DNA of 64,000 nt from an uncultured beta proteobacterium (GTDB taxonomy: Bacteria; Pseudomonadota; Gammaproteobacteria; Burkholderiales; Burkholderiaceae_E), in contig CAIZNI010000011.1 in NCBI GenBank assembly GCA_903934295.1, positions 33,056-97,055 on the forward strand, written 5' to 3'. The notes below the pieces were generated by a model. It worked only from the letters and a program-made list of their open reading frames with translations. It did no database searches and was not told the origin of the DNA. The translations under genes and the position numbers were made by a program. Numbering within the stretch: the stretch's first letter is position 1; each line of letters starts with the position of its first letter. Positions 1 through 64,000 of this stretch are shown here, one piece after another.

Positions 1-2
1 CC

Positions 3-563
3 CGGATCAATGCGCGCGGCGTGGTGCATGAAGGGGTGGAATACCCGCTGGATTGCCTGATCTACGCGACCGGTTTCCAGTGGATGGCGACCTCGACCTT
101 CAACATGATCACCGGGCGCGGCGGCGTGACGCTGCGCGAGAAGTGGCAGACCCAGGGGGTGCAGACCTTCCTGGGGCTTCACAGCCATGGTTTTCCGAAC
201 CTGTTCATCATGTCCGGGCCGCAGGGCGGGGGCGGGCAGTTCAATTTCACGCTGGGGGTCGAGGCGCACACCGACTATGTGGTGTGGATGCTGAGCACCA
301 TGCGCGAGCGCGGGGCCCGTGTCGTCGACATTCGGGCCGATCCCGAGCGCGACTATGCCGCGCACTGCCGGGAGGCCGATCTGCGCACCCGCCCGCTGCG
401 CGACTGCCTGTCGTATTACAACGGCGAGGGCGGTGCCGAGCCGGGCAGCCTCGCCTACTACGGTGGCCCGCAGAAGTGGCACGAGCTGCGCCGTGCCGCC
501 CAGGCGTCGCTCGCGCCCTATGTGTTCGACGCCGGCCCATCGGCCGCGGTCACCGCGCCCTGA
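3..563 (+). CDS. Flavin-containing (Baeyer-Villiger type) monooxygenase, 3' end only
   Basis: The gene enters from the left edge, so only about 186 C-terminal residues are present. The reading frame is open from base 3; the GTG at 21 in the ORF track is internal, not a start. The visible part has the LIYATGF motif typical of class B flavoprotein monooxygenases, followed by GFPNLFIMSGPQ, a hallmark of Baeyer-Villiger monooxygenases acting on ketones, and a tail ending near residue 186. These enzymes use FAD and NADPH to insert oxygen beside a ketone carbonyl. The substrate cannot be read from this fragment. The stop codon lies inside the end of the convergent S53 peptidase gene, a 14-base antisense overlap. 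Confidence 0.85.
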   Translation, partial: RINARGVVHEGVEYPLDCLIYATGFQWMATSTFNMITGRGGVTLREKWQTQGVQTFLGLHSHGFPNLFIMSGPQGGGGQFNFTLGVEAHTDYVVWMLSTMRERGARVVDIRADPERDYAAHCREADLRTRPLRDCLSYYNGEGGAEPGSLAYYGGPQKWHELRRAAQASLAPYVFDAGPSAAVTAP

Positions 564-3177
564 TCGTGATCGGCACCGTTGTCTGTGCACTGAGTCCCGC
601 GGAGTCCACCGCGGTCACCCGCACGCTGTAGCTGCCCATTACCGGGCTGGCCCAATAGGCGCGGATGGCGTTGCCGCTGACCGACAGCGACACGCCCAGC
701 GGCAGGCCCGAGATCGAGACATAGATCGAGGTCGAGCCGGTGATGGTGATGTAGCCGGTCAGCGGCTGGCCGGCGATGCCGGTCATGGCCGGTGCGCTGA
801 TCACCGGGCCCGCCACCGCGATCTTCACCGTCATGAGCCCCTTACCGGTCAGGCCGGTGCGGGTGTCGCGCGCGGTGACCGTCACCGCGTAATTGCCCAC
901 CACCGGTGATGCCCAGCTCACCACGCCTGCGGCGCTGATCGCCATGCCGGCCGGCGCGCCGGACAGCGTGTAGGTGACGGGATTGGGCGCGGTGGTCGAG
1001 ACGGTGAACGACAGTGCGGTGCCGGGCCGTCCGTTCACCGTCGCGGCGGTGACCGTGGGGGGCAGCGGCGCCGAGATGGCGACCGTGTAGACGCCCTGGC
1101 CGGTCAGTCCGGTGCGGGTGTCCCGCGCGGCGACGGTGACCCGATAGGTGCCGGCCACCGGCGCCGGCCAGCTCACTACGCCGGCGGTGCTGATCACCAT
1201 GCCGGTGGGCGAGCCCGAGAGGGTGTAGGTGACCGGGTTGGATGCGGTCACCGTGGGGCGGAACGACAGCGCGGTACCGGTCACGCCGCTGATCGCACCC
1301 GCGCTCACCACCGGTGCCGCCTGCGGCGCGATCGTGACGGTGTAGGTACCCTGGCCGGTGAGCCCGGTCACGGTGTCGCGCGCGGTGACGCCCAGGGAAT
1401 AGGTGCCCGCCAGCGGCGTCGCCCAGGTCACGATGCCGGTGCCGGCGATCCCCAGGCCTGCCGGCGCGCCAGTCAGGGTGAAGGTGACCGGGTTGGGGGC
1501 GGCGACCGAGACGGTGAACGACAGCGCAGTGCCGACCCGGCCGCTGATCGCAGCGGCGGTCACCACCGGGGCGCTGGTGGCGCTGGTCCCCGACAGGGCG
1601 GTCAGCAGGCCGGTGACATGGGGCGTACCCAGGCCGGTGGGCACGTCATAGCCCGCTCGGGCGGTGCACAGCAGGCAGGTGCCGTTGGCGGCCTGGGTGA
1701 TGTCGGAGAAGGCGCTGGCATAGGTGCCGGGCACCGTCGAGATCTGCCCGTACAGGGCGGAATGGGCCGCGCCCAGCGCGGTCTTGCCCACGGTGGCCCG
1801 CACCGCGTTGGCCATGGCGATCAAACCCGCCCATTGCGGGGTCGACAGGCTCGTGCCGCCCACGCTCATCCAGTTGACCGTGGTGGAGCCGGGGTTGATC
1901 ACCGCCACATACTGGCCGGAAGCCGGGTCTGCGTTGAAGGCCACATCGGCCACCGCGCGCCGTGCCACGGTGCCCAGGCCCGGGACGCTGCTGGTCTGAT
2001 AGGACGGGGTCGGGGTGTAGGCGCTGATGCCGCCGCCCGTGCCGGACCAGACCACTTCCGATCGGTTGCCCGAACCGGAATAGGTGAGGGTGGTTCCGCC
2101 CACCGCGATCACCTTGGGCGAGACCGAGGGCCAGGCAACCGCGGCGCCCGAATCGCCGGTGGCGGCCAGATAGGTCATGTTCGGTGCGGCGAATGCCGAG
2201 TCGACCGCGGCGGTCCAGTTGCCCTCGAGCGCGCCGAAGCTCATCGACACGACGCCGGGGCCCATTGCATTGGCCAGCTTGATCGCGCCCACCAGGCTGT
2301 TGACCGAGGCGTCGCCGGCCTGGATCAGCACGATGCGCGCCAGGGGGGCGGTGGCGTGCGCCCATTGCACATCGAGTGCGGTTTCCGTGGCCCAGCCGGC
2401 GTTGTAGGTGGGCACGGTGGTGGTCATGCCGCCAGCGGGTGTGCTGTAGACCACCGAGAAATCGCAGCCATTGGTCGCGGCGCGCGCCAACGGCAGGGGG
2501 GCGGTGGTGGCGATGGCTCGAGTGGTGCAGGTCGGCAGGCCGAATTTCTGGTTGAACGCGGCCAGTTCGGCGACGACGTTCGGGTTGTTGTGGGCGTTGA
2601 CGATGTAGATCGTCTGGCCGGCGCCGAGCTGGGCGGCCTGCGTGGCGGTCGGCGTGGCCCCGGCGGCGGGCAGCGCGGGCAGCCGGTACGCCGCGCGGAT
2701 CTGGGCGGGTGAATAGGTGGCGATGGCGCTGCCTCCCGCCATCGGCGTGAGCTTGGCGGAGTCCCGAGTGCCGTCCTGCAGGGCCTTGCGCTCGATCAGC
2801 GCCTGCTGCGGGTCCTGGATTTCCTGCGCGGTCAGCTGGCTGGTGGGCAGGAATCGCGATTCGCCGGGCAACTGGTGCATCCGCGGCGGCTGATTGCCCG
2901 ACGCGCTGCCGTTCACGCGGTCGGCATCGTCGGGCTCGGGGAGCAGCCCGGGTGCCGCATGAAACAAGGGCGTCACGATCTGCATCGCCGCCGCTTCGGG
3001 CAACTCGGGCAGGCTCAGCTCGATGGTCGTCGCGCCGCTGGCCAGGGGCGCCGCCTCGGGGAGCGCGGTGCCGTCGGTCTGCTCGGTGCCACCGCAGGCG
3101 GCGATCAGCGCCGCGATCGCCAGAGCCAGCAGACGAGTCAGACGGGATTGTGCGAGGGGGGGCGGCGTTTCGTGCAT
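550..3177 (-). CDS. S53 (sedolisin/kumamolisin) family peptidase, lipoprotein with four C-terminal Ig-like repeats
   Basis: An 875-residue secreted serine-carboxyl peptidase. The start at 3177 is chosen over the longer ORF because GGAG sits at proper spacing upstream and the product then opens with a lipoprotein signal ending LIAAC (Cys about residue 28). Catalytic landmarks of the S53 family are visible: E and D in ETALD (about 264 and 268), the oxyanion Asp in AATGDSG (about 342) and the nucleophile in GGTSLSTP (about 440). The region before the catalytic domain is short compared with usual S53 propeptides. From about residue 535 to the end are four tandem copies of an 80-85 residue Ig-like (He_PIG-type) domain, probably an adhesive or spacing stalk. 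It probably acts outside the cytoplasmic membrane on proteins under acidic conditions; the substrate is unknown. Confidence 0.9.
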   Translation of the reverse strand: MHETPPPLAQSRLTRLLALAIAALIAACGGTEQTDGTALPEAAPLASGATTIELSLPELPEAAAMQIVTPLFHAAPGLLPEPDDADRVNGSASGNQPPRMHQLPGESRFLPTSQLTAQEIQDPQQALIERKALQDGTRDSAKLTPMAGGSAIATYSPAQIRAAYRLPALPAAGATPTATQAAQLGAGQTIYIVNAHNNPNVVAELAAFNQKFGLPTCTTRAIATTAPLPLARAATNGCDFSVVYSTPAGGMTTTVPTYNAGWATETALDVQWAHATAPLARIVLIQAGDASVNSLVGAIKLANAMGPGVVSMSFGALEGNWTAAVDSAFAAPNMTYLAATGDSGAAVAWPSVSPKVIAVGGTTLTYSGSGNRSEVVWSGTGGGISAYTPTPSYQTSSVPGLGTVARRAVADVAFNADPASGQYVAVINPGSTTVNWMSVGGTSLSTPQWAGLIAMANAVRATVGKTALGAAHSALYGQISTVPGTYASAFSDITQAANGTCLLCTARAGYDVPTGLGTPHVTGLLTALSGTSATSAPVVTAAAISGRVGTALSFTVSVAAPNPVTFTLTGAPAGLGIAGTGIVTWATPLAGTYSLGVTARDTVTGLTGQGTYTVTIAPQAAPVVSAGAISGVTGTALSFRPTVTASNPVTYTLSGSPTGMVISTAGVVSWPAPVAGTYRVTVAARDTRTGLTGQGVYTVAISAPLPPTVTAATVNGRPGTALSFTVSTTAPNPVTYTLSGAPAGMAISAAGVVSWASPVVGNYAVTVTARDTRTGLTGKGLMTVKIAVAGPVISAPAMTGIAGQPLTGYITITGSTSIYVSISGLPLGVSLSVSGNAIRAYWASPVMGSYSVRVTAVDSAGLSAQTTVPITIRAR
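553..1572 (-). repeat. Four tandem Ig-like domain repeats of about 250 bp each
   Basis: The 3' third of the S53 peptidase gene encodes four related domains with recurring short motifs: GTALSF near each start, NPVTYTLSG in the middle, a WASP-like turn and TARDTRTGLTG near the end. Copies 1 to 3 are close at the protein and DNA level; the last copy, nearest the stop, is the most diverged. This suggests internal duplication, with the terminal copy the oldest or under different constraint. Confidence 0.8.
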
Positions 3178-3223
3178 GGCGAGCGATCTCCGATGGGGCG
3201 GAGGGCCACGCACGGTCAATGTG

Positions 3224-3239
3224 CTGCGCGATCGCGCAG
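3224..3239. promoter_or_regulatory. Perfect 16-bp palindrome, operator candidate
   Basis: CTGCGCGATCGCGCAG reads identically on both strands. Its right half begins about 47 bases upstream of the S53 peptidase start, a usual place for a repressor or activator site. It contains the octamer GCGATCGC, which is overrepresented in some genomes for unrelated reasons, so the symmetry alone does not prove a binding site. Confidence 0.35.
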
Positions 3240-3486
3240 ACAAGCGTCATCCATGACCGCTCGAACACACTGGCAACCCCGCTGTCATGGCGCTTTCGCG
3301 CGTTAGACCGGAGGCTTTGCGTCCCCGCCTTTCGACGGGTTTGCCCTCAAAATCAGTTGACTTGCTAAGGGGGGATTGTGGGACCGATCGACGCATCAAA
3401 GTGTGAGAAAACGCACGTTGCCAGAGGCGTCCGGTGCGATGCTCGGGATCGATCGGGCGGGGCCCCTGCACAGGATTCCGGAAATG

Positions 3487-3508
3487 GATCCGCCAATCCG
3501 GGCGGATC
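3487..3508. promoter_or_regulatory. 8-bp inverted repeat upstream of the amidohydrolase
   Basis: GATCCGCC and GGCGGATC form a perfect inverted repeat with a six-base spacer, ending about 58 bases before the amidohydrolase start codon. It could be an operator or an mRNA leader hairpin. No regulator gene is adjacent. Confidence 0.3.
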
Positions 3509-3566
3509 GCCCCGGAGCGGTCAAGATCGCACATCGAAACGGCTGCGGCCGATCAAGGAGAACGAC

Positions 3567-5300
3567 ATGGCTGACTATGACCTCATCATTCGCGGCGGCA
3601 CGGTTCACGACGGGCTGGGCGGCGCGCCGCGTCAGGCTGACGTCGGGATCCGCGATGGCGTGATCGCGGCCATCGGTACCGTGACCGGCACCGCCGGCGA
3701 GGAAATCGACGCGCGCGGCCTGGTGGTGACGCCCGGCTTCGTCGATGTCCACACCCATTACGACGGTCAGACGACCTGGGAGAACCGCCTGGCGCCCTCC
3801 TCGGGGCACGGCGTGACCTCGGTGGTGATGGGCAACTGCGGCGTCGGATTCGCCCCCTGCCGGCCGGCCGAGCGCGGGATCCTGGTCAAGGTCATGGAGG
3901 GCGTCGAGGACGTGCCCGAAGTGGTGATGACCGAGGGTCTGCCCTGGAACTGGGAAACCTTTCCCGAATATCTTGATGCGCTCGCGGCCCGCGAGTTCGA
4001 CATCGACGTGGCCGCGCAACTGCCGCACTCGGCGCTGCGGGTCTATGTGATGGGCCAGCGGGCCGGCGAACAGGAGCCGCCCACCGCCGAGGACCTCGCG
4101 CAGATGCGCCAGCTGACCACCGAGGCGATCCGCGCCGGGGCGCTGGGCGTCACCACGTCGCGAAACCTGCTGCACCGGACCAAGGCGGGTGAACTCGCGC
4201 CCAGCCTGTTCTCGGAAGAGGACGAACTGTGCGCGCTGGCCGAGGGCCTGAAGGACGCCGGCAGCGGCGTGTTCCAGATCATTCCCGCGCCGATGGGCGA
4301 CGCGGTGTCGGAGTTCGCCCTGATGCGCCGGCTGGCCGAGCGCAGCGGGCGTCCGCTGTCGTATTCGCTCATCCAGATGCCCACCGGTGACGATCAGGCC
4401 TGGCGTCGCTCGCTGGCCGCGCTCAGCGCGGCGGCCGACGACGGACTGCAGATGCGCGCCCAGGTCGCGCCGCGTCCGGTGGGCATGTTCTACGGACTGG
4501 AGCTGAGCTTCCACCCGTTCGCCTACCACCCGAGCTACAAGGCGATCGCGCACCTGCCGCTGGCCGAGCGCGTCGCGCGGATGAAGGATCCGGCGCTGCG
4601 CGCCCAACTGCTCTGGGAGCAGGCCGAGGACACCAATCCGGTCAACCTGAAGACGGTGAAGGCCTTCCAGTTCTCGTATTCCTGGGGTCAGGAAGCCGAT
4701 TACGAGCCGTCGCTGACCGACCGCATCGACAAGCGCGCCAAGGCCGCCGGGCTGTCGGTCGAGGAATTCGCCTACGACATGCTGCTGGCCGACGAAGGCC
4801 GCGCCATCTTCTATCAGCCGGGCGCCAATTACCGTGACGGCAACCTGGACGCGGTGCGCGAGATGCTTGGCCACCCGCAGGCGGTGGTCGGTCTGGCCGA
4901 CGGCGGGGCGCACTACGGGATGATCTGCGACGCCAGCTTCCCGACGTATTTCCTCGCCCGCTGGGCGCGCGATGCCGAAGCGTCGCAGCGGATCGCGCTG
5001 CCGCAGGCCATCGCGGCGCTGACCAGCGAACCCGCGGCACTGGCCGGCCTCAATGACCGGGGCCGCCTGGCGGTGGGCCTGAAGGCCGACCTCAATCTCA
5101 TCGATTTCGACCGGCTGAAAGTGCATGTGCCGACGGTGGTGCATGACCTGCCGGCCGGCGGTCGCCGGATGCGCCAGCTGGCCGACGGCTATGTCGCCAC
5201 CATCGTCTCGGGCCAGGTCACTTACCGCAACGGCGAGCCCACCGGGGCGCTGCCGGGTCGGTTGGTGCGCGGCCAGCGAGGCGTGCCGGCGCTGGCCTGA
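3567..5300 (+). CDS. N-acyl-D-amino-acid deacylase / D-aminoacylase-type amidohydrolase
   Basis: A 577-residue metal-dependent hydrolase of the amidohydrolase superfamily. The start at 3567 follows AAGGAG with a six-base spacer, which rules out the 63-residue extension of the ORF track. The N-terminus MADYDLIIRGGTVHDG is the usual small beta-sandwich entry; VDVHTHYDGQ near residue 67 carries the metal-binding HxH, and the C-terminal GLKADLNLIDF segment closes the sandwich. Family members hydrolyse N-acyl-D-amino acids or related cyclic amides in the cytoplasm. Length and motifs match the long D-aminoacylase subgroup; the true substrate is not deducible. It stands alone, convergent with the next gene. 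Confidence 0.85.
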   Translation: MADYDLIIRGGTVHDGLGGAPRQADVGIRDGVIAAIGTVTGTAGEEIDARGLVVTPGFVDVHTHYDGQTTWENRLAPSSGHGVTSVVMGNCGVGFAPCRPAERGILVKVMEGVEDVPEVVMTEGLPWNWETFPEYLDALAAREFDIDVAAQLPHSALRVYVMGQRAGEQEPPTAEDLAQMRQLTTEAIRAGALGVTTSRNLLHRTKAGELAPSLFSEEDELCALAEGLKDAGSGVFQIIPAPMGDAVSEFALMRRLAERSGRPLSYSLIQMPTGDDQAWRRSLAALSAAADDGLQMRAQVAPRPVGMFYGLELSFHPFAYHPSYKAIAHLPLAERVARMKDPALRAQLLWEQAEDTNPVNLKTVKAFQFSYSWGQEADYEPSLTDRIDKRAKAAGLSVEEFAYDMLLADEGRAIFYQPGANYRDGNLDAVREMLGHPQAVVGLADGGAHYGMICDASFPTYFLARWARDAEASQRIALPQAIAALTSEPAALAGLNDRGRLAVGLKADLNLIDFDRLKVHVPTVVHDLPAGGRRMRQLADGYVATIVSGQVTYRNGEPTGALPGRLVRGQRGVPALA

Positions 5301-5309
5301 CGGGGACGG

Positions 5310-5321
5310 CCGACCGGTCGG
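5310..5321. terminator. Short GC-rich palindrome between convergent genes, possible terminator
   Basis: CCGACCGGTCGG is a perfect 12-base palindrome in the 51-base gap between two convergent genes. It lacks a U-tract on either strand, so intrinsic termination is only a possibility. Confidence 0.25.
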
Positions 5322-5351
5322 TCCGGTCAGCGAGCGGGCCGGGTTGCCTGA

Positions 5352-6146
5352 TCAGGTCGCCGCGGCCCGTGCCGCCGCGAGGAAGTCATTGAGCAGCGGC
5401 CGGTCGTCGATCAGGGCCGGGTCTTGCGGGTCATGAAACTCGGGGTGCCACTGCACCCCGGCCACGAAGCTGGGGCCACGCCAGCGCACCGCCTCGATGG
5501 TGCCGTCGTCCGGGCAATGGGCCTCGACCTCGAAGTCGGGCGCCAGATCGCGGATGGCCTGGTGATGGATGCTGTTGACGGCGCCCCCGGCGATGCCGCC
5601 GTACAGGGCCGACAGCCGCGTGCCGGCGACCAGTGAGACCGGGTGGACATGGCGCTCGTAGCCGACCGGGTCGCGGTGCGCGCGCGCGTGCGGCCGGTGG
5701 GTGGGGATGTCCTGGATCAGGGTCCCGCCGAACATCACATTGAGCAGCTGCAGGCCGCGGCAGATGCCGAACACCGGCTTGCCGGCCTTCACGAAGGCCT
5801 CGACCAGTTCGATCTCGTAGCGGTCACGCGCCTGGTCGCCCGCCCAATCCGGGTGCTGGGCGGTTTCGCCGTAGCTCTGCGGTGCGACGTCGACGCCGCC
5901 CTGCAGCACCAGTCCGTCGAGCGCCGCCGCGTAGTCGTGCAGATTCAATTCGCTGCGGGTGACGATGCTGTCGCGGGTGATTGCCGGAACCATCAGCGCC
6001 ACCGCGCCGCCGGACAGGACCCAGTGCCCCACCGACTGCTCGAGGTAGTGCACGTTCTTGCTCCAGACACCGTGGGCGGCGATGCCGGCGGTGCCGGGCG
6101 TGTAGAGGCGTGCCGAGACGCCGATCAGAAGAGGTTTGGACGACAT
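5352..6146 (-). CDS. Gamma-glutamyl-gamma-aminobutyrate hydrolase family protein (peptidase C26, PuuD-like)
   Basis: A 264-residue class I glutamine amidotransferase-like hydrolase. The start at 6146 gives MSSKPLLIGVSARL, the normal beginning of the family; the longer ORF adds low-complexity arginine-rich sequence. The nucleophile Cys is in PVFGICRGLQ (about residue 125), and the His/Glu pair appears in VQWHPEF near residue 235, so the triad is complete. LVLQGGVDVAP and IHHQAI are further family motifs. Homologues release GABA or glutamate from gamma-glutamyl amides such as those formed in putrescine use. No puu genes adjoin it, so pathway assignment is inference. Confidence 0.85.
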   Translation of the reverse strand: MSSKPLLIGVSARLYTPGTAGIAAHGVWSKNVHYLEQSVGHWVLSGGAVALMVPAITRDSIVTRSELNLHDYAAALDGLVLQGGVDVAPQSYGETAQHPDWAGDQARDRYEIELVEAFVKAGKPVFGICRGLQLLNVMFGGTLIQDIPTHRPHARAHRDPVGYERHVHPVSLVAGTRLSALYGGIAGGAVNSIHHQAIRDLAPDFEVEAHCPDDGTIEAVRWRGPSFVAGVQWHPEFHDPQDPALIDDRPLLNDFLAAARAAAT

Positions 6147-6392
6147 GGTTGGGACACAGGAGTGGGCAGGACCGGCACCGCGCCGGCCGGGTCGGACATC
6201 ACGACTCGGCGGCATCCGCGCCTGACAAGGGCGGTGCATCGCGCCGCCGATCACCGGTTGGTCTGCCGGGGGTTTCGAAAGCGCAGAAGTCGCGGTTGAT
6301 GTCATTATGCGGTCATCCTGCCGTGGTTAACTCGCGAACGGCATGATCCGCCCGGCCGGTTCGCCTCGCCGGTCCTTCACGGGAAGATCCGC

Positions 6393-6959
6393 ATGAACAC
6401 TCGTTCCTTCATCACCGCCGCGAGCCTGGCCGGTCAGGTCCTGCTGCAGGCCGGTGGTCCTGCGAACGCACAGACGGCGCCGTCCGCGCAGACGTCGATC
6501 CGCGAGACGCTCTGGGACGACCTCGTGCCGCCCGGCTGGGACCCGATGAAGCGGTTTCGCGACGCGCGGCTCAACGCGCTGCCCGACAGCGATCCGCGCG
6601 TGCAGGAAATGATGCTCGAGCTTCGCGAGGTCTGGGACAAGGCGCCGGTGAACCCGCGCATGGATGGCGCGACCGTTCGCCTGCCCGGCTATGTGGTGCC
6701 CCTGGAGGAGGTCAAGGGGGAGTTGCAGGAGTTCCTGGTCGTGCCCTATTTCGGCGCCTGCATTCATTCGCCGCCGCCGCCGGCCAACCAGATCGTGCAT
6801 GTTTCCGGTGCCCGTGCACCGAAGGGATTGCGGGCGATGGACGCGGTCTGGGTCACCGGAGTGCTCAAGGCGCAGCGCCTGGACTCGGCGATGGGGGTGA
6901 GCGGCTACCAGATCCAGGGCGCGCAGGTGGAACGTTATGTTGCGCCCAAGCGGCCCTGA
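6393..6959 (+). CDS. DUF3299 family exported protein, Zrg-type cluster
   Basis: A 188-residue protein with an N-terminal signal peptide ending near ANAQ (about residue 27). The body shows the DUF3299 pattern: WDDLVPPGW near the start, LPGYVVPLE in the middle and YFGACIHSPPPPANQ, with a conserved Cys-His pair that could bind metal or a thiol partner. It is the first gene of a four-gene plus-strand operon; its 3' end overlaps the next gene by 23 bases. DUF3299 proteins accompany DUF2796 proteins and an ABC pair in Vibrio-type ZrgABCDE zinc uptake clusters, so a periplasmic accessory role in metal uptake is likely but inferred. No clear Zur box is visible upstream. Confidence 0.75.
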   Translation: MNTRSFITAASLAGQVLLQAGGPANAQTAPSAQTSIRETLWDDLVPPGWDPMKRFRDARLNALPDSDPRVQEMMLELREVWDKAPVNPRMDGATVRLPGYVVPLEEVKGELQEFLVVPYFGACIHSPPPPANQIVHVSGARAPKGLRAMDAVWVTGVLKAQRLDSAMGVSGYQIQGAQVERYVAPKRP

Positions 6960-7509
6960 GTGCGGGGCTCCCGGCGCGCGTTGGCGCCTGGTGCTCGGGG
7001 CGCTGCTGATGTGCGCGGTGCTGACTCCGTCCGCGCAGGCCGCCGGTCGGGCTCACCAGCACGGGGTCGCGCGCCTCGACATTGCGGTCGATCCCGGCGA
7101 GATCACGCTGCAGTTCAGCACGCCGTTGGACAACCTGCTGGGCTTCGAGCGGGCGCCGCGCACCGATGCCGAGCGGGCGCAGGTCCAGTCGCTCGTCGCC
7201 CGTCTGCGGGCTGGCGAGACGATGTGGCGAATCGACCCGGCCGCTGGCTGCCAGCTGGCCGGGGTCACGCTGGAGTCGGCGGTGCTCAAGCTCGGACGGT
7301 CTGTCGCCTCGGCGGGCGATACCGGGCATGCCGACCTCGAGGGCGTGTACACGTTCCGCTGCGCCGACACGGCGCGCGCCGGCCACCTGGATGTCGGCCT
7401 GTTCGGCTTTCGGCATCTGCACCGTGTGGAGGTGCAGGTGGCCACTGCCCGCGGGCAGTTTCGCCGGGACCTGAAGCGGCCCGCGCAGCGCATCGTGCTG
7501 TCGCCCTGA
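6937..7509 (+). CDS. DUF2796 / ZrgA family zinc-uptake-associated protein
   Basis: A 190-residue exported protein starting with ATG inside the end of the DUF3299 gene, with AGGTGGA just upstream. A signal sequence ends near AQAAG (about residue 36). The family signature HQHGVARLDIAVD, followed by QFSTPLDNLLGFE, is clear. ZrgA proteins are periplasmic histidine-bearing components of a Zur-regulated zinc import system. Here the histidine content outside the HQHG start is modest. Ten bases separate it from the ABC ATPase gene, so co-expression is expected. Confidence 0.8.
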   Translation: MLRPSGPECGAPGARWRLVLGALLMCAVLTPSAQAAGRAHQHGVARLDIAVDPGEITLQFSTPLDNLLGFERAPRTDAERAQVQSLVARLRAGETMWRIDPAAGCQLAGVTLESAVLKLGRSVASAGDTGHADLEGVYTFRCADTARAGHLDVGLFGFRHLHRVEVQVATARGQFRRDLKRPAQRIVLSP

Positions 7510-7519
7510 GCCCGCGCCG

Positions 7520-8230
7520 ATGATCGAGATCGCCGATCTGCACTACCGATGGCCGGGCGCGTCGAGCGACTGCCTGGACATCGAGTCGCTGCACCTGGGC
7601 GCCGGACGCACGCTGTTTTTGCACGGCGCCAGCGGCACCGGCAAGAGCACGCTGCTCGGGCTGCTGGCCGGCGTGCTGCTGCCCGGATCGGGGCGGGTGA
7701 GCCTGATGGGCACCGCCTGGTCGTCGCTGCCGGGCGCGCGCCGCGATGGCTTTCGGGCCGACCATGTCGGCTACCTTTTTCAGCAGTTCAACCTGCTGCC
7801 TTACCTGAGCGTGCTCGACAACGTGCTGCTGCCCTGTCGGTTCTCGGCGCTGCGCCGTGAGCGCGAGGCGGCAGCGTCGGGTACCGCGCGGGCGGGTGCC
7901 GGGCGCCTGCTGCAGCGGGTCGGTCTGGGCGAGACCCTTTGGGACCGGCCGGCCGCGCAGCTGTCGGTCGGGCAGCAGCAGCGGGTGGCGGCCGCGCGCG
8001 CGCTCATCGGCCGCCCCGAAGTGGTGATCGCCGACGAGCCGACCTCGGCGCTCGATGCCTCGCGGCGCGACGCGTTCATGGACCTGTTGCTGGCGCAGTG
8101 CACGGCGGGCGGCAGTACCCTCGTCTTCGTCAGTCACGACGATCGCCTGGCGGCGCGCTTCGATGAGCGCCTGGCGCTGGCCGACATCAATCGGGCGGTC
8201 GATCCGGCCGCCGCGGGCGAGTCGGCATGA
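7520..8230 (+). CDS. ABC transporter ATP-binding protein (LolD/MacB-like subfamily)
   Basis: A 236-residue nucleotide-binding subunit. Walker A GASGTGKST is near residue 38, the signature LSVGQQQR near 153, and Walker B VVIADEPTSALD near 173, followed by the switch His in FVSHDD. The signature deviates from LSGGQ by V for G, common in this subfamily. The Q-loop is in YLFQQFNLLPYL. Its stop overlaps the permease start by four bases (ATGA), so the two products are probably made in fixed ratio. In this context it would energise a metal or envelope-related transporter with the FtsX-like permease. Confidence 0.9.
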   Translation: MIEIADLHYRWPGASSDCLDIESLHLGAGRTLFLHGASGTGKSTLLGLLAGVLLPGSGRVSLMGTAWSSLPGARRDGFRADHVGYLFQQFNLLPYLSVLDNVLLPCRFSALRREREAAASGTARAGAGRLLQRVGLGETLWDRPAAQLSVGQQQRVAAARALIGRPEVVIADEPTSALDASRRDAFMDLLLAQCTAGGSTLVFVSHDDRLAARFDERLALADINRAVDPAAAGESA

Positions 8231-9501
8231 GGGCAATCCTGGCGATCGCCTGGGCCAGTGCCTGGAACCGGCGCCTGACGCTGTCGCTGGTGGTGGTCTC
8301 GGTGGCGCTGTCGACCTTCCTGCTGATCGGCATCGAGCGGCTGCGCACCGATGTTCGCGACAGCTTCGCCCAGTCGGTCAGCGGCACCGATCTGGTGGTG
8401 GGTGCCCGCGGCGGCGCGCTGCCCCTGATGCTCAATGCGGTCTTTCGGATCGGGGGTGCCACCGGCAGCATCCGCCTGGACAGCCTGCGCGAGCTCGAGA
8501 AGCACCGGGCGGTGGCCTGGATCGTGCCGCTGGCCCTGGGTGACACGCACCGCGGATTCCCGGTGCTGGCCACCACCACCGACTATTTCACCCGCTTCCG
8601 GTACGGCGCGCGGCAGGCGCTGGCGCTGGCCGACGGACGCGCCTTCGAGGGCACGCTCGACACGCTGCATCACGCGGTGATCGGGGCTGAAATCGCCCGG
8701 GCGCTGGGCTATCGGGTCGGGCAGTCGATCGCGCTCAGCCACGGCAGCGGCGTGATTGCGGGCGCCGATCATGCCGACCAGCCGTTCACCGTCACCGGCA
8801 TCCTGGCGCGCACCGGCACGCCGGTCGATCGCACCGTGCACATCAGCCTGCAGGCCATGCAGGCGATTCATCTGGACTGGGTGGCGGGCATGCCGGTGCC
8901 GGGCCGCCGGACCACCGCCGAGCAGGCGCGCCAGGCCGACCTGACCCCACGCCAGGTGACTGCGGCGCTCGTCGGCCTGAAGAGCCGGGCGGCGGTGTTC
9001 TCGGTTCAGCGCGCGGTCGGCGATTTCGCCGGCGAGCCGCTGATGGCGGTGCTGCCGGGGGTGGCGCTGGACGAACTGTGGTCGGTGGTGGGCGTGGGCG
9101 AGCAGGCGCTGCTGCTGATCTCGGCGATGGTGGCGGTTGTCAGCCTCGCCGGACTGGTGGCGGTGGTGCTGGCCGGACTGAACGAGCGGCGGCGTGAGCT
9201 GGCGGTGCTGCGCGCGGTCGGCGCGGCGCCCCGCCACATCCTGCTGATGCTCGCGGCCGAGGGGGCGCTGGTCACCCTGGCCGGTGCGGCGCTGGGGGTG
9301 GCGGCCAGCGCGCTGCTGATCGTCACCGCCGGGCCGTGGATGCAGGCAAGATTCGGCATCGGGCTCACGCTGTCGGCGCCGACGCCGGCGCAGTGGGCCT
9401 TGCTGGCGGCGGTGCTGGTGGCCGGATTGCTCGCCAGCCTGGTGCCGGGGTGGCGCGCCTATCGCCTGTCGCTGGCCGACGGATTGTCGCCGCGGTCCTG
9501 A
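8227..9501 (+). CDS. ABC transporter permease, FtsX/MacB-like
   Basis: A 424-residue membrane protein with one N-terminal transmembrane helix (about residues 15-40), a large periplasmic domain (MacB-type core) to about 275, and three C-terminal helices, the classic FtsX layout. The coupling segment LNERRRELAVLRAVGA precedes the last two helices. Such permeases usually work by mechanotransmission instead of substrate channelling, so its presence in a ZrgA-type cluster suggests it extracts or moves a ligand with DUF2796 and DUF3299 proteins. It ends the four-gene operon; the next gene has its own ribosome binding site after 55 bases. Confidence 0.9.
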   Translation: MRAILAIAWASAWNRRLTLSLVVVSVALSTFLLIGIERLRTDVRDSFAQSVSGTDLVVGARGGALPLMLNAVFRIGGATGSIRLDSLRELEKHRAVAWIVPLALGDTHRGFPVLATTTDYFTRFRYGARQALALADGRAFEGTLDTLHHAVIGAEIARALGYRVGQSIALSHGSGVIAGADHADQPFTVTGILARTGTPVDRTVHISLQAMQAIHLDWVAGMPVPGRRTTAEQARQADLTPRQVTAALVGLKSRAAVFSVQRAVGDFAGEPLMAVLPGVALDELWSVVGVGEQALLLISAMVAVVSLAGLVAVVLAGLNERRRELAVLRAVGAAPRHILLMLAAEGALVTLAGAALGVAASALLIVTAGPWMQARFGIGLTLSAPTPAQWALLAAVLVAGLLASLVPGWRAYRLSLADGLSPRS

Positions 9502-9556
9502 GCACCCGGACACGAATACACACACCGATCAGAACAATCACTCAAGGAGACCGACA

Positions 9557-10714
9557 ATGCTTTCTGCACAGACCTTCCAGATCCGCCCCCTGCCGATGAT
9601 GTTCTTCGGCGCCGACGCCTCGATGAACCTGGCCACGCATGTGAAGTCGCTGCGTCGCTCGGCGGCGCTGATCGTCACCGACGCCGGCCTGATGGCCAGC
9701 GGCGCCATCGCGCCCCTGCTCGAGAAGCTGAAAGCCGATGGCATCACCATCGACGTGTTCGACGGCGTCGAGGCCAATCCCACCGACCGCAATGTGATGG
9801 CCGGTGCCGAACGCCTGCGCGCGCTGGGCGACGCGGTGCTGATCGCGATCGGTGGCGGCTCGTCGATGGATTGCGGCAAGGCGATCGCGCTGCTCGGCCC
9901 CAATGGCGGCACGGTCGCGCAACTGCAGGCGGGCCCGCCCAGCCATCCTGGCGTCCCGGTGATCGCGGTGGCCACCACCGCCGGCACCGGATCGGAAACC
10001 AATTCGGCCTGCGTGATCACCAACACCGAACTGGGCCGCAAGACCTATGTGATGCACCCCAGCATCGTGCCGGTGATCTCGGTGCTCGACCCCCGCCTCA
10101 CCCTGGGCCTGCCCAAGTACCCGACCGCCACCTGCGGCTTCGACGTCCTGACCCACGCGATCGAGGCCTTCACTTCGTCGCGCACCACTCCCTATTCCGA
10201 CGCGGTGGCGCTCGGCGCGATCCGCATCGTCGCCCGTTACCTGCGCCCGGTGGTGGCTGACGGCGCCGATCTCGAGGCGCGCTCGCAGATGATGCTGGCC
10301 TCGAGCATGGCGGCGATCGCCTTCAATGTGTCGGGGCTGGGCGCGGCGCACGGCACCGGTCACGCGCTGTCGGCGCGGCTCAACGCGGCGCACGGCCAGA
10401 CGCTGGCGACGATGCTGCCCCACATCATGGAATACAACCTGCCGGTTCGCGCGGCCAAGTACGCCGAGGTGGCGCACGCGCTGGGCGTGGCGTCGCCGTC
10501 GGCCGGCGAAGAGGCCAATGCGCGCGCCGCGATCGCCGAGGTGATCGCGCTGCGGGCCGACATCGGGATCGCCCGCTCGATCCGTGACCTGGGCGGCACC
10601 GACGACCTGCTGGCGCTGCTGGTGGGCGACGCGGCGGCCGATGGTGTGAACCTGAGCAATGCGCGCAAGCTCGATCCGGCGGCGTTCGAGGCCCTGTATC
10701 GGGCGGCCTGGTAA
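9557..10714 (+). CDS. Iron-containing alcohol dehydrogenase
   Basis: A 385-residue type III alcohol dehydrogenase. AAGGAGA lies seven bases before the ATG. The N-terminal dinucleotide-binding half has GGGSSMDCGKAIAL (about residue 98) and TTAGTGSE (about 140); the metal-binding half has FDVLTHAIEAF (Asp and His), and GTGHALSARLNAAHG supplies the remaining His ligands. All are intact, so it should be active with Fe2+ and NAD(P)H. Family members reduce aldehydes or oxidise primary alcohols and diols such as lactaldehyde or 1,3-propanediol. The specific substrate is not evident. It is a single gene between the ABC operon and a lipoprotein gene. Confidence 0.9.
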   Translation: MLSAQTFQIRPLPMMFFGADASMNLATHVKSLRRSAALIVTDAGLMASGAIAPLLEKLKADGITIDVFDGVEANPTDRNVMAGAERLRALGDAVLIAIGGGSSMDCGKAIALLGPNGGTVAQLQAGPPSHPGVPVIAVATTAGTGSETNSACVITNTELGRKTYVMHPSIVPVISVLDPRLTLGLPKYPTATCGFDVLTHAIEAFTSSRTTPYSDAVALGAIRIVARYLRPVVADGADLEARSQMMLASSMAAIAFNVSGLGAAHGTGHALSARLNAAHGQTLATMLPHIMEYNLPVRAAKYAEVAHALGVASPSAGEEANARAAIAEVIALRADIGIARSIRDLGGTDDLLALLVGDAAADGVNLSNARKLDPAAFEALYRAAW

Positions 10715-10749
10715 GTGGGCCAATAACGATGTCCTGGCGGAGGTTTGCG

Positions 10750-11193
10750 ATGAAGTCATGGCTGCGATCGCTGTCGCTGGCCGCCTGCGCATTGATGGTT
10801 GCGGGCTGCCAGTCGCTGTATCCGCCGGCGTCGGGTGCGGTGGCCGCGCCCACCGCCGCCTCACTGCAGGGAACGCGCTGGCTGCTCGAAGACCTCGCCG
10901 GTCGTGGCGTGCTCGACCGACTGCAGTCGACGCTCGCGTTCGGTGAGCCCGGACGGGTCTCGGGGCAGGGCGGCTGCAACCTGTTCAACGGCGCGATGAC
11001 GCTCGAGGGCGATCGCCTTGCCCTGGGGCCGCTGGTCACCACCCGCCGTGCCTGCGAGCCGGCGGTGATGGATCAGGAGACGCGCTATCTGGCGGCGCTG
11101 GCGGGTGCGCGCCGGCTGGTGCGCGATGGCCCGTGGCTGCTGATCCATGGCGGCAGCGGCGATCCGCCGTTGCGGTTCACGCAGATGCGCTGA
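10750..11193 (+). CDS. META-domain (HslJ-like) lipoprotein
   Basis: A 147-residue outer-envelope lipoprotein. The start at 10750 is selected over 10729 because GGAGG lies six bases before it. The signal ends with LMVAGC (Cys about 19), giving a lipobox. The mature part has a META fold: GTRWLLEDL near residue 45, then FGEPGRVSGQGGCNLFNG and LALGPLVTTRRACEP, all typical. The two cysteines in GGCN and RACEP are usual in HslJ-like proteins. HslJ relatives are linked to heat or antibiotic tolerance in E. coli; the role here is unknown. It converges with the HupE operon, 13 bases away. Confidence 0.85.
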   Translation: MKSWLRSLSLAACALMVAGCQSLYPPASGAVAAPTAASLQGTRWLLEDLAGRGVLDRLQSTLAFGEPGRVSGQGGCNLFNGAMTLEGDRLALGPLVTTRRACEPAVMDQETRYLAALAGARRLVRDGPWLLIHGGSGDPPLRFTQMR

Positions 11194-11206
11194 GGGGGCG
11201 CGTTGT

Positions 11207-11788
11207 TTAGCGAGCGAGCCAGCCAACCGTCAGCACGCCGGCCGCCGCGATCCAGCTTCCCGCGACGCGCACGGCTGTGCGCGTCCAGCCTGCCGACAGT
11301 CGCGTCACCTCGGCCGACAGGATCGACGTCAGGCAGAAGACGGCGGTGACCGCTCCGGCCAGCGCCAGCGCACTCGCGCCTCCCGGTGCCATCGTCGCAC
11401 CGTTGACCCCGCCATGCAGCAACCCCAGGGCGGCGGCCAGCACGCCCAGCGCGGTTGGGCGCATGGGCGCGTCCAGGGCAACCAGCGCACCCGCCAGCGC
11501 AAAGGAAAGCGTTGTGGCAAGCGCGGGCACGGCAGCCGACGGCCACAGGGCACCGAGGCTGCCGCCGATCAGCCAGGCGAGCGGGAAGATGAAGATCAGC
11601 CGGCGTGCCGCGCCCGCGCCGCGCTGCCCCGCCAGCAGCGCCAGCCCCAGCACCACCAGCAGGTCGGCCGGGGTGAGCGCGACGTGTGCGAGTCCGTCGT
11701 AGTACGCGCCGAAGCCCGTTTCGACCAGATGCGCATGTGCGGGTGCAGCCGCCAGTCCGGCGCCCAGCAGGCAGAGGGCTCGGCTCAC
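11207..11788 (-). CDS. HupE/UreJ-type membrane protein, third of three paralogues
   Basis: A 193-residue membrane protein, last gene of the selenoprotein/DUF3604 operon. The start is a GTG at 11788 that shares GTGA with the stop of the upstream HupE gene; the longer ORF in the track is read-through in another gene's territory. An N-terminal signal-like segment ends at APAHAHL, followed by about five more hydrophobic helices. It retains GFGAYYDGLAHV in place of the usual HPxxGxDH motif and LLHGGVNGATM, so it is a diverged HupE relative. HupE proteins are linked to nickel or cobalt uptake for hydrogenase and urease, but no such enzyme is here. Confidence 0.75.
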   Translation of the reverse strand: MSRALCLLGAGLAAAPAHAHLVETGFGAYYDGLAHVALTPADLLVVLGLALLAGQRGAGAARRLIFIFPLAWLIGGSLGALWPSAAVPALATTLSFALAGALVALDAPMRPTALGVLAAALGLLHGGVNGATMAPGGASALALAGAVTAVFCLTSILSAEVTRLSAGWTRTAVRVAGSWIAAAGVLTVGWLAR

Positions 11789-12381
11789 GCAGCGATCGCC
11801 CGCGACAGGAAGACCATCCCCGCCAGCGCCACGCCCGCGCCCGCGACACGCACCGCTTGCCGGCCAGCCGGCCATCGGTACGCCGCACCCAGCAGGATGC
11901 CCGCCGCGTGCAGTAATCCGGTGGCGACCACGAAGCCGACGCTGTAGAGGAGTGCGCTGGTGCCCTCCGGCAGTTCGCGCCCGTGCGCGTGGCCATGGAA
12001 GACGGCAAAGAAGGCCACGATCAGCGCTGCGATCCCTGGCGCGGGCCGACTCTCGCCCAGCACCATCAGCCCCAGCACGATCGCCGACACCGCGATGCCG
12101 ATTTCCACGCCGGGCAGCGGGAAGCCCAGCAGGCCCGTCAGTGCGCCGAACGCCATCACCAGCGGAAAGGCCACGGGCAACAGCCAGATGGCCGGCGATC
12201 CGAGAACCGCCCCCCACAGGCCGACCGCCACCATCGCCAGCAGGTGGTCCAGCCCCGAGACCGGATGCAGGCACCCGGCGAGAAAGCCCGCCGCCTGCCC
12301 GGCCTCCTCGTGAGCCCGCGCGAGCGCTGGAAGCGCCAGGACAACCGTAGCGCAACGCAGCGCCGACCCCATCCGGGTCAT
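11785..12381 (-). CDS. HupE/UreJ family membrane protein, second paralogue
   Basis: A 198-residue polytopic protein with a cleavable-type signal ending LARAHEE and about six helices. The conserved HPVSGLDHLLAMVAVGLW (His and Asp, likely metal contacts) and FHGHAHGRELP motifs mark a canonical HupE/UreJ protein. It starts at ATG 12381 inside the end of the larger HupE gene (ATGA overlap) and ends with GTGA shared with the third paralogue, so all three are translationally coupled. Known HupE proteins carry Ni2+ or Co2+; the ion here is unknown. Confidence 0.85.
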   Translation of the reverse strand: MTRMGSALRCATVVLALPALARAHEEAGQAAGFLAGCLHPVSGLDHLLAMVAVGLWGAVLGSPAIWLLPVAFPLVMAFGALTGLLGFPLPGVEIGIAVSAIVLGLMVLGESRPAPGIAALIVAFFAVFHGHAHGRELPEGTSALLYSVGFVVATGLLHAAGILLGAAYRWPAGRQAVRVAGAGVALAGMVFLSRAIAA

Positions 12382-13391
12382 GCAACCCCTCGCAGGAGCA
12401 TGGCCACTCTCTGGATCGTCCAGAAGGCGCCGAGCGTGCCCACCGCGTAGCCGGGCAGTCGCTGAAGCAGCAGTGGCCAGCCGACGCTCAGGATGCGCCA
12501 GGCGCGCTCGAGCAGGATCACGGTGAACACGAATGCCAGCTGCCCGATCTCCACGCCGGCGTTGAACAGCAGCAGCGCGAGCGGGATCTCGCCCTTGGGC
12601 AGTCCGAGCTCGGCCAGCCCGCTGGCGAAGCCGAAGCCGTGCAGCAGACCGAAGGCGAACGCCACCACCCAGGGATGGCGGATCGTGAAACTCGTCTCGT
12701 TGCGCCAGCGCCGCACGATCTCGGGCCCGAGAAAGAGGATCGACAAGGCAATCGTCGCATTCAGCGGCCCTGGCGGCACCTGCGCCACGCCGAAGGTCGC
12801 CACCGCGAGCGTGAGGCTGTGCGCGACGGTGAAGGCGGTGACGGTCTTTACCAGTACCCAGCGCTGGCGCACGATGAGCAGCAGGCCGAGCACGAAGAGC
12901 AGGTGATCGACCCCCAGCAAAATGTGTTCTACACCCAGGTACAGGTATGCGCCGAAGCCGCGCCGCGCATCCCCGCCGGCGCGCAGGGTGAGCGCCGGCT
13001 GCACGGGCTTGATGACATGCGTCTCGACGAAGCCGTCGGCATGCTGCACTCGCACCAGCACATCGGTGGCAAACGCAGCCAGCCCCTCGATCGCCATCGT
13101 CTGCCCCGCCAGGCCCCCGGCACAGTCGATTCGCGCCGTGTCGATCCACGCGGTGCCGGCACGGGCGCCGCGCACGTCGCCCACCTGCCGGCAGCGCTCG
13201 GGAAACACCGGCACGATCGGCATCCGCACGTCGGAGGACTCTCCGAGGGAGGGCAGTTTCCACAGCACCTCGTAGATGCCCGGGGCGGACTCCTTCAACT
13301 GCAGGAAGGCAGGCTGGAGTTCATGGGCGACCGAAGGCAGCGCGCCCAGCAGGGCGAGCAGCGCCAGGAGCCACCGAAATCGCCCCCTCAC
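12378..13391 (-). CDS. HupE/UreJ-type protein with N-terminal extracytoplasmic domain, first paralogue
   Basis: A 337-residue protein starting with GTG at 13391, sharing GTGA with the stop of the parvulin gene. A signal sequence ends near PSVAHEL; a soluble domain of about 140 residues follows, rich in beta strands, and then the membrane part with GVEHILLGVDHLLFVLGLLL and LLHGFGFASGLAELG. This is the HupE/UreJ_2 architecture that commonly sits beside a parvulin gene. The conserved His and Asp in the first membrane motif could bind a metal. Function of this subfamily is not established experimentally as far as I know. Confidence 0.85.
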   Translation of the reverse strand: MRGRFRWLLALLALLGALPSVAHELQPAFLQLKESAPGIYEVLWKLPSLGESSDVRMPIVPVFPERCRQVGDVRGARAGTAWIDTARIDCAGGLAGQTMAIEGLAAFATDVLVRVQHADGFVETHVIKPVQPALTLRAGGDARRGFGAYLYLGVEHILLGVDHLLFVLGLLLIVRQRWVLVKTVTAFTVAHSLTLAVATFGVAQVPPGPLNATIALSILFLGPEIVRRWRNETSFTIRHPWVVAFAFGLLHGFGFASGLAELGLPKGEIPLALLLFNAGVEIGQLAFVFTVILLERAWRILSVGWPLLLQRLPGYAVGTLGAFWTIQRVAMLLRGVA

Positions 13392-14245
13392 GGCCGGGCG
13401 CCTGCAGGCGTCTGCACCGTGATCGCGTATTTTTCGCGAAGCTTTCGATAGAAATCCCGGGCCGCCTCCTCGCGCCTGGCGTTCGACCACTCGCGCGCGA
13501 CGAGCGGGCGCACGTCAGCCAGTGCGGCGGTGCCACCGGCCTGGAGGGCCTCCAGGCGCACGAGGTGAAACCCGTAACCCGAGGCCAGGGGGCCCACCCA
13601 CCGGCCCGGGGGCTGCTTGAACAGCGCGGCGGCGAATTCGTCGCCGAACTGGCGCGCGAGTTCGTGCTGTGGCACGTTCTCGTAGCGCGGCTCGAGCAGC
13701 ATCAGGCGGTCGCCGACGCCCGCCGGGTCGCGAGGCGCCGCGGCGCGGTTGAGCGTCTCGAGCAGGCGCGCGGCGTCGGCGTCCAGCGCGCCCTTGCGCC
13801 GGTTGGGATCGAGGTACACCTGGACGAAGGTTGCGCGCGCGGGCACCGGGAATGCGTCGGGATGGGCCTTCAGGTAGGCCTCGAGTTGCGGCTCGGTCGG
13901 CTCGGCGAAGGCGCCGGCCTCCTCGGACACGAACTCGACCTTCTGCTGCAGCCGCCGGCGGATGATCGCGTCATCCCGGTCCAGGCCGAGCGCCAGGGCC
14001 TCGCGCACCAGAACCTCCTCGCGGATGTGGGACTCGATCAGTCCATCGAGCTCGTCTCGGGTCGGTGGCCTTTGCCAGGTGCGCATGAAATGGCCGGTGA
14101 GGTTCTGGATCCGCGCCTCGCTCACGACGATCTGCGAACGGGCAGCCGGTGTCGGCGCCGGCCTGAGCCAACCGTCCAGCAGGAACAGTGCGGCGCCGAG
14201 CAGAAGGAAGTGGATGAGCGGCTCTTTCGCCAGCGTTCTCAGCAC
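13388..14245 (-). CDS. Membrane-anchored parvulin-type peptidyl-prolyl isomerase
   Basis: A 285-residue protein starting with GTG at 14245. An N-terminal helix (IHFLLLGAALFLLDGWL, about residues 11-27) anchors it, followed by an alpha-helical SurA-like chaperone region with DELDGLIESHIREEVLV and a C-terminal parvulin domain ending with GPLASGYGFHLVRLE. The catalytic His/Cys pattern of active parvulins is not obvious, so it may act mainly as a chaperone. It lies between the unknown exported protein (33-base gap) and the large HupE gene (GTGA overlap). A job in folding the operon's extracytoplasmic domains is a reasonable inference. Confidence 0.85.
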   Translation of the reverse strand: MLRTLAKEPLIHFLLLGAALFLLDGWLRPAPTPAARSQIVVSEARIQNLTGHFMRTWQRPPTRDELDGLIESHIREEVLVREALALGLDRDDAIIRRRLQQKVEFVSEEAGAFAEPTEPQLEAYLKAHPDAFPVPARATFVQVYLDPNRRKGALDADAARLLETLNRAAAPRDPAGVGDRLMLLEPRYENVPQHELARQFGDEFAAALFKQPPGRWVGPLASGYGFHLVRLEALQAGGTAALADVRPLVAREWSNARREEAARDFYRKLREKYAITVQTPAGARP

Positions 14246-14278
14246 CGTGCCGCCCGTCGTGTTGCGAGGCCCGTGGCC

Positions 14279-14863
14279 TCAGCCCCGTGCGGTGAGCCAG
14301 GCACGCGCACGCGCGACGCTGGCGGGCGCGCCGTATAACCGCAGGACACCGATCTCCAGGGCGGCCGCGATGCCCAGGCTGCCGACGGCGATCGCCTCGA
14401 CCACCGCGAGTTCGGTGACCACGACCACATCGCCCGGCTCGGGGCCGTCGACGTGCAGCAGCGGGTTGATCCGGCCATCCTTCGTCTCGAAACGGTTCCA
14501 CATCGCCGGTCCGAGCAGCACCACCGCCAGGTTCTGATCGGCGGCGGCGGTATCAGGCGCAGCCAGCCGCCCCGCGAACCGGCGCAGCAAGGTGTTCGCG
14601 CGCAGGTGCCTCATCATCGCGCGCGCCTCGGGCGCCAGGTCTGCGCGCTGCGCGATCGGATCTCGCGGCAGCGTGCCGGCGAGTTGGGCCTGCCAGACGG
14701 CGGTGCCCACCTGCGGTGACTGGGGGTAGGCCAGTGCCAGGACAGCACGCTGTGTGGCGGCCGAGGTCGGGTCTTCCAGGCCGCAGGCCAGCGCCGCCGA
14801 CCCGGTTGCCGCGCAGGCCAGTGCGAGCGCGGCAATGACGCGCCGCCCCGGGTGACGCCTCAC
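14279..14863 (-). CDS. Exported protein of unknown function in the DUF3604/HupE operon
   Basis: A 194-residue protein starting with GTG at 14863 that overlaps the DUF3604 stop (GTGA). A signal peptide ends near ALAC (about residue 27). I do not recognise a named family. The C-terminal half contains DGPEPGDVVVVTELAVVEAIAVGS and RLYGAPASVARARAWL. The central part is Ala- and Arg-rich and helical. Tight coupling on both sides indicates a role linked to DUF3604 and the parvulin, probably in the periplasm. Confidence 0.7.
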   Translation of the reverse strand: MRRHPGRRVIAALALACAATGSAALACGLEDPTSAATQRAVLALAYPQSPQVGTAVWQAQLAGTLPRDPIAQRADLAPEARAMMRHLRANTLLRRFAGRLAAPDTAAADQNLAVVLLGPAMWNRFETKDGRINPLLHVDGPEPGDVVVVTELAVVEAIAVGSLGIAAALEIGVLRLYGAPASVARARAWLTARG

Positions 14864-16884
14864 GACGGGGAATACCAGATCGGTGAGGTCCAGGCGCGTT
14901 CCTGATGCTTCATCGGGACCTCTCTGGACATCTTGATCCCGAAGCGAAGCTGGTCATAGGCGGTCCAGCGAGGCGTCGGGATCTCGATCACGCGAGCGTA
15001 GTAGAGCGCCCGCTGCGACGCCTTGAAGTCGGGGTCCTTCCAAACGGCCGAGAGTTCCGGCGCACCGATCGTGTTGGTCCATGTCGCGGCCGCCACGTTC
15101 ACCGTGTCACCCACCGGCGCAAGCTTGCCGTTCGCACCCGGCTTGCGGTTGCCCGACCAGACCACGTCATAGACCTTCTCGCGCGCCTCGCCCAAGGCAT
15201 CGACCCATGCCTTCACCACCTGGATGCGGTCGAGATTGGCGCCCACCGGGTCCTTCAGCGCCGCGACCATGAACGTGGGGGCTTTGCCGGACGCGGGCGC
15301 CTTCGCGAGGTCCCCGCCCATCGGGACGCCTTTGGCGTATCCGGCGTCGGCCAGATAGCGAGACTTCGCATCGGCGGCGGTGTAGTCCCAGCCGCCGAAG
15401 AAGCGCACGGTCATGCGCGTGCCGGAGGTGCCGTAGACCTCCTTGCGCATCATGGCGTCCCAGAGTGCCTCGCGGGTGTTCTCGGTCGCCCACACCGCGG
15501 CGTAGCCGGCCGACAGGTAGTGCCAGGTGTAGCGGGTGCGTGCCGGTGCGACCGTGGGGTCCCAGGAACTTTCCTTGGACTTGTGTTCCCAGCGCTCCGG
15601 CCTCGGCTCCTGGATCGGCAGCTTGCCGAAGAAGTTGTCCTCTTCGACGAAGGACAAGGAGGTGTGCACGTCCGTCGAGCCCACGACACCGAATTTGAAT
15701 GGATTGACCCCGAGCTTGTCGTGCTGTTCCAGGCCGCGCTTGAGGCCTTCGCGCGTGTAGCCGGTGCGCATCATCGACTTGGTGAGCGGTCCCCCCTCGA
15801 GCGTGAGGTTGCCGTATTCCCAGCCCGCGGTGCCGAAGTTGGCGAACTCGTCATTCGGCGCAATCAGCGGATTCGTCTCGCTCGCGCCCTTGGTCTGGAT
15901 GATTTCCTGAAGGGGCTCCCAGCGCTGGCGCTTCTGCGCGTATTCGCGTGTCAGCGGGCCGCCGGTGAAGGTGGTGAGCTCGAACATGCGGCCATTGGAG
16001 AGGTTGGCGTTGTGCGGGATCGCCAGCAGCTTGCCCCCTGTCTTCTGTTCGTAGCCCGCCATCCACTCCCAGAGCTTCTCCGGGTCCTCGCTGTTCCAGG
16101 ACGAAAAGGGGAAGAGCTGATCGGCCTTGTCCTTGCCGTCGCGAAACAGGATGTTCCGGTGCAGGTTGTTGCCGCGAGGCACGGTCGACCACTCGTAGCC
16201 GATCATCGCGGTGAAGCGGCCCGGCTCGTTGTATTTCTCGGCAGTGGCGGTGTATTGCTTCCACACCGAGGTCATGACCGGGCCGACCACCTTCGGGTCC
16301 TTGGCGATCGCAGGCATCCGGTTGTTGGCTTGCGCCGAGACGATCTCGCCGGCTGCCTTGGAGGCCTCACTGCCGCCGGCCTTCATCATCTTGCTCCAGC
16401 GTGCCACCGTCTCGTCCGACGTGAAGGCGGGATTGCCTTCGTACACCTGGGCCATCAGGCCCAGCCCTTCGGCATGATCGGTGACGACGAGGAAGTCGAG
16501 CGGACGGCCCATCTTGGCCGGGATGCCCGTGGACGTGACGACTTCCTCGCCCCGCGCGAGGCGGTAGGCCTGCTCAGGCGTGAGGCGGTTGCCGCCTGCG
16601 AATGCATCGCCCGAGTTGGCGGTGTGGTGGTGCGTGTCCCCGAACAGGACGCGCGTCGGGTAGTTGCGCCCGGCATAGGGAGAGTAGCCCTTCGAACGGG
16701 GAACCGTCTCGCTGCCCTTGGGCCGGTTCGACTCGCCATACGAGTCCTCGACCAGGCCCTGGGCGGGCAAGGGGGCTCCCGGCGGCGACGCCGGCTTGGG
16801 CGCTTCTGATGAGGCGCCCAGCGTGAATGCGGCGACCGCGGCAACGCCCCCGACCGCCCCGAATACTCGAACCCATGAACGCAT
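14860..16884 (-). CDS. DUF3604 family exported protein, PHP-like metal-dependent hydrolase candidate
   Basis: A 674-residue protein. The start at 16884 follows AGGAGA at eight bases and yields a signal-like segment MRSWVRVFGAVGGVAAVAA; the longer ORF would bury it. FGDTHHHTANSGDAF near residue 85 and VVTDHAEGLGLM near 135 are histidine/aspartate motifs resembling the PHP phosphoesterase fold. Further conserved blocks are IPHNANLSNG and GSTDVHTSL. DUF3604 proteins have no settled biochemical role. It is the second gene of the operon, 34 bases after the predicted selenoprotein, and overlaps the next gene by GTGA. A periplasmic location is likely; substrate unknown. Confidence 0.88.
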   Translation of the reverse strand: MRSWVRVFGAVGGVAAVAAFTLGASSEAPKPASPPGAPLPAQGLVEDSYGESNRPKGSETVPRSKGYSPYAGRNYPTRVLFGDTHHHTANSGDAFAGGNRLTPEQAYRLARGEEVVTSTGIPAKMGRPLDFLVVTDHAEGLGLMAQVYEGNPAFTSDETVARWSKMMKAGGSEASKAAGEIVSAQANNRMPAIAKDPKVVGPVMTSVWKQYTATAEKYNEPGRFTAMIGYEWSTVPRGNNLHRNILFRDGKDKADQLFPFSSWNSEDPEKLWEWMAGYEQKTGGKLLAIPHNANLSNGRMFELTTFTGGPLTREYAQKRQRWEPLQEIIQTKGASETNPLIAPNDEFANFGTAGWEYGNLTLEGGPLTKSMMRTGYTREGLKRGLEQHDKLGVNPFKFGVVGSTDVHTSLSFVEEDNFFGKLPIQEPRPERWEHKSKESSWDPTVAPARTRYTWHYLSAGYAAVWATENTREALWDAMMRKEVYGTSGTRMTVRFFGGWDYTAADAKSRYLADAGYAKGVPMGGDLAKAPASGKAPTFMVAALKDPVGANLDRIQVVKAWVDALGEAREKVYDVVWSGNRKPGANGKLAPVGDTVNVAAATWTNTIGAPELSAVWKDPDFKASQRALYYARVIEIPTPRWTAYDQLRFGIKMSREVPMKHQERAWTSPIWYSPS

Positions 16885-16918
16885 GTTTGTCTTCTCCTGA
16901 GCGGCCCGAGACCGCCCC

Positions 16919-17821
16919 TCAGTCTTGCGCGGTGCTTTTTTCACGATCGCCCGATCGGGCTGCCTGCAGGGCGCGTCGCGCCTCGCCTTCCTGACGCAGG
17001 GCGTCCCGGTTGCCCGCGTCGACCCGCGCGTACACCGCCCGCCAGGCCTCGTCCTCGCTCCACCGGAACGGCGTCTGCACGGTGGTGCGCGGCAGTCGCG
17101 CGGTCTCGAGCAGATCCAGCGCCATGTCCACGGTGGCTTGCTGCATGGCCGCGTCGTCCGGCTTGCCGAAGGGATTGCCCAGCGGAAAGTCGTTGAAGAC
17201 GAAGCGGGCGACGCCGCACTCCTCGACGATGTCGCGGGCCGAGCCGACGACGACCGTCGGGATGCCGTGGCTCTCCAGATACCGGCTGACCAGACTCACG
17301 GTCTGGTGACAGACGGGTCAGAGCGCGGCGATCAGCGCGACATCGACCGCATCTTCGCGGCACAGCGCCAGCACCGCCGGCGCGTCCTCGTTCAGCGTGC
17401 GTTTCTGCGAATACTCGGTGGGCACGCCATAGAACCGCGGGCCCACGCGCCCGATGCGTCCCCGTGCCGCCGCCGCCTGCAGACGCCGCAGCGGCAGGAA
17501 CGACTCGACGTCGCGCGTGTGGGTGCTCTCCTTGTCCCAGGCCAGGTTGTCGGTGAAGAGCCGCTCGGGTGGCGGATCGCTCGCACCCGCCCACACGCCC
17601 TTGCGCTCGAACGGGCGAGGCCGCAGCGCGGGGTCGTCGTGCCAGGGACTGGCAGTGGTGACCAGCGCAACCCGGCACTCTGACAGCGGCTTGCCCAGCG
17701 CCGAAAACGGCGCTTCGGTGTGATGGGCATAGGCATAGGGCTGGTCATAGCCGAGTGCCGCGTAATACTCGCGCGTGCGGTCGATGTAGCTCACCGCGGT
17801 GCGGTGGGTGGTGCCGGTCAT
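16919..17821 (-). CDS. Predicted selenoprotein, GrdB-like (glycine/sarcosine/betaine reductase selenoprotein B family), UGA decoded as Sec168
   Basis: The ORF track shows two pieces, 17318-17821 and 16919-17299. They are in the same frame and separated by one TGA at 17320-17318. Reading it as selenocysteine gives a continuous 300-residue protein. The joined sequence around the codon is IAALUPVCHQTVSLVSR, placing Sec at the first Cys of the family's CPVC redox motif, and homology continues after it with GIPTVVVGSARDIVE and FNDFPLGNPFGKP. A perfect hairpin with a G in its loop follows at bacterial SECIS distance. Start: ATG with GAGG upstream. In glycine reductases protein B carries the substrate-binding Sec; here no GrdA or GrdC partner is present, so the reaction is unknown. 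The C-terminus is highly charged. It is probably the first gene of the DUF3604/HupE operon, although the GDSL gene lies 35 bases upstream in the same direction. Confidence 0.88.
17289..17307 (-). promoter_or_regulatory. Bacterial SECIS element candidate downstream of the UGA
   Basis: On the mRNA, ACCAGAC and GUCUGGU form a perfect seven-base-pair stem capped by the five-base loop CGUGA. The loop begins 18 bases after the UGA and its second base is G, matching the known bacterial requirement of a G among the first two loop bases at roughly 16 to 37 bases from the codon. The geometry is close to that of E. coli fdhF. The stem lies in coding sequence (HQTVSLV), so it is constrained by both protein and RNA. 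Confidence 0.75.
17318..17320 (-). other. In-frame UGA predicted to encode selenocysteine
   Basis: Codon 168 of the GrdB-like gene. It sits exactly where cysteine-containing homologues carry the first Cys of CPVC, with three more bases of Pro, Val and then Cys in frame. Standard gene callers would stop or restart here. Confidence 0.85.
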
Positions 17822-17856
17822 GGGAGGCGCCTCGAGTCAGGTGATCGCGTCGAGTC

Positions 17857-19011
17857 TCAGAAACTCCAGCCGGCGTTGCGCATCAGGGTGACCACCGTGT
17901 TCGCGGTGTCCTGGTGTGCAAACGGGGTCGGGTGCACCGAGTCGGCGAACGCGTACTTGCTGGTGTCGCCGGGGATCAGGGTGGCCGCGTTGCAGATGAT
18001 CGAGTTGCCGATCACATCGCCCGGTGCACTGAATGCGTCCCGTCCGCAGGCGCCGTTGGTGACATTGCTGTAGCCGGCTGCGGCGGGGTTGGTCGCGACC
18101 GACTGGGAGCGGGTGTAATCGTCGAAATAGATCACGCCCGCGGTGCCGGTCAGACCCTGACGCAACTGGTCGTTGAACGCGGTCGTCATCGCGGTCGACA
18201 GGCCGCGCGTGTTCGCATCGAAGGTCAGCCCGAACGGGGTCACATTCAGGTCGCCCAGATTGCGGACCACGATGTACTTGGCGCCACGCGCCACCAGCAG
18301 GGTCTTGATGTATCCGGCCAGTTCCGCACCTGCCTGACCCATGGCCCCCACCGCCGCGGCCGAGGCGGCCTGCACGGCGGCGTTGCCGCCCCCCGCCACC
18401 GTATTCAGGGTGGCCTGCGACCAGCCGGCGATCATGCCCGCACCGACCGCACCTGCCCCGCCGCCGAAGGCTCCGCTCACCGCGCCCAGCTGCATGAAGA
18501 AGTCGTTGCCGCCGCCGTTGACGGTGACCAGATCGCTCGAGCCGAAGGTGCCGACCTTGGTGACGTGGCGGCTCATCTGGTTCTGGATCGAGTCGGCCAA
18601 CAGGCCCAGGTTCACCTGGTTATAGGGCGCCTGCTGCAGCGCCACGCCGTTCGGACCCGCGCCCACCGCGGTCACCCGGCTGCTGCCCTGGGCGTAGTTG
18701 TTGCACGCCGCGACGTTGGTCACCGCCGCGCCGGTCAGCCCGTTGTTGGGCAGCAATCCGGTCTGGGCCGCGCACTGGGCCGGTGCGCCGATGCTGGTGG
18801 CCAGCGCCTCGGTCCAGACCTTGTCGCCCGCGCCGTTCACGGTGAACTTGCCCCCGCCCAGTTGCGCGATCGAGCCCACTCGGTAGGCACCGGCATCGCT
18901 GAGGCTGTCGCCGAAGGTGACGACCTGATTGAACCTGAACTTGTCGCTGTCCCCGCAAGCGGAGAGCAAAGCGGCGATGGCGAGCAACGGAATCAGCTTG
19001 AATGTGCGCAA
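17857..19011 (-). CDS. SGNH/GDSL-family lipase/esterase, lipoprotein
   Basis: A 384-residue secreted hydrolase. The start is a TTG at 19011 with GGAGA six bases upstream; no in-frame ATG precedes the signal. The lipobox LLSAC puts the Cys near residue 19. Block I is VVTFGDSLSDAGAY (catalytic Ser about 36), block III VNGGGNDFF (Asn), and block V ADSVHPTPFAHQ supplies Asp and His. The alanine- and glycine-rich centre (about residues 170-220) is an insertion seen in secreted GDSL enzymes. It probably cleaves acyl esters at the cell surface. It reads in the same direction as the selenoprotein gene, 35 bases away, so read-through is possible. Confidence 0.9.
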   Translation of the reverse strand: MRTFKLIPLLAIAALLSACGDSDKFRFNQVVTFGDSLSDAGAYRVGSIAQLGGGKFTVNGAGDKVWTEALATSIGAPAQCAAQTGLLPNNGLTGAAVTNVAACNNYAQGSSRVTAVGAGPNGVALQQAPYNQVNLGLLADSIQNQMSRHVTKVGTFGSSDLVTVNGGGNDFFMQLGAVSGAFGGGAGAVGAGMIAGWSQATLNTVAGGGNAAVQAASAAAVGAMGQAGAELAGYIKTLLVARGAKYIVVRNLGDLNVTPFGLTFDANTRGLSTAMTTAFNDQLRQGLTGTAGVIYFDDYTRSQSVATNPAAAGYSNVTNGACGRDAFSAPGDVIGNSIICNAATLIPGDTSKYAFADSVHPTPFAHQDTANTVVTLMRNAGWSF

Positions 19012-19289
19012 GGCAAGTCTCCAGATAGCGACATTTGATGGGTGGTGAAGATTGGCCGGCAGGCGCGTCGCCTTGCTGCCGCTGGCGGTGCGATTGTATT
19101 CGATGCCCCTGGGCGTGCCGCGTGAAATTTCGACGATGCCGGAAACATCACACGCCGGCCGACAGGCACTTCCGAACCCGCCTGTTCAGACCGGCGATGG
19201 CCGCCGCAAGCCAGACGCGCGCGGCCCGCATCACCGGATACGGAACGCGTTCGGGTGCAAGGCGCACGAGGACAGTGCACCCTGCGCCC

Positions 19290-20534
19290 ATGAGCAACGC
19301 CACGCTGGCCCCGTTTCGCACCCGCAGTTTTCGCTTCCAGTGGCCCGCCGACCTTTGCACGGCCTGGGCGATGGAGATGGAGACGCTGATCCTGGGCTGG
19401 TATGTGCTGGTGGAGAGCGGCTCGGTGATGCTGCTCACCGTGTTCGGCTCGCTGCTGTTCATCGGCACGCTGCTGTCGCCGCTGCTGGGCACCGTCGCTG
19501 ACCGGCTGGGCCTGCGGCGCGTGCTGACGATGATGCGGCTGTGCTATGCCGCCTTTTCGATCCTGATTCTGACGCTCACGCTGGCCGGCCTGCTGACGCC
19601 CACGCTGGTGCTGGTGGTCGCCGCGCTGTCGGGACTGATCAAGCCCACCGACATCGGCATGCGCAGTGCGATGGTCGGCGCCACGGTTCCGCCCGAGCAC
19701 CTGACGGCGGCCATGGGCATCTCGCGCACCACCATGGACACCGCCAAGATCTGCGGCGCGCTGGCGGGCAGCGGCTTCGTGGCGCTGGCGGGCATGGGGC
19801 CGACCTACGGTCTGGTGGTGGTGCTCTACCTGACCGGCGCGCTGCTCACGCGGCAGATGGATTCCGGCCGGGTCGTTCATCCGGCCGGCACCCGCGTGCC
19901 CGACCGGACCTCGGCGCTGGCCGACCTGCGCGAGGGCATGACCTACATCTGGCGCACCCCGCGGCTGCTCGCGGCCATGACCGTCGCGGCGCTCGTCAAT
20001 CTCACCGCGTATCCGCTGACCATCGGTCTGCTGCCCCATGTCGCGCGCGATGTGTTTCACATCGGCCAGCAGGGCCTGGGCCTGCTGGTGGCCAGCTTCG
20101 CCGGCGGCGCCCTCATCGGGTCGATTGCGATCAGCGTGCTGGGTGCGCGGCTGCGCCCGGCCTGGACGATGATGGCCACCGTGATCGCCTGGCACGTGTT
20201 CCTGCTGGGCTTCGTGCTGGCGCCGGGACCGGCGGTCGCGATGGTGCTGCTGGCCTGCGCCGGTGTGTGCCAGAGCCTGGGCATGCTGACCCTGTCGATC
20301 CTGCTGCTGCGCACCTCGGAGGCGCGCTTTCGGGGCCGGATCATGGGTGTGCGGATGCTGGCGATCTATCCGCTGCCGGTGGGCCTTCTGATTGCCGGCG
20401 CGCTGGTGGAACGGATCGGGTTCATCGCCAGCGGCATCCTGATGCTGGTGGCGGGGTTGCTGCTGGTGGCAGCCGTCCTGGTGACGTGGCGCGCCGATCT
20501 GCTGCCGCGCGATGCCCCTGGAAACGCGGGCTGA
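19290..20534 (+). CDS. Major facilitator superfamily transporter (MFS_3/EntS-like)
   Basis: A 414-residue membrane protein. The start at 19290 gives MSNATLAPFRTRSFRFQWPADL; the ORF-track extension upstream is Arg/Cys-rich and lacks family similarity. About 12 hydrophobic helices are visible, with the MFS signature GTVADRLGLRRVL after the second to third helix and a long loop near residues 195-210. The pattern resembles efflux members such as EntS rather than sugar symporters. Substrate unknown. It is divergent from the GDSL lipoprotein gene, with about 278 bases between starts, and convergent with the phosphatase. Confidence 0.85.
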   Translation: MSNATLAPFRTRSFRFQWPADLCTAWAMEMETLILGWYVLVESGSVMLLTVFGSLLFIGTLLSPLLGTVADRLGLRRVLTMMRLCYAAFSILILTLTLAGLLTPTLVLVVAALSGLIKPTDIGMRSAMVGATVPPEHLTAAMGISRTTMDTAKICGALAGSGFVALAGMGPTYGLVVVLYLTGALLTRQMDSGRVVHPAGTRVPDRTSALADLREGMTYIWRTPRLLAAMTVAALVNLTAYPLTIGLLPHVARDVFHIGQQGLGLLVASFAGGALIGSIAISVLGARLRPAWTMMATVIAWHVFLLGFVLAPGPAVAMVLLACAGVCQSLGMLTLSILLLRTSEARFRGRIMGVRMLAIYPLPVGLLIAGALVERIGFIASGILMLVAGLLLVAAVLVTWRADLLPRDAPGNAG

Positions 20535-20589
20535 TTCGACTGGTCGTTGATCTGGCCCAGGCCGCGGCGATCACGCGGCTGCGCTGCGG

Positions 20590-21417
20590 TCAGACCAGCA
20601 ACTGGTGGCGCAGCCGCTCGACGGCCGGCGCGTCGAGCCCGCAGGCGTTGCTCAGATAGGCGTCGAGCGAGCCGTGGGTGGCGCGCAGGGTGTCGAAAGC
20701 GGCCACCAGGAATTCCGGGCGCACGCCGGCGATCACTTCGACCGCAGACAGGGCGCGTTCAGAGGATTCGAGTGTGCCCGGCCCGAGGAGCGACAGCGCC
20801 AGATCGCGAGGCGGACGGCGCCGGCTGCTCTCGAGGTAGTCGGCCAGGATGTCGTCCCAGGACACGCCGATGGCCGACAGCAGCACCGCGCACACGAAGC
20901 CGGTGCGGTCCTTGCCGGCGGTGCAGTGCACCAGCACCGGCTGGGCCGGTGTGTCGCCGGGTGGCGCCGCGCCCAGGCGCTCGGCGGCGATGCGCACGCT
21001 GCGCGCAAACGCATCGGGCAGGCGGGTGTAGGTGTCGATCATCCAGGCGCTGGCGGCAGCGGCGTCGAAATGCGGCGAGTCGAGCTGGTTGCGCCAGGTC
21101 GACGGGCGCACCGCGGCGAGTTCTTCGGGGCTGTCGAACACGAAGGTCTGTGGGGCCGGATCGCTCGGCAGACGGCTGGGCGCCCAGCCGCGTTCGTCGG
21201 GGCGGCGCAGGTCGAGCACCGCGCCGATGCCCAGGCCGGCGAAGCGGCCCAGGTCGGCGTCGCTCAGGCGGTTCAGCGCATCGGAGCGAAAGAGCCGGTC
21301 GGGCCGCAGGCGCCCGCCCGCGGTGCCCGGCAGCGAGGCAATCGAGCGGAAGTTGGGCGCACCGGCCAGCAGGAACGGTGCGTCAGCGGCGGGCGGTGCT
21401 TTCGGCATTTGGCTCAT
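20590..21417 (-). CDS. Tyrosine-protein phosphatase (Y_phosphatase3 type)
   Basis: A 275-residue enzyme with the P-loop VLVHCTAGKDRTGFV near residue 160, which contains the catalytic Cys and Arg of CX5R phosphatases. The N-terminal NFRSIASLPG and DRLFRSDALNRLSD, and GIGAVLDLRRPDERG, are typical of bacterial proteins in this family, some of which act on phosphoinositides or phosphotyrosine. It is probably cytoplasmic, since no signal sequence is seen. It is followed upstream by the CoA-transferase gene in the same direction, with a 46-base gap. Confidence 0.88.
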   Translation of the reverse strand: MSQMPKAPPAADAPFLLAGAPNFRSIASLPGTAGGRLRPDRLFRSDALNRLSDADLGRFAGLGIGAVLDLRRPDERGWAPSRLPSDPAPQTFVFDSPEELAAVRPSTWRNQLDSPHFDAAAASAWMIDTYTRLPDAFARSVRIAAERLGAAPPGDTPAQPVLVHCTAGKDRTGFVCAVLLSAIGVSWDDILADYLESSRRRPPRDLALSLLGPGTLESSERALSAVEVIAGVRPEFLVAAFDTLRATHGSLDAYLSNACGLDAPAVERLRHQLLV

Positions 21418-21463
21418 GGCGCATTATTGCACTGCATCATGACGGCTCGATGCCAGCTGATCT

Positions 21464-22708
21464 TCAGGCCACGACCGACGCGGCGCGCAGGGCGGCGATG
21501 CGTTCCGGGGTGTAACCGAGGAAGTCGGCCAGCACTGACCCGGTGTGTTCGCCGATGGCATAAGGAGGCGGGCCGGCGGGTCGCAGCGCATGCCCATCGA
21601 GGTGAAAGGGCGGTGCGGTGACCCGCACATCGTCGCGCGTCGGGTGAGGCAGCGTGGGGAAGGCCTGACGTGCGGCCATGTGCGGATGCGCCACCAATTC
21701 CTCGGGGGTGAGCATCGGCACGCTGGGCACGCGCGCGCCGGCCAGCGTCTCCACCGCCTTGTCGACGCTTTCGAAGCGCGCGAGCCACTCGCCCAGGATC
21801 TCCTTGAGCGCCAGCCAGTTGGTGCGGCGTCCGCCCGGCGTGTCGAAGCGCTCGTCGGTGAGCAGTTCCGGACGTCCCAGCAGGGCCACCAGGCGCGTCC
21901 ACATGTGGGGGGCGCCGCCAGACTGCATGGCGACATGCCGATCGCCGATCGGGTGCACCACCATGCCCACGCGCGGCTGGCGTTCGATGGCGCCGCCATT
22001 GAGCAGCGCCGGGAAGTTGATGTCGTCGGCGCAGACCAGGCATTCGAGCATCGAGACGTCGAGATAGGCGCCGCGACCGGTGCGCAGGCGACGCACCAGT
22101 GCAGCAGATATCGCCCCGAAGGCATGTGCGCCGGCCAGCACATCGGCGGCCTGCAGGTTCGAGGCGCGCGGCGCGGCGATGCCGCCCCGTTCCAGATCCA
22201 TCATTCCGGAGAAGGCGTTGATCAGGTGCGCGTAGGCCTGCATCGAGCTCAGCGGGCCGGTCTGGCCGAAGCCGGAGATCGAGCAGCACACCAGTTCCGG
22301 GCGCATCGCCCGCAGGCGCGCGGCATCCAGTTCGTACTTGGCCATCACCCCGGGCGAGAAGTTCTCGACCACCACATCGGCGCGTCGGACCATGTCCAGG
22401 GCCACCTCGCGGCCCTGCGGCTGGGCCAGGTCGATCGCGATGCTCTGCTTGCCGGCGTTCATTCGCGCGAAGTACGCGCTCTGGTCGGTGCGCTCAGGGT
22501 CGAGTTGCAGGCCGGCATAACGGACCTCGTCGCCTTCGCCCGGACGCTCGATCTTGATCACGCGTGCGCCCAGGTCGGCGAGCAGGCGGGTGCAGTAGGG
22601 ACCGGCCAGCACGCGGGTGAAGTCGACCACGGTGATTCCCGCCAGCAGCGGCTCCTCGGCGGAATCGGCGGCGGGCCTGTTGGCGGACGGATCGGCGGGC
22701 AGATTCAT
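21464..22708 (-). CDS. Family III CoA-transferase (CaiB/BaiF type)
   Basis: A 414-residue enzyme. The start at 22708 gives MNLPADPSANRP and then the family opening LAGITVVDFTRVLAGPYCTRLLADLGARVIKIE; the track extension to 23053 is not supported. The region GKQSIAIDLAQPQG and VVENFSPGVMAKYEL follow, and the mid-region Asp in NLQAADVLAGAHAFGAI is a plausible catalytic residue. The C-terminal half contains VLADFLGYTPERI. Family III enzymes move CoA between carboxylates via an aspartyl-CoA anhydride. The acid is unknown. It may be regulated together with the phosphatase downstream, and it diverges from pxpB. Confidence 0.9.
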   Translation of the reverse strand: MNLPADPSANRPAADSAEEPLLAGITVVDFTRVLAGPYCTRLLADLGARVIKIERPGEGDEVRYAGLQLDPERTDQSAYFARMNAGKQSIAIDLAQPQGREVALDMVRRADVVVENFSPGVMAKYELDAARLRAMRPELVCCSISGFGQTGPLSSMQAYAHLINAFSGMMDLERGGIAAPRASNLQAADVLAGAHAFGAISAALVRRLRTGRGAYLDVSMLECLVCADDINFPALLNGGAIERQPRVGMVVHPIGDRHVAMQSGGAPHMWTRLVALLGRPELLTDERFDTPGGRRTNWLALKEILGEWLARFESVDKAVETLAGARVPSVPMLTPEELVAHPHMAARQAFPTLPHPTRDDVRVTAPPFHLDGHALRPAGPPPYAIGEHTGSVLADFLGYTPERIAALRAASVVA

Positions 22709-22958
22709 GGGTTCGCTCTCGGTGGGTCGGCCCCGCAGGGCATTGATTTCGAGGCTAGCACAGGGCCGCCGGCGTCCGCAGCCCGGCGGTGTCGATCGGC
22801 ACGCCGGCGACCCGCCGGAACCGGCACGCGGGTCGCGACAGGGTCCGGATTTCGGGGCGCCCGGGGTCGCGGCGGGGGCCGCCGATGGCGTGTCAGAATC
22901 GTGATTGCTGCGTCGGTGTGGGTGCCGTGCGCCGAACGTGTTTCCCGAGAGGTTGTCG

Positions 22959-23705
22959 ATGTCCTTATCCCCGAGTCCGGACTGGCGGATCGAGTCGCTG
23001 GGCGACCGGTGCCTGATGGTCGAGTTCGGCCAGCGGGTCGACCCGCAGATCAACCAGGCCGTTCACGCGCTGGCCAACCATCTGCTCGAGCATCCGATCG
23101 CGGGCGTCACCGACGTGGTTCCAGCCTTCACCACCGTTGCGGTGCACTATCGGCCCGAGGCCATCGTCGCTGATGCGGCTGCCGGCGCCGATGAGCCGCG
23201 CTTGCCCCATCAGCGTCTGCGCGCCACCCTCGAGTCGCTGCTGGCGGCCGGCTATGCGAGCGCCCAGCGGGCGCCGCGCGAGGTCCGGATCCCGGTCTGC
23301 TATGGCGGCGAGTTCGGTCCCGATCTGGACGAGGTCGCGGCGACCTGCGGGATGAGCGCCGACGAGGTCATCGCCCGCCATGCCGCCTCACCTCATGTGG
23401 TTTACATGCTCGGTTTCGCCCCCGGATTTCCCTACATGGGCGGGCTCGATCCGGCCCTGGCGATGCCGCGGCGCTCGACGCCCCGGGTGCGCATCCCGGC
23501 CGGCACGGTGGCCATCGCCCGCGAACAGAGCGCCGTCTACACGCTCGAGACCCCGGGCGGCTGGAACCTGATCGGCTGCACTCCGCTGGCGCTGTTCACC
23601 CCGCGCGCCGATCCGCCCACACTGCTGCATCCGGGCGACCGGATCCGGTTCGAACCGATCTCGCGGGAACAGTTCGAGGCCGCCCGCCGGCAGGTGGCGC
23701 CATGA
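22959..23705 (+). CDS. pxpB: 5-oxoprolinase subunit PxpB (KipI-like)
   Basis: A 248-residue protein starting at 22959, with GAGAGG six to seven bases upstream; the longer track ORF begins in the intergenic region. It has the allophanate-hydrolase subunit 1 pattern: IESLGDRCLMVEFG near the start and VVYMLGFAPGFPYMGGL near residue 155, then TPRVRIPAGTVAIA. PxpB, PxpC and PxpA together hydrolyse 5-oxoproline (pyroglutamate) to glutamate at the cost of ATP in the cytoplasm. The next gene starts within its stop (ATGA), so expression is coupled. Confidence 0.92.
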   Translation: MSLSPSPDWRIESLGDRCLMVEFGQRVDPQINQAVHALANHLLEHPIAGVTDVVPAFTTVAVHYRPEAIVADAAAGADEPRLPHQRLRATLESLLAAGYASAQRAPREVRIPVCYGGEFGPDLDEVAATCGMSADEVIARHAASPHVVYMLGFAPGFPYMGGLDPALAMPRRSTPRVRIPAGTVAIAREQSAVYTLETPGGWNLIGCTPLALFTPRADPPTLLHPGDRIRFEPISREQFEAARRQVAP

Positions 23706-24670
23706 GCATCGAAGTCCTCAAGCCCGGACCGCTGAGCGCGCTGCAGGACCTCGCGCGCGTGGGTTCGCAGCGGTTCGGCGTCATCACCAGCGGGGTGATG
23801 GATGAGTGGTCGCACCGCATCGCCAATCGGCTGGTGGGCAATCCCGCAGACCCGGCGACGCTCGAGATCACCCTGATGGGGCCGAGCCTGCTGTTCCACG
23901 AGCCGGCGCTGATCGCGATCACCGGCGCGGACCTGTCGCCGCGGGTCGGCGAGCAGGCGGTGCCGATGGAGCGGCCGGTGCTGCTGGCAGCCGGCAGCCG
24001 GCTCGACTTCGGCCGGCGCGCCTTTGGCTGTCGTGCCTACCTGGCGGTGCACGGCGGCTTCGACGTGCCGCTCGTCATGGGCAGTCGCAGCACCTACCTG
24101 CGCGCCGGTTTCGGCGGGTTCGAGGGGCGGGCGCTGCGCAAGGGCGACCGTCTGACGGTGGGGGCGGGCGAGCCCGCCGCGGTGTTCGCGGCCCTGGCGG
24201 ACGCGAGGATCGACGTGCCGCCGCACCCGGGGCGCGTCGACCGCGCGATCCGGATCATTGCCGGCCAGCAGTGGGCGCGCTTCACCGACGAGGCACAGGC
24301 CCTGTTTCTGGGCAGCGTCTTTCGGGTCAACCTGAACTCGGACCGGATGGGCTATCGGCTCGAGGGCCCCGGACTCGCGCTGCGGGCGCCGCTGGAGATG
24401 ATCTCCGAGGCGGTCGCCTTCGGCTCGGTCCAGGTGCCGCCCGACGGCCAGCCGATCGTGCTGATGGCCGATCGCCAGACCACCGGCGGTTATCCGAAGA
24501 TCGCCAGCGTGGCCAGCGTCGACCTGCCGCTGCTGGCCCAGAGGGTGCCGGGTCAGGAACTGCGATTCGAGCGCATCGACCTGGACGAGGCCCAGCGCCT
24601 TTACCTGGCCCGCGAACGTGACTTCGGGCGCCTGAGCGCCCTGATCGACTCCCTGAAAGGACCACGCTGA
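23702..24670 (+). CDS. pxpC: 5-oxoprolinase subunit PxpC (KipA-like)
   Basis: A 322-residue protein of the allophanate hydrolase subunit 2 family. The opening EVLKPGPLSALQDLARVGSQRFGV and the mid-block FGCRAYLAVHGGFDVPLVMGSRST are standard. It starts by ATGA overlap with pxpB and ends by TGATG overlap with pxpA, so the three make one polycistronic unit. Together with PxpB it forms the ATP-dependent part of the oxoprolinase. Length is normal for the family. Confidence 0.92.
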   Translation: MSIEVLKPGPLSALQDLARVGSQRFGVITSGVMDEWSHRIANRLVGNPADPATLEITLMGPSLLFHEPALIAITGADLSPRVGEQAVPMERPVLLAAGSRLDFGRRAFGCRAYLAVHGGFDVPLVMGSRSTYLRAGFGGFEGRALRKGDRLTVGAGEPAAVFAALADARIDVPPHPGRVDRAIRIIAGQQWARFTDEAQALFLGSVFRVNLNSDRMGYRLEGPGLALRAPLEMISEAVAFGSVQVPPDGQPIVLMADRQTTGGYPKIASVASVDLPLLAQRVPGQELRFERIDLDEAQRLYLARERDFGRLSALIDSLKGPR

Positions 24671-25431
24671 TGCTGCGCATCGACCTGAACTGCGACATGG
24701 GCGAGAGTTTCGGCGCCTACGAGATGGGCAACGACGAAGCCGTGCTGGCACACGTCAGTTCGGCCAACATCGCCTGCGGATTCCACGCCGGCGACCCGCG
24801 CACCATGCACCACACCGTGCGGATGGCGCTGGCGCGCGGGGTGGCGATCGGTGCCCACCCCGGGCTGCCCGACCTGCAGGGCTTCGGACGCCGGCCGATG
24901 GCGCTGTCGCGCGACGAGGCCTATGACACGGTGCTCTACCAGATCGGCGCGCTGGCGGGCTTCGCGCAGGCGCAGGGCGCCCGCCTTACCTATGTGAAAG
25001 CACACGGCGCGCTCTACAACACCGCGGCCCGCGATGCCGGGCTGTCGCAGGCGATCGTGGCGGCGGTGCGCGATTACGACCCGGGCATGGCTTTCTACGG
25101 ACTGGCGGGCAGCGAGCTGATCCGCGCCGCGCAGGAGGCCGGCCTGCGCACGGTGAGCGAGGTGTTCGCCGACCGCACCTATCAGGCCGACGGGTCGCTC
25201 ACGCCGCGCTCGCGGCCCGGCGCGATGATCGAGGATGTCGAGGTGTCGGTGGCGCAGGTGCGCCGGATGATCTTCGAGGGACTGGTGCGCTCGGTCGACG
25301 GTCGCGAGGTGCCGGTGAGCGCGGACACGCTGTGCATCCATGGCGATCAGCCGGGCGCGCTGGCCTTCGTGCAACGGCTGCGTCGCGAGATGGCGGATTG
25401 GGGTGTCGAGGTGAAGGCGATCGGCGCCTGA
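24670..25431 (+). CDS. pxpA: 5-oxoprolinase subunit PxpA (LamB/YcsF family)
   Basis: A 253-residue protein with the LamB/YcsF signature at its start: IDLNCDMGESFGAYEMGNDE, then ANIACGFHAGDPRTM, and VKAHGALYN near residue 115. The catalytic-region Asp and His residues are intact. It is the last gene of pxpBCA and completes the pathway that recycles pyroglutamate to glutamate. Gene order B-C-A is one of the common arrangements. No transporter gene follows; the next genes are convergent. Confidence 0.93.
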   Translation: MLRIDLNCDMGESFGAYEMGNDEAVLAHVSSANIACGFHAGDPRTMHHTVRMALARGVAIGAHPGLPDLQGFGRRPMALSRDEAYDTVLYQIGALAGFAQAQGARLTYVKAHGALYNTAARDAGLSQAIVAAVRDYDPGMAFYGLAGSELIRAAQEAGLRTVSEVFADRTYQADGSLTPRSRPGAMIEDVEVSVAQVRRMIFEGLVRSVDGREVPVSADTLCIHGDQPGALAFVQRLRREMADWGVEVKAIGA

Positions 25432-25512
25432 ACCCGGGCCGCCCGGACGGGCGGTGACCGGACCGGGCCGGGCGCCGCGCAAGCCACGACCGAAGCTGCC
25501 CGGGCGCCAGGC

Positions 25513-26700
25513 TCAGCCCGGCAGGTCCAGCACCTGACGCGCCAGGATGTTGCGCTGGATCTCGCTGCTGCCGCCGTAGATGGTCGGCACCCGCGCCTTG
25601 TAGAAGGTGGCAAGCGGGTTCAGGCTCTCCTGGCCGAAGTCGACATCGCCCGCCAGCGCACCGAACGGCCCGGCGGTCTCGACGATCAGATCGGCGATCC
25701 GCTGGAAGGTCTCCGAGGCCCAGATCTTGAGCATCGACACATCGGGGCCGAGGTTCTCGCCGCGCGCCACCGTGGCGGCGTACTGCCCGTAGCTGTCGGC
25801 CAGGTGCGCCACATCGAGTTCCAGCCCGACGAGCTTGTCGCGAAACACCGGATCGTCGATCACGCCGCGCGCCCGCGCCAGCGAGCGCAGCACCAGCAGC
25901 CCGTATTCCGGCATCTTCGGGCTGCCCAGGAAGATGCGCTCGAATCCGAGCAGCGACTTGGCCACCGTCCAGCCCCGGTTCAGCTCGCCCACCAGGTTGG
26001 TGTGGTGGGTGCGCACGCCGTCCAGGAAGACCTCGCAGAACTCCTCGGTGCCGGCGATGTCCCGGATCGGACGCACCCGCACGCCGGGCGAATGGATGTC
26101 CAGCAGCATGAAGCTGATGCCTTCCTGTTTCTTGGCATCGGGATCGGTGCGGACCAGGGCGAACATGTGGGTCGCGTCGTGGGCCAGGGTGGTCCAGATC
26201 TTCTGGCCGGTGATGACGAAATCGTCGCCGTCGCGAACCGCGCGGGTGCTCAGGCTCGCGAGATCGGAGCCGGCATTGGGCTCGGAGTAGCCCTGGCACC
26301 AGATGTGCTCGCACGACAGGATCGGCGGCAGGAAACGCTCGCGCTGGGCCTCGGTGCCGAACTTCATCAGCACCGGACCGACCATCTGGACGCCGTGGTC
26401 CTGGAAGCGGGCGATGCCGCAGCGCTCCTGCTCCTCGAAGAAGATCAGCAGCTTCGATGGCGCGAGCCCCATGCCGCCGAACGCCACCGGCCAGGCCGGC
26501 GCGATCCAGCCCTTGGCCGACATGCGCAAGTACCAGTCGTGGTTCTCGGACCAGCGCAGGCGGCGCGGCGCGAATCGCTGGGCGACCGGGTAGTGGGTTT
26601 CGAAGTCGTCGCGGATCAGGGCGCGGAAGGCGTCGTCGGACAGGGCGTTCCAGTCCTGGGCCTGCGGCACGCCGTACTGGGGGGTGGTCGATGCGTTCAT
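25513..26700 (-). CDS. Acyl-CoA dehydrogenase, catalytic subunit type
   Basis: A 395-residue FAD enzyme. CQGYSEPNAGSDLASL is the flavin/substrate motif, DDFVITGQKIWTT follows, and GGSSEIQRNILARQVL near the C-terminus is the usual end motif. It begins within the stop of the upstream acyl-CoA dehydrogenase gene (TGATG), so the two products are coupled. Adjacent long plus short subunit genes of this type form alpha2beta2 heterotetramers in steroid and branched acyl-CoA catabolism; that such an assembly exists here is inference. Substrate unknown. Confidence 0.9.
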   Translation of the reverse strand: MNASTTPQYGVPQAQDWNALSDDAFRALIRDDFETHYPVAQRFAPRRLRWSENHDWYLRMSAKGWIAPAWPVAFGGMGLAPSKLLIFFEEQERCGIARFQDHGVQMVGPVLMKFGTEAQRERFLPPILSCEHIWCQGYSEPNAGSDLASLSTRAVRDGDDFVITGQKIWTTLAHDATHMFALVRTDPDAKKQEGISFMLLDIHSPGVRVRPIRDIAGTEEFCEVFLDGVRTHHTNLVGELNRGWTVAKSLLGFERIFLGSPKMPEYGLLVLRSLARARGVIDDPVFRDKLVGLELDVAHLADSYGQYAATVARGENLGPDVSMLKIWASETFQRIADLIVETAGPFGALAGDVDFGQESLNPLATFYKARVPTIYGGSSEIQRNILARQVLDLPG

Positions 26701-27827
26701 CAGGTCGCGCTCGCTGCGGACAGGTGTGCCAGGGCGCCGTAGCGCCGACGGTGTTCGGCGGCGTTGCCCAGCCAGGCCGACAGGTTCAGGGCCCGGTTCA
26801 GGTACAGGCCCAGGTCGTATTCATCGGTGAAACCGATCGCGCCATGCAGTTGAACGGCCTGGGTGCACAGCATGAGCGCGGCGTGCGAGGCGCGCGACTT
26901 GGCACTGCTGGCGGCCTGCTGGCGCGCCGCGGCGGTGCTGGTGGGCGAGTCGAGCGTGCGCACCGCGGCATCGACCGCCGCGCGGGCCAACTGGCGCTGG
27001 ATCCAGATGTCGACCGCACGGTGCTGCAGGGCCTGGAAGCTGCCGATCGGCTTGCCGAACTGGCGGCGGGTGCGCAGGTAGTCCAGCGTCATTTCCAGCG
27101 CGCGGTCCATCAGGCCGACGAGCTCGGCGCTGGCAGCGACCGTCCCGCGGTCGAGCATGTCGCGCAGCAGCGGTCCGGCCAGCGGCGCGCCGGCCAGGCA
27201 GTGGGACGCCGGCAGGCGCAGCGCCGAGAGATGCAGTCGTGCCTGGCTGCTGCCGTCGGCGCAGGGCTCGGTGTCGATGACCAGACCCGGCTGGTCGCGG
27301 GGCACCCAGTAGAGCGCGAGTCCCCCCGGGGCGCGGGCGGCGACCAGAAAGCCGTCGGCGCTGGCGGGCAGGACGAAGCGGCAACTGCCGGAGAGCACCG
27401 CGTGGTCGCCGTCTTGCTGCGCCACCACCGCGGTCTGTTCGGGGTCGAGGCTGCCCTGGTCGTTTTGCCACGCCGGCGCGGCGACGCATTCGCCGGTCAG
27501 CACCTCGGCGAGCACCGCTGCGCCACAGGAGCCGGTATCGGCCTGCGCCAGGCACCACGGCGCCATCACCGCGGCGGCCACATAGGGTTCGGGAAAACCG
27601 GCGTGCCCCAGGCGGGTGGCAACGGTCGTCGCGGCCGCCAGGTTCAGGCCGAGTCCGCCCGCGGCCTCGGGCACACCGATCGACAGCCAGCCAAGTTCGG
27701 CCATCTGGCGCCACACCGTCCGATCGAAGCCCTCGGCGCTGCCGCGCAGTGCGCGCACGCGTCGCGGATCGGGTCTGGCGAACGCGGCAGCCGCGTCAGC
27801 CAGCATGGAAATCATCTCATCGCTCAT
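26700..27827 (-). CDS. Acyl-CoA dehydrogenase, partner subunit type
   Basis: A 375-residue protein starting at 27827 (MSDEMISML). It has the overall acyl-CoA dehydrogenase fold: GVPEAAGGLGLNL early and QLHGAIGFTDEYDLGLYLNRA late, with RRQFGKPIGSFQALQHR in the C-terminal helical domain. The N-terminal half is less conserved and lacks the EPxAGSD motif, as in non-catalytic or half-catalytic partner subunits of heteromeric enzymes. It lies 22 bases after the alpha/beta hydrolase gene and couples into the catalytic subunit gene. Confidence 0.85.
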   Translation of the reverse strand: MSDEMISMLADAAAAFARPDPRRVRALRGSAEGFDRTVWRQMAELGWLSIGVPEAAGGLGLNLAAATTVATRLGHAGFPEPYVAAAVMAPWCLAQADTGSCGAAVLAEVLTGECVAAPAWQNDQGSLDPEQTAVVAQQDGDHAVLSGSCRFVLPASADGFLVAARAPGGLALYWVPRDQPGLVIDTEPCADGSSQARLHLSALRLPASHCLAGAPLAGPLLRDMLDRGTVAASAELVGLMDRALEMTLDYLRTRRQFGKPIGSFQALQHRAVDIWIQRQLARAAVDAAVRTLDSPTSTAAARQQAASSAKSRASHAALMLCTQAVQLHGAIGFTDEYDLGLYLNRALNLSAWLGNAAEHRRRYGALAHLSAASAT

Positions 27828-27849
27828 GGATTGTGTCGGTGCAGATCGT

Positions 27850-28722
27850 TCAAAGCATTCGCGTGCCGGCGGCACGGGGGTCGCGCAGGCGGTATTGCCC
27901 GGACTCGACCTGATGGAAGAAACGCTCGCAGGCCGCGTTGAACAGGTCCGGCTCCTCGAGGTTGCAGGCGTGACCGGTCTGCGGCAGGAACACCAGCCCG
28001 GCCGACGGCATGCCCCGCTTGAGCATCAGCGACGCATCCAGGCAGGGCTCGTCCTCGTCGCCGCTGATGATCAGCGCCGGCACGGTGCAGGCCGCCATCT
28101 CGTTGGCGAAGTCGGCCAGCGAGGGGCGCAGCGCCTGGTAGCCCTTAAGGGTGTTCGCCGACCCCAGCGCACTGTGCTCGCTCAGGTGGGCAACGAACTC
28201 GGCGAAGGCCCGCGGGCTCTTGTTCAACAGTTGCACCCGGGTGGCGGTGGTGGCCCGGCGCTCGGCCGAGGCCTGCCAGCCGTCGACGAGCAACTGCTCG
28301 GCGGTCGCCATCGACTCGCGCTTGAACTGCTCGCGCACCGCGGCCATCGAACCCGAGCCGATGCCGGCCAGCGTGATCGAGAGCGCGCGTTGCGGCCATT
28401 TCATCGCGAAATAGAAGCTGGCGAATGCGCCCATCGACAGGCCGACGATGTGGGCCTGTTCGATGCCCAGGCCGTCGAGCACCGCCAGGATGCCGGCGCG
28501 CTGGTGCTCGAACGAGTAGGCGGCGGGATCGGCCGGCACGTCCGAGGGCGGGTAGCCGCGCGCGTTGAAGGCGATGCAGCGGTAGCGCCGCGAGAAATGG
28601 CGCATCTGCGCCTCCCAGCTGCGGTACTCGCCCAGGAATTCATGCACGAAGACGATCGGCGTGCCGCTGCCGGTCTCTTCGTAGTAAAGCCTGACGCCGT
28701 CGTCGGTGGTGACATGGGGCAT
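27850..28722 (-). CDS. Alpha/beta hydrolase
   Basis: A 290-residue hydrolase starting at 28722 (MPHVTTDDGVRLYYEETGSG); the track ORF to 29340 runs into the ProQ gene's repeats and is artefactual. The nucleophile Ser lies in GLSMGAF (about residue 100), the acid is probably Asp in SGDEDEP (about 222), and the base is His in QTGHACNLEEP (about 250). The oxyanion hole region is FVHEFLGEYRSW. It probably cleaves an ester or thioester in the catabolic unit formed with the two acyl-CoA dehydrogenases downstream. Confidence 0.88.
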   Translation of the reverse strand: MPHVTTDDGVRLYYEETGSGTPIVFVHEFLGEYRSWEAQMRHFSRRYRCIAFNARGYPPSDVPADPAAYSFEHQRAGILAVLDGLGIEQAHIVGLSMGAFASFYFAMKWPQRALSITLAGIGSGSMAAVREQFKRESMATAEQLLVDGWQASAERRATTATRVQLLNKSPRAFAEFVAHLSEHSALGSANTLKGYQALRPSLADFANEMAACTVPALIISGDEDEPCLDASLMLKRGMPSAGLVFLPQTGHACNLEEPDLFNAACERFFHQVESGQYRLRDPRAAGTRML

Positions 28723-28774
28723 GCGGTGCTCCGATGAAAGAGAGGGGGCGCGCGGGGGCCCCGGTGGTCTGCGC

Positions 28775-30304
28775 TCAGTCTTGCTTCGGCGCGCCGTCGG
28801 AAGGATTGTTCGTCTTGTCTGGCCCGGTGTCGCCGGGGCCTGCCTGTGCTGGCGACGGTGCGCTCGGTCCGGTCGGCGGACCGTTCCGGTCGGGGGACGC
28901 TTGCGCCTGACGCCCGCTGGACGGACCCTGGTTCTGCGGGGGGCGGCCGTCGCGATTGGGGGGGCGGCCGTCGCGATTGGGCGGTCTGCCGTCGCGATTG
29001 GGCGGACGTCCGTCACGATTGGCAGGACTGCCCTCTCGCTGGGGTGGGCGACCCTCGCGGCTGGGGGGCCGACCTTCCCGATTCGGCGGGCGACCCTCAC
29101 CCGGGGCAGGGTTGCCCTCGCGGTTCGGCGGTCTACCCTCACGGTTTGGCGGGCGACCGTCGCGGTTCGGCGGGCGACCCTCGCGGTTCGGCGGTCTACC
29201 CTCACGATTCGGCGCGCCACCCGCACGGTCGGGCGGACGACCGTCGCGACGGGGAGGGCGCGCATCGCCCTCCGACGGGCGGCCCTGGCGCGGACCGGAC
29301 GGACCCGAGCGATCGGGCGGGCGTCCGCCCCGATCGCCACCGGGGCCGCGGCGGCCGGACGGGGGACCGCTGCGATCCATGGGTGGTGCGCGCCGGCTGC
29401 GCTGCTCGGCCTCGCTGCGCGCCTGGGCGAGCAGGCCCTCGAGATCGGTGGCGGCGATGCCCTTGAGCGCGCAGAAATTGGCCGGCGACAGGGTGGTCGA
29501 CTGAAAGTCGCGCAGCAGGCTCGCGCGCCGGTTCATGGCTTCTTCCTCGATCGCGCGGCGCGCTCGTTCGCTGGCCTCTTCGGCCGCACGGCGTTCCTGA
29601 TCGACGGCTTCCTCCGCGGTGCGCCGCGCGTCCTGGCTGGCGCGGCGCCGGGCGATTTCCGCCGCCGCGCCGGTGCGGTGTTCCTCGGCCAGTTCCCCGG
29701 CGGGTGCGCCGTCGAGATCGAAGCGATGGCGGGCTCGCGCCATCACCGACAGATAGGCGTTGGTCCCGGTGTAGCGCCGCAGGAACGCCGACAGCGTCTG
29801 GCGGGTGAAGACGCCGGGCGCACGCTGCTGAATGTCGGACTGGATGCGCAGCTTCAGCGGCTTGGGCGCGCCGGCGAACAGCGCTGGAAAGCGCTCAGCC
29901 AGCAGCAGGCCGCAGGCCTTGGGCGACAGCTCTGCCGGGGCCGGGGCCGGGGCCGGGGCCGGGGCCGCGGACTCGCCAACCGACGCAGCAGCCTCAGCGT
30001 TCTCAGGCGCAGCCGCCGCCTCAGTCCCTTCACCCTCAGCCTCAGCCTCAGCCTCAGCCTCAGCCTCAGCCTCAGCCTCAGCCTCAGCCTCAGTCTCAGC
30101 CTCAGCCTCAGCCTCAGCCTCAGCCTCAGCCTCAGCCTCAGCCTCAGCCTCAGCCTCAGCCTCAGCCTCAGCCGCCTCGCCCGCGGTCACGGCGCCCGTC
30201 GCGGCTTCGCCGCTCACCGGCACCTCCGGGGCAAGCGTGGCGAGCGGCTGGGCGGGCTCTTCCCGGGGAGTCGGTTCGGACGGTGTTTCGTTGGTTTCAG
30301 GCAT
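28775..30304 (-). CDS. ProQ/FinO-domain RNA chaperone with acidic (AE)n N-arm and basic GRPPNR-repeat C-arm
   Basis: A 509-residue protein starting at ATG 30304 (MPETNETP). Order: residues 1-40 Pro/Glu-rich; about 45-90 an uninterrupted Ala-Glu dipeptide run; a Pro-Ala linker (APAPAPAP); a ProQ/FinO domain at about 128-225 with LSPKACGLLLAERFPALF and KPLKLRIQSDI; a charged helical segment to about 290 (AEEASERARRAIEEE); then a basic Gly/Arg/Pro tail with heptads GRPPNRE or GRPPNRD at about 347-456. ProQ proteins bind structured RNA and help small RNAs act. The flanking arms are far longer than in E. coli ProQ (about 230 residues). The arms may tune RNA binding or drive condensation; that is inference. 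Confidence 0.85.
   Translation of the reverse strand: MPETNETPSEPTPREEPAQPLATLAPEVPVSGEAATGAVTAGEAAEAEAEAEAEAEAEAEAEAEAEAEAETEAEAEAEAEAEAEAEAEAEGEGTEAAAAPENAEAAASVGESAAPAPAPAPAPAELSPKACGLLLAERFPALFAGAPKPLKLRIQSDIQQRAPGVFTRQTLSAFLRRYTGTNAYLSVMARARHRFDLDGAPAGELAEEHRTGAAAEIARRRASQDARRTAEEAVDQERRAAEEASERARRAIEEEAMNRRASLLRDFQSTTLSPANFCALKGIAATDLEGLLAQARSEAEQRSRRAPPMDRSGPPSGRRGPGGDRGGRPPDRSGPSGPRQGRPSEGDARPPRRDGRPPDRAGGAPNREGRPPNREGRPPNRDGRPPNREGRPPNREGNPAPGEGRPPNREGRPPSREGRPPQREGSPANRDGRPPNRDGRPPNRDGRPPNRDGRPPQNQGPSSGRQAQASPDRNGPPTGPSAPSPAQAGPGDTGPDKTNNPSDGAPKQD
28937..29262 (-). repeat. 21-bp tandem repeats encoding GRPPNR(E/D) heptads
   Basis: About 15 imperfect 21-base units encode seven-residue repeats with the consensus GRPPNRE or GRPPNRD. 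The copies differ mainly at third positions and in E/D, S/N or Q/N exchanges, indicating repeat turnover. Endpoints are approximate. The tract gives the ProQ-like protein a strongly basic, proline-rich tail. Confidence 0.75.
30034..30171 (-). repeat. Hexanucleotide microsatellite, 23 tandem CCTCAG units
   Basis: On the plus strand CCTCAG repeats 23 times without interruption except one TCTCAG unit. On the coding (minus) strand it reads as Ala-Glu dipeptides, with the variant unit giving Thr. Because the unit is six bases, slippage changes the length of the acidic arm without breaking the frame. Confidence 0.93.
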
Positions 30305-30477
30305 GGACCGCGTCTGGGAGCTTGGAATCGGGCACAGGATGGCACCGATCGGCGCAGCGCTCAAATGAAAAGCGGCCGAAAAGGGGAAACAGTCCGGTCA
30401 GTCGGATGCTGTGCCCGTCGCGCCGGGCACGCGGCCACCGGGTAATGACCGAACATCCCGGCGTGCCGCCGGCCCGT

Positions 30478-31131
30478 TCAGAGCCCCGCGCGCGCCATCT
30501 CCCGGACCTTCTGCTGGGCCGGTCGGGCCAGGCAGCGCTGCAGCCAGTCGGCCAGGTGCGGATTGGCTTTCATCAGCTCGGACGCCGACTGCGCCCAGGC
30601 CAGCACCGACGCCACATTGATGTCGACCACGGTGAACCGGTCGCCGGCGATCCAGGGGCGATTGGCCAGGTGCGCGTCGAGCACCGCGAACGGACGCGCC
30701 AGCGTGCGTTCGGCCTGATCGGCCAGCGCCGGGTTGCGCTTGTCCGGCGGCATCGCGACCCGATGGAACAGGATCGCGAGCGCATCCTTCTCGCACTCCG
30801 TCACCGACCAGAAGGTCCAGCGCAGCACCTCGGCCTCCTCGGCGAGCGTCGCCGGCGCCAGCGGGCCGCCGAAGCGGCGCGCCAGGTACAGCGTGGTCGC
30901 CATCGACTCCCAGACCACGATGCCGTCGTCTTCGAGCACCGGAATGTGGCCGTTCGGGTTGAGCGCCAGGAATGCCGGGGTGCGGGTGGCGCTGTTCAGG
31001 TAGGTCTGGGCGACCCGTTCATAGGGAACCCCGAGTTCCTCCAGCATCCACAGCGGGCGGGCCGCCCGCGAGGCGGCGATTCCATGCAGCTTGATCGTCA
31101 AGGTCGTCTCCAGCGTCGAAAAGTCCGACAT
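30478..31131 (-). CDS. Glutathione S-transferase family protein
   Basis: A 217-residue protein with a thioredoxin-like N-terminal domain: LHGIAASRAARPLWMLEELGVPYE, then NPNGHIPVLEDDGIVVWES, where the cis-Pro and the Glu-Ser pair contact glutathione. The C-terminal helical domain has FTVVDINVASVLAW with the N-capping motif. The probable catalytic residue is Ser in the first loop. It is a single gene between ProQ and amn; substrate is unknown, with detoxification or ring cleavage of catabolic intermediates possible. Confidence 0.88.
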   Translation of the reverse strand: MSDFSTLETTLTIKLHGIAASRAARPLWMLEELGVPYERVAQTYLNSATRTPAFLALNPNGHIPVLEDDGIVVWESMATTLYLARRFGGPLAPATLAEEAEVLRWTFWSVTECEKDALAILFHRVAMPPDKRNPALADQAERTLARPFAVLDAHLANRPWIAGDRFTVVDINVASVLAWAQSASELMKANPHLADWLQRCLARPAQQKVREMARAGL

Positions 31132-31158
31132 TCTGCACCGCGCGGCGGCAGTCGCCCG

Positions 31159-32652
31159 TCACTGGAAGGCCACTTCGGCGAAGCTGCGCAGCTTGCGGCT
31201 GTGCAGCCGGTTGCCGCCCTGCTCGCGCAGCAGTTCGAGCGCGCACATGCCGATGCGCAGGTGCTGATCGACCCGTTCGCGATAAAAACGGTCGGCCATT
31301 CCGGGCAGCTTGATCTCACCGTGCAACGGCTTGTCCGAGACACACAGCAGGGTGCCGTAGGGCACGCGGAAGCGGAACCCGTTGGCGGCGATCGTCGCGC
31401 TCTCCATGTCCAGCGCCACCGCCCGGCTCTGGCTGAAACGGCGGATCGGTCCGTTGTCCGGCAGCAGTTCCCAGTTCCGGTTGTCGGTCGAGGCGACGGT
31501 GCCGGTGCGCATCACCCGCTTGAGTTCATAACCGGACAGCCCGGTGATCGCCGCGACCGCGGCTTCCAGCGCCTGCTGGATCTCGGCCAGCGCCGGCACC
31601 GGCACCCACAGCGGCAGGTCCTCGTCGAGCACATGGTCCTCGCGCACATAGCCGTGCGCCAGCACATAGTCGCCCAGGCGCTGGGAGCTGTGCAGGCCGG
31701 CGCAGTGGCCCAGCATGATCCAGGCGTGCGGGCGCAGCACCGCGACATGGTCGGTGATCGTCTTGGCATTGGCCGGGCCGACCCCGATGTTGATCATCGT
31801 GATGCCCGAGCGGTCCGGGCGCACGAGGTGCCAGGCCGGCATCTGCGGCAGCCGGCCCGAGGGTGTGGCCGGTTCGATGAAGGCGCTGTAGCCGTCCGGC
31901 CCGCCCTGGCCCGCGAGCGCGCGCCCCAGCGCCACGAACTCGTCGATGTAGAACTGATAGTTGGTGAACAGCACGAAGTTCTGGAAGTGCGCCGGCGCGG
32001 TGCCGGTGTAATGGCGCAGGCGGTGCAGCGAATAGTCGACCCGTGGTGCGGTGAACAGCGCCAGCGGCAGCGGTGCGGCGCGCGCCGGCTCGTGGGTTCC
32101 GTTGGCGATGCTGTCGTCCATCGTCGACAGGTCCGGCAGGTCGAACAGGTCGCGCAGGCGCGCCTGGCGGGCGGGGTCCATGGCCGATTCGAGGTGGTCG
32201 GTCTCGGCGAACGAGAAGTGCACCGGAATCGGCTGGCGGCTGGTGCCGATCTCGATCGGCGCGCCGTGGTTGGCGATCAGCAGGCGCATCTGCTCCCGGT
32301 AGTAGTCACCGAACAGGTCCGGGCGCGTCACCGTGGTCTCGTAATGACCGGGGCCCGCCAGGAACCCGTAGGCCAGGCGCGAGTCGGGGCGTGCCGCGGT
32401 GCTCGTCTGCAGACGGATGAACGGGTAGAAGGCGCGCACCCGCTCGGTCGGCTCCTCGCCATCGGCATAGCGCCGCAGCGCCTCGCGCAGATGGGTGACC
32501 GACGCCGAATGGATCTGGCGGATGCGCTCGAGCGCCGCCTGTGGGTCGGTGAAGGCTTCGGTGGGGTAGAACGGCGCGGCCCTGACGGTGGCCACGGGGG
32601 CGGCGCCGGCGGTGGCAGCGGGGACGGGTGGCGGGGGTTCAGCACCGGGCAT
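31159..32652 (-). CDS. amn: AMP nucleosidase
   Basis: A 497-residue enzyme that hydrolyses AMP to adenine and ribose 5-phosphate. The ATG at 32652 has AGGAAA upstream. The N-terminal regulatory domain (about residues 30-200, with RVRAFYPFIRLQTS) precedes the nucleoside phosphorylase-like catalytic domain, seen in MINIGVGPANAKTITDHV, MLGHCAGLHSSQRLGDYVLAHGY, and ALDMESATIAANGFRFRVPYGTLLCVSDKP, whose ME motif contacts ribose. Length matches bacterial Amn (about 480). It acts in purine salvage and AMP-level control in the cytoplasm. It diverges from glcB. Confidence 0.94.
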   Translation of the reverse strand: MPGAEPPPPVPAATAGAAPVATVRAAPFYPTEAFTDPQAALERIRQIHSASVTHLREALRRYADGEEPTERVRAFYPFIRLQTSTAARPDSRLAYGFLAGPGHYETTVTRPDLFGDYYREQMRLLIANHGAPIEIGTSRQPIPVHFSFAETDHLESAMDPARQARLRDLFDLPDLSTMDDSIANGTHEPARAAPLPLALFTAPRVDYSLHRLRHYTGTAPAHFQNFVLFTNYQFYIDEFVALGRALAGQGGPDGYSAFIEPATPSGRLPQMPAWHLVRPDRSGITMINIGVGPANAKTITDHVAVLRPHAWIMLGHCAGLHSSQRLGDYVLAHGYVREDHVLDEDLPLWVPVPALAEIQQALEAAVAAITGLSGYELKRVMRTGTVASTDNRNWELLPDNGPIRRFSQSRAVALDMESATIAANGFRFRVPYGTLLCVSDKPLHGEIKLPGMADRFYRERVDQHLRIGMCALELLREQGGNRLHSRKLRSFAEVAFQ

Positions 32653-32700
32653 CGGGGGGTTTTCCTGAAAAAGTCACAGCTGATTGAACAACTGGCTGCT

Positions 32701-32728
32701 TTTACCGCATGGAAACAAGCACTATCCT
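32701..32728 (+). promoter_or_regulatory. Weak sigma-70-like promoter candidate for glcB
   Basis: TTTACC and TATCCT, separated by 16 bases, each match four of six consensus bases. They lie about 100 bases before the glcB start in the amn-glcB divergent region, which is locally more AT-rich than its surroundings. This is suggestive only. Confidence 0.25.
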
Positions 32729-32827
32729 TGCGCCTTCGCCACGCGCTTGCGCGTGGTCGCCCGATCGCGCCGCGCTTCGACGCCGCCGGCCGCACCGCTT
32801 CGACGATACCGCTTCCACCAGGATTCC

Positions 32828-34993
32828 ATGATGACGATTCGCATAGAGAAACACGGCCTCCAGGTTGCCGACACCCTGGTCCGGATGATCGAAACCGAGG
32901 CGCTGCCGCAAACTGGCGTGAGCGCTGAGCAGTTCTGGGCCGGCTTTTCTGACCTGGTCCACACGCTGGGGCCGAAGAACCGCGCGCTGCTGGCGCGTCG
33001 CGAAGCGCTGCAGGCCACCATCGACGCCTGGCACCGCGAGCGTCGCGGCCAGCCGCATGACGCCGCCGCCTATCGCGCCTTCCTGACCGAGATCGGCTAT
33101 CTGGTCCCCGAAGGTCCCGACTTCCAGGTCGAGACCGCCAATGTCGATCCCGAGATCGCCCGCATTCCGGGGCCGCAGCTGGTGGTGCCGGTCATGAATG
33201 CCCGCTATGCGCTGAACGCGGCCAATGCCCGCTGGGGCAGCCTGTACGACGCCCTGTATGGCACCGATGCCATGGGCGATCTGCCCGCGGCGGGCGGCTA
33301 TGACCCGGCGCGCGGCGACCGCGTGATCGCCTGGGCCAAGCAGTTCCTCGACGCGGTCGCGCCCCTGGCCGCCGGCAGCCATGCGGCAGTCACCGCGTAC
33401 CGGGTCGCCGACGGCGCCCTGCAGGCGGTGGTGGCCGGTGGCACGACCGGTCTGGCCGATGCGACCTCCTTCGCCGGCTATCGCGGTGCGCCCGGCGCCC
33501 CGTCGGCGGTGCTGCTGCGCCACAACAGCCTGCACATCGAGATCCAGATCGATCCGGCCCACCAGATCGGTCGCGCCGACGCCGCCGGCGTCGCCGATGT
33601 GCTGATGGAAGCCGCCGTCACCACCATCATGGACTGCGAGGATTCAGTGGCCGCGGTCGACGCCGAGGACAAGGCGCTGGCTTATCGCAACTGGCTGGGC
33701 CTGATGCGCGGTGACCTGATCGAGCCGGTCGCCAAGGGCGGCTCGCGCTTCGACCGCAAGCTCAGTCCCGATCGCGACTACACCGCACCCGACGGCCAGC
33801 CGCTGCAGCTCAAGGGCCGCTCGCTGATGCTGGTGCGCAACGTCGGTCACCTGATGACCAATCCGGCGGTGCTCGACCGCGACGGGCACGAGGTCGGCGA
33901 GGGTCTGCTCGATGCGATGTGCACCGTGATGATCGCGATGCACGACCTGCGCAAGCAGTCCGGCTCGCGCAACTCGACCTGCGGCTCGGTCTATGTGGTC
34001 AAGCCCAAGATGCACGGCCCCGACGAGGTCGCCTTCGCCGACGAGATCTTCACCCACGTCGAGCGCGCCCTCGGGCTGCCGGCCGACACGGTCAAGATCG
34101 GCATCATGGACGAGGAACGCCGCACCACGGTGAACCTCAAGGAATGCATCCGCGCGGCGCGCCGGCGGGTCGCCTTCATCAACACCGGCTTCCTGGACCG
34201 CACCGGCGACGAGATCCACACCTCGATGCTGGCCGGCCCGATGGTGCGCAAGGCCGACATGAAGGCGCAGGCCTGGATCGCCGCTTACGAACTGTGGAAC
34301 GTCGATGTCGGCCTGGCCTGCGGGCTGGCCGGACGCGCCCAGATCGGCAAGGGCATGTGGGCGATGCCCGACCTGATGGCGGCGATGCTCGAGCAGAAGA
34401 TCGGTCATCCGAACTCGGGCGCCAACTGCGCCTGGGTGCCCAGCCCGACCGCGGCAACCCTGCACGCCACCCACTATCACCGCGTCGACGTGCTGGCCCG
34501 CCAGGTCGAGATCGCCCGCGGCGGACGCCGTGCCAGCCTGGACGACATCCTGCGCATCCCGGTGGCGGCCAATCCCGCCTGGTCGGACAAGGACATCACC
34601 GCCGAACTCGAGAACAACGCCCAGGGCATCCTCGGCTATGTCGTGCGCTGGGTCGACCAGGGCGTGGGCTGCTCGAAGGTGCCCGACATCACCAACGTGG
34701 GGCTGATGGAAGACCGCGCCACCTGCCGGATCTCGTCGCAGCACATGGCCAACTGGCTGCTGCACGGCGTTGTCGCGCCCGAGCAGGTGATGGACGTGAT
34801 GAAGCGGATGGCCGCGGTGGTCGACCGGCAGAACGCGGCCGATCCGGCTTACACCGCGATGGCGCCGGGCTATCAGGGGGTCGCTTTCCAGGCGGCCTGC
34901 GACCTGGTGTTCAAGGGTGTCGAGCAGCCCTCGGGCTACACCGAGCCGGTGCTGCACGCGCGCCGGCTGGAACTCAAGGCCCACGCGGCCTGA
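32828..34993 (+). CDS. glcB: Malate synthase G
   Basis: A 721-residue enzyme that condenses glyoxylate with acetyl-CoA to malate in the glyoxylate/glycolate route. The start at 32828 has AGGA upstream and yields the normal length (E. coli GlcB 723). Key blocks are [51 protein letters not shown] and [17 protein letters not shown]. Acidic Mg2+ ligands lie in the EDS and EDK blocks. No glycolate oxidase or isocitrate lyase genes neighbour it. The psd gene starts 10 bases after its stop. Confidence 0.96.
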
Positions 34994-35002
34994 GCGCGGT
35001 CG

Positions 35003-35899
35003 ATGTCATCGCCGCCGGCGGGCGCCCAGGAGTTGCCCGAGCGTTCCCGCCTGTCGGCCTGGTCGCAGTACCTGGCGCCCAAGCGGGCGCTGACCGCGTT
35101 CGCCGGGTTCGTGGCGGGTGGCCGCTGGGGAGCGGTCACCACCGCGATCATCCGCCGCTTCGTGGCGCGCTATGGCGTCGACATGAACGAGGCGGTGCAG
35201 CCCGACATCGGCGCCTATCGCAGCTTCAACGACTTCTTCACCCGGGCGCTGCGCCCGCAGGTCCGCCCGCTCGCCGAGGCCGACCTGCTGTGCCCGGTCG
35301 ATGGCGCGATCAGCCAGTTCGGTGCGATCGACCGTGACCGCCTCTTCCAGGCCAAGGGCCATCGGTACACGCTCTCGGCACTGCTCGGTGGCGATGCGGC
35401 GCTGGCCGCGCCCTTCGCGGACGGCCATTTCGCCACGCTGTACCTGAGCCCGCGCGACTACCACCGCATCCACATGCCCTGCGCCGGACGGCTCACGCAG
35501 ATGATCCATGTCCCGGGCGATCTGTTCTCGGTGAATCCGGCGACCGCGCAGGCGGTGCCGGGTCTGTTCGCGCGCAACGAGCGGGTGGTGTGCGTGTTCG
35601 AGGGTGAGGCCGGCCCCTTCGTGATGGTGCTGGTGGGCGCGGCCATCGTGGGCAGCATGGCCACCGTCTGGCACGGGGTGGTGAATCCGCCGCGCCCGGG
35701 CCGCATCCGGCAGTGGCGCTACGGCGCCGAGACGCCGGTGGTGCTGGCGCGCGGCGCCGAGATGGGGCGATTCCTGCTGGGCTCGACGGTGGTGATGGTG
35801 CTGCCGCCCGGCCCGCTGCGCTTCAATCCGGACTGGGCGCCGGGCCGGTCGATCCGGATGGGCGAGGCGATGGCGCAGCGCGCGCCCTCGCGGGCCTGA
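35003..35899 (+). CDS. psd: Phosphatidylserine decarboxylase
   Basis: A 298-residue proenzyme. The self-cleavage site is LLGSTVVMVL near residue 258, where the Ser becomes the pyruvoyl cofactor of the alpha chain. RSFNDFFTRALRP (about 75) and LSPRDYHRIHMPCAG (about 150) with conserved His are further signatures, as is CPVDGAISQFG. It makes phosphatidylethanolamine from phosphatidylserine at the inner membrane. The start codon is 10 bases after glcB, so the two may be co-transcribed, an unusual but probably incidental pairing. Confidence 0.94.
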   Translation: MSSPPAGAQELPERSRLSAWSQYLAPKRALTAFAGFVAGGRWGAVTTAIIRRFVARYGVDMNEAVQPDIGAYRSFNDFFTRALRPQVRPLAEADLLCPVDGAISQFGAIDRDRLFQAKGHRYTLSALLGGDAALAAPFADGHFATLYLSPRDYHRIHMPCAGRLTQMIHVPGDLFSVNPATAQAVPGLFARNERVVCVFEGEAGPFVMVLVGAAIVGSMATVWHGVVNPPRPGRIRQWRYGAETPVVLARGAEMGRFLLGSTVVMVLPPGPLRFNPDWAPGRSIRMGEAMAQRAPSRA

Positions 35900-35923
35900 G
35901 CACCGCGGCTCGGCCGATGCGCA

Positions 35924-35944
35924 CGCCCCCGTTTGCCGGGGGCG
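35924..35944. terminator. GC-rich hairpin between convergent psd and enoyl-CoA hydratase genes
   Basis: CGCCCCCG and CGGGGGCG form a perfect eight-base-pair stem with loop TTTGC in the 58-base gap between convergent stops. It could serve both directions. No run of T follows, so it is not a textbook intrinsic terminator. Confidence 0.45.
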
Positions 35945-35957
35945 CGGCAACGCGGCC

Positions 35958-36731
35958 TTATTCGGATTTCCAGTTCGGCTTGCGCTTCTCGGAGAAGGCC
36001 TTGGGCCCTTCGATGAAGTCCTGGCTGTTGCGCATCCGGATCACCGCGTCGTAGTCGACCTTGTAGGCGGTGGCGACGTCGGCGATCGCCAGGCCTTGCA
36101 TGGCCGACTGCTTGGTGGCACGGATCGACATCGGCGAGCATTCCAGGATCTGGGCGGCCCATTTGCGCGCCTCGGTCACCGCCTCGCCTTCGGGCGCCAG
36201 CGCGGTGACGAAGCCCAGCTCATAGCCTTCCTGCGCCGACACATGACGACCGGTGAGCATCATGCCCATCGCGCGCTTCAGGCCGATGGTGCGCGGCAGC
36301 CGGTGCACGCCGCCGGCCAGTGCCGCCAGGCCCACCTTCGGCTCGGGCAGCGCGAATTTCGCATTGGCCGCGGCGATGATGATGTCGCACGCCAGCGCGA
36401 TCTCGAAGCCGCCGCCCATCGCCACGCCGTTGACCGCGGCGATGATCGGCTTGGTCAGGTTGTGGCGCGAGGTCAGACCGGCGAAACCGCTGGCAACGAA
36501 CCCGCGTTTGCCACCGCCGGCCTGGAACTTCAGGTCGTTGCCGGCGCTGAAGGCGCGCGGGCCGGCGCCGGTGACGATCGCCACCCACTGCTCGGGGTCG
36601 GCATCGAAATCATTCCAGACCTTTTCCAGTTCCAGATGCGCCGGGTAGTGCAGGGCGTTCATCACTTCCGGACGGTTCAGGGTGACGATGGTCAGGGGAC
36701 CTTCGCGTTCGACTTTGCAGAATTCGGGCAT
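35958..36731 (-). CDS. Enoyl-CoA hydratase/isomerase (crotonase) family protein
   Basis: A 257-residue enzyme. The start at 36731 has AGGAG upstream and gives MPEFCKVEREG; the track's longer form adds a non-homologous leader. The oxyanion hole residues are in FSAGNDLK (about 65) and GVAMGGGFEIALACD (about 100), and the active-site Glu is in FALPEPKVGL (about 130). These enzymes hydrate enoyl-CoA thioesters or do related chemistry in fatty or branched acid degradation. The C-terminal block FIEGPKAFSEKRKP is normal. Substrate is not assignable. Confidence 0.92.
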   Translation of the reverse strand: MPEFCKVEREGPLTIVTLNRPEVMNALHYPAHLELEKVWNDFDADPEQWVAIVTGAGPRAFSAGNDLKFQAGGGKRGFVASGFAGLTSRHNLTKPIIAAVNGVAMGGGFEIALACDIIIAAANAKFALPEPKVGLAALAGGVHRLPRTIGLKRAMGMMLTGRHVSAQEGYELGFVTALAPEGEAVTEARKWAAQILECSPMSIRATKQSAMQGLAIADVATAYKVDYDAVIRMRNSQDFIEGPKAFSEKRKPNWKSE

Positions 36732-36878
36732 GAGCGTGCTCCTGTGGGGTGGATGCGGGAAGGGGATGGTCAAAGTTTAGTCGCGAAAGCGGGGCGTGGC
36801 CGCGGCGCGCGGGGGCGACGGCTCTGTGCGTTCCGAATCGGCGCGCTGCGATTCCGGAAAGCACGCCGCGGCCCGGCG

Positions 36879-38174
36879 TCAGGGCGCCGCCGGCGCGAAG
36901 AACCGGCAGTTCGCCAGCCGCCGTTCGATCTCGGCCTGCACCTGCGCGTAGGCCGCATTGTCGCGGGCCCGGAACCGGCGCTGGAATTCGGGCGCCTGCA
37001 GGCCTTCGGGCAATTGGTCGATGGCGGGCATCAGGTCCGATTCGAGCGACAGCGCCGCGACCCTGGCCTGCCAGCCCAGCGGGTTGGCCAGGGCGGCCTC
37101 GCCCAGTCGAACCCCCGCCCGGTCGGCGGCCAGGTCGGCGAACGAGAAACCGGAGCCGCCGCGCGAGTCGAGCACCTCCTTGAAGACGCCGATCACGTCG
37201 GCGGTTCGGCTGTCCGCTTCCATCGCCAGCACTGCTGAGACGAGCAGGTGCTGGGCCAGGTCGGTGCGATCGAGCAGCGTGACCGGACCGGGCCGCCCGC
37301 CCGTCGGCGGGGTGCCGATGAGGCGCCAGATCAGGTCGGTGCGCCCGGTCACGTGAATCGCCAGCGCGATCAGCGCAGCCCGGTTCTCGGCCCGCGGATC
37401 GCCATTGGCACGGCTTCGCACGGCGGCCTGGGCCACCAGTTCACGCAGCATCGGTACCATTGGCTTGACCACCGGCGGGCGCAGCGCGCCCAGGCGGGCG
37501 GCCTCGCGCAGGTAATGGGCGATGCGCTCGCGTTCGGCGGGCGGCAGCAGCAGGTCGCGTCCGCGCGCTTCCAGCCGCCAGGCCAGATCCGGGCGTGCCA
37601 CGAAGCGCAGGCTGATCGCCTGCGGGGTGATCGTCCAGTCGCTGGTGGTCGCCAGCAGTTCGCGCAGCGTCAGCACCAGTGCCGGCTGCATCGCCCGGGT
37701 CTCCAGCAGTGCCAGCGCCGCTCGCACCAGCCAGGCCGGCAGCGCGATCCGGCCGATGCGCGCGCCGGCCAGCGACGGCGCACCGCTGTCCGCACTCAGT
37801 TCGAGCGACACCGTCATCTGCCGGCCCAACGGCCCGGCCGGCACCGCGATCCCCACCCGCAGCCAAGCCGACCCGTCGAGCAACTCGACGCGGGCGCTGG
37901 TGATCGCCGGGTGGCGCAGCCGGATCAGCAAGTGATGCAGCGCCAGGTCAAGATCGCGTCGCGCCAGCGTCAGCTGCCGCGTCTGCCCGGCACGCAACCA
38001 CCGGGGGTCGTTGTCGCGGACGATGCGCCGGACCCGATCCAGGTCCTCGACGGTGAGGGGCGACAGCGCGCCGGGCGGCGGCCCGCGCTCCAGCGCCAGG
38101 GCCACCAGCAGCACGCCGAGCACCGCAAGGAGCGCGATCACCGCGAGCAGGCCCATCAGCAGGCGTCCTCTCAT
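36879..38174 (-). CDS. Membrane-anchored protein of unknown function
   Basis: A 431-residue protein with a single N-terminal transmembrane helix (LLMGLLAVIALLAVLGVLLVALAL, residues 5-28) and an otherwise soluble, Leu/Ala/Arg-rich body, probably periplasmic. I do not recognise a named family with confidence. Segments such as DLDRVRRIVRDNDPRWLRAGQ and FSFADLAADRAGVRLGEAALANP suggest a helical fold; it resembles uncharacterised conserved proteins of beta- and gammaproteobacteria. The C-terminus ends with ERRLANCRFFAPAAP. It is divergent from the channel gene. Confidence 0.65.
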   Translation of the reverse strand: MRGRLLMGLLAVIALLAVLGVLLVALALERGPPPGALSPLTVEDLDRVRRIVRDNDPRWLRAGQTRQLTLARRDLDLALHHLLIRLRHPAITSARVELLDGSAWLRVGIAVPAGPLGRQMTVSLELSADSGAPSLAGARIGRIALPAWLVRAALALLETRAMQPALVLTLRELLATTSDWTITPQAISLRFVARPDLAWRLEARGRDLLLPPAERERIAHYLREAARLGALRPPVVKPMVPMLRELVAQAAVRSRANGDPRAENRAALIALAIHVTGRTDLIWRLIGTPPTGGRPGPVTLLDRTDLAQHLLVSAVLAMEADSRTADVIGVFKEVLDSRGGSGFSFADLAADRAGVRLGEAALANPLGWQARVAALSLESDLMPAIDQLPEGLQAPEFQRRFRARDNAAYAQVQAEIERRLANCRFFAPAAP

Positions 38175-38260
38175 GACCCACCGGCTGGCAGGGCGCGCGG
38201 GTTGACCCCGGTGGCGCTCGCCGCCGATACTGCGACGCCCCGCTTCATGGTGCCCGCCCC

Positions 38261-39178
38261 ATGGCCGATCCGCTGCCCGCTCCCCGCCGCCCCAAGGCGT
38301 CAGCCATTTCGAGTGCGCCGGCCGTGCGCTTCGGCCGTCCCCCGGCGGGCTGGCGCCTGCGGCTGTACACCATCATTTTCGAGGCCGACACCCGGGCCGG
38401 GCGCGCCTTCGATGTCACCGTGATCTGGCTGATCCTGGCCAGCATCGCGGTGGTGGTGCTCGACAGCATGGCGCCGATACGGGCCCGCGCCGGGGCCTGG
38501 CTCAATGCTTTCGAATGGGCGTTCACCCTGCTGTTCACCCTGGAGTACATCGCCCGGCTCGTTTGCGTGCGTCATCCGCTGCGGTATGCGCTGAGCGTCT
38601 ACGGCCTGATCGACCTGCTGGCCCTGCTGCCCACCTATCTGGCCGTCATGGTGCCCGAACTTCACGCGCTGATCGATGTGCGCGTGCTGCGGCTGCTGCG
38701 GGTTTTTCGCATCCTCAAACTGGGCGCGTACGTGGCCGAGTTCGGGGCGATGGGACGGGCGCTGGCGGCCTCGCGGCGCAAGATCCTCGTCTTCCTCGCC
38801 TTCGTGATGATGGTGGTGCTGGTCATGGGCACGCTGATGTACGTGGTCGAAGGCCCGGAGCACGGTTTCACCAGCATTCCGGTCGGCGTGTACTGGGCGA
38901 TCACCACCATGACCACCGTCGGTTTCGGCGACATCACGCCCAAGACTGACCTGGGGCGGCTGCTGGCCTCGCTGATGATGCTGCTGGGTTGGGGCACGCT
39001 GGCGGTGCCCACCGGCATCGTCAGTGCCGAATTCGCGTCGCTCAAGACGCCGCGCGAGACCACCACCCGCACCTGCCATGAATGCCTGAGCGAGGGCCAT
39101 GCCACCGACGCCCGCTTCTGCCGCGACTGCGGAGCCGAATTGCCGGCCTACTATGCGGATCTGCCGCCGTCGCGCTAG
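38261..39178 (+). CDS. Voltage-gated-type potassium channel with C-terminal zinc ribbon
   Basis: A 305-residue six-helix channel. S4 is DVRVLRLLRVFRILKLG with regular Arg spacing, and the pore filter is TTMTTVGFGDITP, the potassium signature with F instead of the common Y. S1 lies at about residues 48-70. The extra C-terminal segment TCHECLSEGHATDARFCRDCGAEL contains two CxxC pairs, a zinc-ribbon-like module not present in classical KvAP-type channels and probably cytoplasmic. It may bind Zn or sense redox state. No signal peptide; inner-membrane location. Confidence 0.9.
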   Translation: MADPLPAPRRPKASAISSAPAVRFGRPPAGWRLRLYTIIFEADTRAGRAFDVTVIWLILASIAVVVLDSMAPIRARAGAWLNAFEWAFTLLFTLEYIARLVCVRHPLRYALSVYGLIDLLALLPTYLAVMVPELHALIDVRVLRLLRVFRILKLGAYVAEFGAMGRALAASRRKILVFLAFVMMVVLVMGTLMYVVEGPEHGFTSIPVGVYWAITTMTTVGFGDITPKTDLGRLLASLMMLLGWGTLAVPTGIVSAEFASLKTPRETTTRTCHECLSEGHATDARFCRDCGAELPAYYADLPPSR

Positions 39179-39237
39179 ACCACCCGGTACCCGGCTGCGC
39201 CGTGCTGACGCGAATGGGATCGGCCCGCGTGCCGTGC

Positions 39238-40215
39238 TCAGTCGATCTTGGCGCCTGAGCTGCGGATCACCGTTGCATAACGGCGCATCTCGGCGTCCAG
39301 GTGGGCGGCGAACTGCTCGGGCGTGCTGCCCACCGGTTCGACCCCCTGCGCCAGCAGGCGGTCGCGCACCTCGGGTGAATTCAGCGCGCGCGACACTTCG
39401 GCACTGATCCGGGCCACGATCTCGCGCGGCGTGCCCGCCGGCGCAACCAGTCCGAGCCAGGTGTTGCCGTTGAAACCGGGCAGCCCCGACTCGGTGATGG
39501 TCGGCACGTCGGGCAGGGCCGGCGCGCGGTTCACGCCGGCGATCCCGATCGCGCGCAGCCGGCCGGATTTCAGGTGCGGCAGCGCCGAGAGCACATCGAC
39601 GAACATCATCGAGATGTTGCCGGCCAGCACATCGGTGAGCGCCGGGGCGCTGCCCTTGTAGGGGATGTGCGTGATGTCGATGCCCGCCATCGAACGGAAG
39701 ATCTCGCCCGACAGGTGATTGGACTGGCCGTTACCCGCCGAGCCGAAGGTGAGCGTGGCGGGCCGGGCGCGGGCCAGCGCGATCAGTTCGCGCACCGAGC
39801 TCGCGGGCACCGACGGGTGCGCCACCAGGATGTTGGTGAGATTGACGGTGTGCGACACCGCGATCAGGTCGCGGACCGTGTCGTAGGGCATCTTCGGATA
39901 AAGCCCCGGGTTGATCGCGTGGCTGGTGGCCACCTTGCCGATGGTGTAGCCGTCGCCGGCGGCCTTGACGACCAGTTCGGTCCCCAGGATGCCGCCCGCG
40001 CCCGCCCGGTTCTCCACCACCACCGGCTGGCCCATGGACTCGCCGATCCGGGTGGCGACGATGCGCCCGACGGTGTCGAGGATGCCGCCGGGGGCGGACG
40101 CGACCACCATCCGGATCGGCCGGTTCGGGTAGGGCGCTGCGGTCTGCGCGAGGATCGGGCTCGTCAGCAGGCACAACGCCAGGGCGGCGGTGATCCGGAT
40201 CCGGTGCTTGGGCAT
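39238..40215 (-). CDS. Bug/TctC-family tripartite tricarboxylate transporter substrate-binding protein
   Basis: A 325-residue periplasmic receptor starting at 40215 (MPKHRIRITAALALCLL), with a signal cleaved near ILAQ (about residue 24). Family blocks are YPNRPIRMVVASAPGGILDTVGR, QPVVVENRAGAGGILGTELV, HIPYKGSAPALTDVLAG and SGLPGFNGNTWLGLVAPAGTP. These receptors are massively expanded in Burkholderiales and bind carboxylates or other small acids. No TctA/TctB membrane genes adjoin it. It diverges from the acyl-CoA dehydrogenase gene, with starts 63 bases apart, suggesting shared regulation. Confidence 0.93.
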   Translation of the reverse strand: MPKHRIRITAALALCLLTSPILAQTAAPYPNRPIRMVVASAPGGILDTVGRIVATRIGESMGQPVVVENRAGAGGILGTELVVKAAGDGYTIGKVATSHAINPGLYPKMPYDTVRDLIAVSHTVNLTNILVAHPSVPASSVRELIALARARPATLTFGSAGNGQSNHLSGEIFRSMAGIDITHIPYKGSAPALTDVLAGNISMMFVDVLSALPHLKSGRLRAIGIAGVNRAPALPDVPTITESGLPGFNGNTWLGLVAPAGTPREIVARISAEVSRALNSPEVRDRLLAQGVEPVGSTPEQFAAHLDAEMRRYATVIRSSGAKID

Positions 40216-40278
40216 CGTGGGTCCTCGGTTGGGTCGATTAAGATGGACTTTGATTCTAGTCAGAAAAAAGAGCCCTCC

Positions 40279-41445
40279 ATGACCCTGAGCAGCGACGCGG
40301 CCCGCCCGCGTCCGGTGAACTCCGTCGACCGTACCGCTTTCCGCGACATGTGCCGGGCATTCGCCCGCCGCGAGATCGAACCGCGCTGGCGCGAGGCCGA
40401 CCGCGAGCGGCGATTCCCGCGCGAGTTCTACGTCGCCGCGGCCCGCGCCGGGCTGATCGGGATCACCGCCGACGAGTCGGTGGGCGGTGCCGGTCTGGGC
40501 AGCTATGAGGAGGCGATCGCGATGGAGGAAATGTCGCGGATCAATCCCAATCTCGCGGTGGCGGTGCTGGTGCAGAACGTGGCCGGCTCGCTGCTCTACG
40601 AGCACGGCACCGCCGAGCAGCGTGAGATCGCCCGGCGCACCGTCGCCGGCGAATGCATGGTCGCCATCACCGTCACCGAGCCCGAGGCCGGCAACGATGT
40701 CCAGAACGTGCGCACCACCGCCACCCGGGTGGGCGATGAGTGGGTGCTCGACGGCCTGAAGTCCTTCATCACCCTGGGCGGCGAAGCGGATGTGCTGGTC
40801 ACCCTCGCGCAGACCGAGCCGGGATCGGGGCGCGAGGGCATGCGTTTCTTTGCGGTCGACCGCCACAGCCCGGGCGTGACCGCCACCCAGATCGATGCCT
40901 ATGTGAACCGTCCCGCGCCGACCTACCGGATCGCCTTCGATCAGGTCCGGGTGCCCGAGTCGCGGCGCCTGCCCGCGGGCTTTCGCGAGATCATGGCCGG
41001 CTTCAACCGCGAGCGCATCATGGTCGCGGCGCGCTGGCTGGGCCACATGCACCATGCGCTCGAATGGGCGATCGAGTACGCCCGTGTTCGCCATCAGTTC
41101 GGCCGGCCGATCGGCGCCAATCAGTCGATCGCCTTCCAGCTGGCGCAATGCCATGTCGACGTCGAGGCCGCCCGCCACCTCACCTATCACGCCGCCGAGC
41201 GCTGGGACAGCGGCGCGCCCCTGCGCGACGTGATTCTCGATGTGTCCTCGGCCAAGCTGTTCGCGACCCAGGCGGTGGTGCGCGTCACCCAGGCGGCGCT
41301 GCATGTGGGCGGTGGCTGGGGGCTGACCGAAGAGCTGCCCGCGATGCGGATGGCGCTCGACGCGCTGGTGGCGCCGGTGACGGTGGGCAGCTACGAGATC
41401 CAGCTGCGCGCGATCGCGCGCGAGATCGGTCTGCCGGTGGAGTAG
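40279..41445 (+). CDS. Acyl-CoA dehydrogenase
   Basis: A 388-residue enzyme. The start chosen is 40279, after AAAGAG; an in-frame ATG at 40243 is possible and would add 12 residues. Motifs: ITVTEPEAGNDVQNVRTTA, GLKSFITLGGEADVLV, RHQFGRPIGANQSIAFQLAQ and VTVGSYEIQLRAIAREIG. It is a complete four-helix/beta/four-helix protein. It lies opposite the Bug receptor gene, and the pair may serve uptake and activation of the same acid. Substrate unknown. Confidence 0.9.
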   Translation: MTLSSDAARPRPVNSVDRTAFRDMCRAFARREIEPRWREADRERRFPREFYVAAARAGLIGITADESVGGAGLGSYEEAIAMEEMSRINPNLAVAVLVQNVAGSLLYEHGTAEQREIARRTVAGECMVAITVTEPEAGNDVQNVRTTATRVGDEWVLDGLKSFITLGGEADVLVTLAQTEPGSGREGMRFFAVDRHSPGVTATQIDAYVNRPAPTYRIAFDQVRVPESRRLPAGFREIMAGFNRERIMVAARWLGHMHHALEWAIEYARVRHQFGRPIGANQSIAFQLAQCHVDVEAARHLTYHAAERWDSGAPLRDVILDVSSAKLFATQAVVRVTQAALHVGGGWGLTEELPAMRMALDALVAPVTVGSYEIQLRAIAREIGLPVE

Positions 41446-41479
41446 GCCGACGGCCTGCCGGTGGCGCGGCCCCCGCGCC

Positions 41480-42367
41480 TCAGCCGGCGGCGGCCTCGCC
41501 CGATCCGGGCGGCGTCACCGCGAACTCCCACGCGTTGCCACGCGACACGATCCAGCCGCCGGTGGGGGCGGCGAAATGGGTGCCCAGCACCAGCACCGGT
41601 TGATCGGCGTGGCGTGACAGGAACTCGCGCCGGGTGAGGCGTGCCGCCTCGGCATCGCTGTCGAAGTTGTTGCGCATGTCGGGTTCGGTGCACTGGAGCG
41701 GGTGGTGCATCAGGTCGCCGGTGATCACCGCGCGCTGACCGCACGACTCGATGCGCACGCTGACGTGGCCTGGCGTGTGGCCGGGCGTGGGCTCCAGCCA
41801 GACCTCGTCGGTGAGCCGGTGATCCATCTCGACCAGGTCCGACAGCCCGGCGTCGACGATCGGGCGCACCGAGTCGGCGACGATGTCGTCGGCGCCTTCG
41901 GCCAGTGGTTCAGCCGACCAGTGATCCCACTCGATGCGACCGAACAGGTAGCGCGCGTTCGGAAAGGTCGGCACCCACTGGCCATCGACCAGGCGCGTGT
42001 TCCAGCCGACATGGTCGACGTGCAGGTGGGTGCAGATCACGGTGTCGATCGACTCGGCGGGCACGCCCGCCTGGGCCAGGCGCTCCAGGAACGGCGTCTG
42101 CAGCCGGTTCCAGCCCTTCACCCGACGCGACTTGTCGTTGCCCACGCAGGTGTCGACGATGATCCGGCGGCCCTGCGACTCGATGATGAAGGCGTGCACC
42201 GAGGCATAGAGCTTGCCCTCCTCGGTGGCGAAGTGGGGCTTGAGCCATTCGTAGCGGCGCACGAACTCCGGGTTCGCCACCGGGAACAGGAACAGACCCG
42301 AACTGGGCACGCCGTCGGATTCCACCACCTTGGTGATGCGCACATCACCGATCTGCCAGGTTTTCAT
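41480..42367 (-). CDS. MBL-fold metallo-hydrolase
   Basis: A 295-residue enzyme with THLHVDHVGWN (about residue 113), the HxHxDH zinc motif. Further ligands are in EPTPGHTPGHVSV and AVITGDLMHHPLQ. The start at 42367 follows AAGGG. Family members include lactonases and thioester or ester hydrolases; the resemblance to quorum-quenching lactonases is only at fold level. It is the last gene of the unit containing two acyl-CoA dehydrogenases, a thiolase and a DUF35 protein. Confidence 0.88.
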   Translation of the reverse strand: MKTWQIGDVRITKVVESDGVPSSGLFLFPVANPEFVRRYEWLKPHFATEEGKLYASVHAFIIESQGRRIIVDTCVGNDKSRRVKGWNRLQTPFLERLAQAGVPAESIDTVICTHLHVDHVGWNTRLVDGQWVPTFPNARYLFGRIEWDHWSAEPLAEGADDIVADSVRPIVDAGLSDLVEMDHRLTDEVWLEPTPGHTPGHVSVRIESCGQRAVITGDLMHHPLQCTEPDMRNNFDSDAEAARLTRREFLSRHADQPVLVLGTHFAAPTGGWIVSRGNAWEFAVTPPGSGEAAAG

Positions 42368-42401
42368 GTCGATGCCCTTGCGGGGGGATGAAAAGGAAAC
42401 G

Positions 42402-43643
42402 TCAGCCCTTGGCGCCGCCCTGGGGCAGTTGCGAGAACGGCAGTGTCTTGTCGACCCGCACATCGCCGGGCAGCCCCAGCACCCGCTCGGCGATGATGTT
42501 GCGCAGGATCTCGTCGGTGCCGCCGGCGATGCGCATGCCCGGCGCATAGAGCAGCGCTTCCTGGAACCAGGCCTGCATCGGCGCCAGCTCCGGGTCCATG
42601 ATGGCGCCCGACTGGCCGAGCAGATCGATCCCGAAGGACGCGATCTCCTGCAGCTTGTTGGCGCTGATCACCTTGGCGATCGAGGCCTCGGGACCGGGCG
42701 TCTGGCCGCGCGACAGCGCGGTCATGCTGCGAAACCGGGTGAACTTCAGGCCCTGGGTCTTCACATACCAGTCGGCCAGCCGCTCGCGCACCGCTGGATT
42801 CGACAGCGCGGGCTCGCCGTCGATGTCGAGCGCGCGCACCAGCTTCAGGATGTCGGCACTGTCGGGGCCGGGCGCCTCGCCCACCGCCAGTCGCTCGTTC
42901 ATCAGTGTGGTGATCGAGACCTTCCAGCCGGCGCCCACCGCGCCCAGGCGCTGCGCGTCGGGGATGCGGACATTGGTGAAGAAGACCTCGTTGAAGTTCG
43001 AGGTGCCCGAGATCTGCTTGATGCGGCGAACCTCGACGCCGGGCGACTTCATGTCCAGGAAGAACATGGTCAGGCCGGCGTGCTTGGGGGCATTCGGGTC
43101 GGTGCGGGTGAGCAGGATGCCGAAGTCGCAGTAGTGCGCCCCCGAGGTCCAGATCTTCTGGCCGTTGATGACCCAGTCGTCGCCGTCGCGTTCGGCGCGG
43201 GTGCGCAGTCCGGCCACATCGGAGCCGGCCGAGGGCTCGGAGAACAGCTGGCACCAGATTTCTTCGCCACGCAGCGCCGGGCGCACATGGCGCTCGAGCT
43301 GATCGGGCTTGCCGTAGGTCATCAGGGTCGGGATGCACATCCCCAGGCCGATGTCGAAGTAGCCCTTGGAGACGTTGTAGTTGGCCTCCTCCTGGCTGTA
43401 GATGACCTGCTGGATCGGTGTGCCACCGCGCCCGCCCCACTGCGGATCCCAGGTGATGCCGGCAAAGCCCGCGGCGGCCTTTTTCGCCTGCCAGGCCTTG
43501 CCGCGCGCCAGGGCCTCGGGGCCTTCGTTGTAGCGGCTGCGTCCCGCGGGTTCGTCCTCGGACTTGCGGCTGGCGTTGGCGTCGAGGAAGGCGCGCACTT
43601 CGGCGCGAAAGAGGGCTTCTTCGGGGGTGTCGTTGAAATCCAT
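42402..43643 (-). CDS. Acyl-CoA dehydrogenase, catalytic subunit type
   Basis: A 413-residue enzyme starting at ATG 43643 (MDFNDTPEEALFRAEVRAF). It has FSEPSAGSDVAGLRTRAE and NGQKIWTSGAHY, and the C-terminal GGTDEILRNIIAERVLGLP. The track ORF to 44069 belongs to another frame of the partner subunit. It is followed upstream by a shorter acyl-CoA dehydrogenase gene, 28 bases apart; the pair resembles alpha2beta2 heteromers of side-chain catabolism. Substrate unknown. Confidence 0.9.
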   Translation of the reverse strand: MDFNDTPEEALFRAEVRAFLDANASRKSEDEPAGRSRYNEGPEALARGKAWQAKKAAAGFAGITWDPQWGGRGGTPIQQVIYSQEEANYNVSKGYFDIGLGMCIPTLMTYGKPDQLERHVRPALRGEEIWCQLFSEPSAGSDVAGLRTRAERDGDDWVINGQKIWTSGAHYCDFGILLTRTDPNAPKHAGLTMFFLDMKSPGVEVRRIKQISGTSNFNEVFFTNVRIPDAQRLGAVGAGWKVSITTLMNERLAVGEAPGPDSADILKLVRALDIDGEPALSNPAVRERLADWYVKTQGLKFTRFRSMTALSRGQTPGPEASIAKVISANKLQEIASFGIDLLGQSGAIMDPELAPMQAWFQEALLYAPGMRIAGGTDEILRNIIAERVLGLPGDVRVDKTLPFSQLPQGGAKG

Positions 43644-43671
43644 GATCGGTTTCCTTGGTCGGGCCCGCGGG

Positions 43672-44787
43672 TCAGGCAGCGGCCTGGGCGTTCCAGTGGT
43701 CCACCAGCCGGTTCTTCCAGTGGGGGTTGCTGCCCAACTGCACCGCCAGCAGTTTGGCGCGCCGGTAGTAGAAGTGGCAGTCCATGTCCCAGGTGAAGCC
43801 CATGCCGCCGTGCGTCTGGATGTTTTCCTTGGACGCGAGGTAGAAGGCGTCGGTGGCCGAGACCCGCGCGCTGGCCGCGGCCAGCGGCAGCTCCTGCGCA
43901 TCGGTGGCGATCGCCCAGGCGCCGTAGTACGCGTTGGAGCGGGCCAGCTCGTTGGCCATGTAGACATCGGCCAGCTTGTGCTTGATCGCCTGGAACGAGC
44001 CGATCGGCCGACCGAAGGCAAGGCGTTCGCGGGCGTAGGCGGTGGCCATCTCGAGGCTCGCGCTGGCACCGCCCACCTGCTCGAAGGCCATCAGCACCGC
44101 GGCCCGGTCGAGCAGCTGCTCGATCGCGGCCCAGCCCTGCGCGCCGTTGCCCAGGGGCTGGGCGGGGGCCTGGTCGAACCGGATTCGCGACTGGTTGCGC
44201 GACGGGTCGATGCTTTTCAGCGGTGTGCGCTGCACGCCGGTGCCCGCAAGTTCAATCGCGTACAGGCCGGGCTGGCCCGCCTCGTCGAGCGCCACCACGA
44301 TGGCCAGATCAGCGACATCTCCGTCAGCGACCGGCCATTTCTCACCGCTCAGCCGGCCACCGCTCACCCGGGCGCGGACCGCGCTGGCACGCGGGTTGCC
44401 CGGGCCCTCGGCGAGCGCGAAGCAGCCGATCTGGCGCCCGCTCACCATCGCCGGCAGCCATTGCTGGCGCTGGCTTTCGCTGGCATGCCCCAGGATGGCC
44501 TCGGTGGCCAGATAGACCGATGACCCGAAGGGCACCGGTGCCAGCGCGCGGCCGATTTCCTCGGCCAGCACGCAAAGGCCCTCGCGGCCCAGGTCGACGC
44601 CGCCATAGGCTTCGGGAACCGCTGCCCCCAGCCACCCCAGGTCGGCGATGCCCTGCCAGAGGGCCCGATCGTGGGTGTCGCCGCCCTCGAGGATGCGGCG
44701 AACCGCGCGGGTCGAGGACTGTTCGCTCAGGAAGCGGCGGGCCTGCTCGCGCAGCTGGTTGAGTTCGTCGGAGAAATCGAAGTTCAT
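43672..44787 (-). CDS. Acyl-CoA dehydrogenase, partner subunit type
   Basis: A 371-residue protein of the acyl-CoA dehydrogenase fold: MNFDFSDELNQLREQARRFL at the start, WLGAAVPEAYGGVDLGREGL, and QTHGGMGFTWDMDCHFYYRRAK near the end. The EPxAGSD motif is replaced by AEGPGNPRASAVRARV, as in the less catalytic partner of heteromeric enzymes. It lies 13 bases after the thiolase gene. The pair (this plus 42402-43643) parallels the pair at 25513-27827. Confidence 0.88.
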   Translation of the reverse strand: MNFDFSDELNQLREQARRFLSEQSSTRAVRRILEGGDTHDRALWQGIADLGWLGAAVPEAYGGVDLGREGLCVLAEEIGRALAPVPFGSSVYLATEAILGHASESQRQQWLPAMVSGRQIGCFALAEGPGNPRASAVRARVSGGRLSGEKWPVADGDVADLAIVVALDEAGQPGLYAIELAGTGVQRTPLKSIDPSRNQSRIRFDQAPAQPLGNGAQGWAAIEQLLDRAAVLMAFEQVGGASASLEMATAYARERLAFGRPIGSFQAIKHKLADVYMANELARSNAYYGAWAIATDAQELPLAAASARVSATDAFYLASKENIQTHGGMGFTWDMDCHFYYRRAKLLAVQLGSNPHWKNRLVDHWNAQAAA

Positions 44788-44800
44788 GGCGGCGCTCCGC

Positions 44801-45946
44801 TCAGGGTTGCTGGTTGGACAGCACCAGGGTGGCGGCGGCGGTGAACATGCCGCCCACGCCCTGGACGACGCTGGTCTTCACGCCCGGCACCGGACGGAAG
44901 GCCTCGCCGCGCAGCTGGCGCACCGATTCCTGGATGGCGAACATGCCGTACATGCCGGTGTGCGTGTACAGGATGCCCCCGCCGTTGGTGTTCAGCGGCA
45001 GCTTGCCGCCCGGGCGGGTGTGACCGGCCTGGATGAAGGCGCCCGCCTCGCCACGGCCCACGAAGCCCATGTCTTCCAGGCCGTAGAGAGGGATGTGCGC
45101 GAAGGCGTCGTAGATCATCAGGTGGTCGACGTCGGCGTGGCTGATGCCGGCTTCCTGGAACGCGGCGCGGCTCGACAGCCGGAAGCCCTTGGAGGAGGTC
45201 GGGTCGTCCATCATCGAGACCATCGGGCTGTCGCAGGCCTCGCCCGAGCCCAGCAGGTAGACGGGCGAGTCGGCGCGGCGCAGGTTGCGCGCCCGCTCGG
45301 CGGTGGTGATGACCAGCGCACCGCCGCCGTCGGTCACCACACAGCACTCGAGCTTGTGGAACGGATAGGCGATGAGCGGCGAGGCCATCACGTCCTGCAC
45401 GGTGAGCAGCTTGTTGCGGCTGGCGCGCGGGTTGCCCGCCGACCAGTGGCTCTGGGCGACGACCACTTCCGCCAGCTGTTCATGGGTGGTGCCGGTGTCG
45501 TGCAGGTAGCGCATCACCGGCAGGGTGAACATGTTGGGCGGCGCGAAGGCCCCATAGGGCAGCTCGAACTGGCCGAGCATGCCGTAGGGCGGGCGGTTGC
45601 GCGGAATCGAGCCCACGCGCGAGCGCCCGGACTCGCCGTGCAGCACCAGCACGGTGGTGCACAGGCCGGCGCGGATGGCGGCGGCGGCATGGCGCACATG
45701 AACCAGGAACGAGCAGCCGCCGACCGAGGTGCCGTCGTACCAGGTGGGGGTGATCCCGAGGTAGTGGGCGACGTCGATCGGGGACTCGACCGCGCTGGTG
45801 ATGCCGTCGACATCGGCCAGGGTGAGGCCCGCGTCGGCCAGCGCGCGATGGGCGGCGTCGGCGCGCAGATCGAGTTCGGACAGGTGGGGCAGGGCGCCCA
45901 GTTCGGTTTCAGCGGCGCCGGCGATGGCGATCACGGCGGGCTTCAT
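44801..45946 (-). CDS. Thiolase family protein, SCP2-type (aldolase/thiolase subgroup)
   Basis: A 381-residue thiolase-fold protein. It has TSVGGCSFLVHVRHAAAAI where the nucleophile loop lies, and C-terminal NTNGGGILYTHTGMYGMFAIQE. The sequence resembles SCP-x/Ltp2-type thiolases and retro-aldolases that need a DUF35 partner, and such a partner gene overlaps it by ATGA. It probably performs the last carbon-carbon cleavage of the pathway run by the two acyl-CoA dehydrogenases. Thiolysis versus aldol cleavage cannot be decided by eye. Confidence 0.88.
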   Translation of the reverse strand: MKPAVIAIAGAAETELGALPHLSELDLRADAAHRALADAGLTLADVDGITSAVESPIDVAHYLGITPTWYDGTSVGGCSFLVHVRHAAAAIRAGLCTTVLVLHGESGRSRVGSIPRNRPPYGMLGQFELPYGAFAPPNMFTLPVMRYLHDTGTTHEQLAEVVVAQSHWSAGNPRASRNKLLTVQDVMASPLIAYPFHKLECCVVTDGGGALVITTAERARNLRRADSPVYLLGSGEACDSPMVSMMDDPTSSKGFRLSSRAAFQEAGISHADVDHLMIYDAFAHIPLYGLEDMGFVGRGEAGAFIQAGHTRPGGKLPLNTNGGGILYTHTGMYGMFAIQESVRQLRGEAFRPVPGVKTSVVQGVGGMFTAAATLVLSNQQP

Positions 45947-46374
45947 GCCTGGCTCCCGGCGGCCTGGAACACCGGCAGCATCATGTCGCCACGCGCCTCG
46001 AAGGCCACTTCCAGCGGCATGTCGAGCACCAGTTTGGCGGGGTCGGCGGGCACGCCGACCAGGCTCGACATCATTCGCGGACCTTCTTCCAGCTGAACCA
46101 TGGCGATCACGTAGGGCGTCTCGCCTTCCCAGCCGGGGGCCGGGAAATGATTGATCACATAGGAATAGAGCTTCGCGCGGCCGCTCGCCTTCACCCAGGG
46201 GGTGTTGGCCGATCCGCAGGACGGGCAGTGGGTGCGCGGATACAGGAAGTGGTGGTGGCAGTCGGCGCAGCGCTGCAGGCGCAGTTCGCCGGCGCGGGCG
46301 CCATCCCAGTAAGGGCGGGTGGTGGGCGTGGCCACCGGTACCGCCTTGGCGGGCGATGCTGTCTTGACGGTCAT
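45943..46374 (-). CDS. DUF35 OB-fold/zinc-ribbon acyl-CoA-binding protein
   Basis: A 143-residue protein with the rubredoxin-like zinc ribbon QRCADCHHHFLYPRTHCPSCGS (four Cys) at about residues 34-56 followed by an OB fold (YSYVINHFPAPGWEG). The start at 46374 gives MTVKTASPAKAV. It is the first gene of the operon and overlaps the thiolase gene by ATGA. DUF35 proteins bind acyl-CoA and stabilise SCP2-type thiolases, as ChsH2/Ltp2 do in steroid degraders. It is cytoplasmic. Confidence 0.92.
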   Translation of the reverse strand: MTVKTASPAKAVPVATPTTRPYWDGARAGELRLQRCADCHHHFLYPRTHCPSCGSANTPWVKASGRAKLYSYVINHFPAPGWEGETPYVIAMVQLEEGPRMMSSLVGVPADPAKLVLDMPLEVAFEARGDMMLPVFQAAGSQA

Positions 46375-46636
46375 TCGGAATCTCCTGGCGGGGATGTCGT
46401 GGAGGCCGCCGTCACCGGCCGGGCCGCGAGGGCGACGGGCCGGGGCGAGGGCAATGTGCCGATTGATGTTAGCCCAATCCCCGGCCCGCTCCGTGATCCG
46501 GGGCGCCCGCGCGGTCCGATCCTTGCCCCACTGCTGGCTGCCCGGTGTTTGCGGCCGTCCGTCCCCTGGAGGCTGGCCGGCTCGCCGCCGCGGGCGCACC
46601 GTCGCGTCTGACGCGCTGTGGGTGCTCGTGCCGCCC

Positions 46637-46678
46637 GGCGACCGGCGACGGGCGACCGGCGACCGGTGACCGGTGACA
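46637..46678 (+). repeat. Six tandem 7-bp repeats upstream of the response regulator gene
   Basis: The 42 bases are six adjacent copies of GGYGACN, drifting from GGCGACC to GGTGACC along the array. It ends 50 bases before the response-regulator start. Seven-base spacing is not a helical turn, so a set of phased binding sites is uncertain; it may be a simple-sequence expansion. Confidence 0.8.
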
Positions 46679-46703
46679 CCGCCGGCCAGCGACTGCCCGG
46701 TCA

Positions 46704-46716
46704 TTGCACGGTGCAA
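46704..46716. promoter_or_regulatory. 13-bp palindrome immediately upstream of the response regulator gene
   Basis: TTGCACGGTGCAA is a perfect inverted repeat of six-base arms around a central G, overlapping the start of the ribosome binding site AAAGGA. A protein bound here would block translation or transcription of the response regulator and cheD. Confidence 0.4.
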
Positions 46717-46728
46717 AGGAATGCCGCG

Positions 46729-47136
46729 ATGAAGACGATCCTGGTGGTGGAAGACTCGGGCAGCGCCCGCACGGTGCTGCGGCTGTCGCTGCAGCAGGCC
46801 GGCTATCGGGTGGTCGAGGCGGTCGATGGCCAGGACGCGCTCGAGCGCATCGACCTCCTGGCGCCCGACCTGGTGGTGTGCGACCTGAACATGCCGCGTC
46901 TGGACGGACTCGGATTCGTGCGAGCCCTGCGCGGTTGCCCGGCCCACCGGTTCACGCCGGTGGTGATGCTCACCGCCGAAGCCGGCGACGGCCGCCAGCT
47001 CGAGGGCCGCGCCGCCGGTGTCCGGGTGTGGATCACCAAGCCTTTCGACCCCATCGCCCTGGTCGCGGCGGTCGCCCGGATCGCGGCGCCCGCCCCTCAG
47101 TCCCACCCTGCGGTCGTTGTTCATGGCCCGAACTGA
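46729..47136 (+). CDS. Single-domain response regulator (CheY-like receiver)
   Basis: A 135-residue receiver domain. The start at 46729 has AAAGGA eight bases upstream. Acidic residues are in ILVVEDSG, the phospho-acceptor Asp in DLVVCDLNMPRLDG (about 54), Thr in VVMLTAEAG, and Lys in WITKPFDP, so all switch residues are present. No output domain exists, so it probably signals by protein contact. It overlaps cheD by 14 bases, implying coupled translation and a role in chemotaxis-like adaptation. No cognate kinase is adjacent. Confidence 0.92.
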   Translation: MKTILVVEDSGSARTVLRLSLQQAGYRVVEAVDGQDALERIDLLAPDLVVCDLNMPRLDGLGFVRALRGCPAHRFTPVVMLTAEAGDGRQLEGRAAGVRVWITKPFDPIALVAAVARIAAPAPQSHPAVVVHGPN

Positions 47137-47644
47137 ATCGACCGACATCGGCGTGCTTCAGGCGAAACCCGGACAGGTGCTCAACCTGCTGGCCGGTCAG
47201 ATCTATTTCGGTGATCAGGCCTCGCAGGTGCGCACCCTGCTGGGCTCCTGCGTGGGCATCACCCTCTGGCATCCGCAGCGCCGCGTTGGTGGTCTCTGTC
47301 ACTTCCTGCTGCCGTCGCGGGCCCGGGCGTCGACCCGCGGACGCGACGGGCGTTTCGGTGACGAAGCGCTGGCGATCATGGTCGAGGCGCTCACCCGCCT
47401 GGGCACCCGCCCGCGCGAGTACGAGGCACATCTCTACGGCGGGGCCGATGCGATACCCGACTCGGCGGGGGTCAAGCTGAACATCGGTGAGCGCAACATC
47501 GAGCAGGGTTGGGCCCTGATCGAACGCTACGGTTTCCTGCTGCGCCAGGTCGATGTCGGCGACCGGGTGCCGCGCACGGTGCAGATCAGCCTGCAGGACG
47601 GCAGTGTGGTGATGCGACGCGGCGCGATCATCGGCGGCGTCTGA
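47123..47644 (+). CDS. cheD: Chemoreceptor glutamine deamidase CheD
   Basis: A 173-residue protein. The start at 47123 lies within the response regulator gene. The catalytic Cys is in TLLGSCVGITLWHP (about residue 35) and the His in GGLCHFLLP (about 53), with Thr/Ser contacts intact; NIGERNIEQG is also typical. CheD deamidates glutamines in methyl-accepting chemoreceptors and can bind CheC. No other che genes are present here, so it and its response regulator partner form an isolated chemotaxis module. Confidence 0.93.
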   Translation: MARTESTDIGVLQAKPGQVLNLLAGQIYFGDQASQVRTLLGSCVGITLWHPQRRVGGLCHFLLPSRARASTRGRDGRFGDEALAIMVEALTRLGTRPREYEAHLYGGADAIPDSAGVKLNIGERNIEQGWALIERYGFLLRQVDVGDRVPRTVQISLQDGSVVMRRGAIIGGV

Positions 47645-47729
47645 GTCGCAACCGCCCCGGCGGCGGTTGTGCGGCGCGCCGCGGCCCGGCATCATCGGCC
47701 CCCGGTCACTCTTCGCGGGGCAATTTCCG

Positions 47730-48788
47730 ATGGACAAGGCGCGATCCCAGCAGTTCATGCAGAAGGTCGTCGGCGATGCCGGCACCGCGATGGCCGCCGC
47801 TCTGGTGCATGTCGGCACACGAACCGGCCTTTTTCGGGCGATGGCCGGCGCCGGTCCGCTGGCCGCCGGCGAATTGGCTGATCGAACCGGCATCGGTCAG
47901 CGCAACGTCGCGGAGTGGCTGGCGGCGATGGCCAGCGCCGGCTACCTCGTCTACGAGCCCGATGGCGAGCGCTTCACCCTGCCAGACGAGCACGCACTCT
48001 TTTTCACCGATCCGGCCTCCGAGTACTACCTGGGCGGCCTGTTCGACGGGCTGCCGGCGCTGATGGCGATGGCGCCCCGGCTGGCGGCTTCGTTCGAGCG
48101 CGGGGGCGGCGTGTCCTTCGCCGAGTTCGGCGCCGGCATGCCGCTGGCCCTGGAGCAGATGAATCGTCCGGTCTACGAGAACCGGCTGGTGCAGTCCTGG
48201 CTGCCCCAGCTGCCGGCGGTGGTCGAGCGCCTGAACGCCGGCGGGCGGGCCATCGATGTCGGCTGCGGCACCGGTGTCGTGCCGCTGATCCTGGCGCGGG
48301 CCTACCCGCAGGCGCACATCGAGGGCCTCGATGTCGATGCCCGCTCGATCGGGATCGCCCGCGGTTATGCGCAAGAGGCGGGCCTGCAGGACCGCGTCGG
48401 ATTCATCCAGGCGGGCGCCGATGCGCTGCGCGGCGATCCGGGCTACGACCTCATCACCACCTTCGATGTGATCCACGACCTGCCCGACCCGGGCGCGGTG
48501 CTCGCGTGCATCCGTGCCGCGCTGGCACCCGGAGGCACTTACTTGATGGTCGAGCCGGCGGTCGATGACCGGCTCGAGAACAACCTGGCCAATCCGTTCG
48601 CCCGGATGCTCTACGCGATCAGCTGCCTGCATTGTGTGCCGCAGTCGCTCGCCCAGGGCGGCCCGGGACTGGGCGCCTGCTGGGGCCCCGGCCAGGCGCG
48701 CGAACTGGCGATGGCGGCCGGTTTCGGCCGCTTCGAGCGGCTGCCGGTGCGCAGTCCGGTGATGGCGTTCTACGCGCTGAGCGCCTGA
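47730..48788 (+). CDS. Class I SAM-dependent methyltransferase with N-terminal winged-helix region
   Basis: A 352-residue protein. The start at 47730 gives MDKARSQQFMQKVVG. Residues about 25-85 resemble a winged-helix dimerisation/HTH region (LADRTGIGQRNVAEWLAAMAS). The methyltransferase domain has AIDVGCGTGVVPLILA (motif I, about residue 175), then IEGLDVDARSIGIAR and YDLITTFDVIHDLPDPG. Such N-terminal plus methyltransferase proteins modify small molecules, similar to the Rv2258c type. Substrate is unknown. It is convergent with hmgA. Confidence 0.85.
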   Translation: MDKARSQQFMQKVVGDAGTAMAAALVHVGTRTGLFRAMAGAGPLAAGELADRTGIGQRNVAEWLAAMASAGYLVYEPDGERFTLPDEHALFFTDPASEYYLGGLFDGLPALMAMAPRLAASFERGGGVSFAEFGAGMPLALEQMNRPVYENRLVQSWLPQLPAVVERLNAGGRAIDVGCGTGVVPLILARAYPQAHIEGLDVDARSIGIARGYAQEAGLQDRVGFIQAGADALRGDPGYDLITTFDVIHDLPDPGAVLACIRAALAPGGTYLMVEPAVDDRLENNLANPFARMLYAISCLHCVPQSLAQGGPGLGACWGPGQARELAMAAGFGRFERLPVRSPVMAFYALSA

Positions 48789-48804
48789 GGCCGCAGCGCT
48801 GGAT

Positions 48805-50178
48805 TCAGCGCTCCCCGTCGAAGTGCTTGCGCAGCCCCTGCCAGCCGCGGGCGTAGTCGAGCTGGCGCTGCGGCGAGTGCAGGGCGGCCGGTGTTACCCG
48901 GATCGGCAGCCGGGTCTCGAACATGAACGCCATGGTGTCGCGAATGTAGTGCGGCTGGCGGGTGTCGGCCTGGCTGGCTTTCAGGAAGGTCTCGGCATCC
49001 GGTCCGTGACCGGACAGGCAGTTGTGCAGCGACGCGCCGCCCGGAACGAAGCCTTCGGCCTTGGCGTCGTAGACCCCCTGGATCAGGCCCATGAACTCGC
49101 TGGCCACATTGCGATGGAACCAGGGCGGGCGGAAGGTGTCCTCCATCGCGAGGATGCGCGGCGGAAAGATCACGAAGTCGATCGCGCTCACGCCCGGGGT
49201 GTCCGAGGGCGAGTGCAGGACCAGGAAGATCGACGGGTCCGGGTGGTCGAAGCTGATCGAGCCCAGGACGTTGAACCGGCGCAGGTCATAGCGGCAGGGC
49301 GCGTGGTTGCCGTGCCAGGCCACCACATCCAGCGGCGAATGGCCGATCCGCGCCGCCCACAGTCGCCCCAGGAACTTGTTGACCAGTTCGAAATCGCCTT
49401 CGCGATCCTCGAAGGCCGCCCGCGGTGTCTCGAAGTCGCGGGCTGCGGCCAGTCCGTTGGCGCCGATCGGTCCGAGATCGGGCAACTGGAAGGGTGCGCC
49501 GAAGTTCTCGCACAAGTAGCCGCGCGCGTCCGCCAGGGTGCCGCCCTCGGCCACGCAGTCGGGCAGCTCGACCCGAAAGCGCAGGCCGCGCGGGATCAGG
49601 CCGATCTGCAGCGGGGCAATGTCGAGCACCCCCAGTTCGGTGAGGATCCGCAGCCGTCCGGACTGCGGCACCACCAGCAGTTCGCCGTCGCTGTTGCAGA
49701 AGAATCGGTCGCGCATCGACCGGTTGGCGCTGTAGAGATGGATCGCGCAGCCCGACTGCTGGCCCGGGTCGCCATGGCCGCCCACGGTGAACCAGCCGTC
49801 GATGAAGTCGGTCGGGGCGGCGGGCAGTGGCAGGGGGCGCCAGCGCATCGGGTCGGGCGGAGTGAGCGCGCCGCTGAAATCGGCCGTGATCAGGCGGTTG
49901 TCGATCGGCTCGAACGCGCCATGAACCGCTGCCGGGCGCAGCCGGTACAGCCAGGTGCGCCGGTTGTGGGCCCGCGGCGCGGTGAACGCGGTTCCCGAGA
50001 TCTGCTCGGCATACAGGCCGTAGGGGCAGCGCTGGGGGGAGTTGCGACCGATCGGCAGCGCGCCGGGCAGCGCCTCGGTGGCGAACTGGTTGCCGAAACC
50101 GGTTTGCCCGTTTGCGACCGGTGCGGGCTCGGCGGAGCGGCCACCATCCGGCCTGTCCGATGCGGGGGGCGGTGCCAT
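48805..50178 (-). CDS. hmgA: Homogentisate 1,2-dioxygenase
   Basis: A 457-residue non-heme iron enzyme that opens the ring of homogentisate in tyrosine and phenylalanine breakdown. The start at 50178 has AGGAGA upstream; the 1135-residue track ORF is a shadow over the kinase gene. Iron ligands are in [16 protein letters not shown] (His and Glu) and [13 protein letters not shown] (His). [16 protein letters not shown] at the N-terminus is diagnostic. The downstream fumarylacetoacetate hydrolase gene, often adjacent, is missing here. Confidence 0.95.
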
Positions 50179-50391
50179 CCTGGATCTCCTGAAAGCAACA
50201 GCCGGCATCCGGCGAGCCCGGGTGCGCAGTCCGGCGATGGTAACGCCTGGCAGCGATCCGCTGAATCGGAGTCCAGGCCTGTTTGGTAGACTCGGAGCGA
50301 CGGTGGGCCGGCCCCGGACGACGGCACGCCTCCTGGGATTTCCCGTCCCTCCTTCAACGTCCTGTCCGGACAGTCGCATCGGAAATCGAAC

Positions 50392-53300
50392 TTGCTGGCG
50401 CGTTGGCGGAATTGGTTGAGAGCGGAAAAGCGGCGTCTGAATGACAGCCTGTCGCTGATCGGCAGTGACCTGCCCGAAGGCCAGACCCGCGACCTGGTGC
50501 GCGAGATGTTGGGCCTGTTCGGGCTGCTGGCGCTGGCGGCCACCCTGCTCGCCCACTGGCTCGGTTTGTCGGCCAGCCGCGAAACACTGATGCTGGGCGT
50601 GGGGATCTCGGTCTTCCTGCTGACCCTGCGCGGTTTCGCCCGACGGCTCTCGGATCAGGCGATGGGCCGAATCTTTCTGGCCGGCGTGCTGATCTGCGGC
50701 GCCCTGCTCGGCGCTGCCCTGCAGACGGTGCAGTCGGTGCATCTGCTGATCCTCGCCGTGCCGGTCGTGTTCACCACCTTTATCTATGGCCCGCGGCTGG
50801 GCCTCGCCTATCTGTCGGGTGTGGCAGCGATCGGATTCCTGGTGGCCCGCTTGGAGGTCTCGGGCCGTTCGCCGGTGCGACTCGATCCGTACGCGCAGGC
50901 CCTGCTGCTCGTCGAGCTGATGCTGCTGCTGATGCTGCTGTCGATGTTCCTGCGCCGCTATGTGGCACGGACCCATCAGGCCGCCGTCCAGATGCTGGTG
51001 CGCGAGGCGCACCGCGAGGGCCTTGCCGAGTCCCGAGCGCGTCTCGCCATCGCCCTGGAAGCGGGTCGATTCGGTGTGTGGGAATACGACTCGGCCCGGG
51101 AGACGCTGTTCTTTGATGCGCGCGGCGCCGAATTGCTCGGTCTGCCGGCCATCGAGGGGGAACTGCCGATCGCGAAGTGGCTGGACCGGGTGGTCGCTGA
51201 AGACCGCGAGATGGCCCTGGCGCGCGGCCGTGACTGGATCCGCCACCGCGGACCGCTGCAGCTGCGCTACCGGGTCACCGACGCCGGCGGCGCCCTGCGC
51301 TGGGTCAGCTGCGAGTCGGGCGGCCTGCACGATCAGCACCGCGGACGCATCATTGGCGTGCTCGCCGACGTGACCGACGACATGGCGATGCGCGGGCGCA
51401 TCGAGGACGCCCTGCGCCGCGCCGATCAGGCGGTGTCGGTCGCGAAAGCCTATTTCTTCGAGCTCGATCTGGTCACCGGGGTGCTGGTGCGCGATGCGCG
51501 AGCCCAGAGCATGCTGGGCCTGCCGCTGGAGGAATCCGGCCGCTCGGTCGAGGCGATGTTCGCGCTGGTTCCCGAGCCGGCCCGGGAGCGCGCCTGCCGC
51601 AGCGTTGCAGACGCCCTCGAGGCCGGCGCGGCGAGCTTCGATGTCGAGGTGCCGGTGGTTCATTACGATCAAAGCCCGCGCCACTTTCGCGTGCTGGGCC
51701 ACATCGAGCGCGATGCGGGCGGACAGGCCACTCGGATCTGTGGCATGAGCATGGAGGTCACCGAATCGCGGCGGGCGCGCCGCGACATGGAGCGCATCAC
51801 CAAGCGCTTCGAACTCGCGGCCGAAGCGGGCGGGCTCGGTCTTTGGGAGTTCGATCTCAAGAGCCAGATGGTCGTTCAGACCCCGATCGGCGTGCGGCTC
51901 TTCGGTCTGCCGTCCGACAAGCCGGTCCATGTCAGCTGGTATCTGGACCGCATCCATCCCGACGACCGCAGCCTGGTCGAGGACTCGTTCCGGCGCACCA
52001 TCGATGGCGGGGGCGGCTTCGAGATCGTCTACCGCGTGCGCATTCGCGAGTCGACCCGCTGGGTGCGCAGCGCCGGGCGCCTGGAGCGCAACGACCGCGG
52101 CCAGCCGCTGGCGCTCGCGGGCGTCAACTGGGACATCACCGAAGACCTGGAGGCGCGCGAGCGGCTGAGCGTGGCCAACGACCGCCTCGGTCTGGCGCTG
52201 TCGGCGGCGCACGCCTCGGTGTGGGAGTACGACGGCGCCTCCGGTCTGGTCACCTGGGACGAGCGTGCGGCCGATCTTTACGGCGTCGATCCGAATCCGG
52301 TCGGGCGCCGGCTCGATCTGATCGATCCCGATGATCGGGCCGCGATCAGCGAGCAGATCCGGCGGCTGATGAAGGAGAAATCAGGCCAGTCGTTCGTCCT
52401 GGAATACCGGGTTCGCCACCCGCAGCGCGGGATCCGCTGGCTGCGCTGCATCGGTCGCCTCGAGGTCGATTCCGTCAAGGGGGATCTGCGTTCGGTGGGT
52501 ATCGACATTGACGTCACTGCCGAGCGCACCGCCACCGAGGCCATCGAGCAGGCGCGCCAGGTTGCCGAGGCGGCCAGCCGCACCAAGAGCGCGTTTCTGG
52601 CCAACATGAGCCATGAGATCCGCACGCCGATGAACGCGATCATCGGCATGACCGGTCTGGCGCATCGGGCGGCCTCGCTGACGCAGGCCAGCTCCTATGC
52701 CGCCCAGGCGCATTCGGCCGCCCGCAGCCTGCTCACCGTCCTGAACGATGTGCTCGATTTTTCGAAGATCGAAGCCGGTCGGCTCGATGTCGAGAACATT
52801 TTCTTCTCGCTCGAGGATGTGCTGGGACCGGTGCTCGATGTCGCCGGTTTCGGGGCCTCCGAGAAGCACCTCGAACTGCTGCTCGATGTCGGCCCGGGCG
52901 TGCGTCGACGCTATGTCGGCGACCCGGCCCGCATCGGCCAGATCCTGCTGAACCTGACCAGCAACGCGCTGAAGTTCACCGAACAGGGCTTCGTTCGCAT
53001 CAACGTCCGGCACACACCCGAGGCCAGCCTGCGTTTCGAGATCGCCGATTCGGGCGCCGGCCTGTCGATACAGCAGCAGCGCGAGGTCTTCGAGCCCTTC
53101 GTGCAGGGTGACCTGAGCACCAGCCGGCGCTTCGGCGGCACCGGTCTGGGCCTGACCATCTGCCGACGGCTCGCGGGTCTCATGCATGGCGAACTCGGCG
53201 TGAGTTCCAATCCGGGTCGGGGCTCGGTCTTCTGGCTGGAGCTGCCACAGAGCGCGGCGACCGCCGCCACGGAAACCGGTATCTGGGAGGCCCTGCCGAC

Positions 53301-54660
53301 CGGCGGTCCCCCGGTTGCCATCGCGCACCGCCTCGATCAGGTTCGCCTGTGCCTGACCGATCAGCTGGCCCACCTGGACCGGGGCGTGGCCGACTTTGCC
53401 GATGCGAAGTCCCTGCAGGGGTGGCTGGCGCAGCAGCCCGCGCAAAGTCAGCCGGTGGTCTTCATCGACCAGCGTCTGCTGCCGGACAATCCGGCGCTCT
53501 GGCTCGCGCAGCTGCGCACGCTGCCGGCGGCACCGCGCACCGTCCTGCTGGTGCGCCGGCTGTCGAACATCCCGCCCGGCGAGTCGGCGCTGCTCGAACC
53601 GCCGATGCCGTCGCAGTTGGGGCGCAGCCTGTCCGCGGGCGGTCTGGCGCAGGGGCTGTCGCTGGCGCTGCCACTGGGGCTGCCCGCCCCGGCGGACCCG
53701 TTGCTGACCGCCGCGTCGCAGCCCGGAGCGTTCGCCGGCGTCGACATCCTGCTGGTCGAGGACAACGACTTGAACCGGGCCCTGGTTCTCGCGATCCTGG
53801 GTGATTCGGGTGCCAGCGTCCGGATCGCCGAGAACGGGGTCGAGGCCATCGCCGCCGTGCGGCGCAAGCTGCCGGACGTGGTGCTGATGGACATCCACAT
53901 GCCGATCATGGATGGCTATGAAGCGACCGCGGGAATCCGGGGCCTGGGCGCTGGCGGACGGGATCTGCCGATACTGGCCACCACCGCCGATGCCCTCGAG
54001 GGCGATCGCGATCGGGCCCTGCGAGCCGGCATGAACGATCACCTGGTCAAACCGGTCGAGCCTGATCTGCTGCTGGTTGCTCTGTATCGCTGGACGGTCG
54101 GGCGACGCGGCATCGTGGCGGCTGAGGCGGCCGAGGCGGCCGAGGCGGCCAGCGTGCCGGCAACCACCGCGCTGCCGGTGGCCGGCATGCCGGCGTTGCC
54201 GCTGCCGCCTGCGGGTGCGCCGCCCGCGATGGTGAGTTCGGGTGAGGAGGCGTCGGTGGCGATCGTCGATGCCAACGGCGCGATGATTCTGGACGCGGCC
54301 GAGGGCGTGCGCTGCTGCCTCGGCCGCCCCGCGCTTTTCGGGCAGGGCCTGAAGATCTTCCTCGATGTCTACACCCCGGTGCTCGACCAGTTGGTCGCCC
54401 TGCGGCCGGGGCAGCCGCAGCCGGCTGATCCCGACTTCAAACGCCTGGTGCACACCCTCAAGGGCAGTGTCCGCTCGCTGGGCATGATGGCGCTGGCCGC
54501 GGTGGCGGTTCGCCTGGATGCGGAACTGCGGCTGGCCGAGCCGTTCACCGCCAGCCAGGTGAGCGCGCTGGTGCAGGCCTTGCGCGCGGCCCTGGTCAGC
54601 GCCCGCCGGTGTCTGGATTCGCCGGAATACCGCCCGAAGGACACGACCGGCGGCGCCTAG
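50392..54660 (+). CDS. Hybrid sensor histidine kinase: membrane region, four PAS domains, kinase core, receiver, Hpt
   Basis: A 1422-residue multidomain signalling protein. The first possible start is TTG at 50392; later in-frame ATGs near residue 40 are alternatives. Residues about 38-190 hold several membrane helices. Four PAS domains follow (about 210-335, 345-460, 470-595, 600-720). The H-box is [16 protein letters not shown] (His about 740), the ATPase has [11 protein letters not shown] and [10 protein letters not shown], and residues about 965-1110 are a degenerate receiver. The true receiver has [12 protein letters not shown] and the acceptor Asp in [13 protein letters not shown] (about 1165). 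The Hpt His is in [14 protein letters not shown] (about 1354). It is a BarA-type phosphorelay; signal and partner regulator are unknown. Confidence 0.93.
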
Positions 54661-54693
54661 GAAGGGCGGCGCCGCCGGTGTCTGGTTGGCGCG

Positions 54694-54719
54694 GCGCCCC
54701 TGGCGCCGGGGAGGGGCGC
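54694..54719. terminator. GC-rich hairpin between convergent kinase and oxidoreductase genes
   Basis: GCGCCCC and GGGGCGC pair across 12 bases in the 76-base gap between convergent stops. No T-run follows. A transcription barrier is plausible but unproven. Confidence 0.3.
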
Positions 54720-54736
54720 GGCCGGCTTGGGTTGCA

Positions 54737-55741
54737 TCAGGGCGTGATCACCGTGCGACCGACCGCCTGACGGTCCGCCAGCACCCGGAAACCGTCGAGC
54801 GCCCGCGCCAGTGGCAGTTCGATGCCGATGTGGGGCGTCAGCACGCCAAGACTGGCCAGCCGATCGACTTCCACCAGGTTTTCCGCGCCCAGCGCGGGAT
54901 CCCGGCGCCCGTATTCGCCCGCCCGGACCCCGACCACCGAAATGCCGCGGATCAGGATCTGGTTGGCGGCAATCGCCGGAATCCGCCCGTCGGCGAAGCC
55001 GACCACCAGCAGCCGCCCGCCCCAGCTCAGGCAGCGCACCGAGGCATCGAAGAGATCGCCGCCCACCGGGTCGTAGACCACGTCGACGCCGCGTGAGCCG
55101 GTCAGCTCGTGAACGCGATCGCGCAGGCCGGCAGCGCCGATCTCGCTGAGGTCGATGGTGTCGTGGGCCCCGTTGGCGGCGGCGACCGCCAGCTTGCGTG
55201 CGCTCGAGGCGGTGGCGATCACCCGGGCGCCCAGGTGCACGCCGAGCCGCACCGCGGCCAGGCCCACGCCACCGCTGGCGCCGTGAACCAGCAGCGTCTC
55301 GCCGGCGGCCAGATGACCGCGGCGCACCAGCGACACATAGGCGGTGAGGCCCTGCGAGGTCAGCGCGGCGGCATGCGCGTCGGACAGGTGTTCGGGTGCG
55401 GCGCGCAACTGGGTGGCGCGCACCACGCGCTCCTGCGCCAGCGCGCCTTCCTTGGCCGACACGATCACCCGCTGGCCAGCGCGCCATCGACCCGCGGCCA
55501 GCGGGCCGACCTCGATGATCTCGCCGCATGACTCCATGCCGGGGATGAAAGGCATCGCCGGCTTGTGCTGATACAGGCCGCGCGTCATCAGCAGGTCTGG
55601 AAAGCCGAGCGCAGTGGCCAGCACCCGGATGCGCACCTCGTCATCGCCCAGCGGGCGGCGGGCGAGCGACTCGAAAGCCAGCCCGGACAGATCGTTCGAG
55701 AGCGTGTGGCAGACAAGGGCGGTGTAGTGGCCTTCGGTCAT
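54737..55741 (-). CDS. Zinc-binding-dehydrogenase-family NADPH:quinone oxidoreductase
   Basis: A 334-residue medium-chain reductase without structural zinc. The start at 55741 (MTEGHYTALVCH) overlaps the upstream decarboxylase-like gene by ATGA. The nucleotide fold has LLVHGASGGVGLAAVRLGVHLGARVIAT (about residue 145), and RGVDVVYDPVGGDLFDAS follows. FIPGMESCGEIIEVG is in the N-terminal catalytic domain. Homologues reduce quinones or enoyl compounds. It may serve the same catabolic unit as the decarboxylase. Substrate unknown. Confidence 0.9.
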   Translation of the reverse strand: MTEGHYTALVCHTLSNDLSGLAFESLARRPLGDDEVRIRVLATALGFPDLLMTRGLYQHKPAMPFIPGMESCGEIIEVGPLAAGRWRAGQRVIVSAKEGALAQERVVRATQLRAAPEHLSDAHAAALTSQGLTAYVSLVRRGHLAAGETLLVHGASGGVGLAAVRLGVHLGARVIATASSARKLAVAAANGAHDTIDLSEIGAAGLRDRVHELTGSRGVDVVYDPVGGDLFDASVRCLSWGGRLLVVGFADGRIPAIAANQILIRGISVVGVRAGEYGRRDPALGAENLVEVDRLASLGVLTPHIGIELPLARALDGFRVLADRQAVGRTVITP

Positions 55742-56130
55742 GCGCCGTCCTGCTCGGCGAACACCTTGCGGGCGATCCGGAAGCTGTCGAGCGCCGCCGG
55801 GGCGCCGCAATAGACCGCGGTCTGCAACAGGATCTCCTTGATCTCATCGCGGGTGACGCCGTTGCGCAAGGCGCCGCGCAGATGGATCTCCAGCTCGTGC
55901 GGGCGATTGAGTGCGGTGATCATCGCCAGGTTGAGCATGCTGCGCGTGCGAAAGTCCAGTCCCGGCCGGGCCCACGAGGCGCCCCAGGCATGCTCGGTCA
56001 GATAGTCCTGGAGGTCGCGGGTCAGGTCGTCGGCGTCGCGATACGCTTTCTCGACATAGGCTTCGCCCAGCACTTTCGCGCGGGCGGCATAGCCCTTCTT
56101 CCAGGTTTCCGAACGATCGTCATGGCTCAT
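55738..56130 (-). CDS. Carboxymuconolactone decarboxylase family protein (PcaC-like)
   Basis: A 130-residue small helical protein. RTRSMLNLAMITALNRPHELEIHLRGALRNGVTRDEI is the AhpD/PcaC core, ending in LLQTAVYCGAPAALDSFR. The redox CxxC of AhpD is absent, so it belongs to the decarboxylase side. PcaC decarboxylates gamma-carboxymuconolactone in the protocatechuate branch, but no other pca genes are nearby, so this specific reaction is not certain. It is translationally coupled to the quinone oxidoreductase gene. Confidence 0.88.
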   Translation of the reverse strand: MSHDDRSETWKKGYAARAKVLGEAYVEKAYRDADDLTRDLQDYLTEHAWGASWARPGLDFRTRSMLNLAMITALNRPHELEIHLRGALRNGVTRDEIKEILLQTAVYCGAPAALDSFRIARKVFAEQDGA

Positions 56131-56338
56131 GGGGAAAGCTCCTTGTTTCGGGGGGACCGGCTGGCGGCCCGGGACGGGTCGTCGGGATGATAGCTGCCCG
56201 CTGAAACCCCTGCCGGCGGGTGCGTCCGGCGGCGTTCCGCTCGGCGGCTATACTGAGCAGTGGCCCACTGGGGCGCGGATCCGGGGCCAGGAGCCTCGCG
56301 CGCCCGCCTCGCCGGGTCAAAGTCGTCCTGGGAACCCG

Positions 56339-57484
56339 ATGAGTTCTTCTGTCTCCGAGTCGCTGACCTCCGATGCCGCCGCGCCGCGCCGCGCGTCGAT
56401 CGAGCTGCCCTCGGGTGGATCCATCACCCGGGTCGCGGGCATCCGGGTCGGTCATTTCACCGATCCCCGCCGCCCCACCGGTTGCACGGTGATCCTGGCC
56501 GAAGGCGGCGCGGTCGGTGGCGTCGATGTGCGCGGCGCGGCGCCCGGCACCCGGGAGACCGAGCTGCTCGCGCCCACCAATTTGGTGGAGCAGGTTCATG
56601 CGGTCGTGCTGGCCGGCGGCAGTGCCTTCGGGCTCGATGCCGCCAGCGGCGTGATGCGCTGGCTCGAAGCGCGCGGCATCGGCCATCGCGCCGGTCCGGC
56701 CCGGGTGCCGATCGTGCCGGCGGCCATCCTGTTCGACCTGGCGGTGGGCGACCACCGCATCCGCCCCGATGCGCAGGCCGGCTACGCCGCCTGCGAGGCC
56801 GCCAGCCATCACCCGCCGGCCGAAGGCTCGGTTGGTGCCGGCGCCGGTGCGACGGTGGGCAAGCTGCACGGCATCGAGCGGGCCATGCGCGGCGGCCTGG
56901 GCAGCGCGTCGGTCACCGTGGGCGGCATCACGGTCGGGGCGATCGTCGCGGTCAACGCGGTGGGCGACGTCATCGATCCGGTGAGCGGGCTGATCATCGC
57001 CGGCCTGCGCAGCGCCGATGGCCAGCGCATCGCCGGCACGATGTCCGCCTTGCTCCGTGGCGAGCTGCCCGGTCTGAGCGCCGGCATGGCCACCACCATC
57101 GGCTGCATCGCCACCGACGCCGTCCTCACCAAGGCGCAGGCCCAGAAGATCGCCCAGATGGCGCACGATGGCCTGGCTCGCACCATCGACCCGGTGCACA
57201 CCCAGTTCGACGGCGACACCCTGTTCACGCTGGCCACCGGTGCGAGCGGCCTGAGCGGCAATCCTTCCGCGCTGGGCGCGATGGCGGCGGCGGTGACCGC
57301 GGCCGCGGTGCTGCGGGCGGTTCGCGCCGTTCGGGCGCTGACCGAGCCCGGCCTGCCGTGGTTGCCGGCGGCCGCCGACTTCGATGATCCGCCCGTTCGG
57401 TCGTCTGCTTCCTCCCCTGCCTTTCCCCCGAACGCCGCGGCGAGCCTTGCGTCGTCCACTTCTCCTCCAGGATCGAAACCATGA
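56339..57484 (+). CDS. P1 family (DmpA/S58) N-terminal nucleophile peptidase
   Basis: A 381-residue protein with the start at 56339 after GGAAC. Its core has VAGIRVGHFTDPRRPTGCTVILAE, AGGSAFGLDAASGVMRWLEARG and SVGAGAGATVGKLHG, where the self-cleavage before the Thr or Ser nucleophile is expected near residue 175-180. DmpA relatives are aminopeptidases, and some act on amides or beta-peptides. The stretch after about residue 350 is a Ser/Pro-rich low-complexity tail that overlaps the amidase gene by ATGA. No signal peptide is visible, so it is probably cytoplasmic. Confidence 0.88.
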   Translation: MSSSVSESLTSDAAAPRRASIELPSGGSITRVAGIRVGHFTDPRRPTGCTVILAEGGAVGGVDVRGAAPGTRETELLAPTNLVEQVHAVVLAGGSAFGLDAASGVMRWLEARGIGHRAGPARVPIVPAAILFDLAVGDHRIRPDAQAGYAACEAASHHPPAEGSVGAGAGATVGKLHGIERAMRGGLGSASVTVGGITVGAIVAVNAVGDVIDPVSGLIIAGLRSADGQRIAGTMSALLRGELPGLSAGMATTIGCIATDAVLTKAQAQKIAQMAHDGLARTIDPVHTQFDGDTLFTLATGASGLSGNPSALGAMAAAVTAAAVLRAVRAVRALTEPGLPWLPAAADFDDPPVRSSASSPAFPPNAAASLASSTSPPGSKP

Positions 57485-58878
57485 CCGCCCTGCATGACAT
57501 CAGCGCTGCCGACCTGTCCGCCGCCTATGCCGCCGGCCGCCTCTCGCCGGTCGAGGTCGCCGCCGCCGCGCTGGCCCGCATCGCCGCGTGCGAGCCGCGC
57601 CTGAACGCGATGTACCGGGTGCTGGCCGAGTCGGCCCTGGCCAGCGCGAACGAGTCGCAGGCGCGCTGGCGGGCGGGCCGACCGCTGTCGCCGCTCGACG
57701 GCGTGCCGGTGACCATCAAGGAGAACCTCTACACGCGGGGCGATCCGGCACCGATCGGCACCGCCGCCGGCGACCTGTCGCCCAAGCCCCAGGATTCACC
57801 GCCCGCGGCGCGCCTGCGCGAGGCCGGCTGCGTGATCCTGGGCAAGACCACCATGCCCGATTTCGGGATGCTGTCCGCCGGCCTGTCGTCGCTGCACGGC
57901 GTGACGCGCAACCCCTGGAACCGCGAGTGCAGCACCTCGGGGTCGTCCTCGGGCGCTGGGGCAGCGGGGGCGGCCGGCTACGGTCCGCTGCACGTGGGCA
58001 CCGACATCGGGGGATCGGTTCGTCTGCCGGCCGCCCATTGCGGGCTGTTCGGTCTGAAGCCCAGTCTGGGCCGGATTCCCATCGACCCGCCCTACCTGGG
58101 TCGCGCTGCCGGCCCGATGACCCGCTCCGTGCGCGATTCGGCGATGCTGCTGTCGGTGCTGTCGCAGCCCGATGCCCGCGACTTCATGAGCCTGCCGTCG
58201 CAGCCCTGCGATTACGCGGCCGCCCTCGAGGACCTGCCGCTGCGCGGCCTGCGCGTCGGTTATCTGGCTGACATGGGCGTGGGGCTGCCGCTCGATGCGC
58301 GTGTTCGCGACGCCGCCGCCGCCGCCGCCGGGGCGCTCGCCGCCGCCGGCGCCATCGTCGAGCCGGTCGCGCCCTTCCTGAGCGCCGCCATGCTCGATGG
58401 CATGTGCACCTTCTTCGAGGCGCGCTCCTTCAACGACATCAGCGCGATGAGCGATGAGCAACGCGCGCGCGTGCTGCCCTTCGTGCTGCGCTGGTGCACC
58501 TGGCGCGCCGCCGGCTTTTCGGGGCGCGATGTGATCAACGCCTACGGCCAGGTGATGGCGATGCGGCAGGCGGCGGTCAGCGCGGTGGCCGCGTTCGATT
58601 TCGTGATCTCGCCCGTCTCGCCGGTGGTGAGCTACCCCGCCGCACAGGCCAGTCCCGGCAACGATCCCACCAATGCCCTGTCGCACATCGCCTACACCGT
58701 CGCCTTCAACATGAGCGAGCAGCCGGCCGCCTCGATCAACTGGACCCACACGCCCGAGGGAATGCCGCTGGGTGTGCAGATCGCGGGGCAGCGGTTCGAT
58801 GATCTGGGGGTGTTGCGGCTGTCGCGCGCGCTGGAGCAGCTGCGCCCGGCGCAGCGGGCCTGGCCCTCGGTCGTGTAG
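57481..58878 (+). CDS. Amidase signature family enzyme
   Basis: A 465-residue hydrolase. The Lys of the Ser-cisSer-Lys triad is in PVTIKENLYTR (about residue 80), cis-Ser in CSTSGSSSGAGAAGA (about 156), and the Ser nucleophile in GTDIGGSVRLPAAHCG (about 180). Its length matches amidases of the GatA/AtzE family. It starts within the end of the P1 peptidase gene, so the pair may act on one amide substrate in sequence. No GatB/GatC partners are present, so a GatA role in translation is unlikely. Substrate unknown. Confidence 0.9.
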   Translation: MTALHDISAADLSAAYAAGRLSPVEVAAAALARIAACEPRLNAMYRVLAESALASANESQARWRAGRPLSPLDGVPVTIKENLYTRGDPAPIGTAAGDLSPKPQDSPPAARLREAGCVILGKTTMPDFGMLSAGLSSLHGVTRNPWNRECSTSGSSSGAGAAGAAGYGPLHVGTDIGGSVRLPAAHCGLFGLKPSLGRIPIDPPYLGRAAGPMTRSVRDSAMLLSVLSQPDARDFMSLPSQPCDYAAALEDLPLRGLRVGYLADMGVGLPLDARVRDAAAAAAGALAAAGAIVEPVAPFLSAAMLDGMCTFFEARSFNDISAMSDEQRARVLPFVLRWCTWRAAGFSGRDVINAYGQVMAMRQAAVSAVAAFDFVISPVSPVVSYPAAQASPGNDPTNALSHIAYTVAFNMSEQPAASINWTHTPEGMPLGVQIAGQRFDDLGVLRLSRALEQLRPAQRAWPSVV

Positions 58879-59079
58879 TACCGGTCCTGGCGCGCGCCGC
58901 GGTCTTGAGTCAGGCCTCGGCCTGAGCCCGCGCCGCCAGCGCTGTCGCGGCGCCGGCCAGGGCGAGGACGGCGATCCTCAGGCCAGTGCCATGGTGGAAA
59001 GCGTCGACATGACCGGCCGCGCCAGACAGGGGTTCAATCGCCTGGAGAAAGGCTTGTGGGAAGCCTCGCGCAACCAGAC

Positions 59080-60069
59080 TCATTCGTTGGGCGCGAGCAG
59101 CACCTTTCCCCCGCGGGCCGGTCGCGCCGCGTGCGCGAGCGCCTCGCGGAAGCGCTCGAGCGGGTACACCGCCTCGACCTCGATGTGCAGCGATCCGTCG
59201 GCCAGCGCGTCGCCGAGCTGGCGGTACAGTGCGTGCTGCGCCGCCAGCGGCTGCCGGGCGAACCAGTTCGCCAGCCAGAAACCGCGCAAGGCGATGTCGC
59301 GAAACACGATGTCCGCGGCATCGACCTGGCAGGGATCGCCCGACAACAGCCCGTAGTTGGCGATGGTGGCACCGTCGGCGAGCGAGCGCGCCATCCGCCG
59401 GGTTGCCTCGCCGGCGACCGCGTCGATGCCCAGTTTCGGGCGCGTCGAGCCGGTGATCGCCAGCACCTGTGCCGCCAGATCGGGTCCATCGACCAGTACC
59501 GCATCGGCGCCCAGGGCTTTCAGCGGTGCGGCCTGTTCGGGCCGCCGCACCACATTGACCGTGCGATAGCCCAGTCGTCGCGCGAACTGGATCACCGCCT
59601 GACCGACGCCCGAGTTGGCCGCGTTCTGCATCACCCAGTCACCCGGGGCGAGTGTCACGAAGTCGTGCAGCATGAGCCAGGCGGTCGGTGGGTTGACGCC
59701 CAGCATCGCGAGCTGATCCAGATCGGCCGGGGGCAGGGCGAACAGCCGGGCCGCCGGCGCCTTCACCCGCGGTCGCCAGTTGCCGCGCGACCCGAGGATC
59801 GCCAGCACCCGGTCGCCGGGCGCCAGATGGTCGACGCCTTCGCCCACTTCGAGGACGCGGGCGACCCCTTCGCCGCCGGCCCAGACCGGCAGCTTGGGCG
59901 GGGCGGCGCCGTAGCGACCTTCGAACATCAGCAGGTCGGCCGGATTGATCGATGAGCGTTCGATCTCGAGGAGCACTTCGCCCGCGCCGGGCGCGCCGGG
60001 CTCGGGAACCTCGATGAGTTCGGCCACTTCATGGGCCGGGCCGAAGGCGGAAAAACGGATGGCTTTCAT
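59080..60069 (-). CDS. Medium-chain zinc-independent reductase (MECR/quinone oxidoreductase-like)
   Basis: A 329-residue MDR protein starting at 60069 (MKAIRFSAFGP). It has VLLEIERSSINPADLLMFEGRYG, then APGDWVMQNAANSGVGQAVIQFARRLG for the NADPH fold, and TRPKLGIDAVAGEATRRMAR. The pattern resembles trans-2-enoyl-CoA reductases more than zinc alcohol dehydrogenases. It is a single minus-strand gene; about 200 bases downstream of the amidase gene hold no gene. Substrate is unknown. Confidence 0.86.
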   Translation of the reverse strand: MKAIRFSAFGPAHEVAELIEVPEPGAPGAGEVLLEIERSSINPADLLMFEGRYGAAPPKLPVWAGGEGVARVLEVGEGVDHLAPGDRVLAILGSRGNWRPRVKAPAARLFALPPADLDQLAMLGVNPPTAWLMLHDFVTLAPGDWVMQNAANSGVGQAVIQFARRLGYRTVNVVRRPEQAAPLKALGADAVLVDGPDLAAQVLAITGSTRPKLGIDAVAGEATRRMARSLADGATIANYGLLSGDPCQVDAADIVFRDIALRGFWLANWFARQPLAAQHALYRQLGDALADGSLHIEVEAVYPLERFREALAHAARPARGGKVLLAPNE

Positions 60070-60097
60070 GGCCGCGAGTCTACCTCGCCGCGCAGGC

Positions 60098-60784
60098 CTA
60101 TCGGGGCGCTTCGACCTCGACGAGCACTTCATTGCGGCGCCAGAACGGCAGGGTCCAGGGCGGGTTGTAGCGGGCGAGCTGCGCGGCGCCGGCCGCCTTG
60201 AGTCCGCGCGAGTCCATCCACGCCAGCAGGTCGCGGGTGGCTTCACGCACCCGGTCCTCGCCGGCCAGGCCCGAAAACACCACTGCGGCCACGCGCCGGC
60301 CCGGCAGTTCGCGCACCACGACCGCCGGGTTGTTCGGCCGCGGGAGGGTGGCCATCGTGTACTGCGCCGGCATGGCGAACTGGATGCGCCAGCGCACGGC
60401 GCGCGCCAGGGCATCAGGGTCGGCACGATCCTGCGGCTCGACCAGGACCGGTGCGGTCATTGCGATCTTTTCCGACGCGGGTTGCGCGGTGACCGGTGCG
60501 GTCATCGCGATCCGGCCGCCGGCATCACCGGTTCGCGGCGCGGTGTTGTTGCCGAAAATGAAATCGGCAATCAGCCGGAATCCGCGGTTCGATGCGGCGT
60601 CCAGGTCCCCGTCGACGAGGGTCTCGGCGATCAGCGTGGGCTTGTACTGCCGGAGCTCGAGCTGGCCCGATTTTTCGATCACGTCGAAAACCGGCTCTTC
60701 GATGGCCAGGGCCGCGCCGTGACCGAGGAGCCCGCCCAGGGCGAGCAGTGCGGCACCGCAGAGGCGGTGCAGTCGTTTCATCAT
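60098..60784 (-). CDS. SOUL heme-binding family exported protein
   Basis: A 228-residue protein with a signal peptide (LCGAALLALGGLLGHGAALA). The start at 60784 (MMKRLHRL) is preferred over 60796 because AGGA lies at a usable distance, whereas it abuts the first ATG. The mature part has the SOUL pattern: PVFDVIEKSGQLELRQYKP, RIAMTAPVTAQPASEKIAMTAPVL, and PWTLPFWRRNEVLVEV. SOUL proteins bind heme or porphyrins, though many bacterial members have unknown roles. It lies 28 bases before the reductase gene and reads in the same direction. Confidence 0.88.
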   Translation of the reverse strand: MMKRLHRLCGAALLALGGLLGHGAALAIEEPVFDVIEKSGQLELRQYKPTLIAETLVDGDLDAASNRGFRLIADFIFGNNTAPRTGDAGGRIAMTAPVTAQPASEKIAMTAPVLVEPQDRADPDALARAVRWRIQFAMPAQYTMATLPRPNNPAVVVRELPGRRVAAVVFSGLAGEDRVREATRDLLAWMDSRGLKAAGAAQLARYNPPWTLPFWRRNEVLVEVEAPR

Positions 60785-60854
60785 GGTGTCGCGCATCCTG
60801 TGGGGAAAACATCCGGTCAGGGGCGGCCGCTCCGGCCGCTGCGCGACGTCCGGG

Positions 60855-61037
60855 TCAGTGCAGCAGCAGGCTTTGCGGATCGCAGAGCGACCTGACCGTC
60901 CAGTCGAAAACCCGCACCGATTTGGTCTGCGCGGTCAGTTCCCGGGCTTGCTCCTCGAGCAGGGTACCCCGCTCGGTGAGCGTGTGCATGCCGGATTCGG
61001 GAGCGGGCGATTGTCCGTTATTCGTTTGCAGGGTCAT
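60855..61037 (-). CDS. Small protein of unknown function (60 residues)
   Basis: ATG at 61037 is preceded by GGAGG with an eight-base gap, a strong ribosome binding site, which the track's longer ORF hides. The product MTLQTNNGQSP... has no membrane segment; the middle ERGTLLEEQARELTAQ looks helical, and the C-terminal part has a Trp and one Cys (TVRSLCDPQSLLLH). I do not recognise the family. It lies 70 bases upstream of the SOUL gene in the same direction. Confidence 0.5.
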   Translation of the reverse strand: MTLQTNNGQSPAPESGMHTLTERGTLLEEQARELTAQTKSVRVFDWTVRSLCDPQSLLLH

Positions 61038-61111
61038 GATCGATGCCTCCAGTGTTGGATTCATCATCGGCTTGCCGCAGTGCCGACCTGACCCAATACC
61101 GACAGCGGCCC

Positions 61112-61318
61112 TCAGATGTCCGACAGGCGGCGCTGGGGAACCAGCAGGTCGCTCAGGCGCCAGGCCGCGTGCTGAACCGAGGCGGTTTTCACCTCTCGGG
61201 TCGCCGCGGTTTCGGGAATCACCCCCGACTCCATGCCGGGCAGGGCATAGAGGCCCTGCGCATTGCATTCGGATTCGTCGAGTTCGGCGGGTTCGGGCAG
61301 GGTGTTCATGGCAGCCAT
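61112..61318 (-). CDS. Small ORF of unknown function (65 to 68 residues)
   Basis: The ATG at 61318 or the one at 61309 could start a 68- or 65-residue product. No ribosome binding site is seen at either. Its sequence (GLYALPGMESGVIPE) is not low-complexity and lacks Arg-rich shadow-ORF composition, which speaks for a real gene. It is transcribed in the same direction as the 60-residue gene, 74 bases away. Family unknown. Confidence 0.35.
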   Translation of the reverse strand: MAAMNTLPEPAELDESECNAQGLYALPGMESGVIPETAATREVKTASVQHAAWRLSDLLVPQRRLSDI

Positions 61319-61363
61319 CGCAGGAGGTGTTGGAAAAGCTTAAGCCGACTGACGTGAAAGCCT

Positions 61364-61379
61364 TGTGACGATGCTCACG
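61364..61379. promoter_or_regulatory. CRP/FNR-like dyad in the thiolase upstream region
   Basis: TGTGACGATGCTCACG fits TGTGA-N6-TCACA with nine of ten specified bases. It lies between the small ORF and the thiolase gene, about 125 bases before the latter. Such sites recruit CRP/FNR-family activators. In a high-GC genome one such match can occur by chance. Confidence 0.35.
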
Positions 61380-61504
61380 ATTCCTGCAGGTGATCGTCGG
61401 AATCGACGGTGGGCAGGCGATGGGGTGATCCCTTACCATTGCGCCGGTCCCGCTTTTCTCTGCCCTGCGCCTTTCCCCCTTTTTTCATCCCTCAAGGAGA
61501 CACC

Positions 61505-62683
61505 ATGACCCAGGCCTATATCGTCGCGGCCGTTCGCACCGCGGGCGGCAAGAAGGGCGGCCGGATGTCCGGCTGGCATCCGGCCGATCTCGCCGCCCAG
61601 GTGCTTGACGAACTGGTGACCCGCACCGGCGCCGATCCCGCCCTCATCGAGGATGTGATCATGGGCTGCGTGGGTCAGGTCGGCGAGCAAGCGACCAATA
61701 TCGCGCGCGGCGCGGTGCTGGCCTCGCGGCTGCCCGAGAGCGTGCCGGGCACCTCGGTCGACCGGCAGTGCGGCTCCTCCCAGCAGGCGCTTCATTTCGC
61801 CGCACAGGCGGTGATGTCGGGCAGCATGGACGTGGTGATCGCCGCCGGTGTCGAGAGCATGACCCGGGTGCCGATGGGGCTGTCGACCGGCCTGCCGGCC
61901 AAAAACGGCTTCGGCACCTACATGAGCCCGGCGCAGCAGATCCGCTATCCGAACGTGCAGTTCAGCCAGTTCACCGGCGCCGAAATGATCGCCACCAAGT
62001 ACGACCTGAGCCGCGACATGCTCGATGAGTACGCCTTCCAGAGTCACCAGCGGGCGATCGCCGCGACCCGTACCGGCGCCTTCGGCGCCGAGATCGTGCC
62101 GGTGCGCGTGCGCCTTGCCGACGGCACGCTCACCGACGAACTGCACACCGTCGATGAGGGCATCCGCTTCGAGGCCACCCTCGAAGGCATCCGCTCGGTC
62201 AAGCTGCTGGCCGAAGGCGGCCGGATCACCGCCGCCAGCGCCAGCCAGATCTGTGACGGCGCATCGGGCGTGATGGTGGTCAACGAGCGCGGCCTGAAGG
62301 CGCTGGGTGTCGAGCCGCTGGCCCGGGTCCACCACATGACGGTGATCGGACACGACCCGGTCATCATGCTCGAGGCCCCGCTGCCCGCCACCCGTCATGC
62401 GCTGAAGAAGGCGGGCATGAACATTGACGACATCGATCTGTTCGAGGTCAACGAGGCCTTCGCGCCGGTGCCGCTGGCCTGGCTGAAGGCGACCGGCGCC
62501 GATCCGGCCCGCCTGAACGTCAACGGCGGGGCAATCGCTCTGGGCCATCCGCTGGGCGGCTCGGGCACCAAGCTGATGGCCACGCTCGTGCATGCGCTCA
62601 GGCAGCGTGGCAAGCGTTACGGCCTGCAGACCATGTGCGAAGGCGGCGGTCTGGCCAATGTGACGATCATCGAGCGGCTGTAA
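61505..62683 (+). CDS. Acetyl-CoA acetyltransferase (thiolase family)
   Basis: A 392-residue thiolase. The start at 61505 has AAGGAGA upstream. The nucleophile Cys is in [18 protein letters not shown] (about residue 90), the acid-base His in [17 protein letters not shown], and the second Cys in [12 protein letters not shown]. The family is complete, so it should make or cleave 3-ketoacyl-CoA. It is an independent gene whose upstream region contains a CRP/FNR-like dyad. Whether it runs biosynthetically or in beta-oxidation is not clear. Confidence 0.93.
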
Positions 62684-62726
62684 CCCGATAGCAGCGCTCA
62701 TCGCAGACCCGGTCTTGCGTCGATCC

Positions 62727-62756
62727 GGTCTCGCGCGGGCCGGTCTCGCGCGGGCC
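62727..62756. repeat. Two tandem 15-bp repeats
   Basis: GGTCTCGCGCGGGCC occurs twice in direct tandem between the convergent thiolase and small-protein genes. The same sequence continues with a diverged third half copy. Function is not evident. Confidence 0.7.
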
Positions 62757-62789
62757 GGGCCTGCGGCGGTCGGCGCCGGTCCGCCTGAC

Positions 62790-63125
62790 TCAGATCAGTT
62801 CATCGGTCTCGATGAAATGCAGGTCGTCGCCCTCGATGCAGGCGAACAGGGTCTTGGCCGACACCTTCTCCAGGGTGTCGTGCAGGCGGCGGGCCTGCGC
62901 CGTCGGAACCCGTCCGCCGCCGATCCGCAACCGGACGAATTGCAGCTGGATGCTGTCGGGTGTGCGCGGGTGGGCGCGCACCATCACCGCGTCGACCACA
63001 CCGGGCCGCACATCGGCCTCCAGCGCGTCGTTGGGAAACACGATCTGCCAGCCATGGGCCAGCGCCCAGTCGCGCAGACGGTTCTCTGCGGCCTCGCGGG
63101 CCAGCGATTCATCGGGCTCGGACAC
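62790..63125 (-). CDS. Small protein of unknown function (111 residues)
   Basis: Starts with GTG at 63125, with AGGAGA six bases upstream. The 111-residue product has no signal or membrane segment. The N-terminal half is helical and acidic (DESLAREAAENRLRDWALAHGWQ), then VVDAVMVRAHPR and a C-terminal beta-like part LFACIEGDDLHFIETDEL. It resembles small conserved cytoplasmic proteins; I do not recognise the family. It is convergent with the thiolase gene and divergent from the TonB receptor gene. Confidence 0.6.
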   Translation of the reverse strand: MSEPDESLAREAAENRLRDWALAHGWQIVFPNDALEADVRPGVVDAVMVRAHPRTPDSIQLQFVRLRIGGGRVPTAQARRLHDTLEKVSAKTLFACIEGDDLHFIETDELI

Positions 63126-63181
63126 AGTGTTCTCCTGACGGCAAAAGCCGCGATGCTATCAAGTGATGCCGATCGGGCCGT

Positions 63182-63248
63182 CCGCGTCTGCCCTGGGGGG
63201 GCTGCCCGCCTCTGCCCTGGGGGGCCGCCCGCGTCTGCCCTGGGGGCG
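63182..63248 (+). repeat. Three tandem 23-24 bp repeats upstream of the TonB receptor gene
   Basis: The core TCTGCCCTGGGGG occurs three times at 24- and 23-base spacing, embedded in CCGCG-type flanks. It lies about 130 bases before the receptor start. It may be a regulatory array or a simple expansion. Confidence 0.75.
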
Positions 63249-63375
63249 CGCACCAGGCGCGCACCGGGTGGCTTGGCGCCAACCTCTGGGGTGCGGCGAA
63301 CCGATTCGTCGGGTCCTGCCTCGACCCGGGTGGCCGATGCTGACAAACTCCTCCCTTTCCCGATCCAGGCCCGCC

Positions 63376-64000
63376 ATGTCACCGCGATTCTCCTTGCTGT
63401 TGCCGCTGCTGCTTCCGGCTGTTCTTCACGCCCAGCCGACCGGTGCCGATCCCGCCGGCTCGGAGCGCCCTGGCGCGGGTGATCCGCAGCGGCTGGAGGC
63501 GGTGGTGATTCGAGCCGATCGAACCCTCGAGGAGCGCTTCAGCGCGACCGGTTCGCGGGTGACGGTGAACCGCAACGACATCGAGCAGATGGGCGCCGAT
63601 ACGGTCGCCGATGTTCTCCAGAAACTGCCCGGTGTCCAGACCTCGGGCGGCGCCAGCGGCAATCTCGAGATCCGGATGCGCGGGATGGATCGCAACGCCA
63701 CCCAGGTCCTGGTCGACGGCCAGCGGGTGGGCAGTGGCCGGGCGTCGGCACAGCTTCCCTTCGACCAGTTGCCCGCCGACATGATCGAGCGAATCGAAGT
63801 GCTGCGCTCCCCGTCGGCCGAGTACAGCGGGGCGAGCGGCGGCACCATCAACATCGTGATGCGCGACGCCTCGGTGCGGCCGGAAACCAATGTCCGGCTG
63901 ACCGGCCAGCATGTTTTCGGATACGACGCACCGCAGTTCTTCTTCAGCAAGACGGGTCCGCTGAATGCACCGCCTCCGCGTGCCGCCGCCGGAGCCGCCG
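63376..64000 (+). CDS. TonB-dependent outer-membrane receptor, N-terminal part (runs off the window)
   Basis: The ORF is open from ATG 63376 to the window edge, so the track does not list it. The first 20 residues (MSPRFSLLLPLLLPAVLHA) are a signal peptide. The TonB box region LEAVVIRADR is near residue 45. The plug domain follows: NDIEQMGADTVADVLQKLPGV, then QVLVDGQRVG and RIEVLRSPSAEYS, ending in GGTINIVMRD. The plug motif order is standard. Substrate (siderophore, cobalamin or other) cannot be judged without the barrel. Tandem repeats lie upstream. Confidence 0.9.
   Translation, partial: MSPRFSLLLPLLLPAVLHAQPTGADPAGSERPGAGDPQRLEAVVIRADRTLEERFSATGSRVTVNRNDIEQMGADTVADVLQKLPGVQTSGGASGNLEIRMRGMDRNATQVLVDGQRVGSGRASAQLPFDQLPADMIERIEVLRSPSAEYSGASGGTINIVMRDASVRPETNVRLTGQHVFGYDAPQFFFSKTGPLNAPPPRAAAGAA

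Follow-up and report, generated by a model that had tools for sequence, protein, structure and literature searches.

This study examined a 64,000-nucleotide stretch of DNA (the window) from an uncultured beta proteobacterium, in which a PrdB-like gene on the minus strand (17821-16919) is divided by an in-frame UGA. The reading frame runs for 300 codons (M1 to D300) and is interrupted once, by a TGA at residue 168 (17320-17318); it also ends in TGA, at 16921-16919. The internal UGA opens a UPVC motif (U168-P169-V170-C171; 17309-17320, minus strand), in which C171 is the presumed resolving cysteine, and a 7-bp hairpin resembling a bacterial SECIS element lies at 17289-17307 on the same strand. 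A gene for a GDSL lipase/acylhydrolase (17857-19011, minus strand) is located upstream, 35 nt before the start codon; downstream, a gene for a DUF3604 protein (14860-16884, minus strand) has its ATG 34 nt past the PrdB-like stop codon. Either neighbor possibly shares a transcript with the PrdB-like gene. A c-di-GMP-I riboswitch aptamer was also identified in the window (3269-3355, minus strand, 88 bits).

An in-frame UGA in a conserved coding sequence

We searched the two halves of the reading frame separately against TIGR04483, the model of PrdB. Residues 38-165 matched model positions 19-145 (E 1e-7), residue 170 onward matched positions 151-234 (E 2e-10), and the joined halves matched with an E value of 3e-25. 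These consecutive matches exceed chance by far and bear out the description, in the initial annotation, of two same-frame ORFs split by a single TGA with conserved sequence on both sides, although that description gave no strand. Comparison with the relative L172 revealed 68% identity in the C-terminal half and 60% in the N-terminal half, and third codon positions had changed more than first and second positions. The coding constraint past the UGA equals that ahead of it.

We scanned named genomes for UPVCHQ[ST]V with its first residue encoded by TGA and obtained at least 119 loci, at least 118 of which are true full or partial homologues with UGA in the same column; locus L110 was a chance match and was dropped. 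Among the matches listed, the UGA-form homologues span at least nine phyla (Pseudomonadota, Myxococcota, Actinomycetota, Chloroflexota, Rokuibacteriota, Acidobacteriota, Tectimicrobiota, Thermodesulfobacteriota, and Gemmatimonadetes). Other homologues have cysteine in this column, carrying CPVC or CPIC where the selenocysteine (Sec) relatives carry UPVC, as expected from the earlier proposal that the TGA occupies the first Cys of CPVC and gives the product a UxxC motif. Positions U/C168, P169, V170, C171, H172, and Q173 did not vary across 81 aligned Sec homologues, and outside the UPVC motif Y29, D104, P110, R206, G219, and Q227 were also invariant in this alignment.

Cys relatives exist, including a paralogue in this genome, which would be compatible with a pseudogene or a sequencing error in which a Cys codon (TGC or TGT) became TGA. 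However, the tree placed the window gene inside a 17-row set with 98% support in which every row has UGA, the hairpin is intact, and constraint persists beyond the UGA; we consider such a mutation or error highly improbable. At least two Cys genes (L162 and L175) are nested within Sec groups, indicating that Sec/Cys exchange has occurred more than once. The genome is of the same order as G777, whose gene is identical to that of a named Burkholderiales MAG (L075), which places the window in Burkholderiales.

Two paralogues of the gene were noted in the genome. The Cys paralogue (L028 / L197:1356-2297, G000:C20) carries CPVC and is 47% identical to the window protein; a CaiB/BaiF CoA-transferase gene lies directly 3' of it, and the SECIS-like hairpin is absent. 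The second paralogue (L030 / L170, G000:C47, about 147110-147724) is a Sec gene with the motif UPLCTRAV and encodes approximately 400 amino acids, including a C-terminal extension. Sec was present in 14 of the 14 members seen of its clade, which has a hairpin of its own at about equal distance from the UGA.

A SECIS-like hairpin and the selenocysteine machinery

Numbered from the U of the UGA, the hairpin just 3' of this codon pairs positions 14-20 with 26-32 around a 5-nt loop, CGUGA, containing G22-U23. The loop G-U falls in the invariant Val codon and thus provides no independent evidence. The hairpin was evaluated through covariation, contrast with Cys genes, and synonymous codons. In 38 divergent Sec sequences, the covariation score was 0.265, compared with 0.134 after shuffling (0 of 500 shuffles scored as high), with 30 cells of double-sided changes against 13.2 in shuffled alignments; the covariation collapsed in slid controls. 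All of the inner pairs (15-19) form in 102 of 125 Sec genes, whereas none of the 25 Cys genes has the full set. Part of this contrast stems from amino-acid changes, but the helix is also broken in Cys genes with an identical HQTVSL (L152, L162, and L174). Folding at the hairpin exceeded that of synonymous recodings (mean z -0.85, s.e. 0.10), against -0.01 to -0.32 when five further offsets were tested in this way. The single-sequence folding energy of the window hairpin was not decisive (z -0.9), and the case for the hairpin rests on the comparative tests.

The initial annotation had proposed searching the genome for selA, selB, selC, and selD, and all four are present: selA and selB are clustered with a tRNA-Sec gene (anticodon UCA), and selD was also found. 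Absence of selB and selC, or homologues with neither Cys nor Sec at residue 168, would have spoken against a selenoprotein; both were looked for, and neither occurred. Immediately upstream of selA-selB-tRNA-Sec, we observed a UGSC-family selenoprotein gene with an in-frame UGA (DUGSC; L198:12191-12743, minus strand, G000:C56), and this genome therefore holds further Sec genes. SelB, acting on the hairpin, would bring Sec-tRNA(UCA) to codon 168.

An open frame alone could also arise if this genome decoded UGA as Trp or another residue. This reading is extremely improbable, because, with TGA treated as sense, neighboring genes merge into continuous frames as long as 3,700 codons, the PrdB-like gene itself terminates in TGA, and the homologous residue is Cys and not Trp. 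On the basis of the homologues, the SECIS-like hairpin, and the use of UGA as a stop codon, we rejected UGA-as-Trp decoding together with nonsense mutation and sequencing error. The homologues, the Sec machinery, the SECIS-like hairpin, and the constraint after the UGA agree that codon 168, a UGA where homologues have Cys or Sec, is a genuine selenocysteine codon, and the apparent break is almost certainly read through. We are highly confident that the locus is an intact gene encoding a selenoprotein of approximately 33 kDa in the PrdB branch of the GrdB/PrdB superfamily.

Relationship to PrdB, GrdB, and the marine survey family

TIGR04483 matched all 81 aligned Sec members, and PF07355 matched 54 of the 81 at E < 0.01. 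The window protein is a member of the PrdB-like branch of the GrdB/PrdB superfamily by profile match with Sec in register. The initial annotation had called the gene GrdB-like, which is appropriate for the superfamily but not for the closest relative, as PrdB (TIGR04483) is the nearest model. Alignment to PF07355 homologues had been suggested as a check; residue 168 is indeed Cys or Sec in the homologues, but the window protein itself did not match PF07355 at E < 0.001.

In Clostridium sticklandii, Sec occupies position 152 of 242 in PrdB and position 350 of 436 in GrdB (PMC3091704). U168 maps to about position 149 of 238 in TIGR04483 and near position 350 in the GrdB models, in agreement with that report. 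Similar to clostridial PrdB, the window protein has a UxxC motif with Sec at the equivalent place and resembles TIGR04483 across nearly the whole model; in contrast to it, the window protein is approximately 60 residues longer and falls far below the equivalog cut-off, and the genome has no PrdA-type pyruvoyl partner. With GrdB of glycine, sarcosine, and betaine reductase (PF07355, TIGR01917/01918), it shares a homologous C-terminal Sec-bearing region and UxxC, but it is shorter than GrdB, its match to the GrdB models is confined to their C-terminal part, and the genome lacks a GrdA or GrdE-type subunit.

The best model being TIGR04483 with Sec in register, the protein might be a genuine D-proline reductase subunit PrdB paired with PrdA. 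However, its score of 89 bits stands against an equivalog cut-off of 300, and neither a PF09338 pyruvoyl subunit (PrdA/GrdE type) nor a PrdD-type match was found in the genome, which is 98.5% complete. The PF09338 search was validated by a control: of 13 genomes, 2 gave matches, while this genome and 10 more that carry family members gave none. We therefore regard a true PrdB as very unlikely. GrdA (PF04723) was likewise not found in this genome, in a search in which PF04723 gave no positive-control match, and the GrdA and GrdE (PF09338) partners of a glycine reductase GrdB are thus missing. Because scores are low and partners are absent, D-proline and glycine reductase were both rejected; the family is nearer to PrdB than to GrdB, and the window protein is neither enzyme. 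The earlier proposal of a functional selenoprotein gene outside the glycine reductase context fits these results, with complete Sec machinery and with GrdA and the pyruvoyl subunit absent from the genome. The genomes of two other Sec PrdB-like members (L052 and L047) bear PF09338 pyruvoyl-type subunits elsewhere (L201-L204).

A selenoprotein family named 'PrdB' was cataloged in surveys of the Sargasso Sea in 2005 (PMC1088965) and of the GOS metagenome in 2008 (PMC2398784). The former reported 42 'PrdB' genes with UxxC, the third most abundant among previously known selenoprotein families, and the latter reported 235 Sec and 110 Cys sequences with UxxC. These studies are sequence catalogs without a test of function or partner. 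Similar to the window family, the survey family has a PrdB-type sequence, a UxxC motif, Sec and Cys versions, and hosts outside Clostridia; the two are very probably the same. The gene had been described as a hidden selenoprotein; it is hidden from annotation, but it is not new and adds to a family already cataloged in marine surveys (PMC1088965, PMC2398784). We found no paper on a stand-alone PrdB-like family in the open-licence literature, and a 2026 review enters D-proline reductase under TIGR04483 (PMC13188914).

Gene neighborhood, predicted structure, and proposed chemistry

The survey of family neighbors revealed DUF3604 and HupE beside no other family member. The GDSL lipase and DUF3604 genes are not conserved, and inferring a function from the window neighbors (GDSL lipase, DUF3604, PpiC, and HupE) was abandoned. 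The clade of the window gene has no constant partner among its neighbors, which include AlgH-like, DctP, TetR, and alpha/beta hydrolase genes. In the two nearest relatives of the same order, an AlgH-like (DUF179) gene follows the Sec gene (L194:7742-8353 and L195:3302-3952); it is absent in the window. In a sister clade, the next gene downstream, on the same strand and within about 0-300 nt, encodes a CaiB/BaiF CoA-transferase in 18 Sec and 11 Cys loci, the latter including the Cys paralogue of this genome. This common operon partner suggests one reaction for the Sec and Cys versions. Acyl-CoA enzymes are also present among the family neighbors.

An AlphaFold model of the protein (pLDDT 94.5) places U168 between a strand (161-165) and a helix (169-184), at the helix start. 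The end of a strand and the start of a helix are a usual site for a nucleophilic thiol or selenol. A PDB fold search with the model returned no solved structure at E <= 0.001 and no thioredoxin-fold match, and a PDB sequence search returned no convincing relative.

The gene, its Sec site, the Sec machinery, the SECIS-like element, and the family were computed here; the chemistry is inferred. For PrdB, Sec is proposed to attack the alpha carbon of pyruvoyl-bound proline, and a PrdB Cys then resolves the product to a selenide-sulfide (PMC3091704). In the present case the Sec/Cys half of this mechanism is retained and the pyruvoyl half is missing. Sec168, at the N-terminal end of the helix (UPVCHQ), would serve as nucleophile or redox residue, and Cys171 would resolve it as a selenenyl-sulfide, which cellular thiols may reduce. 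The protein may thereby use Sec, as PrdB and GrdB do, to attack a substrate reductively at a position alpha to a carbonyl, this substrate being activated without a pyruvoyl subunit. We consider this the most likely chemistry, with roughly even chances when set against a redox alternative. FarB/FarE fluoroacetate reductase of Cloacibacillus (PMC10838667), likened here by description, offers a precedent, since a GrdB-like protein of that system acts on an alpha-substituted acid beyond amino-acid reduction; the system differs in that it includes a radical SAM protein as well as a partner of the GrdE type.

A competing reading, to which we assign a smaller but substantial likelihood, is that the Sec protein is a general thiol-dependent peroxidase or disulfide oxidoreductase acting through UxxC, without cleaving an alpha substituent. 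In its favor, UxxC is classically a redox motif, peroxidase activity has been reported for GrdB (as cited in PMC3091704), no metabolic partner is constant in the clade of the window gene, and the first gene upstream encodes a GST at 3 of 81 loci, as it does in the close relative L194. However, the CaiB/BaiF operons of Sec and Cys genes and the acyl-CoA neighbors point to acid catabolism, the large invariant set beyond the motif suggests a specific substrate site, and the predicted model gave no thioredoxin-fold match.

Returning to the reductive attack alpha to a carbonyl, the substrate of the CaiB-linked sister clade would probably be activated as a CoA thioester. Because the neighbors of the window gene are not conserved, a CoA thioester replacing pyruvoyl activation is for the window copy a weakly supported extension from sister-clade operons. 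More broadly, and as an unlikely proposal, such pyruvoyl-free Sec reductases might form a class widespread in non-Stickland bacteria, where they would strip acids of an alpha substituent after activation to CoA thioesters, with CaiB/BaiF supplying the thioester.

The PrdB-like gene is thus ordinary in kind and well supported as a selenoprotein gene, and the apparent pseudogene is settled as a selenoprotein gene, one that standard annotation would overlook or cut in two. 'PrdB' ranked near the top in abundance among the selenoprotein families of marine metagenomes, but the gene described here lacks the partners on which PrdB and GrdB depend, which sharpens the question of the reaction of the family. 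The CoA-transferase operon common to Sec and Cys members offers a first testable handle on that reaction.
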